Below are positions 1-43,571 of a DNA stretch of 43,571 nucleotides, piece after piece. The notes beneath the pieces were generated by a model. That model made no database searches, was not told where the DNA came from, and saw only the letters and a program-made list of their open reading frames with translations. A program made the position numbers and the translations under genes. Source of the stretch: Defluviicoccus sp. GTDB lineage: Bacteria; Pseudomonadota; Alphaproteobacteria; MPNO01. The stretch's first letter is position 1. Every line of letters starts with the position of its first letter. The DNA is taken from NCBI GenBank assembly GCA_022823775.1, contig JAJEHI010000105.1:1-43571 (forward strand), read 5' to 3'.

Positions 1-97
1 TGAGCCGGGGTCCAGGCCTGCCCCGGACGCCGATCCGGGGGAAGCCGGGCGAGAGCGGTGTCCGACAGTCTGGACCCCGGCTCAAGGCCGGGGTGAC
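1..97. repeat. GC-rich palindromic intergenic repeat, truncated by the window start
   Basis: Bases 1-14 are the exact reverse complement of bases 71-84, so the segment folds into a stem with a loop of about 56 bases. The right half continues to 97 with a ccggggtgac end. The same kind of end closes the repeat at 43378-43463, so both are probably members of one composite palindromic family, and the left partner of 85-97 lies outside the window. No coding potential was seen. Confidence 0.7.
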
Positions 98-265
98 GAC
101 AGGGGGTATAGGCGGGCGGTGCGGGCGTCCTCCGCCACCGCCCCCATATCGTCATGCCCGGACTCGTTCCGGGCATCCACGTGGGGCCATCGCCTCGTTC
201 CCTCCGGGCGCGCACCGCGATGCGGCAAGACGTGGATGGCCGGAACGAGTCCGGCCATGACGGCG
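79..265. repeat. Direct repeat copy 1 (partner at 397-582)
   Basis: This block is repeated at 397-582 in the same orientation with scattered mismatches. Inside it, a 32-base unit at about 152-183 (gtcatgcccgg...atccacgt) is near-complementary to one at about 229-260 (acgtggatggccgg...ggccatgac). The block is therefore itself a pair of inverted palindromic units of the REP/BIME kind. It lies downstream of the 612-1946 gene's 3' end, where such elements can act as transcript ends. Confidence 0.75.
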
Positions 266-396
266 GGGGTGACGGGAGGGGAACCCGCGGCGATGCCGGC
301 GCGCCGAAATCCGTGTCCCGACTCGCGCGAACCGTCGAAAACCTGTTTGTACTAATGCCTCGCGCCCCGTCCGCCGGAATTGAACCAGACAGCAGT

Positions 397-582
397 GGCT
401 CAAGGCCGGGGTGACAGCGGGGGGCACGGGGGGCGGTGCGAACATCCTCCGCCGCCGCCCCCGTATCGTCATGCCCGGACTCGTTCCGGGCATCCACGTG
501 GGGCCGCCGCCCGGTTCCCTCCCGGCGCGCACCGCGATGCCGCGAGACGTGGATGGCCGGAACAAGGCCGGCCATGACGGCG
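397..582. repeat. Direct repeat copy 2 (partner at 79-265)
   Basis: This is the second copy of the block at 79-265, offset by about 317 bases and opening with the same 19 bases (79-97 and 397-415). It carries the same internal arrangement of two facing hairpin units. The unique spacer 266-396 shows no convincing gene. The open reading frames that run through it are GC-driven and lack ribosome binding sites. Confidence 0.75.
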
Positions 583-611
583 TTAGGCCGGCGCCCTCCG
601 GACCGAGCCGT

Positions 612-1946
612 CTACGCCGCCTTGAGCGCCTGCTCCAGGTCGGCGATCAGGTCGTCGACGGTTTCGATCCCGATCGAGAGGCGGATCACGTCGGGGCCGG
701 CGCCGGCGCGGATCTGCTGCTCCTCGTCGAGCTGGCGGTGGGTGGTGGATGCGGGGTGGATGATAAGGCTCCGCGTGTCGCCGATATTGGCGAGGTGGGA
801 GAAGAGCTCGACCCGGTCGACGACGGCGACCCCGGCCTCGTAGCCCCCCTCCACGCCGAAGGTCAGCACCGCGCCCGCACCGCGCGGCAGGTACTTTTCC
901 GCGAGCGCGCGGTAGGGCGAAGAGTCGAGCCCGGCGTAGGAGACCCAGGCGACCCTCGGGTGCGCTTCCAGCCATCGCGCGACCGCAAGCGCGTTCTCGC
1001 AGTGGCGCTCCATCCTGAGCGGCAGGGTTTCGACGCCCTGCAACAGCGAAAAGGCCGATTGCGCCGACAGGCTCGCCCCGTAGTCGCGGAGCGCGACCGC
1101 GCGCATCTTCATCGTGAGCCCGAAATCGCCGAAGGTCTCGGCGAAGGTGAGCCCGTGATAGGCCGGGTCGGGCCGCGCGAGGCCCGGGAACTTGTCGTTT
1201 TGCGTCCAGTCGAACCGTCCGGACTCGACGACGATCCCGCCCATCGTGTTGCCGTGCCCGCCGATGAACTTGGTCATGGAATGGATCGAGATGTCGGCGC
1301 CCCACTCGAACGGCCGCAGCAGCCAGGGCGAGGCGAGCGTGTTGTCGACCGCGAGCGGCACCCCCCACTCCGCCGCGATGGCCGCGACCGGCTCGATGTC
1401 GATCACCACCCCGCCGGGGTTGGCGAGGGATTCGCAGAAGACGAACTTCACCCGATCGGTCATCGCCTGGCGCACGTTTTCCGGCTCGGTCATGTCGACG
1501 AAGCGGCAGGTCCAGCCGAGCTTCGCGAAGGTGATGCCGAACTGGGTCAGCGAGCCGCCGTAGAGGTGGCGCGAGGCGACGAACTCGTCGCCCGGCTCGA
1601 GCAGCGTCGCGGCGACCAGGAACTGCGCCGCGTGGCCCGATGCGACCGCCACCGCGCCCCGGCCGCCCTCGAGCGCGGCGATGCGCTCCTCCAGCACCGC
1701 GACGGTCGGGTTGGTGAGGCGGGAATAGATGTAGCCGAAGGTCTGGAGGTTGAAGAGCTCGGCCGCGTGGTCGGCGTCGTCGAAGGCGTAGGACGTGGTC
1801 TGGTAGATCGGCGTCGCCCGCGCCCCGGTCACCGGGTCGGGCCGCGCGCCGGCGTGGACGGCGAGGGTCTCGAAGCCGGGATCCCGCCGCGGCCCTTCCT
1901 CGGGCAGCCGGTCGAGCAGCGCCGTTATGCGCCCCTTCTCCGTCAT
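612..1946 (-). CDS. metY: O-acetylhomoserine aminocarboxypropyltransferase (Cys/Met metabolism PLP enzyme)
   Basis: The 444-residue protein belongs to the Cys/Met-metabolism PLP-dependent (fold type I) family. Family enzymes of this length replace the acetyl group of O-acetylhomoserine with sulfide or methanethiol to give homocysteine or methionine, in the cytoplasm. The sequence shows the family N-terminus (ETLAVHAG, then PIYQTTSY), the cofactor/substrate segment YSRLTNPT, and SMTKFIGGHG, whose lysine should form the PLP Schiff base. Its ATG sits in a TGATG-type overlap with the stop of the upstream CoA-binding gene, which fixes the start and suggests translational coupling. A longer in-frame opening exists upstream but runs through that neighbour. 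O-succinylhomoserine or cystathionine chemistry is a less likely alternative. Confidence 0.9.
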   Translation of the reverse strand: MTEKGRITALLDRLPEEGPRRDPGFETLAVHAGARPDPVTGARATPIYQTTSYAFDDADHAAELFNLQTFGYIYSRLTNPTVAVLEERIAALEGGRGAVAVASGHAAQFLVAATLLEPGDEFVASRHLYGGSLTQFGITFAKLGWTCRFVDMTEPENVRQAMTDRVKFVFCESLANPGGVVIDIEPVAAIAAEWGVPLAVDNTLASPWLLRPFEWGADISIHSMTKFIGGHGNTMGGIVVESGRFDWTQNDKFPGLARPDPAYHGLTFAETFGDFGLTMKMRAVALRDYGASLSAQSAFSLLQGVETLPLRMERHCENALAVARWLEAHPRVAWVSYAGLDSSPYRALAEKYLPRGAGAVLTFGVEGGYEAGVAVVDRVELFSHLANIGDTRSLIIHPASTTHRQLDEEQQIRAGAGPDVIRLSIGIETVDDLIADLEQALKAA

Positions 1947-2464
1947 GCCCGGGGCGGCCTCAGGCTCTTCGCCGTCACGATGCCGGAGTTGATGCCGCTC
2001 CAGCCGAGCTCGCCGGACAGGCGCGCGTACTCGATCTTGGGGCAGCGGTCCATGACCACCACAAGCCCCGCCTCCTCGGCGAGACGCGCGGCCTCGTCGT
2101 TGCGCACCGAAAGCTGCATCCAGAGAACCTCGATCTCCTTCTCCTCCCGGTTGGCGATGACGTCCTTCGCGATGTCGACCGCTTCTTCCGACGGCCGGAA
2201 AATGTCGACCATGTCGACATTTCCGGGAACCGAGGCGATGTCGGGGTAGACATTCTCGCCGAGCAGCTCGGCACCGGCGCGCGCCGGGTTGACCGGAATG
2301 ACGCGGTAGCCGCGCTTTTGCAGATATTTCATCGCGTAATAGCTCGGCCGCCGCCACAGCGTGCTCGCGCCGACCATCGCGATGGTCCGGACGTTCGAGA
2401 GGATCGTGCGGATCCGGCGGTCCGAATAGCGGTCGTGATGCGCCAGTCTGACGGCTTCGCTCAT
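1943..2464 (-). CDS. CoA-binding domain protein (YccU-like)
   Basis: The 173-residue single-domain protein has a Rossmann-type CoA-binding fold, seen in IAMVGAS followed by RGYRVIPVNP and the later VLWMQLSVRN segment. These segments resemble the YccU/succinyl-CoA-synthetase-alpha-like family. Its biochemical function is not established, and it lacks the domains of acyl-CoA synthetases. Its stop overlaps the start of the sulfhydrylase-like gene by four bases, so the two are very probably co-transcribed and co-translated. This suggests, without proving it, a role in sulfur amino acid or CoA-thioester homeostasis. Confidence 0.87.
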   Translation of the reverse strand: MSEAVRLAHHDRYSDRRIRTILSNVRTIAMVGASTLWRRPSYYAMKYLQKRGYRVIPVNPARAGAELLGENVYPDIASVPGNVDMVDIFRPSEEAVDIAKDVIANREEKEIEVLWMQLSVRNDEAARLAEEAGLVVVMDRCPKIEYARLSGELGWSGINSGIVTAKSLRPPRA

Positions 2465-2514
2465 CGCGGGCGGACGCTAGCGCGCGGCCGGGCCGGGGGC
2501 AAGGACGGGGTGGG

Positions 2515-2829
2515 TCACCCGGTCTCCGACGCGATCCAGTCGAGGAAGGGCGGAAGGCCTCCCGCCACGTCGAGCCGGATCGCGCAGGGCGTGTCGTAGG
2601 GGTGGATCTCGGCTACCCGCCTCGCCAGCTCATCGAACGACGCGACCCGCGTCTTGGCGATCAGGACGGCTTCCTCGGCTTCCTCCAGCGCGCCCTCCCA
2701 TCGATAGACCGAGACCATTCCGGGGATCACGTTGACGCAGGCGGCGAGCCGTTCCTCGACCAGCACGCGGCCGATGGTCTTCGCCTCCTCGACGCTCGCC
2801 GCCGTCATGTAGGCAAGGCAGTAGGACAT
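2515..2829 (-). CDS. cutA: Divalent-cation tolerance protein CutA
   Basis: The 104-residue protein matches the CutA1 family in length and in its landmarks. These are an N-terminal beta strand with small-residue positions, EERLAACVNVIPG near residues 24-36, the YRWEG segment, and EIHPYDTPC near residues 79-87. CutA is a small trimeric ferredoxin-like-fold protein linked to copper/divalent-cation tolerance, and its precise role is debated. The ATG at 2829 gives the family's usual length; the longer opening to 2922 adds an atypical proline/arginine-rich stretch. It is transcribed divergently from the gene at 2916. Confidence 0.92.
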   Translation of the reverse strand: MSYCLAYMTAASVEEAKTIGRVLVEERLAACVNVIPGMVSVYRWEGALEEAEEAVLIAKTRVASFDELARRVAEIHPYDTPCAIRLDVAGGLPPFLDWIASETG

Positions 2830-2915
2830 CGCTCTCGTCCCCCTGTGGTCCGTCCGGATGGTTGCGCGTAAACTGCCAGCAGAGGCAGGACAAGGCGACC
2901 GCGACGGAGGAACGA

Positions 2916-3725
2916 ATGGCACTCAGCTCGAGACTCACCAGGCTGATCGACGTTTCGGCGCCGCTCTGGGCGGGCGAGGCGGAGGTGGTCCGGACCTATT
3001 GGGATTCCCCGGTTCGCAACCGCGACAGCGAGCTCCTGTGGCTCCGCCGGCAATGCTCGAAGGAGTTCAACGGCACCGGAATCGGCGAATACAAGAACAT
3101 GGGCGTCTTCATGGGGCCGATCACCGAGCTCGGCGAGATCTTCCCCCGGATCGACACCGGCGAGGGCGGGGTCGACCGGCGCTATGCGCTGGAGCTGATC
3201 GAGATGCTGCACGACGAGTTCGACCACTATGCCCGCTTCGCCGACGTTTACGACGCCATCCGCGGCCCCGGCACCCCGCCGATGAACCCGCACGAGCTGG
3301 AGACCTGGGAGGAGGACGCCGAGCTTACCCGCACCCGCCACCGCCACAACGCGGAGCACGGCGCGCTCGGCGTCCGCGCGAGCCGCTTTACCGAAGGCGG
3401 CTACTGCACGCTGTTCCGCGAGGGGATGCGCCTCAAGGGCCGGGGCGGCGTCGACGACATGATCGCGGAGGCCTGCACCAAGGTCTACGAGGACGAGTTC
3501 GGCCACATGCTCGAAGGCATCGTCGGGCTCGACGAGGAGGGCTGGTCGGATGAGCAGCTGGACCTGCTGGAAGGGCTCGTGGTCGAGCAGCTCAGGCTCC
3601 GCATCCCGATGCGCAACGCCGAATTCAGCTTCCCGCTGAGCGAGGAACGGATACAGGCGATCTACGCCGGCGACATCGAGCCCGAGACGTTCGACTACGG
3701 CCGCGCCGAGACCGTGATGGCGTGA
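2916..3725 (+). CDS. Unrecognised protein with two ExxH motifs (possible ferritin-like diiron protein)
   Basis: I do not recognise this 269-residue soluble protein as a named family. It is predicted mostly helical and contains E101-F-D-H104 and E194-F-G-H197, with other acidic residues (E71, E74, E147, E160) placed where a four-helix ferritin-like diiron carboxylate site could use them. There is no signal peptide or membrane segment. The ATG at 2916 follows a good GGAGG at 2906-2910, which decides the start over an upstream ATG. It lies alone between cutA (divergent) and the Rieske beta subunit (convergent). The diiron assignment is inference from the motif spacing only. Confidence 0.75.
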   Translation: MALSSRLTRLIDVSAPLWAGEAEVVRTYWDSPVRNRDSELLWLRRQCSKEFNGTGIGEYKNMGVFMGPITELGEIFPRIDTGEGGVDRRYALELIEMLHDEFDHYARFADVYDAIRGPGTPPMNPHELETWEEDAELTRTRHRHNAEHGALGVRASRFTEGGYCTLFREGMRLKGRGGVDDMIAEACTKVYEDEFGHMLEGIVGLDEEGWSDEQLDLLEGLVVEQLRLRIPMRNAEFSFPLSEERIQAIYAGDIEPETFDYGRAETVMA

Positions 3726-3757
3726 GGGCCGTTCGATACGGCATTTTCCGACCTGAC

Positions 3758-3858
3758 CGCCCTCCCCCGGCCCCTCCCGCAAGCGGGAGGGGAGAAGAAA
3801 GGCGGGAGTCGCCAAGCGAGTCCCCTCTCCCCCGCGGGGAGAGGGTCAGGGTGAGGGG
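3758..3858. repeat. Intergenic GC-rich repeat, copy A of three
   Basis: The unit of about 100 bases runs from ccgccctcccccggccc, through the hairpin ctcccgcaagcgggag, to a second hairpin ctctcccccgcggggagag, and ends gtcagggtgagggg. The same arrangement recurs at 17172-17272 (same orientation) and 16121-16225 (inverted). It sits between two convergent gene ends (3725 and 3885), where its stems could serve as a bidirectional terminator or transcript stabiliser. Confidence 0.8.
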
Positions 3859-3884
3859 CGATAACGCGGCCGGCCCGATTTCGC

Positions 3885-4385
3885 TCAGAGAATAAAGCTC
3901 ACCGAGCCGAGCCCGCCGAGCTCCTCGCAGTCGAGAACGGCGCGGCGTTCGGCGATGCGGAGCCCTTCCCCCGTCGATCGCAGCCGGTAGCGGTAGCGCC
4001 CGACATACTCGCCGATCCGCTCGTCGCGGCGGAAGCGGTAGACGATGAAATTGGCTTCCGCGACCAGCTCGTCCCCCGCGCGTTCGACGATGCGGACGTT
4101 GGAGACCATCCGCCGCGTGCGCGAGCGCGGGCTCTCGGCATGCGCTTCCGCGCTATTGAGCCGCTTGACCCGGCCCCGGATGCGCCGGATGTCGTCGGCG
4201 ATGGTGAACAGCGTGTCGCGGGGATCGCCGTCGGGAACGTCGTTGGGCGGCACCAGGTAGCGCGCGTCGTCGGTCAGGAGGCCGAGCCAGTCGTCGAGCC
4301 GCCAGGCGTCCAGCAGCGCCGCCTCCTCGAAGAACAGCGCCTCGACGTCTTCGCGCCGCACGGCGTCGATGGGAGCCGCGGTCAT
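3885..4385 (-). CDS. Aromatic-ring-hydroxylating dioxygenase, beta subunit
   Basis: The 166-residue protein is of the small-subunit family of Rieske non-heme iron dioxygenases (SnoaL-like fold). It opens with the acidic EALFFEEAALLDAWRLDDW helix and continues with LLTDDARYLVP, the usual signature order of these subunits. It has no cofactor site and supports the structure and sometimes the substrate range of the alpha subunit. Its ATG overlaps the TGA of the alpha gene by four bases, so the two are translationally coupled. No ferredoxin or reductase gene accompanies them. Confidence 0.9.
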   Translation of the reverse strand: MTAAPIDAVRREDVEALFFEEAALLDAWRLDDWLGLLTDDARYLVPPNDVPDGDPRDTLFTIADDIRRIRGRVKRLNSAEAHAESPRSRTRRMVSNVRIVERAGDELVAEANFIVYRFRRDERIGEYVGRYRYRLRSTGEGLRIAERRAVLDCEELGGLGSVSFIL

Positions 4386-5659
4386 GCCGGATCGCCGCCG
4401 GTCATCAGCGCGTTCCAGCGGCGCCAGAAGGTGCGCAAATGGAGCTCGTCGGTGTTGAGCTGCTCGCCGGTCTTGTTCATCCCGCGCGAGATTTCCGACC
4501 ACTCGGTCTCGCGCCACGTCGCGAGCCCGCCCTGCACCAGCTCCAGCGCCTCGACGTCGTCCGGCGTCGCCAGCCCGCCCGGCCCGTAGAAAGTGAGGAA
4601 GCTGTCGAGCCGGCGCGCCCGCGAGGTCTCCGATTCCTCGACCGGGCCCAACGCCCAGGCGGTCACCCGCATGCGGTCGACGGCGGTCGGCCAGAAGGTG
4701 CGGACGGTCACCGCCGAGCCGTCGTTGATCACCAGGTTCGGGAACACCACCAGGTTGCGGTTGGTGTCGGCGACGCGGCGCGCGCGCTCCTCGCCCAGGC
4801 GGGCGACGAGCTCGGCCCGGATCGCCTCGATCTCCGGCTTCGCCTCCTCGCCGTAAAGCGGGATCCAGGCGGCGACCGGCCGGCCCCGGAAGTTGACGTT
4901 GTCGACCACCGCGTGCCCGTTGCCGAGCGACCTGCCGACGCCCGGCGCGGGCATCATCAGCCCCTTGGGCAGGCGCACCGAGACGCCCGAATCCTTCATG
5001 TATTCGAGATAGGTCGAATGCGTGGCGTGCAGGTGGTAGTCGTCGAAGCTGTTCTCGACCAGCAGCTTCCAGTTGGCGCGAATGTCGTATTCCTGCGTGC
5101 CGGAGACGATTTCGAGCCGCGCGCTCGGCGACTGGTCGACGACCAGGTCGAGATACTCCTTCGCTCCGGCGAGATAATCCGCGAGCGGCTCGGGATCGTC
5201 GCCGAAATGGACGAACCGGAAGCCGCGATACTCCTCCAGCGCGGGAACTTCGGTCAGCGAAAAATCGGCCTTGTCGAACGCCCCGCCGTACGCCTCCTCG
5301 CCCGGGACGTGGGTGAGCGTCCCGCGATTGTCGTAGGTCCATCCGTGATAGAGGCAGGTGAACCGCGTCCGGTTGCCTTCGCGTTCCCGGCAGACCATGG
5401 TGCCGCGATGCCGGCATGTGTTGAGGAACGCGCGCACCCCGCCCTCCGCGTCGCGCACCAACAGGACGGGCCGCCCGGCGACGTTCCGCGTCCGGAAGTC
5501 CCCGTTTCCGGGGATTTCCGAATCGTGGCCGAGATAGATCCAGCACCGGTCGAAGATCCGCCGGTGCTCCATTTCGAGGATTTCGGGGTCGACGAGGACC
5601 CGGCGGTTGAGCCGGAAACGCTCCTTGTCGGGCTCGTCGACGATGAAGGGCCGGTCCAT
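4382..5659 (-). CDS. Aromatic-ring-hydroxylating dioxygenase, alpha subunit (Rieske)
   Basis: The 425-residue catalytic subunit carries a Rieske [2Fe-2S] site, C82-x-H84 and C102-x2-H105, separated by the usual 17 residues. The mononuclear-iron motif is D206-x2-H209-x4-H214 within ENSFDDYHLHATH. Family enzymes insert O2 into aromatic substrates as (alpha-beta)n complexes, using electrons from a ferredoxin/reductase. The start is taken at the ATG (5659); an in-frame GTG at 5668 would add three residues. It is divergent from the efflux pump at 5724, with only about 60 bases between. The substrate cannot be read from sequence; aryl-carboxylate or biphenyl-type compounds are possible. Confidence 0.9.
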   Translation of the reverse strand: MDRPFIVDEPDKERFRLNRRVLVDPEILEMEHRRIFDRCWIYLGHDSEIPGNGDFRTRNVAGRPVLLVRDAEGGVRAFLNTCRHRGTMVCREREGNRTRFTCLYHGWTYDNRGTLTHVPGEEAYGGAFDKADFSLTEVPALEEYRGFRFVHFGDDPEPLADYLAGAKEYLDLVVDQSPSARLEIVSGTQEYDIRANWKLLVENSFDDYHLHATHSTYLEYMKDSGVSVRLPKGLMMPAPGVGRSLGNGHAVVDNVNFRGRPVAAWIPLYGEEAKPEIEAIRAELVARLGEERARRVADTNRNLVVFPNLVINDGSAVTVRTFWPTAVDRMRVTAWALGPVEESETSRARRLDSFLTFYGPGGLATPDDVEALELVQGGLATWRETEWSEISRGMNKTGEQLNTDELHLRTFWRRWNALMTGGDPA

Positions 5660-5723
5660 TGCCGCCACTGATACCCGCGCCCGCTCCGCCCGTCTACCGC
5701 GCCCGCGCGGCGGCGCGCCGCAC

Positions 5724-6920
5724 GTGAAACCTCTCGGGCCGCGGGATTACGGCTTCATCGGGCTTCTCGCCGCGATCACGCTGATCAACCCGCTGTCGAT
5801 CCATTTCTATCTGCCGGCGCTGCCGGCTATCAAGGCCGCGTTCTCGGTGTCGCCCGCGACCGCGCAGCTCACCTTCAGCATCTCCATGTTCACTCTCGCC
5901 GCGATGACGCTGGCGATCGGCTCGCTGTCGGACGGACTCGGCCGCAAGCCGGTGCTGCTCGCCGGCATCGTCCTGTTCGTGGCGGGCTCGTCGATCTGCG
6001 CCCTCGCCGAGGTCATAGAGGTGCTGATCCTCGGCCGGCTGCTGCAGGCCGCCGGCGCGGCGAGCGGGCTGGTGCTGGCGCGTACCGTCGCGCGCGACGT
6101 TTACGGTCTCGACCGGCTGACCCAGATCATCGCGCTTCTCACCATGGCCTATACGATGGGCCCGATGCTCGCGCCGCCGCTCGGCGGCGCGCTGGTGGAC
6201 GGGCTGGGCTGGCGGTCGATCTTCTGGTTCGCCGTCGCCGCCGGGGTCCTGCTCGCGGCATTCTCGGCGTTCTCGATCCGGGAGACCCGTCCTCCCGGCG
6301 GCGGCGTCCAGAGCTCCCGCGCGATGCTGGCCGCCTATCGGCGCCTGTTCCGGATACCCCGATTCTCGCTCTACGTGCTGCATTCCGGATTCGTTACCGG
6401 CGCGTTCTTCGCCATCGCCGCCTCGTCGTCCTTCCTGATGACCGAGATGCTGGGCCGTCCCGCGGCGGAGTACGGGCTCTATTTCCTGTTCTTCCCGGCG
6501 GGCTATCTGCTCGGCAACCTGATCGCCGCGCGGATCGGACTCCGGGTGCCGATCGACACGATGCTGATGGCGGGCTCGGTCCTCAATCTCGGCGGCGCGG
6601 CGGCGCTGGCGGCGGCGCTGTGGCTGGCGACGCCGACGCCGCTCGGCATCTTCGTCCCCGGCTTCGTCGTCACGCTGAGCCAGGGGCTCGCGCTGCCGAG
6701 CGCGCAATCGGGTGCCATCGCCGTCGACAAGAACCTCGCCGGGACCGCGTCCGGCATCGGCGTGTTCATGCAGATGTTCTTCGGCGCCGCCGCCTCCCAG
6801 CTCACCGGGCTGCTCGCCGACGGCACCCCGACGCCGACGATCCTCGTCGTCCTGCCCCTCGCCGTCGCGGCAATGGCGGCCAGTTTAGGGCTCGGCCGGC
6901 TGAGCGCGGCGGGGCGGTAA
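5724..6920 (+). CDS. MFS transporter, Bcr/CflA-like drug efflux
   Basis: The 398-residue protein has about 12 predicted membrane helices. The loop 2-3 motif GSLSDGLGRKPVLLAG is typical of drug:H+ antiporters, as are the GRLLQAAGAASGLVLART segment and the family length of about 400. Members of the Bcr/CflA group export small molecules using proton-motive force. I chose the GTG at 5724 because it puts the first hydrophobic helix close to the N-terminus. The upstream ATG at 5607 would overlap the divergent dioxygenase gene and add about 39 arginine-rich residues. Placement next to the dioxygenase suggests possible export of its substrate or product. Confidence 0.85.
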   Translation: MKPLGPRDYGFIGLLAAITLINPLSIHFYLPALPAIKAAFSVSPATAQLTFSISMFTLAAMTLAIGSLSDGLGRKPVLLAGIVLFVAGSSICALAEVIEVLILGRLLQAAGAASGLVLARTVARDVYGLDRLTQIIALLTMAYTMGPMLAPPLGGALVDGLGWRSIFWFAVAAGVLLAAFSAFSIRETRPPGGGVQSSRAMLAAYRRLFRIPRFSLYVLHSGFVTGAFFAIAASSSFLMTEMLGRPAAEYGLYFLFFPAGYLLGNLIAARIGLRVPIDTMLMAGSVLNLGGAAALAAALWLATPTPLGIFVPGFVVTLSQGLALPSAQSGAIAVDKNLAGTASGIGVFMQMFFGAAASQLTGLLADGTPTPTILVVLPLAVAAMAASLGLGRLSAAGR

Positions 6921-6987
6921 AGGCGTCCGCCGGCGGGAAATCCGGGCTAAAGTCGTCCCGCGCTCCAGAACCGGGGAACGATCGACG

Positions 6988-7746
6988 ATGCACGCGACCG
7001 TCCACCGGATACTTCGTCAAGCCGAAATCCTGACGGCATTGGCGCTCGTCCTGGTCGCGAGCTGGTCGTTCGTCCTCTGGATGACGCTCGACATGTCGCA
7101 TCCCCTCGTCCAACTGACGATGCCCGTCGACACTGCATGGTCCTGGGCGACCGCGGTCGCCGTCGTCGTCATGTGGGCGGGGATGATGTTCGCGATGATG
7201 CTGCCCTCGGCCGCGCCGATGGTCCTCGCCTTCGATTCCGTGGAACGCGGCGGTGACGGGGATGGGCGGGGTACGCCGCGAACGCTCGCCTTCGCCGGCG
7301 CCTATCTCCTCGTGTGGATCGGGTATTCCGGGCTCGCCGCCGGGGTGCAGTGGGGACTGCAGGCGAGCGCCATGCTGACGCCGATGATCGTCAGCGGCTC
7401 GGAACGGCTGACGGCCGGTTTGCTGATACTCGCTGGGCTCTATCAGCTGACGCCGCTGAAGCAGGCCTGCCTGAGGCATTGCCGCACGCCGCTCGGTTTC
7501 CTGATGGCGGAGTGGCGCGACGGCGCGCGCGGCGCCTTCGCGATGGGCTTGAAGCACGGCCTCTACTGCGCGGGCTGTTGCTGGGCGCTGATGCTGCTCC
7601 TGTTCGTGGCAGGGGTCATGAATCCGGTCTGGATCGTATTCCTGACCGTCGTGGTGGCGATGGAAAAATGGCCGCGTCTGCCGATCTGGCTCACCCGGCT
7701 GTTCGGCGCGGCCCTGATTTCCGCCGGAGCCGCGGTCTTGCTCTGA
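6988..7746 (+). CDS. DUF2182 multi-pass membrane protein
   Basis: The 252-residue protein has five to seven hydrophobic segments. The signature MWAGMMFAMMLPSAAPM at residues 62-78 marks the DUF2182 family (predicted metal-binding integral membrane proteins). A cysteine cluster, YCAGCCW, appears late in the protein near the segment GLKHGLYCAG. The biochemical role is unknown; metal handling in the inner membrane is the usual suggestion. Its 3' end lies 12 bases from the 3' end of the DUF1326 gene on the other strand. The two families often occur together, so they may work on the same problem. Confidence 0.85.
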   Translation: MHATVHRILRQAEILTALALVLVASWSFVLWMTLDMSHPLVQLTMPVDTAWSWATAVAVVVMWAGMMFAMMLPSAAPMVLAFDSVERGGDGDGRGTPRTLAFAGAYLLVWIGYSGLAAGVQWGLQASAMLTPMIVSGSERLTAGLLILAGLYQLTPLKQACLRHCRTPLGFLMAEWRDGARGAFAMGLKHGLYCAGCCWALMLLLFVAGVMNPVWIVFLTVVVAMEKWPRLPIWLTRLFGAALISAGAAVLL

Positions 7747-7758
7747 CCGGAGAAGAGC

Positions 7759-8406
7759 CTACGGCCCGGTCCAGTCGAACGGGATGTGCTTGGCCGAGTT
7801 GACGTCCCAGGAATACTGGAACCCGAAGGCGTCGACGCGGCAGACGGTCGACTTCCCCCATGTGACCAGCTGCGGCCCGGGCCCGGTTTCCGACCCCGGC
7901 GCGTTGGCCATTCGCGGGTACTCGCCCGGATTGCTGGTCGGCCCCGTCAGGGCCTCGGCCCAGGCCGTGACCTTTCCGGCGATGTCGACGCCCCAGCGCG
8001 ACTGGTCGGGGGCGATCTCGAAGGAAATCCTGGCGCGCTCGACGCCCACGACCTCGCGGCCTTCGGTAAACATGGCGGCCACCTTGGCCATGAAGCCGCC
8101 GGCGCGGCCGCCGATGATCGCCGACAGGGCGTCGGCCTGGGCATCGTCGGCGCGATCGTCGATAAAGACGCCGGCCCGGCCCTTCACCTTGCCGGCCCAC
8201 AAATCGCCTTCCCAGCGGCCGACCCGCACGAAAACGAGATCGTCGAGGACGGTATCCCCGTAATGCCCGCGCTTGACGTGCCAGAGGAGGACGCCTTCGC
8301 ACCAGCCGTTATCCGGCGCCTGCGCGAAGGTGCACGGGCAGGCGATGGCGCAGCTGCAGTTGTCGAACCAGTCCCCCACGATGTGCCAGTCGGGCGTGTC
8401 CGGCAT
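7759..8406 (-). CDS. DUF1326 domain protein
   Basis: The 215-residue soluble protein begins DWHIVGDWFDNCSCAIACP, the hallmark of DUF1326, giving a dense N-terminal cysteine set (C17, C19, C23, C25, C36) suited to metal binding. The start at 8406 is preferred because it is preceded by GGAGG with six bases spacing; the in-frame ATG at 8430 has no such site. The function is unknown. It faces the DUF2182 membrane gene tail to tail, a common pairing of these families. Confidence 0.85.
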   Translation of the reverse strand: MPDTPDWHIVGDWFDNCSCAIACPCTFAQAPDNGWCEGVLLWHVKRGHYGDTVLDDLVFVRVGRWEGDLWAGKVKGRAGVFIDDRADDAQADALSAIIGGRAGGFMAKVAAMFTEGREVVGVERARISFEIAPDQSRWGVDIAGKVTAWAEALTGPTSNPGEYPRMANAPGSETGPGPQLVTWGKSTVCRVDAFGFQYSWDVNSAKHIPFDWTGP

Positions 8407-8464
8407 GAGATCCTCCGCATCCGTCGCCATCGCGCGAACGATAGCACGGGATTGCGCCGGGATC

Positions 8465-9370
8465 CTATTCCCCCGGGGCCGGCAGCGTCCCCTCGGGGAG
8501 CGACTCGATGTGGTCGACGATGGCGCCGGGCCTGGTGAACCAGATGCGGTCGGCGCGCGGGTGCTCGACGATGTATCTGAGGATCCGGCGGAGCTCGGCC
8601 AGGCGGTAGGGCTGGCCGAAGATGAAAGTGTGCAGCGACAGCGCGTAGACCAGCGGCTGGTCCTCGCACTGCTTCAGCATTTCGTCGATCTGGTCGGTCA
8701 CCATCTCGGTCAGCTGGCGCGGCGTGTGGTGGCGGTTCAGAAGCGCCGGCGAATCGTTGAGTTCCACCGGGTAGGGCACCGAGAGGATCGGTCCGAACTT
8801 CGTCCTCATCCACACCGGCTGGTCGTCGAGCGGCCAGTCCAGCACGTAGCGGTATCCGGCCTCCTTGAGATGGTCGAGCGTCGCCCCGGTCTCCGAGATC
8901 CACGGGCCGAGCCAGCCGCCCGGCTGTACCCCCTCCCGCTCGATCAGGGCCTGCGTCGCCTCCTGGATGAGCACCCGCTCCTCGTCCTCCGACAGATCGC
9001 CCTGGCGCTCCGAGTTGGTGCGGCCGTGGCCGACGACCTCGTCGCCGCGCGCGCGAACGCGCTCCATGATCTGCGGCGCGTAATCGTAGACCGCCGTGTT
9101 GACCAGGTGGCAGGCCGGAAGGCCGAGATCGTCGAACAGGTCGAACATCCGCCAGATGCCGACGCGGAGTCCGTAATCGCGCCACGCATAGTTGCGGATA
9201 TCGGGCTGCGGGCCGGGGGCCGTCGGGGTGTGGCCCATCCCCTCGCCGTAGCTGAAATGCTCGATGTTGAGCCCGATATAGAAAGCGAGCCGCTTGCCGT
9301 CCGGCCAGTCGTATTGCGGGCGCTCGACGATCGCGGAGTAGTCGTAGCGGCCATGCGTGCGAATTTCCAT
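8465..9370 (-). CDS. Polysaccharide deacetylase-family hydrolase (PuuE/allantoinase-like)
   Basis: The 301-residue cytoplasmic protein is of the NodB/polysaccharide-deacetylase superfamily, in the branch that includes PuuE-type allantoinases. It shows IGLNIEHFSYGEG near residues 32-44, WRDYGLRVGIWRMFDLFD, and GHGRTNSERQ around residues 114-123, which holds the conserved metal-binding region. It lacks a signal peptide, which argues against peptidoglycan or chitin as substrate and for a small C-N amide substrate. The start follows GGGGGAG. It is upstream on the same strand as DUF1326 and directly downstream of the RidA gene, so a RidA-deacetylase operon is likely. Confidence 0.82.
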   Translation of the reverse strand: MEIRTHGRYDYSAIVERPQYDWPDGKRLAFYIGLNIEHFSYGEGMGHTPTAPGPQPDIRNYAWRDYGLRVGIWRMFDLFDDLGLPACHLVNTAVYDYAPQIMERVRARGDEVVGHGRTNSERQGDLSEDEERVLIQEATQALIEREGVQPGGWLGPWISETGATLDHLKEAGYRYVLDWPLDDQPVWMRTKFGPILSVPYPVELNDSPALLNRHHTPRQLTEMVTDQIDEMLKQCEDQPLVYALSLHTFIFGQPYRLAELRRILRYIVEHPRADRIWFTRPGAIVDHIESLPEGTLPAPGE

Positions 9371-9415
9371 GAAGCTCCCCCGTCAGGCGATGCGCGGGCG
9401 ACGGTACACGACGGA

Positions 9416-9811
9416 TCAGCCCTCGGGAACCACCGCGGTGGCCTCGATCTCGACCCTGGCGCGGTCCTCCATCAGCGCCGAGACCTCGACCGCGGCCATC
9501 GCCGGATAGTTGCGCCCGATCGTCGCGCGATACGCCGCGCCGACCTCCGCGAGCTGGTCGAGATATTCACGCTTGTCGGTGAAATACATCGTCATCCGCA
9601 CGAGATGCTCCGGCCCCGCGCCCGCCTCGTGCAGGACCGCGACGACGTTGATCAACGCCTGGCGGAACTGGTCGGCGAAGACGTCGCTTTCGAACCGCTC
9701 GTCGGCGTTCCAGCCGACCTGCCCGGCGACGAACACCATCCGGCCGGATGCCGCCACGCCGTTGGAATACCCCTTGGGCCGCTTCCAGCCCGGCGGTTGC
9801 AGGATCTCCAT
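9416..9811 (-). CDS. RidA/YjgF family protein (enamine/imine deaminase-like)
   Basis: The 131-residue protein matches the RidA family in length and in the segments MVFVAGQVGW, the VRMTMYFTD strand and PAMAAVEVSAL. The catalytic arginine expected near residue 105 in true RidA is not securely placed by eye. Family members hydrolyse reactive enamines/imines from PLP enzymes or act in catabolic pathways. The ATG at 9811 is preceded by GAGGGGGA and gives the usual length; in-frame upstream starts at 9835 and 9877 are less likely. It is divergent from the SDR gene at 9877. Confidence 0.87.
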   Translation of the reverse strand: MEILQPPGWKRPKGYSNGVAASGRMVFVAGQVGWNADERFESDVFADQFRQALINVVAVLHEAGAGPEHLVRMTMYFTDKREYLDQLAEVGAAYRATIGRNYPAMAAVEVSALMEDRARVEIEATAVVPEG

Positions 9812-9876
9812 CGATTCCCCCTCGACGCTTGCCATGATCGTATAAAATAGCGGAAGTCCAACGGTCGAGCCCTGCA

Positions 9877-10656
9877 ATGCCAGAAACCGAATCCAGCGAC
9901 CGGCCGCTTGCCGGCCGCCATGCTCTGATCACCGGCGGCGGGCGGGGAATCGGCGCGGCCGTCGCCGATGCGCTCGCGCGGTCGGGAGCCGACCTGACGC
10001 TCGTCGGGCGCGACGCGGCGGTGCTGGAAGCCAAGGCGGCGAGCATCCGCGATGTATCCGTTACCGCCGTCGTGGGCGACGTCAACGACGAGGCTTCGAT
10101 GGAGGCCGCGTTCGAGCGTGCGGGACCGATCTCGATCCTCATAAACAACGCGGGCATCGCCGAGAGCGCGCCGTTCGCACGAATCGACGACGGCCACTGG
10201 GACCGGACCGTCGCGACCAATCTGACCGGCACCTTCCGCTGCATGCGGATCGCCTATCCGGCGATGGTCGAGGCCGGCTGGGGGCGGATCGTCAACGTCG
10301 CGTCGACCGCCGGCCTCAAGGGCTATGCGTACACCGTCGCCTATTGCGCATCCAAGCACGGCGTTGTCGGACTCACGCGCGCCCTCGCCATGGAGGCCGC
10401 GCCGACCGGGGTCACGGTGAACGCGGTCTGCCCGGGTTTCACCGCTACCGACATGGCGAACCGCGCGGTCGCCAACATCGTCGCCAAGACCGGGCGCGGC
10501 GAGGAGGAGACCCTCGCCGAACTCGCCAGCATCAATCCGCAGGCGAGGCTTGTGCTCCCGGAGGAGGTGGCCGAGACCGTCGCCTGGCTTTGCCTCCCCT
10601 CCTCCGCCTCGATCAACGGCCAGGCCATCGCCATCGCGGGCGGCGAAGTGCAGTGA
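9877..10656 (+). CDS. SDR-family NAD(P)-dependent oxidoreductase
   Basis: The 259-residue classical short-chain dehydrogenase has the cofactor motif TGGGRGIG (19-26), NNAG (90-93) and the catalytic triad S143, Y156, K160. The C-terminus is of the 3-hydroxyacyl-CoA/3-oxoacyl-ACP reductase type. It is the first gene of a coupled set: its TGA overlaps the ATG of the MarR gene. With the hydratase and acyl-CoA dehydrogenase that follow, a beta-oxidation-like role on a 3-hydroxyacyl-CoA is a reasonable inference. The exact substrate is not known. Confidence 0.88.
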   Translation: MPETESSDRPLAGRHALITGGGRGIGAAVADALARSGADLTLVGRDAAVLEAKAASIRDVSVTAVVGDVNDEASMEAAFERAGPISILINNAGIAESAPFARIDDGHWDRTVATNLTGTFRCMRIAYPAMVEAGWGRIVNVASTAGLKGYAYTVAYCASKHGVVGLTRALAMEAAPTGVTVNAVCPGFTATDMANRAVANIVAKTGRGEEETLAELASINPQARLVLPEEVAETVAWLCLPSSASINGQAIAIAGGEVQ

Positions 10657-11198
10657 TGGACCACGCCGCGCGCCGTCCGGCCGCACCCCGGACCGACGAT
10701 TTCGAGACCGACGTCAGCGCCGACGACGGGATCGAGCTCCGCGTCTGGCTGCGCCTCCTGACCTGCTCCACCCTGATCGAGCACGGCGTGCGCCAGGGGC
10801 TGCACCGCAGTTTCGACACCACGCTGCCGCGCTTCGACGTGCTTGCCCAGCTCCAGCGCGCCGGCAAGCCGCTTTCGATGGGCGATCTCTCGCGCCGGCT
10901 CATGGTGACCAACGGCAACATCACCGGGCTGGTCGACCGGCTGACGAGCGAGGGGCTGGTCGACCGGCGCCGCGCGGAGGACGACAGGCGGGTCCAGATC
11001 GTCTCGCTCACACCCGCCGGCGCGGAACTGTTCGAACGCATGGCGGCGGACAACCGGCGCTGGGTGACCGGAATGATGGCGGGGCTCTCGCGCGACGAGA
11101 AGGATGCGCTGTTCGCGCTCCTCGGCCGGCTCAAATCGGCCGTCCTCGACGCCGGGCAGACCATGGAGGACACGGATGACGAAGATCACGGGCGCTGA
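10656..11198 (+). CDS. MarR-family transcriptional regulator
   Basis: The 180-residue winged-helix regulator has its recognition region at about residues 80-115 ([20 protein letters not shown]) and the wing motif [14 protein letters not shown]. MarR proteins bind DNA as dimers and usually release it on binding a small aromatic ligand or acyl-CoA. The gene sits inside the operon, overlapping the SDR stop by one base and the hydratase start by 23 bases. It probably autoregulates the SDR-hydratase-dehydrogenase set, with an aromatic or its CoA ester as a plausible inducer. The operator was not identified; the 9812-9876 divergent gap is the obvious place. Confidence 0.88.
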
Positions 11199-11994
11199 CC
11201 TTGCGCCGGAGCATTTCGACTGGAACGTCGACGGCAAGGTGGGGACGCTCACGATCAACCGCCCGGACCGCAAGAACCCGCTGACCTTCCAGTCCTACGC
11301 CGAGATCCGCGACACCTTCCGCGCGCTCAGATACGCCGACGACGTCAAGACGGTAGTGGTCACCGGCGCCGGCGGCAATTTCTGCTCGGGCGGCGACGTT
11401 CACGACATCATCGGCCCGCTGATTCGGATGGACATGCCGGAATTGCTGGAATTCACCCGCATGACCGGGGACCTCGTGAAGGCGATGCGCGTCTGCCCGC
11501 AGCCGATAATCGCCGCGATCGACGGCATCTGCGCGGGCGCGGGCGCGGCCATCGCGATGCACTCCGACATGCGCTTCGGCACCGAGGACGCGAGGGTCGC
11601 CTTCCTGTTCGTCCGCGTCGGGCTCGCCGGCTGCGACATGGGGGCGTGCAGCGTGCTGCCGCGCATCGTCGGCCAGGGGCGCGCGGCCGAGCTGCTTTAT
11701 TCGGGGCGCAGCATGAGCGGGAAGGAAGCGCTGGAGTGGGGCTTCTTCAACCGGCTCTGTCCGCCCGACGAGGTGCTGGCGACCGCGCGGGAGGAGGCGA
11801 GGAAGCTTGCCGACGGACCGACCTTCGCGCACGCGATGACCAAGCGGATGCTGCACCGGGAATGGCCGATGGCGCTGGACGACGCGATAGACGCCGAGGC
11901 CGACGCCCAGGCGATCTGCATGCAGACGAAAGACTTCCGGCGCGCCTACGAAGCCTTCGCCAGGAAGGAACGCCCGGTCTTCGAGGGCGACTGA
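11176..11994 (+). CDS. Enoyl-CoA hydratase/isomerase family protein
   Basis: The 272-residue crotonase-fold protein shows [13 protein letters not shown], the oxyanion-hole segment [12 protein letters not shown] near residues 65-76, and [17 protein letters not shown]. Crotonase-type enzymes hydrate or isomerise enoyl-CoA thioesters. The ATG follows GGAGGA (11165-11170) and lies within the end of the MarR gene, consistent with coupling. Its stop overlaps the next gene's ATG. Similar proteins sit in aromatic acyl-CoA degradation clusters, but the substrate is unknown. Confidence 0.9.
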
Positions 11995-13172
11995 TGCCGG
12001 ACCGCAGCTTTCTCGACTGGCCCTTCCTCGACGATGCCCACCGCGCCCTCGCTGAGGAGGTCGAGGCATGGACCGACGAGGTCATCGCGCCGCTGGAGGA
12101 CGAGGAGCCGCACGACGACGCGGCGCTCGATGCGCTCTGCCGCCGGCTCGTGGGGCTACTCGCCGACGGCGGATGGCTGCGCTATTGCGTCCCGGGATCG
12201 CATGGCGGGGTGACGGACGAGCTCGACGTCCGGAGCCTCTGCCTCATCCGCGAGACCCTCGCGCGGCGGTCCGGGCTCGCCGATTTCTGCTTCGTCATGC
12301 AGGGGCTCGGCTCGGGGGCGATCTCGCTGTTCGGGACCGAGGCGCTGAAGTCCCGCTACTTGCCGGAGATCGCCGCCGGGGAGCGGATCGCGGCGTTCGC
12401 GCTGAGCGAGCCGGCCAGCGGATCGGACGTCGCGGCGATGACCACGACGGCTACGGCGGACGGCGCCGACTATGTGCTCGACGGCGAGAAGACCCTGATC
12501 TCGAACGCGGGCATCGCCACGCAATATGTGGTCTTCGCCCGCACCGGAAAGGAGGAGGGCGCGAAGGGTATTTCCGCCTTCGCGGTGGATGCCGGTACCC
12601 CGGGTCTGAGCGTGCCGGAACGCTTCCCCGTCATCGCGCCGCACCCCCTCGGGACGGTCCGGTTCGCCGGCTGCCGAGTGCCCGCCACGCAGATGCTGGC
12701 CGGGCCCGGCGACGGCTTCAAGGTGGCGATGGCGTCGCTCGACGTGTTCCGCTCGACCGTCGGGGCCGCCGCGCTCGGCTTCGCCCGGCGCGCGCTCGAC
12801 GAGACGCTGGCGCGCGCCCGCACCCGGATCGCCTTCGGCAAGCCGATCGCCGAGACCCAGCTGATCCAGGAGAAGATCGCCGACATGGCGGTGAAGATCG
12901 ACGCGTCGGCGCTGCTGGTCTACCGCTCGGCCTGGACCAAGGACCGTTTCCGGAGCCGGGTGACCCGCGAGGCCGCGATCGCCAAGCTGTACGCCACCGA
13001 GGCCGCGCAGGAGGTCGTCGACCAGGCGGTGCAGGTGTTCGGCGGCCAGGGCGTGATCGTCGGCAACCCGGTGGAACGCCTCTACCGCGAGATCCGCGCG
13101 CTCCGCATCTACGAGGGCACCAGCGAGATCCAGAAGCTGATCGTCGCGGGACAGACGCTTGCGGGGAATTGA
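11994..13172 (+). CDS. Acyl-CoA dehydrogenase
   Basis: The 392-residue flavoprotein of the acyl-CoA dehydrogenase family shows [32 protein letters not shown] and the C-terminal YEGTSEIQK, all typical FAD/substrate contacts. It oxidises acyl-CoA to enoyl-CoA and passes electrons to ETF. ATG and TGA overlap with the hydratase gene, making a four-gene coupled operon (9877-13172). The catalytic glutamate was not assigned, because its position differs among subfamilies. Confidence 0.92.
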
Positions 13173-13207
13173 AATCTATCGCGGGTGACGGATCGCCCCG
13201 CAGGGTC

Positions 13208-13429
13208 TTATTCGGCAGCCGGTTGGGAAACGAAGTAACCGCGAAATTCGCCGCGCAACTCCGAGACCTCCCGGGCGAGGTTGTCGACCTTGTCTTCCAC
13301 CCGGTCCATGCGCGCATCCACCCTGTTTTCCAGCCGCGCGAACAGCCGAAACATGAACATCGCGAATGTCCCGCCGGATGCGAGCAGGGTGGCAAAGCCG
13401 CCCAGCATGGTGATGATTTCGGCGCTCAT
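13208..13429 (-). CDS. Small membrane-anchored coiled-coil protein
   Basis: The 73-residue protein has one hydrophobic helix (about residues 6-28) followed by a heptad-like charged stretch (RLENRVDARMDRVEDKVDNL and onward) that should form a coiled coil. Proteins of this layout are common in alphaproteobacteria and have no known function. No convincing ribosome binding site was picked out. A 12-base perfect palindrome lies upstream (13456-13467). It is convergent with the acyl-CoA dehydrogenase. Confidence 0.6.
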   Translation of the reverse strand: MSAEIITMLGGFATLLASGGTFAMFMFRLFARLENRVDARMDRVEDKVDNLAREVSELRGEFRGYFVSQPAAE

Positions 13430-13455
13430 GTCATGAAGTTAGAACCTGTTCGCCT

Positions 13456-13467
13456 CGGTTGCAACCG
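13456..13467 (-). promoter_or_regulatory. Perfect 12-base palindrome, possible operator
   Basis: The sequence cggttgcaaccg is a perfect dyad 27-38 bases upstream of the 73-residue gene's start. It is the right size and place for a repressor site, but no matching second copy or regulator was identified in the window. Confidence 0.25.
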
Positions 13468-13553
13468 TAGAGCGTATACCGACCCCCGATATGTCCCCTC
13501 CGACAAGCTCGTGTGTCGCTCCCGATCGAAGCGGGCGAAAAACCGGATCGCCT

Positions 13554-13973
13554 TCAGAGCGCTGCCGTGTGCGGAAACTGGCGCATCGCCTCATCGAAGG
13601 TGTAGACGCCGTTCAACGCCTCGCCGGCCTCGGCCGCGGCGCGCCGCGCCTTGAACACGATCAACGCGTCCGCGAACCCCGTACCTTTCGCCGATGCCGA
13701 GGAGGTCTTGTACGCCTGGAGGGCCCGCCAGACCGCCTGATCGTCTTCGAAACGGATGCCCGGCTCGCTGAACAACCGTTCGAGGACGGCCACAATCTCG
13801 ACTTTCGCCAGCCGGTACTTGCGGCCGCAAAGCGTCCAAACCGTTTCCGCCAGCACGATATCGGCGATCAGGATGGTCTCGTCAGCGTCGAAAACGGCGT
13901 CCGCGCGCGCCGCCTGGGCTTCATCGTCGTGCAGCAGGTAACGAAGGAGGACACTGGTGTCGACGGCGATCAA
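13554..13973 (-). CDS. PIN-domain ribonuclease toxin (VapC-type)
   Basis: The 139-residue PIN-domain protein has the acidic metal-binding residues D5 (AVDTS), E43 (LAETVW) and D102 (FADALI). VapC toxins are Mg2+-dependent endoribonucleases, usually cutting tRNA or rRNA, kept inactive by the antitoxin. The start codon is TTG (13971-13973), overlapping the TGA of the antitoxin gene by three bases. Such a weak start would keep toxin output coupled to, and below, antitoxin output. The length is normal and the gene appears intact. Confidence 0.88.
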   Translation of the reverse strand: MIAVDTSVLLRYLLHDDEAQAARADAVFDADETILIADIVLAETVWTLCGRKYRLAKVEIVAVLERLFSEPGIRFEDDQAVWRALQAYKTSSASAKGTGFADALIVFKARRAAAEAGEALNGVYTFDEAMRQFPHTAAL

Positions 13974-14197
13974 TGCGCCGCCTCGTCCAGCGCGCCCTCA
14001 AGGGACTCCTTATCGCCGAGGGCAGGATCGCCGGCCACATGGCGCAGGAACCCCTTTGCCGCGCCTCGGGTTTTCCGCACGATGGTGATGCGGCCGTCGG
14101 CCACGTAGCTGACATACTCGTCCCCGGGACCGATCCCGACTTCCCTGCATTGATGTATGGGCAAGGTGATCTGACGCTTCGCGCTCACCCTCGGCAT
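13970..14197 (-). CDS. AbrB/SpoVT-fold antitoxin (VapB-like)
   Basis: The 75-residue protein has the N-terminal swapped-hairpin AbrB-type DNA-binding motif VSAKRQITLPIHQC followed by GIGPGDEYV. The acidic tail (about residues 50-75) is suited to blocking the toxin's active site. The start at 14197 (MPRVS) is preferred. An in-frame start at 14260 would add 21 residues before the fold and would overlap the inverted repeat at 14244-14270. It forms an overlapping operon with the PIN toxin downstream. Confidence 0.83.
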   Translation of the reverse strand: MPRVSAKRQITLPIHQCREVGIGPGDEYVSYVADGRITIVRKTRGAAKGFLRHVAGDPALGDKESLEGALDEAAH

Positions 14198-14243
14198 GAG
14201 GCCGTCTCTCCGATACGGTCGGTTGAGACGCAGTGTAGGTAAG

Positions 14244-14270
14244 TCTTTACTGACCTTCAACGGGTAAAGA
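14244..14270 (-). promoter_or_regulatory. Inverted repeat upstream of the toxin-antitoxin operon, likely operator
   Basis: tctttac (14244-14250) and gtaaaga (14264-14270) are perfect inverted arms with a 13-base spacer. They lie 47-73 bases upstream of the antitoxin start, in a locally AT-rich patch. VapB-type antitoxins repress their own operon through such dyads, so this is a good candidate operator/promoter site. Confidence 0.5.
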
Positions 14271-14387
14271 ACATGCGTTTGGCGTGCCTCGGCCTCACGG
14301 TGGTTCTTCGAGTCCGGCTTCGCGTCGCACGCCGCTTTGCGCCGCTGGGGGAAAGGGCGTATGCAAAAGGAACGATGGAGAGCGCCG

Positions 14388-16061
14388 ATGCCTGAGCCCG
14401 GCGGACCGACCGCCCATCGGGACCGGTTCGCGGCGGAGAACCTGCCGCCGCGGGAGCTCTGGCCGGGGTTCGACTACGACAGCCTGCCGGAGCTCCGCGC
14501 CTACCCGTCCCGCATGAACTGCGGCGCCATCCTGCTCGACGACACCGCCGCCGCCGGCCACCGCGACCGCCCGGTCCTCCATCTCGGCGAAACCACCTGG
14601 AGCTACGGCGACCTCCAGGACCTGTCCGAACGGATCGCGCGTGTGCTGGTCGAGGATTGCGGGCTGGTCCCGGGCAACCGCGTGCTGCTGCGCTCGGCCA
14701 ACACGCCGATGCTGGTGGCGTGCTGGTTCGCGGTGCTCAAGGCGGGCGGGATCTGCGTGACCACGATGCAGCTCCTGCGCGCCCGCGAGCTCGTCCACAT
14801 CGTCGAGAAGGCGCAGGTAAGCCACGCGCTCTGCGATCTCGCGCTGACGGAGGAGATGGAGGAGGCGCGCGATCGCACCGGCGGGCTGCTCCAACACCTG
14901 CTGACCTTCACACCCCTTGGCGACCGGCCCGACGACGCGTCCCTCGACCGCGCGGCGGCGGAAAAGCCCTCGGGCTTCGCGAATTGCGATACCGCCGCGA
15001 ACGACGTGGCGCTGATCGCGTTCACCTCCGGCACCACGGGCAACCCGAAGGCGACGATGCACTTCCACCGCGACGTGATCGCGATGTGCGACTGCTTCCC
15101 CCGCTATTTCGACATGTCGGCGCCGGGCGACGTGTTCGCCGGCACGCCGCCGCTCGCCTTCACCTTCGGGCTCGGCGGGCTGACCACCTTTCCTATGCGG
15201 TTCGGCGCCTCGACGCGCTACTTCCCGGGCCCGATGTCGCCGGAGGAGATGATCGAGGCGGTGGAGCGCTATCGCATCACGAGCCTTTACACCGCGCCCA
15301 CCGCATACCGCATCATGGCCGACATCGCGCACAGGCACGATCTCTCGAGCCTGGTCAAATGCGTCTCGGCCGGGGAGACCCTGCCCAAGGCGACCTGGGA
15401 GGCGTTCCACGCGGCCACGGGGATTCCCATCGTGGACGGGCTGGGCTCGACCGAGATGCTCCACATTTTCGTGTCCGCCAGCCGGGACGAGATGCGCGCG
15501 GGCTACACCGGGCGCGCCATCCCGGGATACCGGGCGCGGATCGTCGACGAGGCGGGCCACGAGCTGCCTCCGGGAGAGCCCGGCCTGCTCGCGGTGCGCG
15601 GCCCCACGGGCTGCCGCTATCTCGACGACATCGAACGCCAGCAGGTCTATGTCCGGCACGGCTGGAACTACCCGGGCGACGTCTACGCGATGGAAGAGGA
15701 CGGGTATTTCCGCTACGTCGCGCGCGCCGACGACATGATCATCTCGTCCGGCTACAACATCTCCGGTCCGGAGGTCGAAGCGGCGCTGCTCGACCACCCG
15801 GCGGTCGCCGAGTGCGCGGTGATCGGCAAGCCGGACCCCGCGCGGACCAACATCGTCAAGGCGTTCGTCGTCCTGCGCGAGGGATCGGAACCGGGCGCGG
15901 CCACGGTCCAGCGGCTGCAGGACTTCGTGAAGGCGGAGATCGCGCCCTACAAGTACCCGCGCGAGATCGAGTTCGTCTCCGATCTTCCCAAGACCGAGAC
16001 CGGCAAGATGCAGCGCTTCCGCCTGCGCGAGCAGGAGAAGGAAGGGCGGGGTGAAGGATGA
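14388..16061 (+). CDS. AMP-dependent acyl-CoA ligase (benzoate/2-aminobenzoate-CoA ligase-like)
   Basis: The 557-residue ANL-superfamily enzyme has the P-loop FTSGTTGNPKA and the GLGSTEML motif. The hinge region GDVYAMEEDGYFRYVARADD precedes SSGYNISGPEVE, and the C-terminal catalytic lysine region is KTETGKMQR. Such enzymes form an acyl-AMP and then the CoA thioester. The N-terminus (ENLPPRELWP) and overall pattern resemble the benzoate/2-aminobenzoate-CoA ligase branch, so an aromatic acid substrate is inferred. The start at 14388 is preceded by GGAGAG; an ATG at 14337 is less likely. It is divergent from the toxin-antitoxin operon. Confidence 0.87.
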   Translation: MPEPGGPTAHRDRFAAENLPPRELWPGFDYDSLPELRAYPSRMNCGAILLDDTAAAGHRDRPVLHLGETTWSYGDLQDLSERIARVLVEDCGLVPGNRVLLRSANTPMLVACWFAVLKAGGICVTTMQLLRARELVHIVEKAQVSHALCDLALTEEMEEARDRTGGLLQHLLTFTPLGDRPDDASLDRAAAEKPSGFANCDTAANDVALIAFTSGTTGNPKATMHFHRDVIAMCDCFPRYFDMSAPGDVFAGTPPLAFTFGLGGLTTFPMRFGASTRYFPGPMSPEEMIEAVERYRITSLYTAPTAYRIMADIAHRHDLSSLVKCVSAGETLPKATWEAFHAATGIPIVDGLGSTEMLHIFVSASRDEMRAGYTGRAIPGYRARIVDEAGHELPPGEPGLLAVRGPTGCRYLDDIERQQVYVRHGWNYPGDVYAMEEDGYFRYVARADDMIISSGYNISGPEVEAALLDHPAVAECAVIGKPDPARTNIVKAFVVLREGSEPGAATVQRLQDFVKAEIAPYKYPREIEFVSDLPKTETGKMQRFRLREQEKEGRGEG

Positions 16062-16120
16062 ATGGGGCGGGACTCTCTCCCGGACCGGAGCGTTTTTCGA
16101 CCGGGCACGATCGCGGCCGA

Positions 16121-16225
16121 CCCCCTCACCCTAACCCTCTCCCCCGTGGGGGAGTGGGGTTTGGCGCCGCCCATCCTTCATTTTCTTATCCCCTCCCGCT
16201 TGGGGGTGGGGCCGGGGGAGGGCGG
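16121..16225. repeat. Intergenic GC-rich repeat, copy B of three (inverted)
   Basis: Read on the minus strand this is the same unit as at 3758-3858 and 17172-17272. It has the ctcaccct...ctcccc end, two G/C hairpins, and the ctcccgcttgggggtggggccgggggaggg end. It lies in the roughly 300-base non-coding gap (16062-16368). Apart from the repeat and the ribosome binding site of the next gene, I see nothing in that gap. Confidence 0.78.
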
Positions 16226-16368
16226 ACGGTATCGGTCATTCCGACGACGCGAGCTTCCGGCGGCGCGCGAATTGTCGATCGCGGGCGGGCGCAATTCGAT
16301 GGACCGGCGAAAACGGTCCCCGATAGGATAGCGGCAACGCCATCGCCCGCCGACGTGGGAGGAAACAG

Positions 16369-17169
16369 ATGAACCGTCACGTGCTCCGCCGCACCCTGGC
16401 GGCCGCCGTGGTCGCCGCGACCGCCGCCTTCTTCGCATCCGGCGCCGCTGCCGCGCCGCAGGTGCTGGCGCTGTTCTCGACCGACCGGCCCGTCGCGCTC
16501 GCCTGCGAGGGCGGGACGTGCCGCGCCGAAATGCCGACTCTGTGTCTACAGCCCGGCCGGCGCGTGCCGCGGCCGGGCCGCGGCTACCGTCTCGCCGCCG
16601 GGCAGACGCTTACCCTGACCGGACGCGGTCCGGACGGCACGGAAATGTCCATCCCGCTCGACCGAGAGGTCGCGATATCGGCCGCGCGTACCCATGTATC
16701 GGTCGAGGTGTCCATTCCGCGCTCGCTGATCGACCGGCACGGTCTCAAGGGCGCGAAAATCGGGATCGGCGAGACCGTCGCCGCCGTTCCGGTCGCCGTT
16801 TCGGACGATCTGCGCCCTCAGACGGCGGACGAAATCGCGTGGGCGACCGGCGAGGCAAGGCGGCTGGCCGCCGTCATCGTCGACCGCGATCCGGACCGCA
16901 TGCCGGCGGTGCGCCTCATGACCCGGATATCGAACGCCCTGCCCGCCGGCGACGCCGATACGATCTGGACGTCGATACTGGGAGACGCCGAGCGCGACGG
17001 CGTCTCCGCCGCCGCCATCCGGTTCGCCCGCTTCAATTACGATCTGTGCAAGTTCAAGACGGCGAACCGGATCGTCGCCACGTTCCGGCAGTGCCTGCGC
17101 GGATTGAGCGACGACTCGATGGAATATCTGAACGAGGACCTCGAACGCGCGCTCGGTTCGGGGAGTTGA
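16369..17169 (+). CDS. Secreted protein of unknown function
   Basis: I do not recognise this 266-residue protein. It starts with a clear Sec signal peptide (positively charged start, hydrophobic core to about residue 25, small-residue cleavage region GAAAAPQ near residues 25-31), so the mature protein should be periplasmic. The first third holds two or three cysteines (ACEGGTC, then LCLQPG) that could form disulfides, with two more near the C-terminus. The ATG follows a good GGGAGGAA. It stands alone between two copies of the intergenic repeat, and no partner is evident. Confidence 0.75.
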   Translation: MNRHVLRRTLAAAVVAATAAFFASGAAAAPQVLALFSTDRPVALACEGGTCRAEMPTLCLQPGRRVPRPGRGYRLAAGQTLTLTGRGPDGTEMSIPLDREVAISAARTHVSVEVSIPRSLIDRHGLKGAKIGIGETVAAVPVAVSDDLRPQTADEIAWATGEARRLAAVIVDRDPDRMPAVRLMTRISNALPAGDADTIWTSILGDAERDGVSAAAIRFARFNYDLCKFKTANRIVATFRQCLRGLSDDSMEYLNEDLERALGSGS

Positions 17170-17171
17170 CG

Positions 17172-17272
17172 CCGCCCTCCCCCGGCCCCACCCGCAAGCG
17201 GGAGGGGAGAAGGAAAGGCGCCGCCGAGTGACTTCCCCTCTCCCCGCCGGGGAGAGGGTCAGGGTGAGGGGG
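17172..17272. repeat. Intergenic GC-rich repeat, copy C of three
   Basis: This copy is close to copy A (3758-3858) over its whole length and in the same orientation. It includes the ctcccccggccc start, the cccgcaagcggg hairpin, the ctctccccgccggggagag hairpin and the gtcagggtgaggg end. Like copy A it lies between two convergent 3' ends (17169 and 17302), supporting a terminator-like role. Confidence 0.82.
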
Positions 17273-17301
17273 AACACTGCGGCAGTCGGCCGGATATCGC
17301 T

Positions 17302-18633
17302 TCAGGGACGGCCCAGCGGCAGGGGCTGTTCGGACAGCATCGCGCCGACCACGACCTCGCGGACACGATCCGCGTCGAGGCCGTATTCGGCGATCATGTC
17401 GGCCGAGTCGGCGAGGATGGTGTCGGCGTCCTGCATGATCTTGAGCCGCTTGAAGAGGTCGGGGCGGCAAAGCCCCATGCTCTCGCCGACGAGTTCCATG
17501 AAATTGACCACCTCGAACGGCCAGTCGCGCTCGTGGCTGCAGAGCTCGCGGTGGCAGGCATGGTAGATCCCGGCCAGCGCGTCGACGCCCGCGGCCTCCG
17601 CCGCGGCGAGCTGTTCGGCATGCACGTCTCGCTTGTAGTCCGGCAGCACCGAGAGCGTGTTGCACATATAGCCGACGCGGGGCTGCGCGAGATCGACGAA
17701 TTCCAGACCGGGCACCGCGCGCAGGATGCTCTCGGCGGCCTCGGCGATGCCCGCGACGCCCGGGTGCTCGTGGAGCCCGACCCGCTTCTCCACCCGCCGG
17801 GTCATCAGCGGGCGCAGATCGTCGAGCCTGCTCTCGAGCCAGATCACGAAGGGGGTGAGGTCGAAGGGCGAATCGCCGGCCGCTTCGCGGGTCTCCAGCG
17901 CGGCCTCCCCGAGATGGACCTGGCAGCTCGGACACCAGGACAGCACCTCGTCGACGCCCGACTCCGCGAAGCGGTCGATGGTGCGCCCCGAAAGGTCGGC
18001 GAACTTCTCCAGATCGCCCGAGCGGAACTGGTAGACGCCGCAGCAATAGCTGGGCCCTCCCCGGACGACGTACTCGACCCCGAGGGCCTCCATCACGTCG
18101 AGGCAGAGGAGTGCGATATGCGGCGTCTTGAGCACGTTGCATCCGGTGTAGAAGATCGTTTCCGGGCTCTCCGGCTCGGGCGCGAGCGCGCCGATCTGGC
18201 CCAGCCGCGCCAGCAGGTCGGGCGGAAGCTGGAGGCGGGTAAGGGTCCGCACGCCCCGGCTCATGGCGCCGAACTGCTTGCCGCCGCCGGTCCTGAGATC
18301 GTCGGCCGGGCGCGTGGTGCGCAGGTCGGCGATCCGGGCGAGCGCCAGCATGAAGCGCGGGTTGACGCCGTATTCGCAGGCCGGGATGCAATGCCCGCTG
18401 CCGGTGCAGACTTCCGCCCAGCGGCGCGCGACGTCCGGCCCCTCCCCGGTGCGGATCAGCTCGATGACGCCGGACGCCACGCCTTCGGCGTCGGCCACGT
18501 CGAGCCCGGCCGGCCCCGGCATCGGACAGATCTCCACGCATGCCCCGCACTTGGTGCACGAATCGAGAATGCCGGCGCGTCGCGCATCCAGCGCGGCGAA
18601 GAAATCCTGAGACCTGTCGACACCGTCTGGCAT
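17302..18633 (-). CDS. HdrD/GlcF-like iron-sulfur oxidoreductase
   Basis: The 443-residue protein has an N-terminal ferredoxin region followed by two CCG-type domains, the layout of heterodisulfide-reductase-D/glycolate-oxidase-F-like electron-transfer proteins. The first cluster is complete (C26, C29, C32, C36). The second keeps only C76, C82 and C86, with serine at 79 where cysteine is expected. The first CCG domain is intact (FYTGCN, YCCGVYQF, SWCPSCQ). The second is degenerate (YMCNTL, YHACHRELC). It is divergent from the Rieske operon. It could deliver electrons to a neighbouring oxidoreductase, but this is inference. The start is taken at the ATG 18633; the opening extends farther upstream. 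Confidence 0.8.
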   Translation of the reverse strand: MPDGVDRSQDFFAALDARRAGILDSCTKCGACVEICPMPGPAGLDVADAEGVASGVIELIRTGEGPDVARRWAEVCTGSGHCIPACEYGVNPRFMLALARIADLRTTRPADDLRTGGGKQFGAMSRGVRTLTRLQLPPDLLARLGQIGALAPEPESPETIFYTGCNVLKTPHIALLCLDVMEALGVEYVVRGGPSYCCGVYQFRSGDLEKFADLSGRTIDRFAESGVDEVLSWCPSCQVHLGEAALETREAAGDSPFDLTPFVIWLESRLDDLRPLMTRRVEKRVGLHEHPGVAGIAEAAESILRAVPGLEFVDLAQPRVGYMCNTLSVLPDYKRDVHAEQLAAAEAAGVDALAGIYHACHRELCSHERDWPFEVVNFMELVGESMGLCRPDLFKRLKIMQDADTILADSADMIAEYGLDADRVREVVVGAMLSEQPLPLGRP

Positions 18634-18833
18634 GGGACCGGGGCGTTGTGGGTTCGACCGGGAGACCCTAGACCAAACCCGGTCCGGACGGAACCGTTCC
18701 CACCGTTTCAATCCTTCTGTCATGGTCGGCGGTCGTTTTCGTGGAAGCGGGTCGGGAAATACCTTACCTTGCGGTTCCGCCATCTCGGACAAAGATCGCG
18801 CTATGACCTCCTGCCGCCAAGCGAGCCTTCGAC

Positions 18834-18986
18834 ATGACAGTTGAACGGCAACCCGACGTCGCTTTCGAGCGCTGGCTGCGCGAGGAGGTCGTACCGGTAG
18901 CGATCGCCATGCGGGACGAACCGGGGCGGGCGATCCCGATCGATCGGGTGTTCGATGAACTTCGCCAATTTCATGAGAACCTCTAG
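18834..18986 (+). CDS. Small orphan antitoxin-like protein (PaaA2/stability-determinant type)
   Basis: This 50-residue reading frame is easily overlooked. It reads like short antitoxins of the stability-determinant/PaaA2 kind: FERWLREEVVPVAIAM near residues 11-26, then DEPGRAIPIDRVFDELRQFH near 28-47. Those families share a W-L-R...V helix followed by D-x-x-R-A-I-P-x-D-x-V. A RelE/ParE-type toxin normally follows, but the next frame is the Rieske alpha gene and no toxin was found on either side. It is therefore an orphan or a remnant. A long start of the Rieske gene (18955) would overlap it. Confidence 0.5.
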   Translation: MTVERQPDVAFERWLREEVVPVAIAMRDEPGRAIPIDRVFDELRQFHENL

Positions 18987-19038
18987 GAAACCCGAAGGCA
19001 AACGGACTTCGGAAACCCAAATCGGATCACGGACGCAC

Positions 19039-20286
19039 ATGCCCGAAACCGACACCCTGATCGACTGGCCCGAGGAAGGCGTCGCGCGGGCGCCCTATGC
19101 GGTGTTCTCCGATCCCGATGTCTATGCGGCGGAGATGCGGCGGATCTTTCGCGGGCCGGTCTGGCACTATCTCGGGCTGGAAGCCGAGCTGCCGGAGCCG
19201 GGGGACTACCGTCTGATCGATGTCGGCGACACGCCGGTGATCGTGCTCCGGAATTCGGACGGCGGGCTCAACGCCCTGGTCAACCGCTGCGCCCACAAGG
19301 GGACGATGCTGCTGTTCGAGCCGTTCGGCCGGGTCGACCGGCTGATGTGCATCTACCACAACTGGGCCTACGACCTGGAGGGCTGCCTCAAGAGCGTCCC
19401 CTTCGCGAAAGGAATCAACGGCAAGGGGGGCATGCCGGAGACCTTCGACATGGCGGCGAACGGGCTCGACCGGCTCCGCGTCGAGAGCCTGGGCGGGATA
19501 ATCTTCGGCACGTTCTCGGACGCCACGCCGCCGATCGAGATCTATATCGGCGAGCGGCTGATGGCGAACTACCGCCGCATGACCTCGCGGCCGTTCAAGG
19601 TGCTCGGCTATTACAGCCAGCACCTCGATTCCAACTGGAAGCTCTATTTCGAGAACGCGAGCGACCCCTACCACGCGACGATCCTGCATGCCTGGGCGAC
19701 CCGGCTGAAGCTCAACCGCTTCACCATGGAGGGCGCGATCGAGATGAGCGAGCGGGGCTGGCACCATCTGAGCTGGTCCAAGATGGCGACCGATCAGCAC
19801 GGAGAAGTCTACGAGACAGAGGCGTTCCGGAGCGGCGGGGACGATTTCGACGCGTTCGGCCTCCACGACGCCTCGGTGATCGAGCAGTGGGACGAGTTCG
19901 GCGACGGCATCACCACCGCGATCCAGACCGCGTTTCCCAATTTCGTCCTGCAGCAGATCCACAACGCCATCGCCACCCGCTACCTCGTTCCGCGCGGACC
20001 GGAAGGCTCGGAGCTGGTGTGGACCGTACTGGGCTATGCCGACGACGACGAAGAGCAGACCCGGATCCGGCTCAAGCAGGGCAATTTGATCGGACCGTCG
20101 GGCTACATCTCGCTCGAGGACGGGATGGTAGGCTCGCTGGTGCAGAAGGGGATCGAGGGCGACAAGGACAAGTCCTCGGTGATGGAAATGGCGGGCCGGT
20201 CCATCGAGACCATCGTCAACAGCCGCGCCTCGGAATGCGGCGTGCGCGGCTTCTGGACCGCCTATCGCGAGCTGATGGGCGTCTGA
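19039..20286 (+). CDS. Aromatic-ring-hydroxylating dioxygenase, alpha subunit (second copy)
   Basis: The 415-residue Rieske oxygenase catalytic subunit has [2Fe-2S] ligands C84-x-H86 and C104-x2-H107 (17-residue spacing). The mononuclear-iron motif is D209-x2-H212-x4-H217 in ENASDPYHATILH. It is only distantly similar to the alpha subunit at 4382-5659. The ATG 19039 is chosen because the upstream in-frame start (18955) runs through the small antitoxin-like gene. It begins a plus-strand operon to 27608. No ferredoxin or reductase gene is nearby. An anthranilate/benzoate-type aryl-carboxylate substrate is possible but unproven. Confidence 0.9.
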   Translation: MPETDTLIDWPEEGVARAPYAVFSDPDVYAAEMRRIFRGPVWHYLGLEAELPEPGDYRLIDVGDTPVIVLRNSDGGLNALVNRCAHKGTMLLFEPFGRVDRLMCIYHNWAYDLEGCLKSVPFAKGINGKGGMPETFDMAANGLDRLRVESLGGIIFGTFSDATPPIEIYIGERLMANYRRMTSRPFKVLGYYSQHLDSNWKLYFENASDPYHATILHAWATRLKLNRFTMEGAIEMSERGWHHLSWSKMATDQHGEVYETEAFRSGGDDFDAFGLHDASVIEQWDEFGDGITTAIQTAFPNFVLQQIHNAIATRYLVPRGPEGSELVWTVLGYADDDEEQTRIRLKQGNLIGPSGYISLEDGMVGSLVQKGIEGDKDKSSVMEMAGRSIETIVNSRASECGVRGFWTAYRELMGV

Positions 20287-20774
20287 TGGCAACTATCGTC
20301 GAAGATTCGGCGCACGTCCCGGCGGCGATTACCGCGCTGATGGCGGACTACGTCCACGCGATCGACGACGACCGGCTGGAGGACTGGCCGGATTTCTTCA
20401 CCGATCCCTGTATCTACCGGATCGCCACGCGCGACAACGAGGAACGCGGCCTGCCGGCTTCCCTGGTCTGGTGCGATTCGCGCGCGATGCTGCTCGACCG
20501 CGTCGTCTCGGTGCGCCACGCCAACGTGTTCGAGCCGCACCGCTACCGCCACATGGTGAGCGCGATCCGCGTGCTGGCGAGGGAAGGGACTGAACACCGG
20601 GTGCACTCGAACTATCTGGTGACCCGGACGATGCGCGACGGAACGATGGCCGTGTTCTCGACCGGCGCGTATCGTGACGTTATCGTGGTCGGGGACGAAG
20701 GCGCGCGGTTCAGGGAACGCGTCGTCGTCTGCGACCACGGCATGATCAACAACCTGATCGCCATACCGATCTGA
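20286..20774 (+). CDS. Aromatic-ring-hydroxylating dioxygenase, beta subunit (second copy)
   Basis: The 162-residue small subunit of the SnoaL-like ring-hydroxylating beta family shows the DYVHAIDDDRLEDWPDFFTD opening, the HANVFEPHRYRHMVSAI strand region and a C-terminal beta sheet. Its ATG overlaps the alpha gene's TGA by one base, ensuring matched synthesis. It has no cofactor site and completes the alpha-beta oxygenase. Confidence 0.9.
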   Translation: MATIVEDSAHVPAAITALMADYVHAIDDDRLEDWPDFFTDPCIYRIATRDNEERGLPASLVWCDSRAMLLDRVVSVRHANVFEPHRYRHMVSAIRVLAREGTEHRVHSNYLVTRTMRDGTMAVFSTGAYRDVIVVGDEGARFRERVVVCDHGMINNLIAIPI

Positions 20775-20802
20775 GTTCGGGGCGGCGGGTACGGAGGAAG
20801 AC

Positions 20803-22137
20803 ATGCGCAAGCACCTGATCTGCGGGACGCTGTTCGACGGCCTCGACGAGACCGCGAAGACCGACCGGACGGTCGTCATCGACGACGACCGGATCGCCTA
20901 TGTCGGGCCGTCCGCGGAAGCGCCGGACCAGAGGCCGGGCGAGGCGGTGATCGACCACAGCGGCGACTTCGTCATGCCGGGGCTGATCGACATCCACGTC
21001 CATCTGAGCTACGGCGACGCCCAGGCGAACGAGGACATCGACATATTCTCCCCGCCCGAATACCGGGCGCTGCGCGCGCTCCGCGCGGCGCAGACGGTGA
21101 TGAAGGCGGGCTATACCTCGATCGCCGACCCGGCCTCGACCGGGCGGACGACGGTGGGCGTCCGCGACGCGATCAACGCCGGCATGTTCGACGGGCCGCG
21201 CATCACCACCTCGGGACGGCAGATCACCGCGCGCCAGGGGCTCGCGGACTGGTATCCGACCTGGATCGGCGTCCCCGAGAGCTCGGTCGGCGTGCTGGTG
21301 CGAAACACCGACGAGGCGATCGAGGAGATCCGGATGCAGGTCAAGGATCGGGTCGATTTCGTCAAGATCGCGCTCGACGGGCTGCACCGGAAGGATTCGG
21401 ACGGCGAGCTGATGGCGTGCTTCAACCAGCGCGAGATGGACGCGATGGTCGAGGAAAGCCATCGCCTCGGACGCAAGGTGATCACCCACGCCCGGGGACG
21501 CGAGGCGGTGCTGACCTCGGCCCGCGCCGGCGTCGATGTCATCTTTCACGCATTCGAGATGGACGAGGAAGGACTCGACGCGATGCTCGAGAGCGGCTCG
21601 GTGCTGTCTCCCGCGCTTACCTTCGTCGCCAACACGGCCGAGTTCACCCGCCCCACGGATCCATGCTTCAAGTGGCGGCCGGGCCAGAACCGCCGCGTCA
21701 TCGACGATGCCCGCGAGATGCTGGTCAAAGCGCGGGAGCAGGGCGTCCCCTTCATGGTGGGCACCGATTCCGGGTTCGCGATCACGCCCTATGGAGAGTG
21801 GCACGCGAAGGAGCTGGAGCTCATGGTCGACGATCTCGGCTTCACTCCCGGCGAGGCGCTCAAGGCGACGACGAGCGTCAATTCGGAGCTGCTGCGCGAA
21901 CAGGACGATGTCGGCCGCCTCGTCGAGGGCGCCTATGCCGACATTACGGTCGTCGACGGCAATCCGCTCGACGACATCGCGATCCTGCAGAAGCGTGAGG
22001 CGATCAGAGCCGTCTATCGCGGCGGCGAGCCGGTCGACCTCGCGCCCGAGCCGCGTGCATCGGGCTACCAGTGGGAATACTCCTACCGGCAGTGGAACGA
22101 CATCTACACCCGCGAGCGCGTCGCCGAGCTCCACTGA
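20803..22137 (+). CDS. Amidohydrolase-superfamily metal-dependent hydrolase
   Basis: The 444-residue TIM-barrel amidohydrolase has the binuclear-type site: H65-x-H67 (IDIHVHL), a likely carboxylated lysine K188 (DFVKIALDG), H229 (VITHARG), H249 (IFHAFEMD) and D322 (VGTDSG). This pattern resembles imidazolonepropionase-like/prolidase-like members that cut cyclic amides, lactams or N-acyl bonds. The start follows GGAGGAAG. It sits 28 bases after the Rieske beta gene and overlaps the molybdenum enzyme gene, which suggests it hydrolyses an intermediate of the same pathway. Confidence 0.88.
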   Translation: MRKHLICGTLFDGLDETAKTDRTVVIDDDRIAYVGPSAEAPDQRPGEAVIDHSGDFVMPGLIDIHVHLSYGDAQANEDIDIFSPPEYRALRALRAAQTVMKAGYTSIADPASTGRTTVGVRDAINAGMFDGPRITTSGRQITARQGLADWYPTWIGVPESSVGVLVRNTDEAIEEIRMQVKDRVDFVKIALDGLHRKDSDGELMACFNQREMDAMVEESHRLGRKVITHARGREAVLTSARAGVDVIFHAFEMDEEGLDAMLESGSVLSPALTFVANTAEFTRPTDPCFKWRPGQNRRVIDDAREMLVKAREQGVPFMVGTDSGFAITPYGEWHAKELELMVDDLGFTPGEALKATTSVNSELLREQDDVGRLVEGAYADITVVDGNPLDDIAILQKREAIRAVYRGGEPVDLAPEPRASGYQWEYSYRQWNDIYTRERVAELH

Positions 22138-24473
22138 GTCGCAGGCGTAGCATCGAACATTTCAGGACCATCGGCCGGCCTGTCCGGCGCAAGGAGGACG
22201 CGCGCCTGCTGACCGGCAGGGGCCGTTTCACCGACGACTTCTCCTTGCCCGGCCAGGTCCATGCGGCGATGGTGCGCTCGCCCCATCCGCACGCACGAAT
22301 CGTCTCGGTGGACGCATCCGCCGCCCTGGCGCTGCCCGGCGTGCTGGCCGTCTTCACCGGGGCGGACTGCACGGCGGACGGGCTCGGCCAGCTCGACCAC
22401 AGTCCGCTGCCGAAGACCCGTTTCGATCTCAAGCTGCACGGCCCCGGCGGGTCGGAGGTCTTCGTCGGCGAGCACGCGCTGCTGCCCGCCGACAGGGTGC
22501 GCTATGCGGGCGAGGCGGTCGCGATGGCGGTGGCCGGGACGAAAGCCGCGGCGCAGGACGCGGCAGAGGCGGTCTTCGTCGACTACGAGCCGCTGCCGGC
22601 GGTCACCGACACGGTCGCTGCCGCCGGACCGGGCGCGCCGCTTCTCTGGGACGGCCGCCCGGACAATATCCTCGTCGAGACCTTCTTCGGGGACGAGGCG
22701 GGCACCGAAGCCGCTTTCGCGGAAGCCGCGCATGTCGTCCGCCGCCGGTTCGTCGTCCCCCGAGTCACCGGCTGCCCGCTCGAGCCCCGCGCGGCGCTGG
22801 CGCATTACGACCCGGGGACGGGGCGCTACACGATTTACGCCGGGAGCGGCGGCGCGGTGCGCCAGAAGCGCGAGATCGCCGCGGTCCTGGGCGTCGAGCC
22901 CGACCGGGTACGTATGCACGCCTACGACGTCGGCGGCAATTTCGGAACGCGCAACCGGTGCTACGTGGAATTCCCGCTGGTCGCCTGGGCGTCGCGGAAA
23001 GTCGGGCGGCCGGTCAAGTGCACGGTGGAGCGGAGCGAGGCCCTGATCAGCGATTACCAGGGCCGCGACCTGGTGACCGAGATCGCGCTCGCCTTCGACC
23101 GGGACGGCGGGATACTCGGCCTGCGCGGAGAGAATCTGAGCAATGTCGGCGCGCGCTGCGTCTCCTTGTCGCCGCTGTCAAAAGGGTCGGGAATCGTTAC
23201 CGGCTCCTACCGCGTTCCGGCCGCATGGCTGCGCTCGCGAGCGACCTTCTCCAATACCCCGCCGACCAACGCCTATCGCAGCTCGGGCCGGCCGGAATGC
23301 ATATTCGCGATCGAACGGCTGATCGAAATCGCTGTCGAAGAGCTCGGCATCGACGCGGTCGAGTTGCGGCGAAGGAACCTCGTCGCACCGGAAGAGATGC
23401 CCTACCGCAATCCGGTCGGCATGACCTACGACAGCGGCGAATACGAGAAGAGCCTGGACATGGCGCTCGACCTCTCCGAACCGGACCGGTTCGCGGCGCG
23501 CAGGGAAGAGGCCGAAGCACGCGGAAAGATGCTGGGGCGCGGTGTGGCCCATTACGTCGAGTCCTCGATCGGCACTCCGGTCGAGCAGACCCGGATCCGG
23601 GTCTTTGGCGGCGACCCCCGGGTCGAGGTGGTTATCGGCACGCAGCCGAGCGGCCAGGGCCACGAGACCAGCTTCGCCCAGGTCGCCGCCGAGCGCCTCG
23701 GGGTCGGCGTCGACGAGGTCCGTATCGTCATGGGGGATACGGATATCGTGAAGGTGGGCGGCGGGTCGCATTCGGGCCGCTCGATGCGGATGGCGGGAAC
23801 GGTGATCGCGAAGGGCGTCGATGCTCTGCTGGAGAAGGCAAAGGCGGTCGCGGCCGGCCTGCTCGAAGCGGCGGAGATCGATGTCGCATTCGCCGACGGA
23901 CGGTTCTCGGTCGCGGGCACGGATCGCGCGGTCACGCTTTACGAAGTCGCGGCGGCGGCGGACGAAGGGGTTCTGGGGATCGTGGCGGACAACGAGATGC
24001 ACACCCCGGTCTTCCCCAACGGCTGCCATGTCTGCGAGGTCGAGGTGGATCCGGAAACCGGCGAGGCCGAGATCGTCCGATACGCCGCGGTGGACGACGT
24101 GGGGCGCGCGATCAACCCGCTCATCGTCGACGGTCAAACGCATGGCGGCATCGTCCAGGGGGTCGGCCAGGCGATGTGGGAACTCTGCGTCAACGACCCC
24201 GAGAGCCAGCAGCCGCTCGCCGGCTCCTTCATGGATTACGCCCTGCCGCGCGCGGACCGGTTCCCGTTCTTCGACACCGCGCTCAACGAGGTCCTCTCGC
24301 CGACCAATCCGCTCGGCGTGAAGGCGGGCGGCGAGGGCGGGACGACGCCCGCGCTGGCGGTCATCGTCAACGCCATCGTGGATGCGCTCCGGCCGCTCGG
24401 CGTCGCGGACCTGACGATGCCGGCGACCCCGTTCCGGGTCTGGAGCGCGATTCGGGCGGCCCGCGACGGTTAA
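22071..24473 (+). CDS. Xanthine dehydrogenase-family molybdopterin-binding large subunit
   Basis: The protein is about 800 residues and belongs to the molybdenum hydroxylase large-subunit family (CO dehydrogenase/aldehyde oxidase/xanthine dehydrogenase). Visible motifs are VRRKEDARLLTGRGRFTDD, GGNFGTRNRC, NAYRSSGRPE (molybdenum-site loop), GTQPSGQGHETSF, GGSHSGRSMRM and a C-terminal KAGGEGG with the likely catalytic glutamate. It should hydroxylate an aromatic, N-heteroaromatic or aldehyde carbon using water. The N-terminus is unsettled. The only ordinary starts (GTG 22071 or 22092) lie inside the amidohydrolase gene, and family homology begins near 22150. No [2Fe-2S] or FAD subunit gene is present in the window. 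Confidence 0.85.
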   Translation: MGILLPAVERHLHPRARRRAPLSRRRSIEHFRTIGRPVRRKEDARLLTGRGRFTDDFSLPGQVHAAMVRSPHPHARIVSVDASAALALPGVLAVFTGADCTADGLGQLDHSPLPKTRFDLKLHGPGGSEVFVGEHALLPADRVRYAGEAVAMAVAGTKAAAQDAAEAVFVDYEPLPAVTDTVAAAGPGAPLLWDGRPDNILVETFFGDEAGTEAAFAEAAHVVRRRFVVPRVTGCPLEPRAALAHYDPGTGRYTIYAGSGGAVRQKREIAAVLGVEPDRVRMHAYDVGGNFGTRNRCYVEFPLVAWASRKVGRPVKCTVERSEALISDYQGRDLVTEIALAFDRDGGILGLRGENLSNVGARCVSLSPLSKGSGIVTGSYRVPAAWLRSRATFSNTPPTNAYRSSGRPECIFAIERLIEIAVEELGIDAVELRRRNLVAPEEMPYRNPVGMTYDSGEYEKSLDMALDLSEPDRFAARREEAEARGKMLGRGVAHYVESSIGTPVEQTRIRVFGGDPRVEVVIGTQPSGQGHETSFAQVAAERLGVGVDEVRIVMGDTDIVKVGGGSHSGRSMRMAGTVIAKGVDALLEKAKAVAAGLLEAAEIDVAFADGRFSVAGTDRAVTLYEVAAAADEGVLGIVADNEMHTPVFPNGCHVCEVEVDPETGEAEIVRYAAVDDVGRAINPLIVDGQTHGGIVQGVGQAMWELCVNDPESQQPLAGSFMDYALPRADRFPFFDTALNEVLSPTNPLGVKAGGEGGTTPALAVIVNAIVDALRPLGVADLTMPATPFRVWSAIRAARDG

Positions 24474-24545
24474 ATCGTTTGGCATCGCACGGCCGCCCGT
24501 GTAACGGTCTGAGAAAGCCATAGCCGAGCCAGAGAGGGTGAGCCC

Positions 24546-26744
24546 GTGTTATTCAAATCGCGTTCGGCCAGCCGGCCGTTCCATTTCGGCCCCTTCCCGC
24601 TGGAGACGCTCCCGCGCGACGAGGCGGCGATCGAAGCGGAAGCGGAGCGTCCGCCCGTCGCGGCTCGGGATCGAGAGCGCCCCCGCGGCCAGCTTGTCGA
24701 CTCCCTGGACAAATTTACGCGGCTCTACGCCGAATTCGCCGATGCCGAGGCGGCGAAGGAAAAGGCGCCGGTCTCGGACGACCTCGAACGCCGCTCGGTC
24801 GACATCAAGGGCGTGGGCTATTTCATGGACGCGAGCCAGGTCGGCATTTGCCGGATCCCGGACAACGCTTGGCTCGCGGGTTCGGAGCGTTTCGGCCACG
24901 ACCATGCGATCGTCGTCCTGATCGAGCATTCGCGCGTCGCGGAGGAAGGCAATCTCGCCCGCGACTGGATGCTGCCCGCCGTCGCGGCCAACGCGGAAAT
25001 GCGCGCGGCCGAGATCGCCGCCCTGATCGCCGGCCACATCCGCGTCATGGGCTATGGCGCGCACATGCACGGGATCGACGCGGAACGGCTCGACGCGGAA
25101 CGCCTGACGGTGCTCGCCGGGCTCGCGGTCCGGCGGGGCGACAGCATCGTCAACCCGTTCGTCGGCGAGGCGTTCTCGGTTTGCGTCGTCTCCACTGACT
25201 ATCCCCTGGCCGTCGACAAGCCGCTCGCGGACAAGGCGGTCGGTGCGGATCGAGGGTTCGGCTACTGGCTCGGGCGCAACGGCGCGCGGTCCGGACGCGA
25301 GCGGAACCGGCGCGCGAAGCGTCGCACCGATCTGGGTCCCTTCGCGATGGAGACCGTCAAGCGGGTCGAACGGCCGACGACGCTGATCCTCGATGAGGAG
25401 GTGCCGCGCGTCCCCAAGAGGGCGAGCTTCTTCGAACGCGCGCTGCAGGGCGATCTCGGGGTCAAGGCGCAGATGGCGCGCCGCGTGTTCTCCTTCAAGC
25501 ACCCGCTCTCGCTGAGCCAGCTCAAGGTGATCCGCGGCATGGTGCCCTACCAGGACGGGCCGGTCGCCGAGGTCGAAACCGGCCGCTTCGAGGACGCCGA
25601 GGCCAACACCAGGGCGCTGAAATCGCTCGCCTATTTCCTCGGCACCGACGTCGCCGGGGTGTGCGAGGTGCCGCGCTATGCGTGGTATTCGCACAAGGCA
25701 AACAGCGAAGCGATCGAGCCCTACCACAAATACGCCGTGGTGATGCTGATCGACCAGGGCTTCGACACCATGGAGGGAGCCAGCGGCGACGACTGGATTT
25801 CCGGCGCCCAGTCGATGCGCGCCTATTTGAGGGGCGCCGAAATCGCCTCGGTGATGGCCGACCTCATCCGCGCCAACGGCTTCCCGGCGCGCTCGCAGAC
25901 CAACGCCGACTCGGACGTGCTGCATATCCCGCTGGTTCTCTGGGCCGGGCTGGGCGAGCTGTCGCGCATCGGCGAGCTGATCCTCAACCCGTTCCTCGGG
26001 CCCCGGCTCAAGACCGTGGTGATGACCACCGACATGCCGCTGGTCCCCGACAAGCCGATCGATTTCGGCCTCCAGTATTTCTGCAACCATTGCTTCAAAT
26101 GCGCCCGCGAGTGCCCCTGCGACGCGATCCCGTGGGGCGACAAGGTGATGTTCAACGGCTACGAAATCTGGAAGCCGGATGTCGAACGCTGCACCCGCTA
26201 CCGCCTCACCAACGTCAAGGGGTCGGCCTGCGGGCGCTGCATGAAGACCTGCCCGCTTAACAAGGTCGTGGACGCGGACGGGCCGCTGGTGACCCGGGTG
26301 GCGAGCTGGCTCGGCATCAACGCGATGTTCCTGAAGCCGCTGATGGTCCCTGTCGCGGCATGGCTCGACGACGTTCTCGGCAACGGCAAGCGCAACCCGC
26401 TGAAGAAATGGTGGTTCGACCACGAGGTGGTGAACGGCGTCGCCACCGAGCCCAAGGCGACCAACCGGCGCGACATCGACCCGTCCAAGAAGCTCGACCC
26501 GGCAAATCAGAAGATGGCCTATTACCACGCCAACATGATGCCACCGCCGGACTCCCCCGAGCCCTTCATGGTCGACCGCAAGCAGGCGCTCGCGGCCAAG
26601 GACGCGATCGAGACCCCGGACGAGGCGCGGGCAAGGCGGGGCAACGGCGCACATACGCCCGAGCACTACGTCCCGACCCCGCCGCTCGGCGTCGCCGATG
26701 CCGACAAGGGGATCGTCGGGAGCCCATACGCCGACAAGAACTAG
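24546..26744 (+). CDS. Reductive-dehalogenase-like corrinoid iron-sulfur protein
   Basis: The 732-residue protein lacks a signal peptide and so is cytoplasmic, like aerobic-type RdhA enzymes. Two ferredoxin-type clusters near the C-terminus (C513, C516, C519, C523 and C549, C562, C565, C569) match the RdhA/QueG arrangement. Residues of about 86-230 and 356-508 are homologous to each other (AEIA...IR..G and NPF.G...TD.PL..DKP are shared), so a cobalamin-binding-type domain is duplicated. The first copy carries no clusters. Similar single-chain enzymes reduce halogenated phenols or aromatics using B12, [4Fe-4S] and an external reductase. The GTG start follows gagaggg. It lies 72 bases after the molybdenum gene in the same operon. 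Activity is inferred, not shown. Confidence 0.85.
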   Translation: MLFKSRSASRPFHFGPFPLETLPRDEAAIEAEAERPPVAARDRERPRGQLVDSLDKFTRLYAEFADAEAAKEKAPVSDDLERRSVDIKGVGYFMDASQVGICRIPDNAWLAGSERFGHDHAIVVLIEHSRVAEEGNLARDWMLPAVAANAEMRAAEIAALIAGHIRVMGYGAHMHGIDAERLDAERLTVLAGLAVRRGDSIVNPFVGEAFSVCVVSTDYPLAVDKPLADKAVGADRGFGYWLGRNGARSGRERNRRAKRRTDLGPFAMETVKRVERPTTLILDEEVPRVPKRASFFERALQGDLGVKAQMARRVFSFKHPLSLSQLKVIRGMVPYQDGPVAEVETGRFEDAEANTRALKSLAYFLGTDVAGVCEVPRYAWYSHKANSEAIEPYHKYAVVMLIDQGFDTMEGASGDDWISGAQSMRAYLRGAEIASVMADLIRANGFPARSQTNADSDVLHIPLVLWAGLGELSRIGELILNPFLGPRLKTVVMTTDMPLVPDKPIDFGLQYFCNHCFKCARECPCDAIPWGDKVMFNGYEIWKPDVERCTRYRLTNVKGSACGRCMKTCPLNKVVDADGPLVTRVASWLGINAMFLKPLMVPVAAWLDDVLGNGKRNPLKKWWFDHEVVNGVATEPKATNRRDIDPSKKLDPANQKMAYYHANMMPPPDSPEPFMVDRKQALAAKDAIETPDEARARRGNGAHTPEHYVPTPPLGVADADKGIVGSPYADKN

Positions 26745-26762
26745 GCGGGCCTTTGCCGCGCC

Positions 26763-27608
26763 ATGCCCCTCGTCGACTGCGACGGGCGGAAGATCGGCTA
26801 CGAGGCGGGCGGGCCGGATGACGGTTCCGCGCCCCTGCTGGTGCTTCAGCCGCCGGGCGCGAGCGGCGCGTCGATCTGGCGGTCGGTCGCGGCCCGGCTG
26901 CAAGACCGTTTCCGCACCGTGGCGGTGAACCCCTCGGGCTACGGGGATACCGAACCGTTCGCCGGTCCGGCGCCGATGACGATCCGCGACGAAGCGGCGG
27001 CGACCGCCGCCATCGTCCGCGCCGAGTTGCGGTACACCGCCAGCGAACGCGCCCATTTTGTGGGCCACTCCTATGGCGGCACGATCGGGCTGGCGCTCGC
27101 GTTCGAATGGCCGGAACTGTTGGGCAGGCTGACCCTGCTGGAGCCCGCGCCCTATCCCCTGCTCCGGGACGCGGGCGAGACCGCGTTCGCCGAAGAGATC
27201 GAGGGGCGCAACCGGGATTTCATCGCGACCGTGCGCGGGGGCGGCCTCAACGACGCGGCGATGGAGAGCTATCTCGACTATTTCAACGACCGGCCGGGCT
27301 ACTGGCGAAGCCTGGATGGAGAAACGCGGACGCGAATGCTGGCCCTGTCGGAGCGTCTGGCCATGGGGCTCGACGCGGTCGGGCGGCTGGAGATGAGCCG
27401 GGCGGACCTGGCCGCCATCGCCGCGCCGGTCACCGTGATCCGGGGCGGCGCGACCGACCCGCTGCACGCAAGGCTGTCGGAGCTCGTCGCCGGCGAGATC
27501 CCCGGCGCCGCGGTCACCGACCTGCCGGGAGCCGGTCACATGATGACGCTCACCCACAGCCCGGAGATCGCGGAAATTTTGTCGACTAGCGCCGGCGCGG
27601 GAGCATGA
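26763..27608 (+). CDS. Alpha/beta hydrolase
   Basis: The 281-residue alpha/beta-hydrolase has nucleophile S103 in GHSYGG, acid D232 in GGATDP and base H259 in GAGHMM, in canonical order. There is no signal peptide. Members hydrolyse esters, ring-fission C-C bonds, lactones or halogenated compounds, and the subfamily is not clear. It follows the dehalogenase-like gene by 18 bases, so it likely acts on a product of the same pathway. Its last 23 bases overlap the end of the convergent MFS gene. Confidence 0.87.
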   Translation: MPLVDCDGRKIGYEAGGPDDGSAPLLVLQPPGASGASIWRSVAARLQDRFRTVAVNPSGYGDTEPFAGPAPMTIRDEAAATAAIVRAELRYTASERAHFVGHSYGGTIGLALAFEWPELLGRLTLLEPAPYPLLRDAGETAFAEEIEGRNRDFIATVRGGGLNDAAMESYLDYFNDRPGYWRSLDGETRTRMLALSERLAMGLDAVGRLEMSRADLAAIAAPVTVIRGGATDPLHARLSELVAGEIPGAAVTDLPGAGHMMTLTHSPEIAEILSTSAGAGA

Positions 27609-28806
27609 AGGGAAGCGCGCAGAAAAAGCTCAGCAATGCCATCGAGCCCATCGCCAGGAAGGCGAGCCCCCAGGCGTTGGCGCCGCCGAGCGGCGCGGCC
27701 AGATCGAGGACCAGCCCCACCAGCGCCGGCGCGAACAGGGATCCGCTGAACCCGAAAACCGAGTGCACCGCGAGAGTCGCGCCGCGATGGCCAGCCGGAG
27801 ACGTAGCCACGGCGCCGGCGGTGAGCGCAGCCGAATCCGCCTGGATCGCCGCGGAATAGAGCAGACACAGGAAGGCCGCGACGGCGAATGGTAGCGGAGA
27901 GGAAAACCCGGCCGCGGCGCCGATCCCGAAGGTCCCGAGCATGACCCAGGCGATGAGACGTGCGCGCCCGATGCGCAATGCAAGTTCCGCGCCGGCGATG
28001 CTGGAAACCACCGAGACGAGGGCGAACACGGTGGCGAACAGCGTGGCGTCGAGCTCGAACCCGGCGCAGCTGCCAAGGCAAAATACGAGGAACGGAACGA
28101 TCCAGGAGCGCATGGCGAACAACTCGGCTCCGTGGCCGGCATAGGCGATGATGTAACCCATGGTCTCGCGCGAGCGCAGGACCGGACGGAAATCCAGCAC
28201 GTGGCGGCGTTCTTCGACGGCCGCTTCGGGCGACCGCGACACAACCGCCACCGCCAGAAGAAGACCGGACAGCGCCGGCCCCGCGGCCGTGAACAGGAAC
28301 GCGCCGCGCCATCCGAACCACTCCAGGGCGACGCCCGCGAGCGAATAGGAGAGCGCGGTGCCGATGCTGAAGCTGGCGGTATAGAACGCGACCGCCCGCG
28401 CGTGCCGGGCCTGCGGCAGCCGGTCGGTGAGCATCTTGAGGCCCGGCATGTAGCTGCCGGCGAGGCCGGCACCGGCTATCACGCGCCACGGCAGAGCGGA
28501 CCAGAAGCCGCTCGCGAAGAGCGCCAGCCCCGCCAGTCCGAGGGCGGAGAGCGACGCACCCAGAATCACGATATGGCGGGCATCGATCCGGTCGGTCATC
28601 GCGGAAAGAAACGGGACCGCGAGCACATAGCCGCCGAAGAACGCACCGGACAGCCAGCCGGCCATGGCGTTGCTCATCTGCCACGCGGGCTGCAGCACGG
28701 GCAGCAGCGACCAATAGGCCGCGAAACCGGCCATCGTCAGCACTTCCACGAGGCACACCACGGCGACCAGCGCGGCCGGCCGCCGCAATGCGGCCGTAAG
28801 GGTCAC
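27586..28806 (-). CDS. MFS transporter
   Basis: The 406-residue protein has about 12 predicted membrane helices. It has a loop 2-3 region, SAMTDRIDARHIVILGA, a variant of the MFS G-x-x-x-D-R-x-G-R motif. The start codon is GTG. It is transcribed with the thioesterase gene 13 bases upstream and ends convergently inside the alpha/beta-hydrolase gene. It may import or export a pathway compound; direction and substrate are not readable. Confidence 0.85.
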   Translation of the reverse strand: MTLTAALRRPAALVAVVCLVEVLTMAGFAAYWSLLPVLQPAWQMSNAMAGWLSGAFFGGYVLAVPFLSAMTDRIDARHIVILGASLSALGLAGLALFASGFWSALPWRVIAGAGLAGSYMPGLKMLTDRLPQARHARAVAFYTASFSIGTALSYSLAGVALEWFGWRGAFLFTAAGPALSGLLLAVAVVSRSPEAAVEERRHVLDFRPVLRSRETMGYIIAYAGHGAELFAMRSWIVPFLVFCLGSCAGFELDATLFATVFALVSVVSSIAGAELALRIGRARLIAWVMLGTFGIGAAAGFSSPLPFAVAAFLCLLYSAAIQADSAALTAGAVATSPAGHRGATLAVHSVFGFSGSLFAPALVGLVLDLAAPLGGANAWGLAFLAMGSMALLSFFCALPFMLPRRR

Positions 28807-28819
28807 GTCTTGCGGCCCC

Positions 28820-29251
28820 TCACCCCCGCGCCCGCCACACCCGCGCGGTGCTGCTGGCGGTCGCGAGCAGAGCTCCCTCGGGATCGAGCAGCCGGCCTTC
28901 CATGAAGCAGATCGTCTTTCCGGCCCGCACCGGCCGGCCCTCGCCGATCAGGCGGCCGGGCCGGGCGGGGGCGATGAAGACGGTCTTCATCTCCAGCGTC
29001 GGCACCCGGAACTCGGGGCCTATCCTGGCGATCGCCGCGAACGACATCGCCATGTCCAGCATGGCCGTGACGAAGCCGCCCTGGAGCACGCCGAGCATGT
29101 TGCAGAACGCGTCCTTCCCTTCGAATCCGATGCGGAACGCGCCGCTTGCGGCATCAAGGGAGATCGGTTGCGCGCCGAGAAGGGACGCGGCCGGCGTGTC
29201 ATCCAGCAGGCGCGTCATCCATGGCGGGTATTCTTCCGGCAGGCCATCCAT
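28820..29251 (-). CDS. PaaI-family (hotdog) thioesterase
   Basis: The 143-residue single hotdog-fold domain shows GVLQGGFVTAMLDMAMS, the helix region of the PaaI-like/4-hydroxybenzoyl-CoA-thioesterase family. These enzymes hydrolyse acyl- or aryl-CoA thioesters. The gene is first in a two-gene operon with the MFS transporter. It is divergent from the amidase at 29300 across only about 48 bases, so both likely share a regulatory region. The context suggests recycling of stalled CoA esters. Confidence 0.87.
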   Translation of the reverse strand: MDGLPEEYPPWMTRLLDDTPAASLLGAQPISLDAASGAFRIGFEGKDAFCNMLGVLQGGFVTAMLDMAMSFAAIARIGPEFRVPTLEMKTVFIAPARPGRLIGEGRPVRAGKTICFMEGRLLDPEGALLATASSTARVWRARG

Positions 29252-29299
29252 CGTCCTAAACTAGACATTCGGCGAGGCGGGCAAAACCGGGGGGCAGGC

Positions 29300-30730
29300 A
29301 TGAGCGACGAACTCTGGCGCTGGACGGCGGAAGAGTTGGTCCGCGGCATCGGTACGCGGGCGATTTCGAGCCGCGAAGCGACCGAGAGCTGTCTCGCACG
29401 GCTCGATGCGGTCAATCCCGGGATCAACGCCGTGGTCGATCCGCTGGCCGACGAGGCGATTGCCACCGCCGACCGGGCGGACGATGCGATCCGCCGGGGC
29501 GAGGCGCCGGGGGCGCTCCACGGGGTGCCGGTCACGGTCAAGATCAATGTCGATTATGCCGGCCGGGCGACCACCAACGGCGTGACCGCCTTCGCCAACA
29601 TGGCCGCGGAGGAAGACAGCATCTCCGTCGCAAATCTGCGCAAGGCGGGCGCCGTGATCCTCGGCCGCACCAACGTCCCGGGATTTTCGACCCGCTATTT
29701 CACCGACAACGACCTGCACGGTCGGACGCTGAACCCGTGGGATGCCGGGCGCACGCCGGGGGGATCGAGCGGCGGCGCGGCAGCGGCGGTCGCGTCGGGC
29801 ATCGGGCCGATCGGACACGGCAACGATCGTGCCGGATCGGTGCGCTACCCGGCCTATGCCTGCGGCGTGGCGGGCCTGCGCCCGAGCCTCGGCCGGGTGC
29901 CCGACTTCAACCCGTCGGCCAGCGAGGAGCGCGGTATCTCGTCCCAGATGGCGAACGTCCAGGGCCCGCTCGCGCGCTCGATCGGTGACATCCGTCTCGG
30001 CCTGAAAGCCCTGGCGGCGCCCGATCCGCGCGATCCGTGGTCGGTCCCGGTACCGCTCGACGCGGGGGGAGCGACGGAAAGAGGCCGCGCGGCCATCCTC
30101 TCCTCGCTGCCGGGCGCCGACGCCGACCCGGCGGTAACCGAGGCAGTGCGGAAAGCGGGCGCCTGGCTGCAGGACGCGGGCTACGACGTCGAGGAGGCGG
30201 CCCCGCCCCGGCTCGACGAAGCCTCCGGCCTGTTCTGGCCCATCCTGATGGCGGAGGAGCGCGCGGCGACGGCGGCCGAACGCGCGGCGTCTTCGAGCGG
30301 TATCGAACGGTACGGCGACGAGGCGGTCAAGCGCGCCCGCGCGTCGGTCCGCGCCTATGCGGGAGACCTCGACTACGACTCGTACGTCCGCGCGCTCGCG
30401 TCCCGGACCACCATGCTGCGCGAATGGTACGCCTTCTTCGAACGCTACCCGATCCTCGTCATGCCGATTTCGTGGCAGCGCCCCTACCCCATCGACCACG
30501 ACCAGAAGGGCGACGACGCGGTGCGCGAAATGCTCGACGCGCACCGGCCGATGCTGGCGATTTCCCTGCTCGGCCTGCCCGGGCTCTCGGTCCCGGTGAG
30601 CCTCGCGGACGGCGTGCCGGCGGGAGTCCAGATCGTCTCCGCCCGGTTCGGCGAAGAGCGCCTGCTGGCGGCGGGCGAGGTGATCGAGGCGCGCGCGGGG
30701 ATCGCGACGCCGATCGACCCGCGCGGCTGA
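29300..30730 (+). CDS. Amidase-signature hydrolase
   Basis: The 476-residue amidase-signature enzyme has the Ser-Ser-Lys triad K81 (VPVTVKINVD), S156 (GGSSGG) and S180 in GNDRAGSVR. The cis-serine and nucleophile are 24 residues apart, as expected. The segment GNDRAGS is an unusual variant of the common G-T-D-x-G-G-S. It hydrolyses an amide bond, releasing ammonia or an amine. The ATG 29300 follows GGGGCAGG; the longer opening overlaps the divergent gene. The operon continues with a small protein and a second amidase. Confidence 0.88.
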   Translation: MSDELWRWTAEELVRGIGTRAISSREATESCLARLDAVNPGINAVVDPLADEAIATADRADDAIRRGEAPGALHGVPVTVKINVDYAGRATTNGVTAFANMAAEEDSISVANLRKAGAVILGRTNVPGFSTRYFTDNDLHGRTLNPWDAGRTPGGSSGGAAAAVASGIGPIGHGNDRAGSVRYPAYACGVAGLRPSLGRVPDFNPSASEERGISSQMANVQGPLARSIGDIRLGLKALAAPDPRDPWSVPVPLDAGGATERGRAAILSSLPGADADPAVTEAVRKAGAWLQDAGYDVEEAAPPRLDEASGLFWPILMAEERAATAAERAASSSGIERYGDEAVKRARASVRAYAGDLDYDSYVRALASRTTMLREWYAFFERYPILVMPISWQRPYPIDHDQKGDDAVREMLDAHRPMLAISLLGLPGLSVPVSLADGVPAGVQIVSARFGEERLLAAGEVIEARAGIATPIDPRG

Positions 30731-30740
30731 GGGGAAAGCG

Positions 30741-30938
30741 ATGACGGACCGCAACGCGATGTTCGAAGCGCTGATCGAGGCTTCCGGCGTGCCGGTCTCG
30801 GACGACGAGAAGGCCGACCTCCGCAAGACCTACCTCACCCTGATGAAACTCGCCAAACGCACCCGCCGGCCGGGACGGAGCTGGGAGGTCCGGACGCTCC
30901 CCCATTTCACGCCGCAGGCGCCAGCGGATGAGTGCTGA
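30741..30938 (+). CDS. Small protein between two amidases (possible GatC/AtzG-like partner)
   Basis: The 65-residue protein starts 10 bases after the first amidase and overlaps the second by 11 bases. It is helical and charged, with no motif I can assign. Short GatC/AtzG-type proteins encoded beside amidases stabilise them, and its size, charge and position fit that model. This is context-based inference. The ATG follows gggga. Confidence 0.6.
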   Translation: MTDRNAMFEALIEASGVPVSDDEKADLRKTYLTLMKLAKRTRRPGRSWEVRTLPHFTPQAPADEC

Positions 30939-32325
30939 TCTCCCGACGATCGCGGAAGCCGCGCGCGGCTTCCGGGACGGTACGCTGTCGCCGGTCGACG
31001 TCACCGCGCTCTGCCTCGAGCGCATCGAACGCCATGACGGAAAGCTCCGCACCTACCACCGGGTCTTCGCGGACGAAGCGATGGCGGCGGCGCGGGCGGC
31101 CGCTAACGCGCTGGGCCGGGGCGAGGATCTCGGGCCGCTGCACGGGATCCCCATTGCGCTCAAGGACGTCTTTTACTGGAAAGGCAAGAAGACGACCTCC
31201 AATTCGCGCGTGATGCTCGATTTCGAGGCGGATGAGGACGCGGGCGTCGTCACCCGGCTCAAGGAGGGCGGCGCGGTCCTGCTGGGCCAGCTCAACACCT
31301 ACGAGTTCACCTTCGGCGGCCGTCCGTCGACCGAGCCCCCCTTCCCGCCCGCGCTCAACCCATGGCACACGGGACGGATCACCGGCGGGTCGTCGAGCGG
31401 GTCGGGCGCGGCGGTCGCCGCAGGACTCTGCCTCGGCGCGCTCGGCACCGATGCCGGGGGATCGATCCGGCTGCCGGCCGCGTTCTGCGGCATTGCCGGG
31501 CTGAAGCCCACCATCGGCCGGGTCAGCGCCTATGGCGACATGCCGCTCACCTACTCCTTCGACTGCGTGGGTCCGATGGCGTGGACCAGCGAGGACGCCG
31601 CGATCATGCTGCAGGCGCTCGCCGGGCACGACCCGCGCGATCCGATGAGCGCGGACATCCCGGTGCCGGACTACGTCGCCGGGCTGAACAACGGGGTCGA
31701 AGGGCTTCGGATCGGGCTGATCCGGCATTTCTACACCGACGATTTCGCCTCGCCGCCCGAAATCGTCGCGGCCATCGACGGCGTGGCGGAGACCCTCGCC
31801 GGACTCGGCGCCGAGGTCGAGGAAGTATCGGTTTCGTCCCTGATCGACTGGCATGCCGTCGGGCGGGTCCTGGTTCCGGCCGAGGCGTTCGCGATCCACG
31901 AGGAGCGGCTGCAAACCCGGTGGGAGGAGTACGGACGGCTCGCGCGCAACCGACTGATGCTGGGGAGCTTGTTCCGCGCCGTGGACTACATCCAGGCGCA
32001 GCGGCGGCGGACCGAACTGCTGGGAGAGCTGGAAGCGGTGCTCCGGCGCTGCGACATCGTCGTGACCACCGGCATGATGACGCCCGCGCCGCCGCTCGAC
32101 GACACCGAACCGTTCCCCTTCATCGACGTGCCGACCATCGGTATTCCGTTCAATCTGACCGCCCATCCCTGCCTCGCGGTGCGGGCGGGCTTCTTCGAGG
32201 ACGGGACGCCGATCGGCGCGCAGATCGCCGGCAGGCACTGGGACGAGGCGACGGTGCTGCGGGCGGCGCACGCCTTCGAGCGCGCCGCCGGGCTGCTGGA
32301 CCGGAGACCGCCGCTCGACCGCTGA
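30928..32325 (+). CDS. Amidase-signature hydrolase (second)
   Basis: The 465-residue amidase-signature enzyme has K79 (IPIALKDVF), S155 (TGGSSSGSG) and nucleophile S179 in the usual GTDAGGSIRLPA. The 24-residue serine spacing matches the first amidase. Unlike the 29300-30730 amidase it has the standard nucleophile loop, so the two probably differ in substrate. It overlaps the small gene before it, completing a coupled three-gene set for stepwise amide hydrolysis. Confidence 0.9.
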   Translation: MSADLPTIAEAARGFRDGTLSPVDVTALCLERIERHDGKLRTYHRVFADEAMAAARAAANALGRGEDLGPLHGIPIALKDVFYWKGKKTTSNSRVMLDFEADEDAGVVTRLKEGGAVLLGQLNTYEFTFGGRPSTEPPFPPALNPWHTGRITGGSSSGSGAAVAAGLCLGALGTDAGGSIRLPAAFCGIAGLKPTIGRVSAYGDMPLTYSFDCVGPMAWTSEDAAIMLQALAGHDPRDPMSADIPVPDYVAGLNNGVEGLRIGLIRHFYTDDFASPPEIVAAIDGVAETLAGLGAEVEEVSVSSLIDWHAVGRVLVPAEAFAIHEERLQTRWEEYGRLARNRLMLGSLFRAVDYIQAQRRRTELLGELEAVLRRCDIVVTTGMMTPAPPLDDTEPFPFIDVPTIGIPFNLTAHPCLAVRAGFFEDGTPIGAQIAGRHWDEATVLRAAHAFERAAGLLDRRPPLDR

Positions 32326-32332
32326 AGCCGCG

Positions 32333-34291
32333 TCAGGCGAAGACCAGGCTGATCTCGGGGACCAGTATCAGCAGCACGGTGACCGCCAGCATCGCCACCG
32401 CGAACGGCGCCGCGCCGAGAAAAATCTGGTTCAGCGTGATCCGCTCGTCGCCCAGAGTGGACTTGACGACATAGCAGGTGATGCCGAGCGGGGGCGTCAG
32501 CAATCCGATCTCGACGGCGATGACGGTCACGATCCCGAACCACACCGGATCGCCCCCGAACTGCGCCAGTACCGGAAGGGCGAGCGGCAGGACAATCAGC
32601 ATGATCGAGATCGAATCGAGGATCATGCCGAGCAATATCAGGAGCACAATGTAGAGCGCTATGAAGCCGGCGAAGCCGAGGCCGGTGGAACCGATGAATT
32701 CCCCGGTCTGCTGCGGCAGTCCCGACAGGGCCAGCATCCGCGCATAGACGTTGGCGGCGAGGATCAGTAACAGGATGGAGACCGTGATATGCCCGGTCTC
32801 CACGAGCACGCCCCAGAGCTTCCGCAAGTTGAGCCTGCGCCTCGCCAGGCCGATGACCAGCGCTCCGGCGGCGCCGGCCGCCCCCGCTTCGGTGGGCGTG
32901 AAGACACCGCCGTATATCCCGCCGATCACCAGCGCCACGAGAACGAAGATCGGCAGCAGCTTCAGGGCGTCGGCCAGGACGGGTTCGGAAGACGTCTCGG
33001 CCGCCGCTCCCGCGGTTTCGCCGATCCAGTGCGGCCGCCAGGTCGCCATCGCGAGGATCGTCAGCGCGAACGCCGCGGCAAGGATCAGGCCGGGGATGAT
33101 GGCGGCAACGAACAGGATGCCGACCGACTGTTCGGAGATGAAACCGTAGACGATGAGCAACAGACTCGGCGGAATCAGCATGCCGAGGACCGACGATCCG
33201 GCGACGACGCCGACCGAGAAACGCGGTGTATAGCCGTGCGACAGCATTTCGGGCGTGGCCACGCGGGTGAACACGGCCGCCGAAGCGATGGATGAGCCGG
33301 TAATCGCGGCGAAAATTGCGTTGGCGGCCACGGTGGCAATGCCGAGACCGCCGCGCAGCTTCCGCAGCATGCGTCGGGCAACGTCGAACGTTTCCTTGCC
33401 GATGTCGGATTCGCTGACCAGCAGACCCATCAGGACGAACAGCGGGACCACGCCGAAGAAGTAGTTCCTGAGAAACTCAGAAGCCGCGAGCGCGAGCGTG
33501 CGTTCGGCGACGATGGTGTTGCCCTTCATCATCCAGATGCCGACGAAGCCGAGCAGCATGAGCGCAAGCCCGATCGGCATCCCGGCATAGATCAGGATGA
33601 GCATGCAGAGGATCGAGAGCGTCCCGATCTGCACGTTGGTCAACTCCGCCCCCGCCATCAGGTAGACGAACAGGACGAAAACGAAGAGCGCGGCGAGCCA
33701 GCCCCAGCCGCGGCGGACCGTCGACCCGGGCTGTCCGGCCTCGCGCCAGGCCTCGGCGCCCGCCACCGCGTTGCGCACGAACTGGACGGCGAACTCGATG
33801 GCGGTGGCGGCGACGCCGACGACGACCAGCAGCTTGAACGGCCAGACGATGAAGGTGAAATCGCCCGGGACGCCTGCCACCTCGTTCTCGACCCACGCGT
33901 TGGCGAACGCGGGCCACACTCCCGACGTGACCACCGCGAAGAGCGCCGCCCCGGTCAGGTCGAACGCCGCGCGAAACGCCCTTCCCGCGAACGGACGCCG
34001 CAGTCCGAGCCAGTCCGGCAACATCTCGGCGCGGGTAAACCGCCCGGCATGCAGGGTGTTGGCGAGCTGCAGATAGACGATTCCGACGATCGAATAGGCG
34101 ACGATCTCGGCGACGCCCCGAATCGGCGCGGCAAACAGGTTGCGCGCGACGATGTCGGCGCAGATCAGGAACATCACCCCGAAGATCCACAGCGTGCCGG
34201 CCCGGTTCATCAGGCCGGAGAACAGCGTGAAAGCGCGAACGAGGCGCCCGGGTAGGGACGCCCCGCTATCGCGCGATCCCGGGGAACCCAC
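32333..34291 (-). CDS. Fused DctQM TRAP transporter permease
   Basis: The 652-residue protein fuses a small DctQ-like domain (about residues 15-175, four helices) to a large DctM-like domain (about 205-645, roughly 12 helices). TRAP transporters import organic acids and similar solutes using a Na+ gradient, with the periplasmic protein encoded just upstream (34319-35392). The start is a GTG. An inner ATG at the MNRAGTLW segment is a weaker alternative. It faces the second amidase 3' to 3' with 7 bases between. Confidence 0.9.
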   Translation of the reverse strand: MGSPGSRDSGASLPGRLVRAFTLFSGLMNRAGTLWIFGVMFLICADIVARNLFAAPIRGVAEIVAYSIVGIVYLQLANTLHAGRFTRAEMLPDWLGLRRPFAGRAFRAAFDLTGAALFAVVTSGVWPAFANAWVENEVAGVPGDFTFIVWPFKLLVVVGVAATAIEFAVQFVRNAVAGAEAWREAGQPGSTVRRGWGWLAALFVFVLFVYLMAGAELTNVQIGTLSILCMLILIYAGMPIGLALMLLGFVGIWMMKGNTIVAERTLALAASEFLRNYFFGVVPLFVLMGLLVSESDIGKETFDVARRMLRKLRGGLGIATVAANAIFAAITGSSIASAAVFTRVATPEMLSHGYTPRFSVGVVAGSSVLGMLIPPSLLLIVYGFISEQSVGILFVAAIIPGLILAAAFALTILAMATWRPHWIGETAGAAAETSSEPVLADALKLLPIFVLVALVIGGIYGGVFTPTEAGAAGAAGALVIGLARRRLNLRKLWGVLVETGHITVSILLLILAANVYARMLALSGLPQQTGEFIGSTGLGFAGFIALYIVLLILLGMILDSISIMLIVLPLALPVLAQFGGDPVWFGIVTVIAVEIGLLTPPLGITCYVVKSTLGDERITLNQIFLGAAPFAVAMLAVTVLLILVPEISLVFA

Positions 34292-34318
34292 GGGAGGAGG
34301 CTTGGAAGGAAGAGGCGG

Positions 34319-35392
34319 CTAGAGGCCCTTGTCCCAGTCGCGAAGCGGCTTGCCGCCACGATCGCGCACGGCCTTCATGAACGCCTTGACCACCTGCGCG
34401 GCCGGAACGCCCTTGGCCTCGACCGACTTGACCCATTCGGCTGCCACGTTGGGCATGGACTGGGCCCATTTCTTCCGCTCGGCTTCCGGCAGGGTGCTGA
34501 CGATCGCGCCCTGCTTGGCCATCAGGCCGAAGAACTTCTCCGCGTTCTTGGCAACGATGCCGCCCTGCACGCGCGCGTATTCCTTGCCGAGGTCCTTGAA
34601 GATGTCGCGGATATAGGCCGGCAGGGACTTCCACGTGTCCTTGTTCATGGTCAGCCCGCCGGAAATCGGTCCGCCCATGTCGACCACCGTGATGTACTTG
34701 CCCGCCTCATGCAGCTTGAAGGGGAACATGCCGGTGGTGATGGTAATGCCGCCATCGGCGATCCCGGTCTTCACGCCGTTGTAGTAGACCGGCAGACCGC
34801 CATCGATGCCGATGGCGCCGGTTCCCTTGAGCCAGCCGGCCGCCGCGCCCGGCGCGAAGATCTTCCGACCTTTCAGGTCGGCCAGCGACTTGATCGGAAA
34901 GGTGCTGAACACGTTGTAGGTATCGGCTACCTGGATGCCGAGGAACACCTGGTTGTACTTGTCCCAGGACGCGTTCAGGGCGGGAACTTTGTCGTGGAGC
35001 TCCTCGCCGATTTCGATCAGCGCCTTGACGTCGCCGGTGGCGAAGGGCGTGTAGAACGTCACGTTCATGAGCGGCATCTTGACCGGCTCCCAGAGCGTGC
35101 CGACCCAGCCTATGTCGGCGAGCCCGGTCTCGATCCCTTCCAGCGTGTTCTTGAAGTTATAGAGCGCCCCGGCATAGGCCTCGGTCCACTCGATGGTGTC
35201 GCCCTTGCCCGCGGCCGCGACCCGTTTGGCCGCCTCCGGGACCACCAGGTTCTTGATCGTCGCCACCCAGGGCACGATCGGCGGGTGGCTCGACCCGGCC
35301 GTGAGCTTGTAGACCTTGGCCGAAACCGGCGATGACAGGAGCATGGCCGCGCCGAGCGCCGCGGCCGCGCTCGCGCATATGGATTTTCGCAT
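34319..35392 (-). CDS. TRAP transporter substrate-binding protein (DctP-like)
   Basis: The 357-residue periplasmic protein has a Sec signal peptide (basic start, hydrophobic AAALGAAMLL core, cleavage near PVSA-KV). It has the DctP family order: the VFSTFPIKSLADLKGRKIFAPG region and the later YNGVKTGIADGGI segment. It captures the substrate for the fused permease 27 bases downstream. The start is preceded by AAGGGA. It is divergent from an SDR gene across the 165-base gap 35393-35557, which must hold both promoters. Confidence 0.9.
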   Translation of the reverse strand: MRKSICASAAAALGAAMLLSSPVSAKVYKLTAGSSHPPIVPWVATIKNLVVPEAAKRVAAAGKGDTIEWTEAYAGALYNFKNTLEGIETGLADIGWVGTLWEPVKMPLMNVTFYTPFATGDVKALIEIGEELHDKVPALNASWDKYNQVFLGIQVADTYNVFSTFPIKSLADLKGRKIFAPGAAAGWLKGTGAIGIDGGLPVYYNGVKTGIADGGITITTGMFPFKLHEAGKYITVVDMGGPISGGLTMNKDTWKSLPAYIRDIFKDLGKEYARVQGGIVAKNAEKFFGLMAKQGAIVSTLPEAERKKWAQSMPNVAAEWVKSVEAKGVPAAQVVKAFMKAVRDRGGKPLRDWDKGL

Positions 35393-35557
35393 AGCAGATT
35401 CCCTTTCCGATGGGCGACAGGCGGAGAGCGGAACTCCCCGCGCGGCGGCAATGTAACGGGCGCGAGGGTTGCGGCCAAACCGTTTCGGCCCGCGGGGCTT
35501 CGACATCGCGCCCCGTCTTGCGGACAATGAGCCGGTCCGAAAGCGCGGGAGGCTGGC

Positions 35558-36352
35558 ATGGCGGGTTTCGACAAGGTCTCGATCGAGACGCTGTTTCGCA
35601 TCGACGGGGATACGGCGCTGGTCACCGGGGCGGGCGGCGGGCTCGGGCGCATCGCCGCGCTCGCGCTTGCCGGCGCCGGTGCGCACGTCGCCGTTACCGA
35701 TATCGACCGGGCGGCGGCCGAGCGCGTCGCTGGGGAGATCCGCGAAGCCGGTGGCATCTCCCAGCCCTGGCAGCTCGACGTAGCCGACCGCCAGCGTATC
35801 GACGCGGTGATCGACGCGGCGGCGGAGCAGTTCGGCGGGCTTCAGATCCTGATCAATAACGCCGGTATCGCTCGGCGGGGGGCGACGGAAACGTTTCCCG
35901 ACGAAGACTGGGACGCGGTGGTCGAGGTCAACATGACCGCTCCCTTCGTCTGCGCGCGGCGGGCCGCGAAATACATGCTGGCCCAGGGCGAAGGGCGGAT
36001 CGTTTCGATCGCCTCGATCATGGGGTTCCGCGCCAACGCGATCTTCCCCCATATCCCATACCAGGCGACCAAGGGCGCGATCGTCAACATGACGCGCTCG
36101 CTGGCCGTCGAATGGGCCGATCGCGGCATCCGGGTCAACGCCATCGCGCCGACCTTCTTCTACACCAACCTCGGTGCCGACATGCGCCAGCGCCGCCCCG
36201 AAGTGGTGGCGGAGATCGAGTCCCGCACGCCGCTCGGCCGGCTGGGAGAGCCGGAGGAACTCGCCGGCGGCATCCTCTATCTCTGCAGCAGGGCGTCCTC
36301 AATGGTCACCGGCCATACGCTCGCGATCGACGGCGGCTGGCTCGCGGTCTGA
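35558..36352 (+). CDS. SDR-family oxidoreductase
   Basis: The 264-residue classical short-chain dehydrogenase has TGAGGGLG (23-30), NNAG (100-103) and S153, Y168, K172. An acidic residue (DIDR, near 48-51) after the second strand favours NAD+. The start follows GGGAGG. It is divergent from the TRAP binding-protein gene, implying oxidation or reduction of the imported compound or its metabolite. The end is 1 base from the convergent adenosyltransferase. Confidence 0.88.
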   Translation: MAGFDKVSIETLFRIDGDTALVTGAGGGLGRIAALALAGAGAHVAVTDIDRAAAERVAGEIREAGGISQPWQLDVADRQRIDAVIDAAAEQFGGLQILINNAGIARRGATETFPDEDWDAVVEVNMTAPFVCARRAAKYMLAQGEGRIVSIASIMGFRANAIFPHIPYQATKGAIVNMTRSLAVEWADRGIRVNAIAPTFFYTNLGADMRQRRPEVVAEIESRTPLGRLGEPEELAGGILYLCSRASSMVTGHTLAIDGGWLAV

Positions 36353-36353
36353 G

Positions 36354-36926
36354 TCAGCCCCGGGTCAGGCCGGGCCGCCACAGCACGTCCGCGGTCCCGC
36401 CCGCATTGGCCTCGCGCGCGAGCACGAAGAGGAGGTCGGAAAGCCGGTTGAGGTAGGTGAGCGCGTCGGGGTTGACCGGCTCCCCGGCGGCGACCGCCCA
36501 GACCGAACGCTCCGCCCGACGCGCCACCGTGCAGGCGTGGTGGAGATGGGCCGCCGCGCTGGTGCCGCCGCGCAGCACGAACGACTTCAGCGGCTCCAGG
36601 TCGGCGGCGATGGCGTCGATCTCGCTCTCCAGCCGGGCGACCTGGGAAGCGCGGATGCGAAGCGCCTTGCCTTCGTCGGCGGAGCCGTCGCCCGGGGTCG
36701 CGATGTCCGCGCCGAGATCGAACATGTCGTTCTGGATCCTCGCCAGGATCGCATCCGCCTCGCCACCGCCGGCATGGAGCCGCGCGAGCCCGATCGCCGC
36801 GTTGGCCTCGTCGATGTCGCCTATCGCGGCCGTGCGAACGGCATGCTTCGGGACGCGGGTGCCGTCGGAGAGCGAGGTCTCGCCGCGGTCTCCGCCGCCG
36901 GTATAGATCCTGTCGAGCCTGACCAT
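36354..36926 (-). CDS. ATP:cob(I)alamin adenosyltransferase (PduO-type)
   Basis: The 190-residue protein has the PduO/MMAB signature: RIYTGGGDRGETSL at the N-terminus (ATP site), AIGDIDEANAAIG, FVLRGGTSAAAHLHHACTVARRAERS split over the helix core, and YLNRLSDLLFVLAR. It transfers the adenosyl group of ATP to cob(I)alamin. It is the only clear B12-metabolism gene in the window. It may serve adenosylcobalamin enzymes elsewhere rather than the nearby dehalogenase-like protein, since RdhA corrinoids are not adenosylated. It follows the SDR gene at 36943-37713 on the same strand with 16 bases between. Confidence 0.92.
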   Translation of the reverse strand: MVRLDRIYTGGGDRGETSLSDGTRVPKHAVRTAAIGDIDEANAAIGLARLHAGGGEADAILARIQNDMFDLGADIATPGDGSADEGKALRIRASQVARLESEIDAIAADLEPLKSFVLRGGTSAAAHLHHACTVARRAERSVWAVAAGEPVNPDALTYLNRLSDLLFVLAREANAGGTADVLWRPGLTRG

Positions 36927-36942
36927 GGAGAGAAATCGGTCC

Positions 36943-37713
36943 CTACAGCATCACCTCGCCGCCGCAGCAGGCGATGCACTGGCCGGTGATGAAGGAGCTG
37001 GCGGGCGATGCGAGGAACAGCACCAGCCCGATCAGGTCGTCGGGCGTCTCCGGCCGCTTCAGGATCCGCTTTCCCTGGATGAAGTCGTGCAGCCCGTCGT
37101 CCATGCTCGCGTGCTCCATCTCGGTCGGGGTGTAGCCCGGCATTACGGCGTTGACGTTGATATTGTCGTCGCCGAGCTCGCGCGCCATCGTCCGCGTCAT
37201 CCCGACGACGGCGGCCTTCGACGTGACGTAGTGCATGAATCCGGGAGAGCCTTGGGGGACCGTGCCCGACGAGATGTTGACGATCCGCCCCTGCCCCGCC
37301 TCCCGCATCGAGGGCGCGACCGCGACGGCGCAGAGCCAGGAGCCGGTGATGTTGACGTGGATCACCCTGTTCCATTCGTCGTAGGGGATCTCGTCGAACC
37401 TGCGGCGGGGGATGGTCGCGAAGACCGCCGCGTTGTTGATCAGCACGTCGATCCGGCCGTGGGCGTCGAGCGTGCCCGCGACCGCCGCCCGAACGGATTC
37501 CGGCGATCCCACGTCGGTCTCGATCGCAAGGCAGTTGCCGCCCCGGTCGCGGATTTCCGCTTCCACGTTGGCGAGATTTTCCCGGTTCAGCTCGGCGAGA
37601 ACCGGAACCGCCCCCGCCTCGGCGAACGCCAGCGCATATTCCCGGCCCAGCCCTTGGCCCGCCCCGGTGATGACGACGACCTTGCCGTCAACGTCGAAAC
37701 GATTTTCGGTCAT
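36943..37713 (-). CDS. SDR-family oxidoreductase
   Basis: The 256-residue short-chain dehydrogenase has TGAGQGLG (16-23) and catalytic S148 or S149, Y162, K166. The usual NNAG reads NNAA (93-96). The Y-x3-K motif is intact, so activity is expected. It is followed on the same strand by the adenosyltransferase gene and preceded by the split TRAP permease genes with 51 bases between. An operon with the transporter would need read-through from 37765. Confidence 0.87.
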   Translation of the reverse strand: MTENRFDVDGKVVVITGAGQGLGREYALAFAEAGAVPVLAELNRENLANVEAEIRDRGGNCLAIETDVGSPESVRAAVAGTLDAHGRIDVLINNAAVFATIPRRRFDEIPYDEWNRVIHVNITGSWLCAVAVAPSMREAGQGRIVNISSGTVPQGSPGFMHYVTSKAAVVGMTRTMARELGDDNINVNAVMPGYTPTEMEHASMDDGLHDFIQGKRILKRPETPDDLIGLVLFLASPASSFITGQCIACCGGEVML

Positions 37714-37764
37714 GGTTCCTCGCTTGTCCCGTTTATCCGCCGTTCCGCGGCCACCGGCCCGCTC

Positions 37765-39078
37765 TCAGCGCATGGCCGCGGGCAGGATGGTGACGATCCC
37801 CGGAAAGATCATCAAGAGGGCGATCAGGATGAGCTGTATCCCCACGATGGGAACCGCCGCACGATAGATTTCGCCCATGCCCAGCCTCGGCTGAACGCCC
37901 TTCATCACGAACAGCAGCACGCCGAAGGGCGGCGTGATCCCGGCGAGCTCGAGCTGCACCAGAATCAGGATCGAGAACCAGATCGGATCGAGCCCGAGCG
38001 CCAGCACCAGCGGCATGAACACCGGGATCGAGACCATCATGATGGAGATCGTGTCGATGAAGCAGCCGAGGATCAACACCATGAGCTGCATGATGATGAC
38101 CATCGCCACGGGCGAGAGATCCAGCTCTGCCACGGCGTCGACCAGCGAGGAGGTCGAGCCGGTCGCGGCGAGGATCTGAGAAAATCCGGCCGATCCCACG
38201 ATCACCAGCAGCATCATCGACGTCGTCGTGGCGGTCGACATCAGGGCCGCCTTCATCGCCTCCCAGGTCAGGCGGCGATAGCAGACGGCAATGGCGATCG
38301 TCGCGACCACCCCCATGGCGGCGGCCTCGGACGGCGTCGCGATACCCATGAAGATGAAGCCCGTCACGACGATTATCAGGCTGAACAGCGGCGCGACCCG
38401 AAGCAGGCTCCACAGCTTTTCCGCCAGCGTCAGCGGCGGCGCGACATAAGGCGGGGCGAGATGCGGCTGGAGCTTCGCCCGCAGGGTGAAATAGGCGAAG
38501 TAGAGCGCGGCCAGCACCAACCCCGGCAGCAGTCCCGCGAGCAACAGCTTGGCGATCGACACCTTGGCGAGCGCGCCGAGCAGCACGCCGAGGGCGCTGG
38601 GCGGAATCAGCACGGCGAGTCCGCCGCCGGCGAGGATCGAACCCACCGAGAACTCCGAGCGGTACTCGCGTTTGGTCATCTCGGGCACCAGCGTCGAACC
38701 CAACATGGCGACCGACGCCATGCTGGCGCCGCTCAACGCACCGAACAGCGTGCCGCCGCCGACCGCGGAGACCGCGAGGCGGCCTGGCAGCCGCCCGATC
38801 CAGTGATCGGCGGCGTCGACCGTCATGTTGGCGAGGCCGGTGCGCATCAGCAGCTCGCCCATCAGGATGAACAGCGGGATCGGGATCAGCGCGAACTGGC
38901 CGACCGAGGAGAACGCGCTGGTCGCCAGCAGGGACAGCGCGACCTCGCCGCCCATGAAGAAGTAGAGACCGAGGATGTTGAGGGTGAGAAAGCCGAACGC
39001 GACCGGCATGCCGCTCGCCAGCACGACGGCGAGCAGCACGAAGAACAGCAGCAGCAGGAGCGACCAGTCCAGCTCCAT
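37765..39078 (-). CDS. TRAP transporter large permease (DctM)
   Basis: The 437-residue multi-pass membrane protein has about 12 helices and the DctM features MPVAFGF near the N-terminus, GGTLFGALSGASMASVAMLG near 107-126, and PPSALGVLLGALAKVS. It is the transport core of the second, split TRAP system and partners with the small permease 7 bases upstream and the binding protein at 39744. Unlike the system at 32333-34291, the Q and M parts are separate genes here. Confidence 0.92.
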   Translation of the reverse strand: MELDWSLLLLLFFVLLAVVLASGMPVAFGFLTLNILGLYFFMGGEVALSLLATSAFSSVGQFALIPIPLFILMGELLMRTGLANMTVDAADHWIGRLPGRLAVSAVGGGTLFGALSGASMASVAMLGSTLVPEMTKREYRSEFSVGSILAGGGLAVLIPPSALGVLLGALAKVSIAKLLLAGLLPGLVLAALYFAYFTLRAKLQPHLAPPYVAPPLTLAEKLWSLLRVAPLFSLIIVVTGFIFMGIATPSEAAAMGVVATIAIAVCYRRLTWEAMKAALMSTATTTSMMLLVIVGSAGFSQILAATGSTSSLVDAVAELDLSPVAMVIIMQLMVLILGCFIDTISIMMVSIPVFMPLVLALGLDPIWFSILILVQLELAGITPPFGVLLFVMKGVQPRLGMGEIYRAAVPIVGIQLILIALLMIFPGIVTILPAAMR

Positions 39079-39085
39079 TGCCGCC

Positions 39086-39628
39086 TCAGGTTCCGCCGAG
39101 CGTGCTGTCGCCCCGGCCGCCGCTCGCCCGGAGGACGGCCTCGGGGTCTCGCTCGCCGAGATAGGTCAGCAGACGCGCCACAAACGCCAGTGCCAGCGCC
39201 GCGCTGCCCAGCGGCACCACGACATAGGGGTAGATGCGGGGAACGTTCCAGATCCGGCCCATGCGCACGTCGTTCTGGGCGTATTCGACGGCCGCGATCC
39301 CGGTGCGCCAGGCCAGTATGGCGCAAACGATCAACCCGAGGACGGAAACGACGACCCCGATCGCCCGCTGCGTGCCGGGGCCCAGCGAGTCGACCAGAAT
39401 CTCCACCCGCACATGGCCGTCCCGCAGCAATATCCACGGCGCGGCCAGGAAGGTCATCCAGACCAGGGAGTACTCGGACAGGTCGAACGCCCACGGCGAG
39501 GCCCAGCCGAACAGGTTCCGGGTCGCCACGTCGTATGTGATCCACAAGCTCATCGCGAGGATGAGCAGGGCGGACAGCCAGGCGAGCCACCGGGCCGGTC
39601 GCTCGACCAGCCGTGCGAAACCCTTCAC
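39086..39628 (-). CDS. TRAP transporter small permease (DctQ)
   Basis: The 180-residue protein has four predicted membrane helices and the DctQ length. It helps the large permease receive substrate from the periplasmic binding protein. The gene lies between the binding-protein gene (39744) and the large permease (37765), the usual P-Q-M order. The ATG at 39628 gives a normal N-terminal helix. Confidence 0.9.
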   Translation of the reverse strand: MKGFARLVERPARWLAWLSALLILAMSLWITYDVATRNLFGWASPWAFDLSEYSLVWMTFLAAPWILLRDGHVRVEILVDSLGPGTQRAIGVVVSVLGLIVCAILAWRTGIAAVEYAQNDVRMGRIWNVPRIYPYVVVPLGSAALALAFVARLLTYLGERDPEAVLRASGGRGDSTLGGT

Positions 39629-39642
39629 CGTCTGCTTCCCGT

Positions 39643-39734
39643 CCCTCGATACGGCACCGAGGCGCCTACCCGGGATGAGGGCAGTTGCCTGTTTTCCCTC
39701 ACCCCGAGTAGCGGCGAAGCCGCGTATCGAAGGG
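39643..39734. repeat. Inverted repeat in the dctP-dctQ gap
   Basis: ccctcgatacg (39643-39653) and cgtatcgaaggg (39723-39734) are near-complementary arms, in the style of the short palindromic repeats common in alphaproteobacterial genomes. The interval also contains a G/C-rich internal stem. It could attenuate downstream permease expression relative to the binding protein. Confidence 0.5.
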
Positions 39735-39743
39735 CGGCGCCCC

Positions 39744-40766
39744 CTAGCCCGCCGCCTTGTCGAACAGAGCCTTCAGCCGTGCGCCGTTCTCCGGCGACTG
39801 CTTGAGAATCTTGGCCCACAGCTTCTCTTCGGTCAGGCTGACGAACTTCGTGGCATCGGCCGGCGGCAATTCGACGATCTCGAGCCCGTGCTTCTTCATT
39901 TGCTCATGCTCGGCATTGCGCGTCTCGATGCACCATTTCTCGCCGATCTTGTCCGCCGAACGCGACGCCTTGACCAGGATGTCCTGCAGCTCCTTGGGCA
40001 GCTTCTTGAAGCTGTTCGGGTTCAGCAGGGTGCACGTGCGGAGCCGATAGAATGTCGGCGAGACGATGTACTTGGCGTGCTCGTAGAACTTGAAGTCGAG
40101 AAGACCGATATCCGGCCAGCCGAGCCCGTCGACCACGCCCCGCTCCATCGAGGTATAGGCCTCGGCCGGAGAGGTCGTGACCGGCACCGCCCCGAGCGCC
40201 TCCAGGATCGGGTCGTAGAGCGGGATGGAACGGATCTTTCTGCCCTTGAAGGTCGAGAGGTCCGTCGGTTTGAACCTCACCTGAAACACGTAGCCCACGC
40301 CGCTCATCGGGATGCCGAGCAGCATCACGCCCCGCTTCTTCATCAGGACGTCGGCATAGGCGTCCAGCACGCCGGCCTCGCGCAACCGCTCGATGGAGGC
40401 CGTGCCGCTGGCGAGCGAGATCGACGAAGGCATCGCGCCGGCGAAATAGGAGTTGGCCGAATGGCTCATGTCGAACACGCCCTTGGCCACCGCTTCGGGC
40501 GCATCGAAGCCGCCGACGACTTCCGAGCCGCCGGCATACTGGATCTCCAACTCGCCGCCGGACATCCTGTCGACCTCGGCGGCGAGGAAATCGTAAACCT
40601 TGCCCCACACCGACTGGCGGTTGATGAATGCGATGTAGCGCAGCTTGCGTTTTCCCTGGGCTATCGCCGGGAATCCGGCGATGGCTCCGCCGGCCGCTAC
40701 GGTCGCCGCGGCGGTGGTCTTGACGAACTTTCTGCGCGAGAGCGCATTTCGTGTTTTCTCGCTCAC
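39744..40766 (-). CDS. TRAP transporter substrate-binding protein (DctP), Tat-exported
   Basis: The 340-residue binding protein starts with a twin-arginine signal (SRRKFVK followed by a hydrophobic AAATVAAGGAIAG stretch), so it is exported folded, possibly with a bound ligand or cofactor. Family landmarks include the KGRKIRSIPLYDPILEALGA region and TTSPAEAYTSMERGVVDG. The start is a GTG with a clear GGAGG; the earlier in-frame region lacks a signal peptide. It works with the DctQ and DctM genes downstream. The first TRAP binding protein uses a Sec signal instead. Confidence 0.9.
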   Translation of the reverse strand: MSEKTRNALSRRKFVKTTAAATVAAGGAIAGFPAIAQGKRKLRYIAFINRQSVWGKVYDFLAAEVDRMSGGELEIQYAGGSEVVGGFDAPEAVAKGVFDMSHSANSYFAGAMPSSISLASGTASIERLREAGVLDAYADVLMKKRGVMLLGIPMSGVGYVFQVRFKPTDLSTFKGRKIRSIPLYDPILEALGAVPVTTSPAEAYTSMERGVVDGLGWPDIGLLDFKFYEHAKYIVSPTFYRLRTCTLLNPNSFKKLPKELQDILVKASRSADKIGEKWCIETRNAEHEQMKKHGLEIVELPPADATKFVSLTEEKLWAKILKQSPENGARLKALFDKAAG

Positions 40767-40873
40767 CGTTTCCTCCGGTTGGTTGCTTCGGTCGGCTGGC
40801 AGGTTCCCGACGGGACGCTCCGCCCCGGGATGGTAGAGGATGGCCCGTATCGGCTCCACCCGTCGCGGCAGGT

Positions 40874-41629
40874 CTAGCGCCAGCCGCCGCCGCCGCTCGC
40901 ATAGACCGTGTCCGCGGTCATGAAGCCGCAGGCGTCGGAGCACAGGAACAGGACGAGTTCGCCGATCTCATCCGGGGCGCCGAAGCGCTTCATCGGCACG
41001 TCCTCCAGCATCCGCGCGGCAAGTTCTGGCGATGTCGCCGCGGCGGCCTGGAACGGCGTGTCGATGGGGCCGGGGGAGATGGAGAGCGCGCGGATGCCTC
41101 GGTCCGCGAACTCGCGGGCGACCCCCATGGTCATCGTCACAACCGCGCCCTTGGCCGAGGCGTAGTGGACCGAATGGCCGGGCCCGCCGCGGCGGTGCGC
41201 CATGCTCGCCATGTTGACGATCACCCCGGATCCGCGTTCCAGCATGTGCGGAAGAACGGCCTGCATGACATGGAAGGTGCCATCGACATTGAGCGCGTAG
41301 GTCTCTCGCCAGAGTGCCGCGTCGATGTCGAGGAAGGGCGAACGGCGGCCCGCCGCGCCGGCGCTGTTGAACAGGAAGTCGATGCCCCCGAAGGCGTCGA
41401 TCCCGGCGGCTACGGCGGCATCCACCGCTGCGCGGTCGGTCACGTCGGCGGCGACCGCGATGGCGTTCTTGCCCGAAGCCGTCTTTTCCGCGCCGGCGGC
41501 GTCGATATCGCAGGCGACGATGTTGGCGCCCTCGCGGGCGAATATATCCGCCGTCGCCCGGCCGATTCCGCTGGCGGCGCCGGTGATCAGTACGGTCTTG
41601 CCGTGGAAATAGTCCGGTGTCTTCGCCAT
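40874..41629 (-). CDS. SDR-family oxidoreductase
   Basis: The 251-residue short-chain dehydrogenase has TGAASGIG (16-23), D41 after the second strand (NAD+ preference), NSAG (88-91) and S142, Y156, K160. Its ATG overlaps the TGA of glnS by one base, so it is translationally coupled to glnS. It is transcribed toward the TRAP binding-protein gene, 107 bases away. Its substrate is unknown, and its link to glnS is probably positional rather than functional. Confidence 0.88.
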   Translation of the reverse strand: MAKTPDYFHGKTVLITGAASGIGRATADIFAREGANIVACDIDAAGAEKTASGKNAIAVAADVTDRAAVDAAVAAGIDAFGGIDFLFNSAGAAGRRSPFLDIDAALWRETYALNVDGTFHVMQAVLPHMLERGSGVIVNMASMAHRRGGPGHSVHYASAKGAVVTMTMGVAREFADRGIRALSISPGPIDTPFQAAAATSPELAARMLEDVPMKRFGAPDEIGELVLFLCSDACGFMTADTVYASGGGGWR

Positions 41630-43314
41630 CAGCCCCCCTTCGCCCGGATCTTCGCCCACGAATCGCGGAGCGCCACGACCCGGTTGAAGACGGGCCGGCC
41701 AGCGCGCGAGGCGGGATCGGGGCGGAAATAGCCCTGGCGCTCGAACTGCACCGGCGCGTCGCCGGGTTCGGCGAGCGAGGGCTCGAGCATGCAGTCGTTC
41801 AGAACGACCAGCGAATCCGGATTCAGATCGTCGAGGAAATCGCCGTTGGCGCCCGGCTCCGGCACCGAGAACAGGTGGTCGTAGAGCCTGACCTCGGCGG
41901 GCGCGGGGTGCGCGGCGGAGACCCAGTGGACGGTGCCCCGCACCTTGCGGCCGTCCGGCGCATCGCCGCCCCGGGTTTCCGGATCGTAGGTGCAGCGGAG
42001 CAGAACGGGCTCGCCGTCGGCATCCTTTTCGACCCCGACGCAAGTGACGAAATAAGCGTAGCGCAGGCGCACCTCGCGGCCCGGAGCGAGGCGGTGGAAT
42101 TTTCGCGGCGGGTCCTCCATGAAGTCGTCCCGCTCGACCCAGATTTCGCGGCCGAACGGGATCTCGCGGCTGCCGGCGCCCGGATCGTTGGGGTTGTTCC
42201 GGGCGGGGAGCATCTCGGTCCGGCCCTCGGGCCAGTTCTCGATGACGACCTTGAGCGGGCGGAGCACGGCGAGCCGGCGTTCGGCGGTGTCGTTGAGCGC
42301 GTCGCGGATGCAGTGATCGAGCAGCGCCGGATCGACCAGGTTGTCGGCCCGCGCCACGCCGATGCGCCGCGCGAAATCGCGTATCGCGGCGGGCGGCACA
42401 CCGCGTCGGCGGAGCCCCGCCAGCGTCGGCATCCGGGGATCGTCCCAGCCCGCGACATGCCCCTCCTCGACCAGCCGGATCAGGCGCCGTTTGGAGAGCA
42501 CCGTATGGGCGAGATTGAGCCGCGCGAACTCGTACTGGCGGGGGCGCGCCGGCACCGGCAGGTTGTCGATCAGCCAGTCATAGAGCGGACGATGGTCGGC
42601 GAATTCGAGCGTGCAGAGGGAATGCGTCACCCCCTCGATCGCGTCCGACTGCCCGTGCGCGAAATCGTAGGTGGGGTAGATGCACCAGGTCTCTCCGGTT
42701 CGCGGATGGCTCGCCCGCAGGATGCGGTAGAGCACGGGGTCGCGCAGGTTGATATTGCCCGAGCCCATGTCGATCCTCGCGCGGAGAACGCGGGCGCCCT
42801 CCTTGAACTCGCCCGCCCGCATCCGGCGCAGAAGATCGAGGTTTTCGGCGGCCGGGCGGTCGCGAAAGGGGCTTTCGGTTCCGGGTTCGGTCAGCGTCCC
42901 CCGCATCGCGCGGATCTCGTCGGCGCTCGAATCGTCGACATAGGCCTTCCCCTGGCGAACCAGATACTCGGCCCATTCGTAAAGCCGGTCGAAATGGTCG
43001 GATGCGAAGTGGAGATGCTCTGCCCAGTCATAGCCGAGCCATCGGACGTCGGCCTGGATGGAGTCGATGAACGCGGTCTCTTCCTTGACCGGGTTGGTGT
43101 CGTCGAAGCGGAGATGGCAGCGCCCGCCGAATTCCTCGGCCACGCCGAAATTGAGCACGATCGACTTGGCGTGGCCGATATGAAGATAGCCGTTGGGCTC
43201 GGGCGGGAAGCGGGTAACCACCTCAGCGGTTCGCCCGGCGGCGATGTCGTCCCTGACGATGCTCCGGACGAAATCGCCCGCCGATTCGTCGCGCTCCGCC
43301 TCCGCAACCGTCAT
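41629..43314 (-). CDS. glnS: Glutaminyl-tRNA synthetase
   Basis: The 561-residue class I synthetase has the PPEPNGYLHIGHAKS signature (HIGH at 45-48) and the GlnRS-type KMSKS equivalent VLSKR. The FDDTNP motif and the C-terminal beta-barrel anticodon-binding domain are also present. It charges tRNA-Gln directly. Many alphaproteobacteria instead make Gln-tRNA by the GatCAB transamidation route, so presence of GlnRS is a useful taxonomic hint. The length is that of a canonical GlnRS without YqeY fusion. The first 15 codons lie in the terminal inverted repeat. Confidence 0.95.
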   Translation of the reverse strand: MTVAEAERDESAGDFVRSIVRDDIAAGRTAEVVTRFPPEPNGYLHIGHAKSIVLNFGVAEEFGGRCHLRFDDTNPVKEETAFIDSIQADVRWLGYDWAEHLHFASDHFDRLYEWAEYLVRQGKAYVDDSSADEIRAMRGTLTEPGTESPFRDRPAAENLDLLRRMRAGEFKEGARVLRARIDMGSGNINLRDPVLYRILRASHPRTGETWCIYPTYDFAHGQSDAIEGVTHSLCTLEFADHRPLYDWLIDNLPVPARPRQYEFARLNLAHTVLSKRRLIRLVEEGHVAGWDDPRMPTLAGLRRRGVPPAAIRDFARRIGVARADNLVDPALLDHCIRDALNDTAERRLAVLRPLKVVIENWPEGRTEMLPARNNPNDPGAGSREIPFGREIWVERDDFMEDPPRKFHRLAPGREVRLRYAYFVTCVGVEKDADGEPVLLRCTYDPETRGGDAPDGRKVRGTVHWVSAAHPAPAEVRLYDHLFSVPEPGANGDFLDDLNPDSLVVLNDCMLEPSLAEPGDAPVQFERQGYFRPDPASRAGRPVFNRVVALRDSWAKIRAKGG

Positions 43315-43377
43315 GATGCCGAATGGTCCGGCGGAACGTCATGGCGCCGACCCCGTTCCATCGAGAAAACCAAAGCT

Positions 43378-43463
43378 GTCACCCCGGACCTGTTTCGGGG
43401 TCCAGAGTCACGGGCGCCCATTTCGCCCGACATCCCTGGACCCCGGAACAAGTCCGGGGTGAC
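43378..43463. repeat. GC-rich palindromic unit at the centre of the terminal repeat
   Basis: The unit opens gtcaccccggac and closes gtccggggtgac, with two mismatches between the 28-base arms and a 30-base loop. It shares its ggggtcca/ctggacccc core and its gtgac end with the palindrome at 1-97, so it is probably a natural intergenic repeat. As such it could cause a fold-back during sequencing or assembly. Confidence 0.75.
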
Positions 43464-43526
43464 AGCTTTGGTTTTCTCGATGGAACGGGGTCGGCGCCAT
43501 GACGTTCCGCCGGACCATTCGGCATC

Positions 43527-43571
43527 ATGACGGTTGCGGAGGCGGAGCGCGACGAATCGGCGGGCGATTTC
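43527..43571 (+). other. Apparent second copy of the glnS 5' end (15 codons, window-truncated)
   Basis: The frame from the ATG at 43527 encodes the same 15 N-terminal residues as glnS, with identical codons, because it is the mirrored arm of the inverted repeat. It should not be counted as an independent gene unless the inverted duplication is confirmed. Confidence 0.85.

Follow-up and report, generated by a model that had tools for sequence, protein, structure and literature searches.

PceA and other respiratory reductive dehalogenases (RdhAs) have a membrane anchor and form homodimers. Respiratory enzymes, transmembrane forms and two duplicated catabolic subfamilies are among the kinds of RdhA that have been described (PMC10463259). 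A "vestigial duplication" has already been described in the catabolic RdhAs, in which the first copy mimics the dimer interface of PceA, and the first copy of NpRdhA reportedly does not bind cobalamin (PMC10463259). RdhA homologues without a Tat signal were also reported from marine sediment clusters (PMC3939436).

The window analysed here is a stretch of 43,571 nucleotides from a Defluviicoccus sp. genome (GCA_022823775.1, contig JAJEHI010000105.1). It contains an rdhA gene encoding a double-unit protein, whose features are listed in Table 1 with those of the neighbouring genes.

Table 1. Position and supporting evidence of the features at the rdhA locus and of related short proteins encoded in the same genome
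Feature	Position	Strand	Evidence or remark
Rieske ring-hydroxylating oxygenase alpha subunit	18955..20286	+	Closest model AndAc, 405.7 bits, below cut-off 750
572-aa Fer4/CCG protein (HdrD/GlcF-like)	17302..19020	-	Divergent from Rieske gene
Amidohydrolase	20803..22137	+	PF01979
Molybdenum hydroxylase large subunit (CoxL/XDH-like)	22071..24473	+	72 bp upstream of rdhA; PF20256, PF02738, PF01315
rdhA, 732-aa double-unit cytoplasmic reductive dehalogenase (predicted)	24546..26744	+	TIGR02486 above cut-off; NpRdhA full-length, 640 bits; model Z 42 to 4ras
First cobalamin-fold unit (putatively vestigial), residues 7-228	24564..25229	+	No Fe-S motif; Tyr/Lys equivalents E151/S211
Second cobalamin-binding unit (predicted functional), residues 256-505	25311..26060	+	Half-to-half alignment, profile comparison, residue check
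S423-M424-R-A-Y427 (NpRdhA S422, M423, Y426: substrate contact, proton donor)	25812..25826	+	
K489 (NpRdhA K488)	26010..26012	+	
Two [4Fe-4S] motifs, cysteines 513/516/519/523 and 549/562/565/569	26082..26252	+	C-terminal part only
R553 (NpRdhA R552, phenol-hydroxyl contact)	26202..26204	+	
Alpha/beta hydrolase	26763..27608	+	18 bp downstream of rdhA; PF12697
Short RdhA/QueG-like proteins	L087:8392-9471, L088:9841-10899, L089:9352-10329		Below TIGR02486 cut-off

Gene model and family assignment

The rdhA gene starts with a GTG codon, and its orthologues with 90-94% identity share the start residue. Its GC content by codon position (0.67/0.46/0.89) is of the coding type; the opposite strand also has an open frame here, of 1002 aa, which is a mechanical shadow of the high GC. 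Neither of two respiratory features was found: the N-terminus, read directly, has no Tat-type start, whereas most of the respiratory RdhAs read here start with an SRRDFMK-like stretch, and no RdhB-like gene was present among the recognised neighbours, which encode enzymes and transporters. The protein also stops at residue 732 without the C-terminal reductase domain that marks the self-sufficient catabolic subfamily.

The protein scored 184.5 bits with TIGR02486 (reductive dehalogenase; cut-off 160.35), and its best PDB match was NpRdhA (4RAS/6ZXU), over the full length (640 bits, E = 4e-191) with 46% identity overall, 36% in the N unit and 54.5% in the C unit. The AF2 model (pLDDT 82.9, pTM 0.89) aligned with NpRdhA 4ras over 672 residues (Z 42, rmsd 2.3 Å) and with PceA-type enzymes through the second unit alone (model residues 265-625; Z about 22-23). 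Membership of QueG was rejected, with 18.8 bits against a cut-off of 200 and a fold Z of 12.8, far under that of NpRdhA. The sequence-only reading had proposed a cytoplasmic NpRdhA-like enzyme, to be checked for a cobalamin-type fold in its second half and for a placement apart from QueG; the family score, the absence of a Tat-type start, both structural comparisons and the phylogeny, in which the C unit grouped with NpRdhA and reductase-fused forms (98/98), all bear this out. Overall, sequence and model support a predicted function as a cytoplasmic RdhA of the oxygen-tolerant kind, belonging to the catabolic type without a reductase domain.

Internal duplication and catalytic residues

The two halves of the protein aligned with a Smith-Waterman score of 228, compared to 35.7 ± 5.3 in 300 shuffles (maximum 56; z = 36), and a profile-to-profile comparison gave E = 1.8e-35 (probability 99.9%); both units begin with their own RPxHxGxxPxE stretch. 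These comparisons confirmed the internal repeat noticed in the sequence-only reading, although the limits proposed there, residues 86-230 and 356-508, hold for the core only and the full extent is residues 7-228 and 256-505. The same reading was right in placing the [4Fe-4S] motifs in the C-terminal half alone, where all eight cysteines lie, and in naming a similar duplication for NpRdhA (PMC10463259). The doubled architecture is thus already known, including from a crystal structure, and a vestigial duplication of the cobalamin core, one of the marks of catabolic (NpRdhA-type) RdhAs in PMC10463259, was found in the window protein.

Nine of the 11 NpRdhA active-site positions checked, with roles taken from PMC7565698, are identical in the window protein (F290, F291, F310, S422, M423, Y426, N452, K488 and R552 in NpRdhA numbering), while A419 is changed to G and P311 to S. 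Position 419 is also G in most relatives, so that the pocket is slightly unlike that of NpRdhA. The Tyr, Lys and Arg whose conservation was to be checked are retained in the C-terminal half, as are the eight Fe-S cysteines, which lie in an extension of the second unit. Among 55 clade members, there is little or no variation at the proton-donor Tyr, at its Lys or at the Ser and Arg contacting the substrate hydroxyl, and the equivalents of NpRdhA S422, K488 and R552 were kept, together with the hydrophobic pocket, in 53-55 members. In the first unit, the Tyr and Lys positions are occupied by E151 and S211, respectively, and none of the first units among 40 double-unit proteins had a Tyr or Lys at the catalytic position. 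The first copy had been read as either a pseudo-domain or a second ligand site; these substitutions, the lack of an Fe-S motif and the description of NpRdhA (PMC10463259) favour the pseudo-domain over the ligand site.

Gene neighbourhood

Besides the genes immediately flanking rdhA, the window encodes a Fer4/CCG protein that is a possible candidate electron carrier, and farther out amidases and TRAP transporter genes. No gene for a small or FAD subunit of the molybdenum hydroxylase was recognised near 22071-24473. These surroundings were common to the loci with 90-94% identity (Defluviicoccus-labelled MAGs L006-L008) and not to the rest of the clade. The oxygenase operon of the sequence-only reading therefore stands as far as the presence of Rieske and molybdenum hydroxylase genes is concerned, but it is shared with close relatives only and says little on the function of the family. 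As the neighbouring genes are not conserved beyond these relatives, the context supports an aromatic-catabolism setting without naming a substrate. Concerning plasmid records, the best matches covered the molybdenum hydroxylase gene only. The genome of the window encodes CobS, from which it can probably complete a cobamide.

Distribution of double-unit RdhAs

In a scan of 84,980 genomes, at least 580 relatives were found among at least 594 matching stretches. The double-unit clade of the window protein is large, belongs to uncultivated Proteobacteria, lies in varied neighbourhoods and is uncharacterised, as far as found. A conserved operon partner was rejected, the commonest neighbour family accounting for only 4 of the 93 scanned neighbours. 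In four loci with Rhizobiales-type MAG labels (L015, L021, L022 and L028), the double-unit rdhA adjoins a housekeeping block including recN, bamD, lpxC and ftsZ, a position that suggests vertical inheritance there. In a sample of 369 gammaproteobacterial genomes, all RdhAs found were double-unit or reductase-fused.

In L118 (G215:C14), the frame of a double-unit RdhA continues without a stop into what resembles the C-terminal part of an AMP-dependent acyl-CoA ligase; judged by eye only, this frame of 1204+ aa looks like a gene fusion. A 3792-bp contig with a Dehalococcoidia label (L016) encodes an RdhA that shares 65% identity with the proteobacterial one of the window, which is possibly a binning error rather than a transfer.

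Single-unit cytoplasmic RdhAs

The genome of the window also encodes a single-unit RdhA of 444 aa (L086; G000:C126:58986-60317, or L086:8983-10317 on the minus strand), which scored 201.5 bits with TIGR02486, has no Tat-type start, has its catalytic residues and eight cysteines intact, and is 53.5% identical to the C unit of the window protein. Its gene adjoins an Amidohydro_2 gene, and genes for a CoA-transferase III and an enoyl-CoA hydratase lie downstream. Four other genomes of the genus encode orthologues with 90-95% identity, and relatives with 72-75% identity were found in a second family of the order. Single-unit cytoplasmic RdhAs of ~445 aa that lack a Tat signal and keep the catalytic residues also occur in several other families of the Alphaproteobacteria. 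An interpretation as halves of a split gene was rejected, no separate N-unit ORF being present nearby. The AF2 model of the single-unit protein was poor (pLDDT 58.7) and was excluded as evidence. Three more short RdhA/QueG-like proteins (325-359 aa) are encoded in the same genome (Table 1).

A third family (L160-L164) has two single-unit RdhA genes in tandem, with a stop/start overlap of 4 bp. In L160 and L161, the pair directly follows the TRAP genes DctP-DctQ-DctM, and it is also placed after TRAP genes in the other loci; a ring-hydroxylating dioxygenase, guessed from gene lengths, was rejected as these neighbours are actually DctQ/DctM. A gentisate 1,2-dioxygenase gene follows the pair in L161 (TIGR02272, 458.6 vs 442.1 bits) and L163 and lies two genes further on in L162, and no such gene was recognised beside the pair of L160. 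In L163, the first of the two RdhA genes is fragmented. A role of one protein of the pair as a dead pseudo-subunit was also rejected, as both have Tyr, Lys, Arg and Ser in place along with the eight cysteines. The gene order at these loci suggests that an aromatic acid is imported, loses its halogen or halogens by reduction and undergoes gentisate ring cleavage. Another single-unit gene (L172) adjoins genes encoding a LigB-type ring-opening dioxygenase and an HpaB hydroxylase.

In the open-access literature searched, no account of single-unit cytoplasmic NpRdhA relatives or of tandem pairs was found. T7RdhA was described as PceA-like (PMC10008544). The single-unit RdhAs, some of them encoded as overlapping gene pairs, offer smaller enzymes for biochemistry.

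Phylogeny and origin of the duplication

The outgroup consisted of eleven respiratory RdhAs, most with Tat starts, from genomes drawn around a Dehalococcoidia-labelled record. In the rooted tree, all double-unit and reductase-fused proteins formed one clade (98/98), with the single-unit proteins outside. The single-unit proteins may be either a grade or a sister group: a single clade of them was not rejected (AU p = 0.12), and the outgroup branches were long. When the units were treated separately, the first units grouped together (100), as did the second units (96), and the sub-clades of the two groups matched, a pattern that points to one ancient duplication.

With a profile of the first units, the single-unit proteins scored about 144-180 bits, compared to about 116-134 bits for the tested second units of double proteins, as expected if the single-unit proteins are nearer to the pre-duplication state; the same difference could arise if the second units had changed faster. 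As the outgroup proteins are single-unit too, the single-unit state would be the simpler assumption for the ancestor, and the undoubled relative in the genome of the window may show the form of the family before doubling. The case is evenly balanced for a scenario in which single-unit RdhAs such as L086 are the surviving unduplicated form of the catabolic dehalogenases and the doubling took place once, by tandem duplication and fusion, the first copy then losing its active site; the tandem pairs would here act as homo- or heterodimers, removing halogens from gentisate- or salicylate-like acids ahead of ring cleavage. In the literature, the vestigial domain is viewed as a built-in dimer partner, and the unduplicated cytoplasmic relatives allow a direct test of this view.

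Proposed function and alternative explanations

The window enzyme is very probably a soluble, monomeric dehalogenase of the oxygen-tolerant type, acting on ortho-halogenated phenolics in the cytoplasm within aromatic catabolism. This assignment builds on the sequence, residue conservation and fold of the window protein and on its duplication, of probable single origin, and takes from NpRdhA, by analogy, the mechanism, the binding of cobalamin, the type of substrate, the monomeric state and the vestigial role. Two electrons would reach a base-off cobalamin in the second unit by way of the two [4Fe-4S] clusters, and would come from a separate donor because rdhA has no fused reductase. The halogen would be bound on the cobalt, with the substrate hydroxyl held by S423, K489 and R553, and Y427 would give a proton to the ring carbon. 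The degenerate first unit, its cobalamin binding lost, would cover the surface through which two PceA subunits pair. We only infer the actual substrate, and a single pathway joining the Rieske oxygenase, the hydrolase and the molybdenum hydroxylase to rdhA.

A different substrate is the alternative deserving most attention, although it appears rather unlikely: the protein may be a true RdhA acting on compounds other than ortho-halophenols, for example a halogenated natural product of the habitat. The clade is separate from NpRdhA, its neighbourhoods are highly varied and the changed pocket positions 311 and 419 would fit such a shift, but the hydroxyl-binding residues and hydrophobic pocket are kept across nearly the whole clade and every characterised catabolic RdhA takes ortho-halophenols (PMC10463259). 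The faster change of the N units relative to the C units (see the identities to NpRdhA above), the absence of Tyr, Lys and Ser equivalents from all scored N units and the reported inability of the NpRdhA copy to bind cobalamin (PMC10463259) make it improbable that the first unit, rather than being vestigial, binds a further ligand, be it a second corrinoid, a flavin or an additional substrate. Such binding would agree with the preserved fold, with some N-unit positions being conserved across 25 proteins and with distant CblD and FMN-nitroreductase folds aligning to residues 3-222 (Z 5-7), nitroreductase-level Z values being common by chance. Even less credible is an assignment to epoxyqueuosine reductase or some other family of class III cobalamin enzymes, or a reduction of non-halogenated substrates; the protein has the QueG fold in common and a weak QueG score, yet this score is far under the cut-off, NpRdhA is much nearer in both sequence and structure, and the Ser/Lys/Arg triad with which NpRdhA binds its substrate is kept. 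As predicted dehalogenases of the oxygen-tolerant type, the members of the clade bear on the aerobic turnover of brominated and chlorinated aromatics.

Comparison with known systems

Compared to PceA and other respiratory RdhAs, the window protein has the same cobalamin/[4Fe-4S] catalytic unit, whereas the respiratory enzymes are single-unit and most of those read here have a Tat signal. QueG shares the class III cobalamin fold and differs by the family cut-off and the much lower structural score. The self-sufficient catabolic enzymes BhbA and JtRdhA resemble the window protein in their double unit and catalytic residues, and its clade (98/98) takes in the reductase-fused forms, but these are about 1060-1110 aa long with a C-terminal reductase, which the window protein lacks. 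L086 has the same catalytic residues and cysteines and differs in having no first unit. NpRdhA, from Nitratireductor pacificus pht-3B (4RAS, 6ZXU, 6ZXX, 6ZY1), has ferredoxin and reductase neighbours (PMC10463259), whereas none were recognised beside the window rdhA and no ferredoxin reductase of this kind was recognised in the window. The window protein further differs from NpRdhA by the moderate overall identity, the separate clade, the two pocket substitutions and a longer C-terminal tail, and is like it in length, duplication, vestigial first unit, two [4Fe-4S] clusters and active-site residues, as well as in having neither a Tat signal nor a fused reductase.
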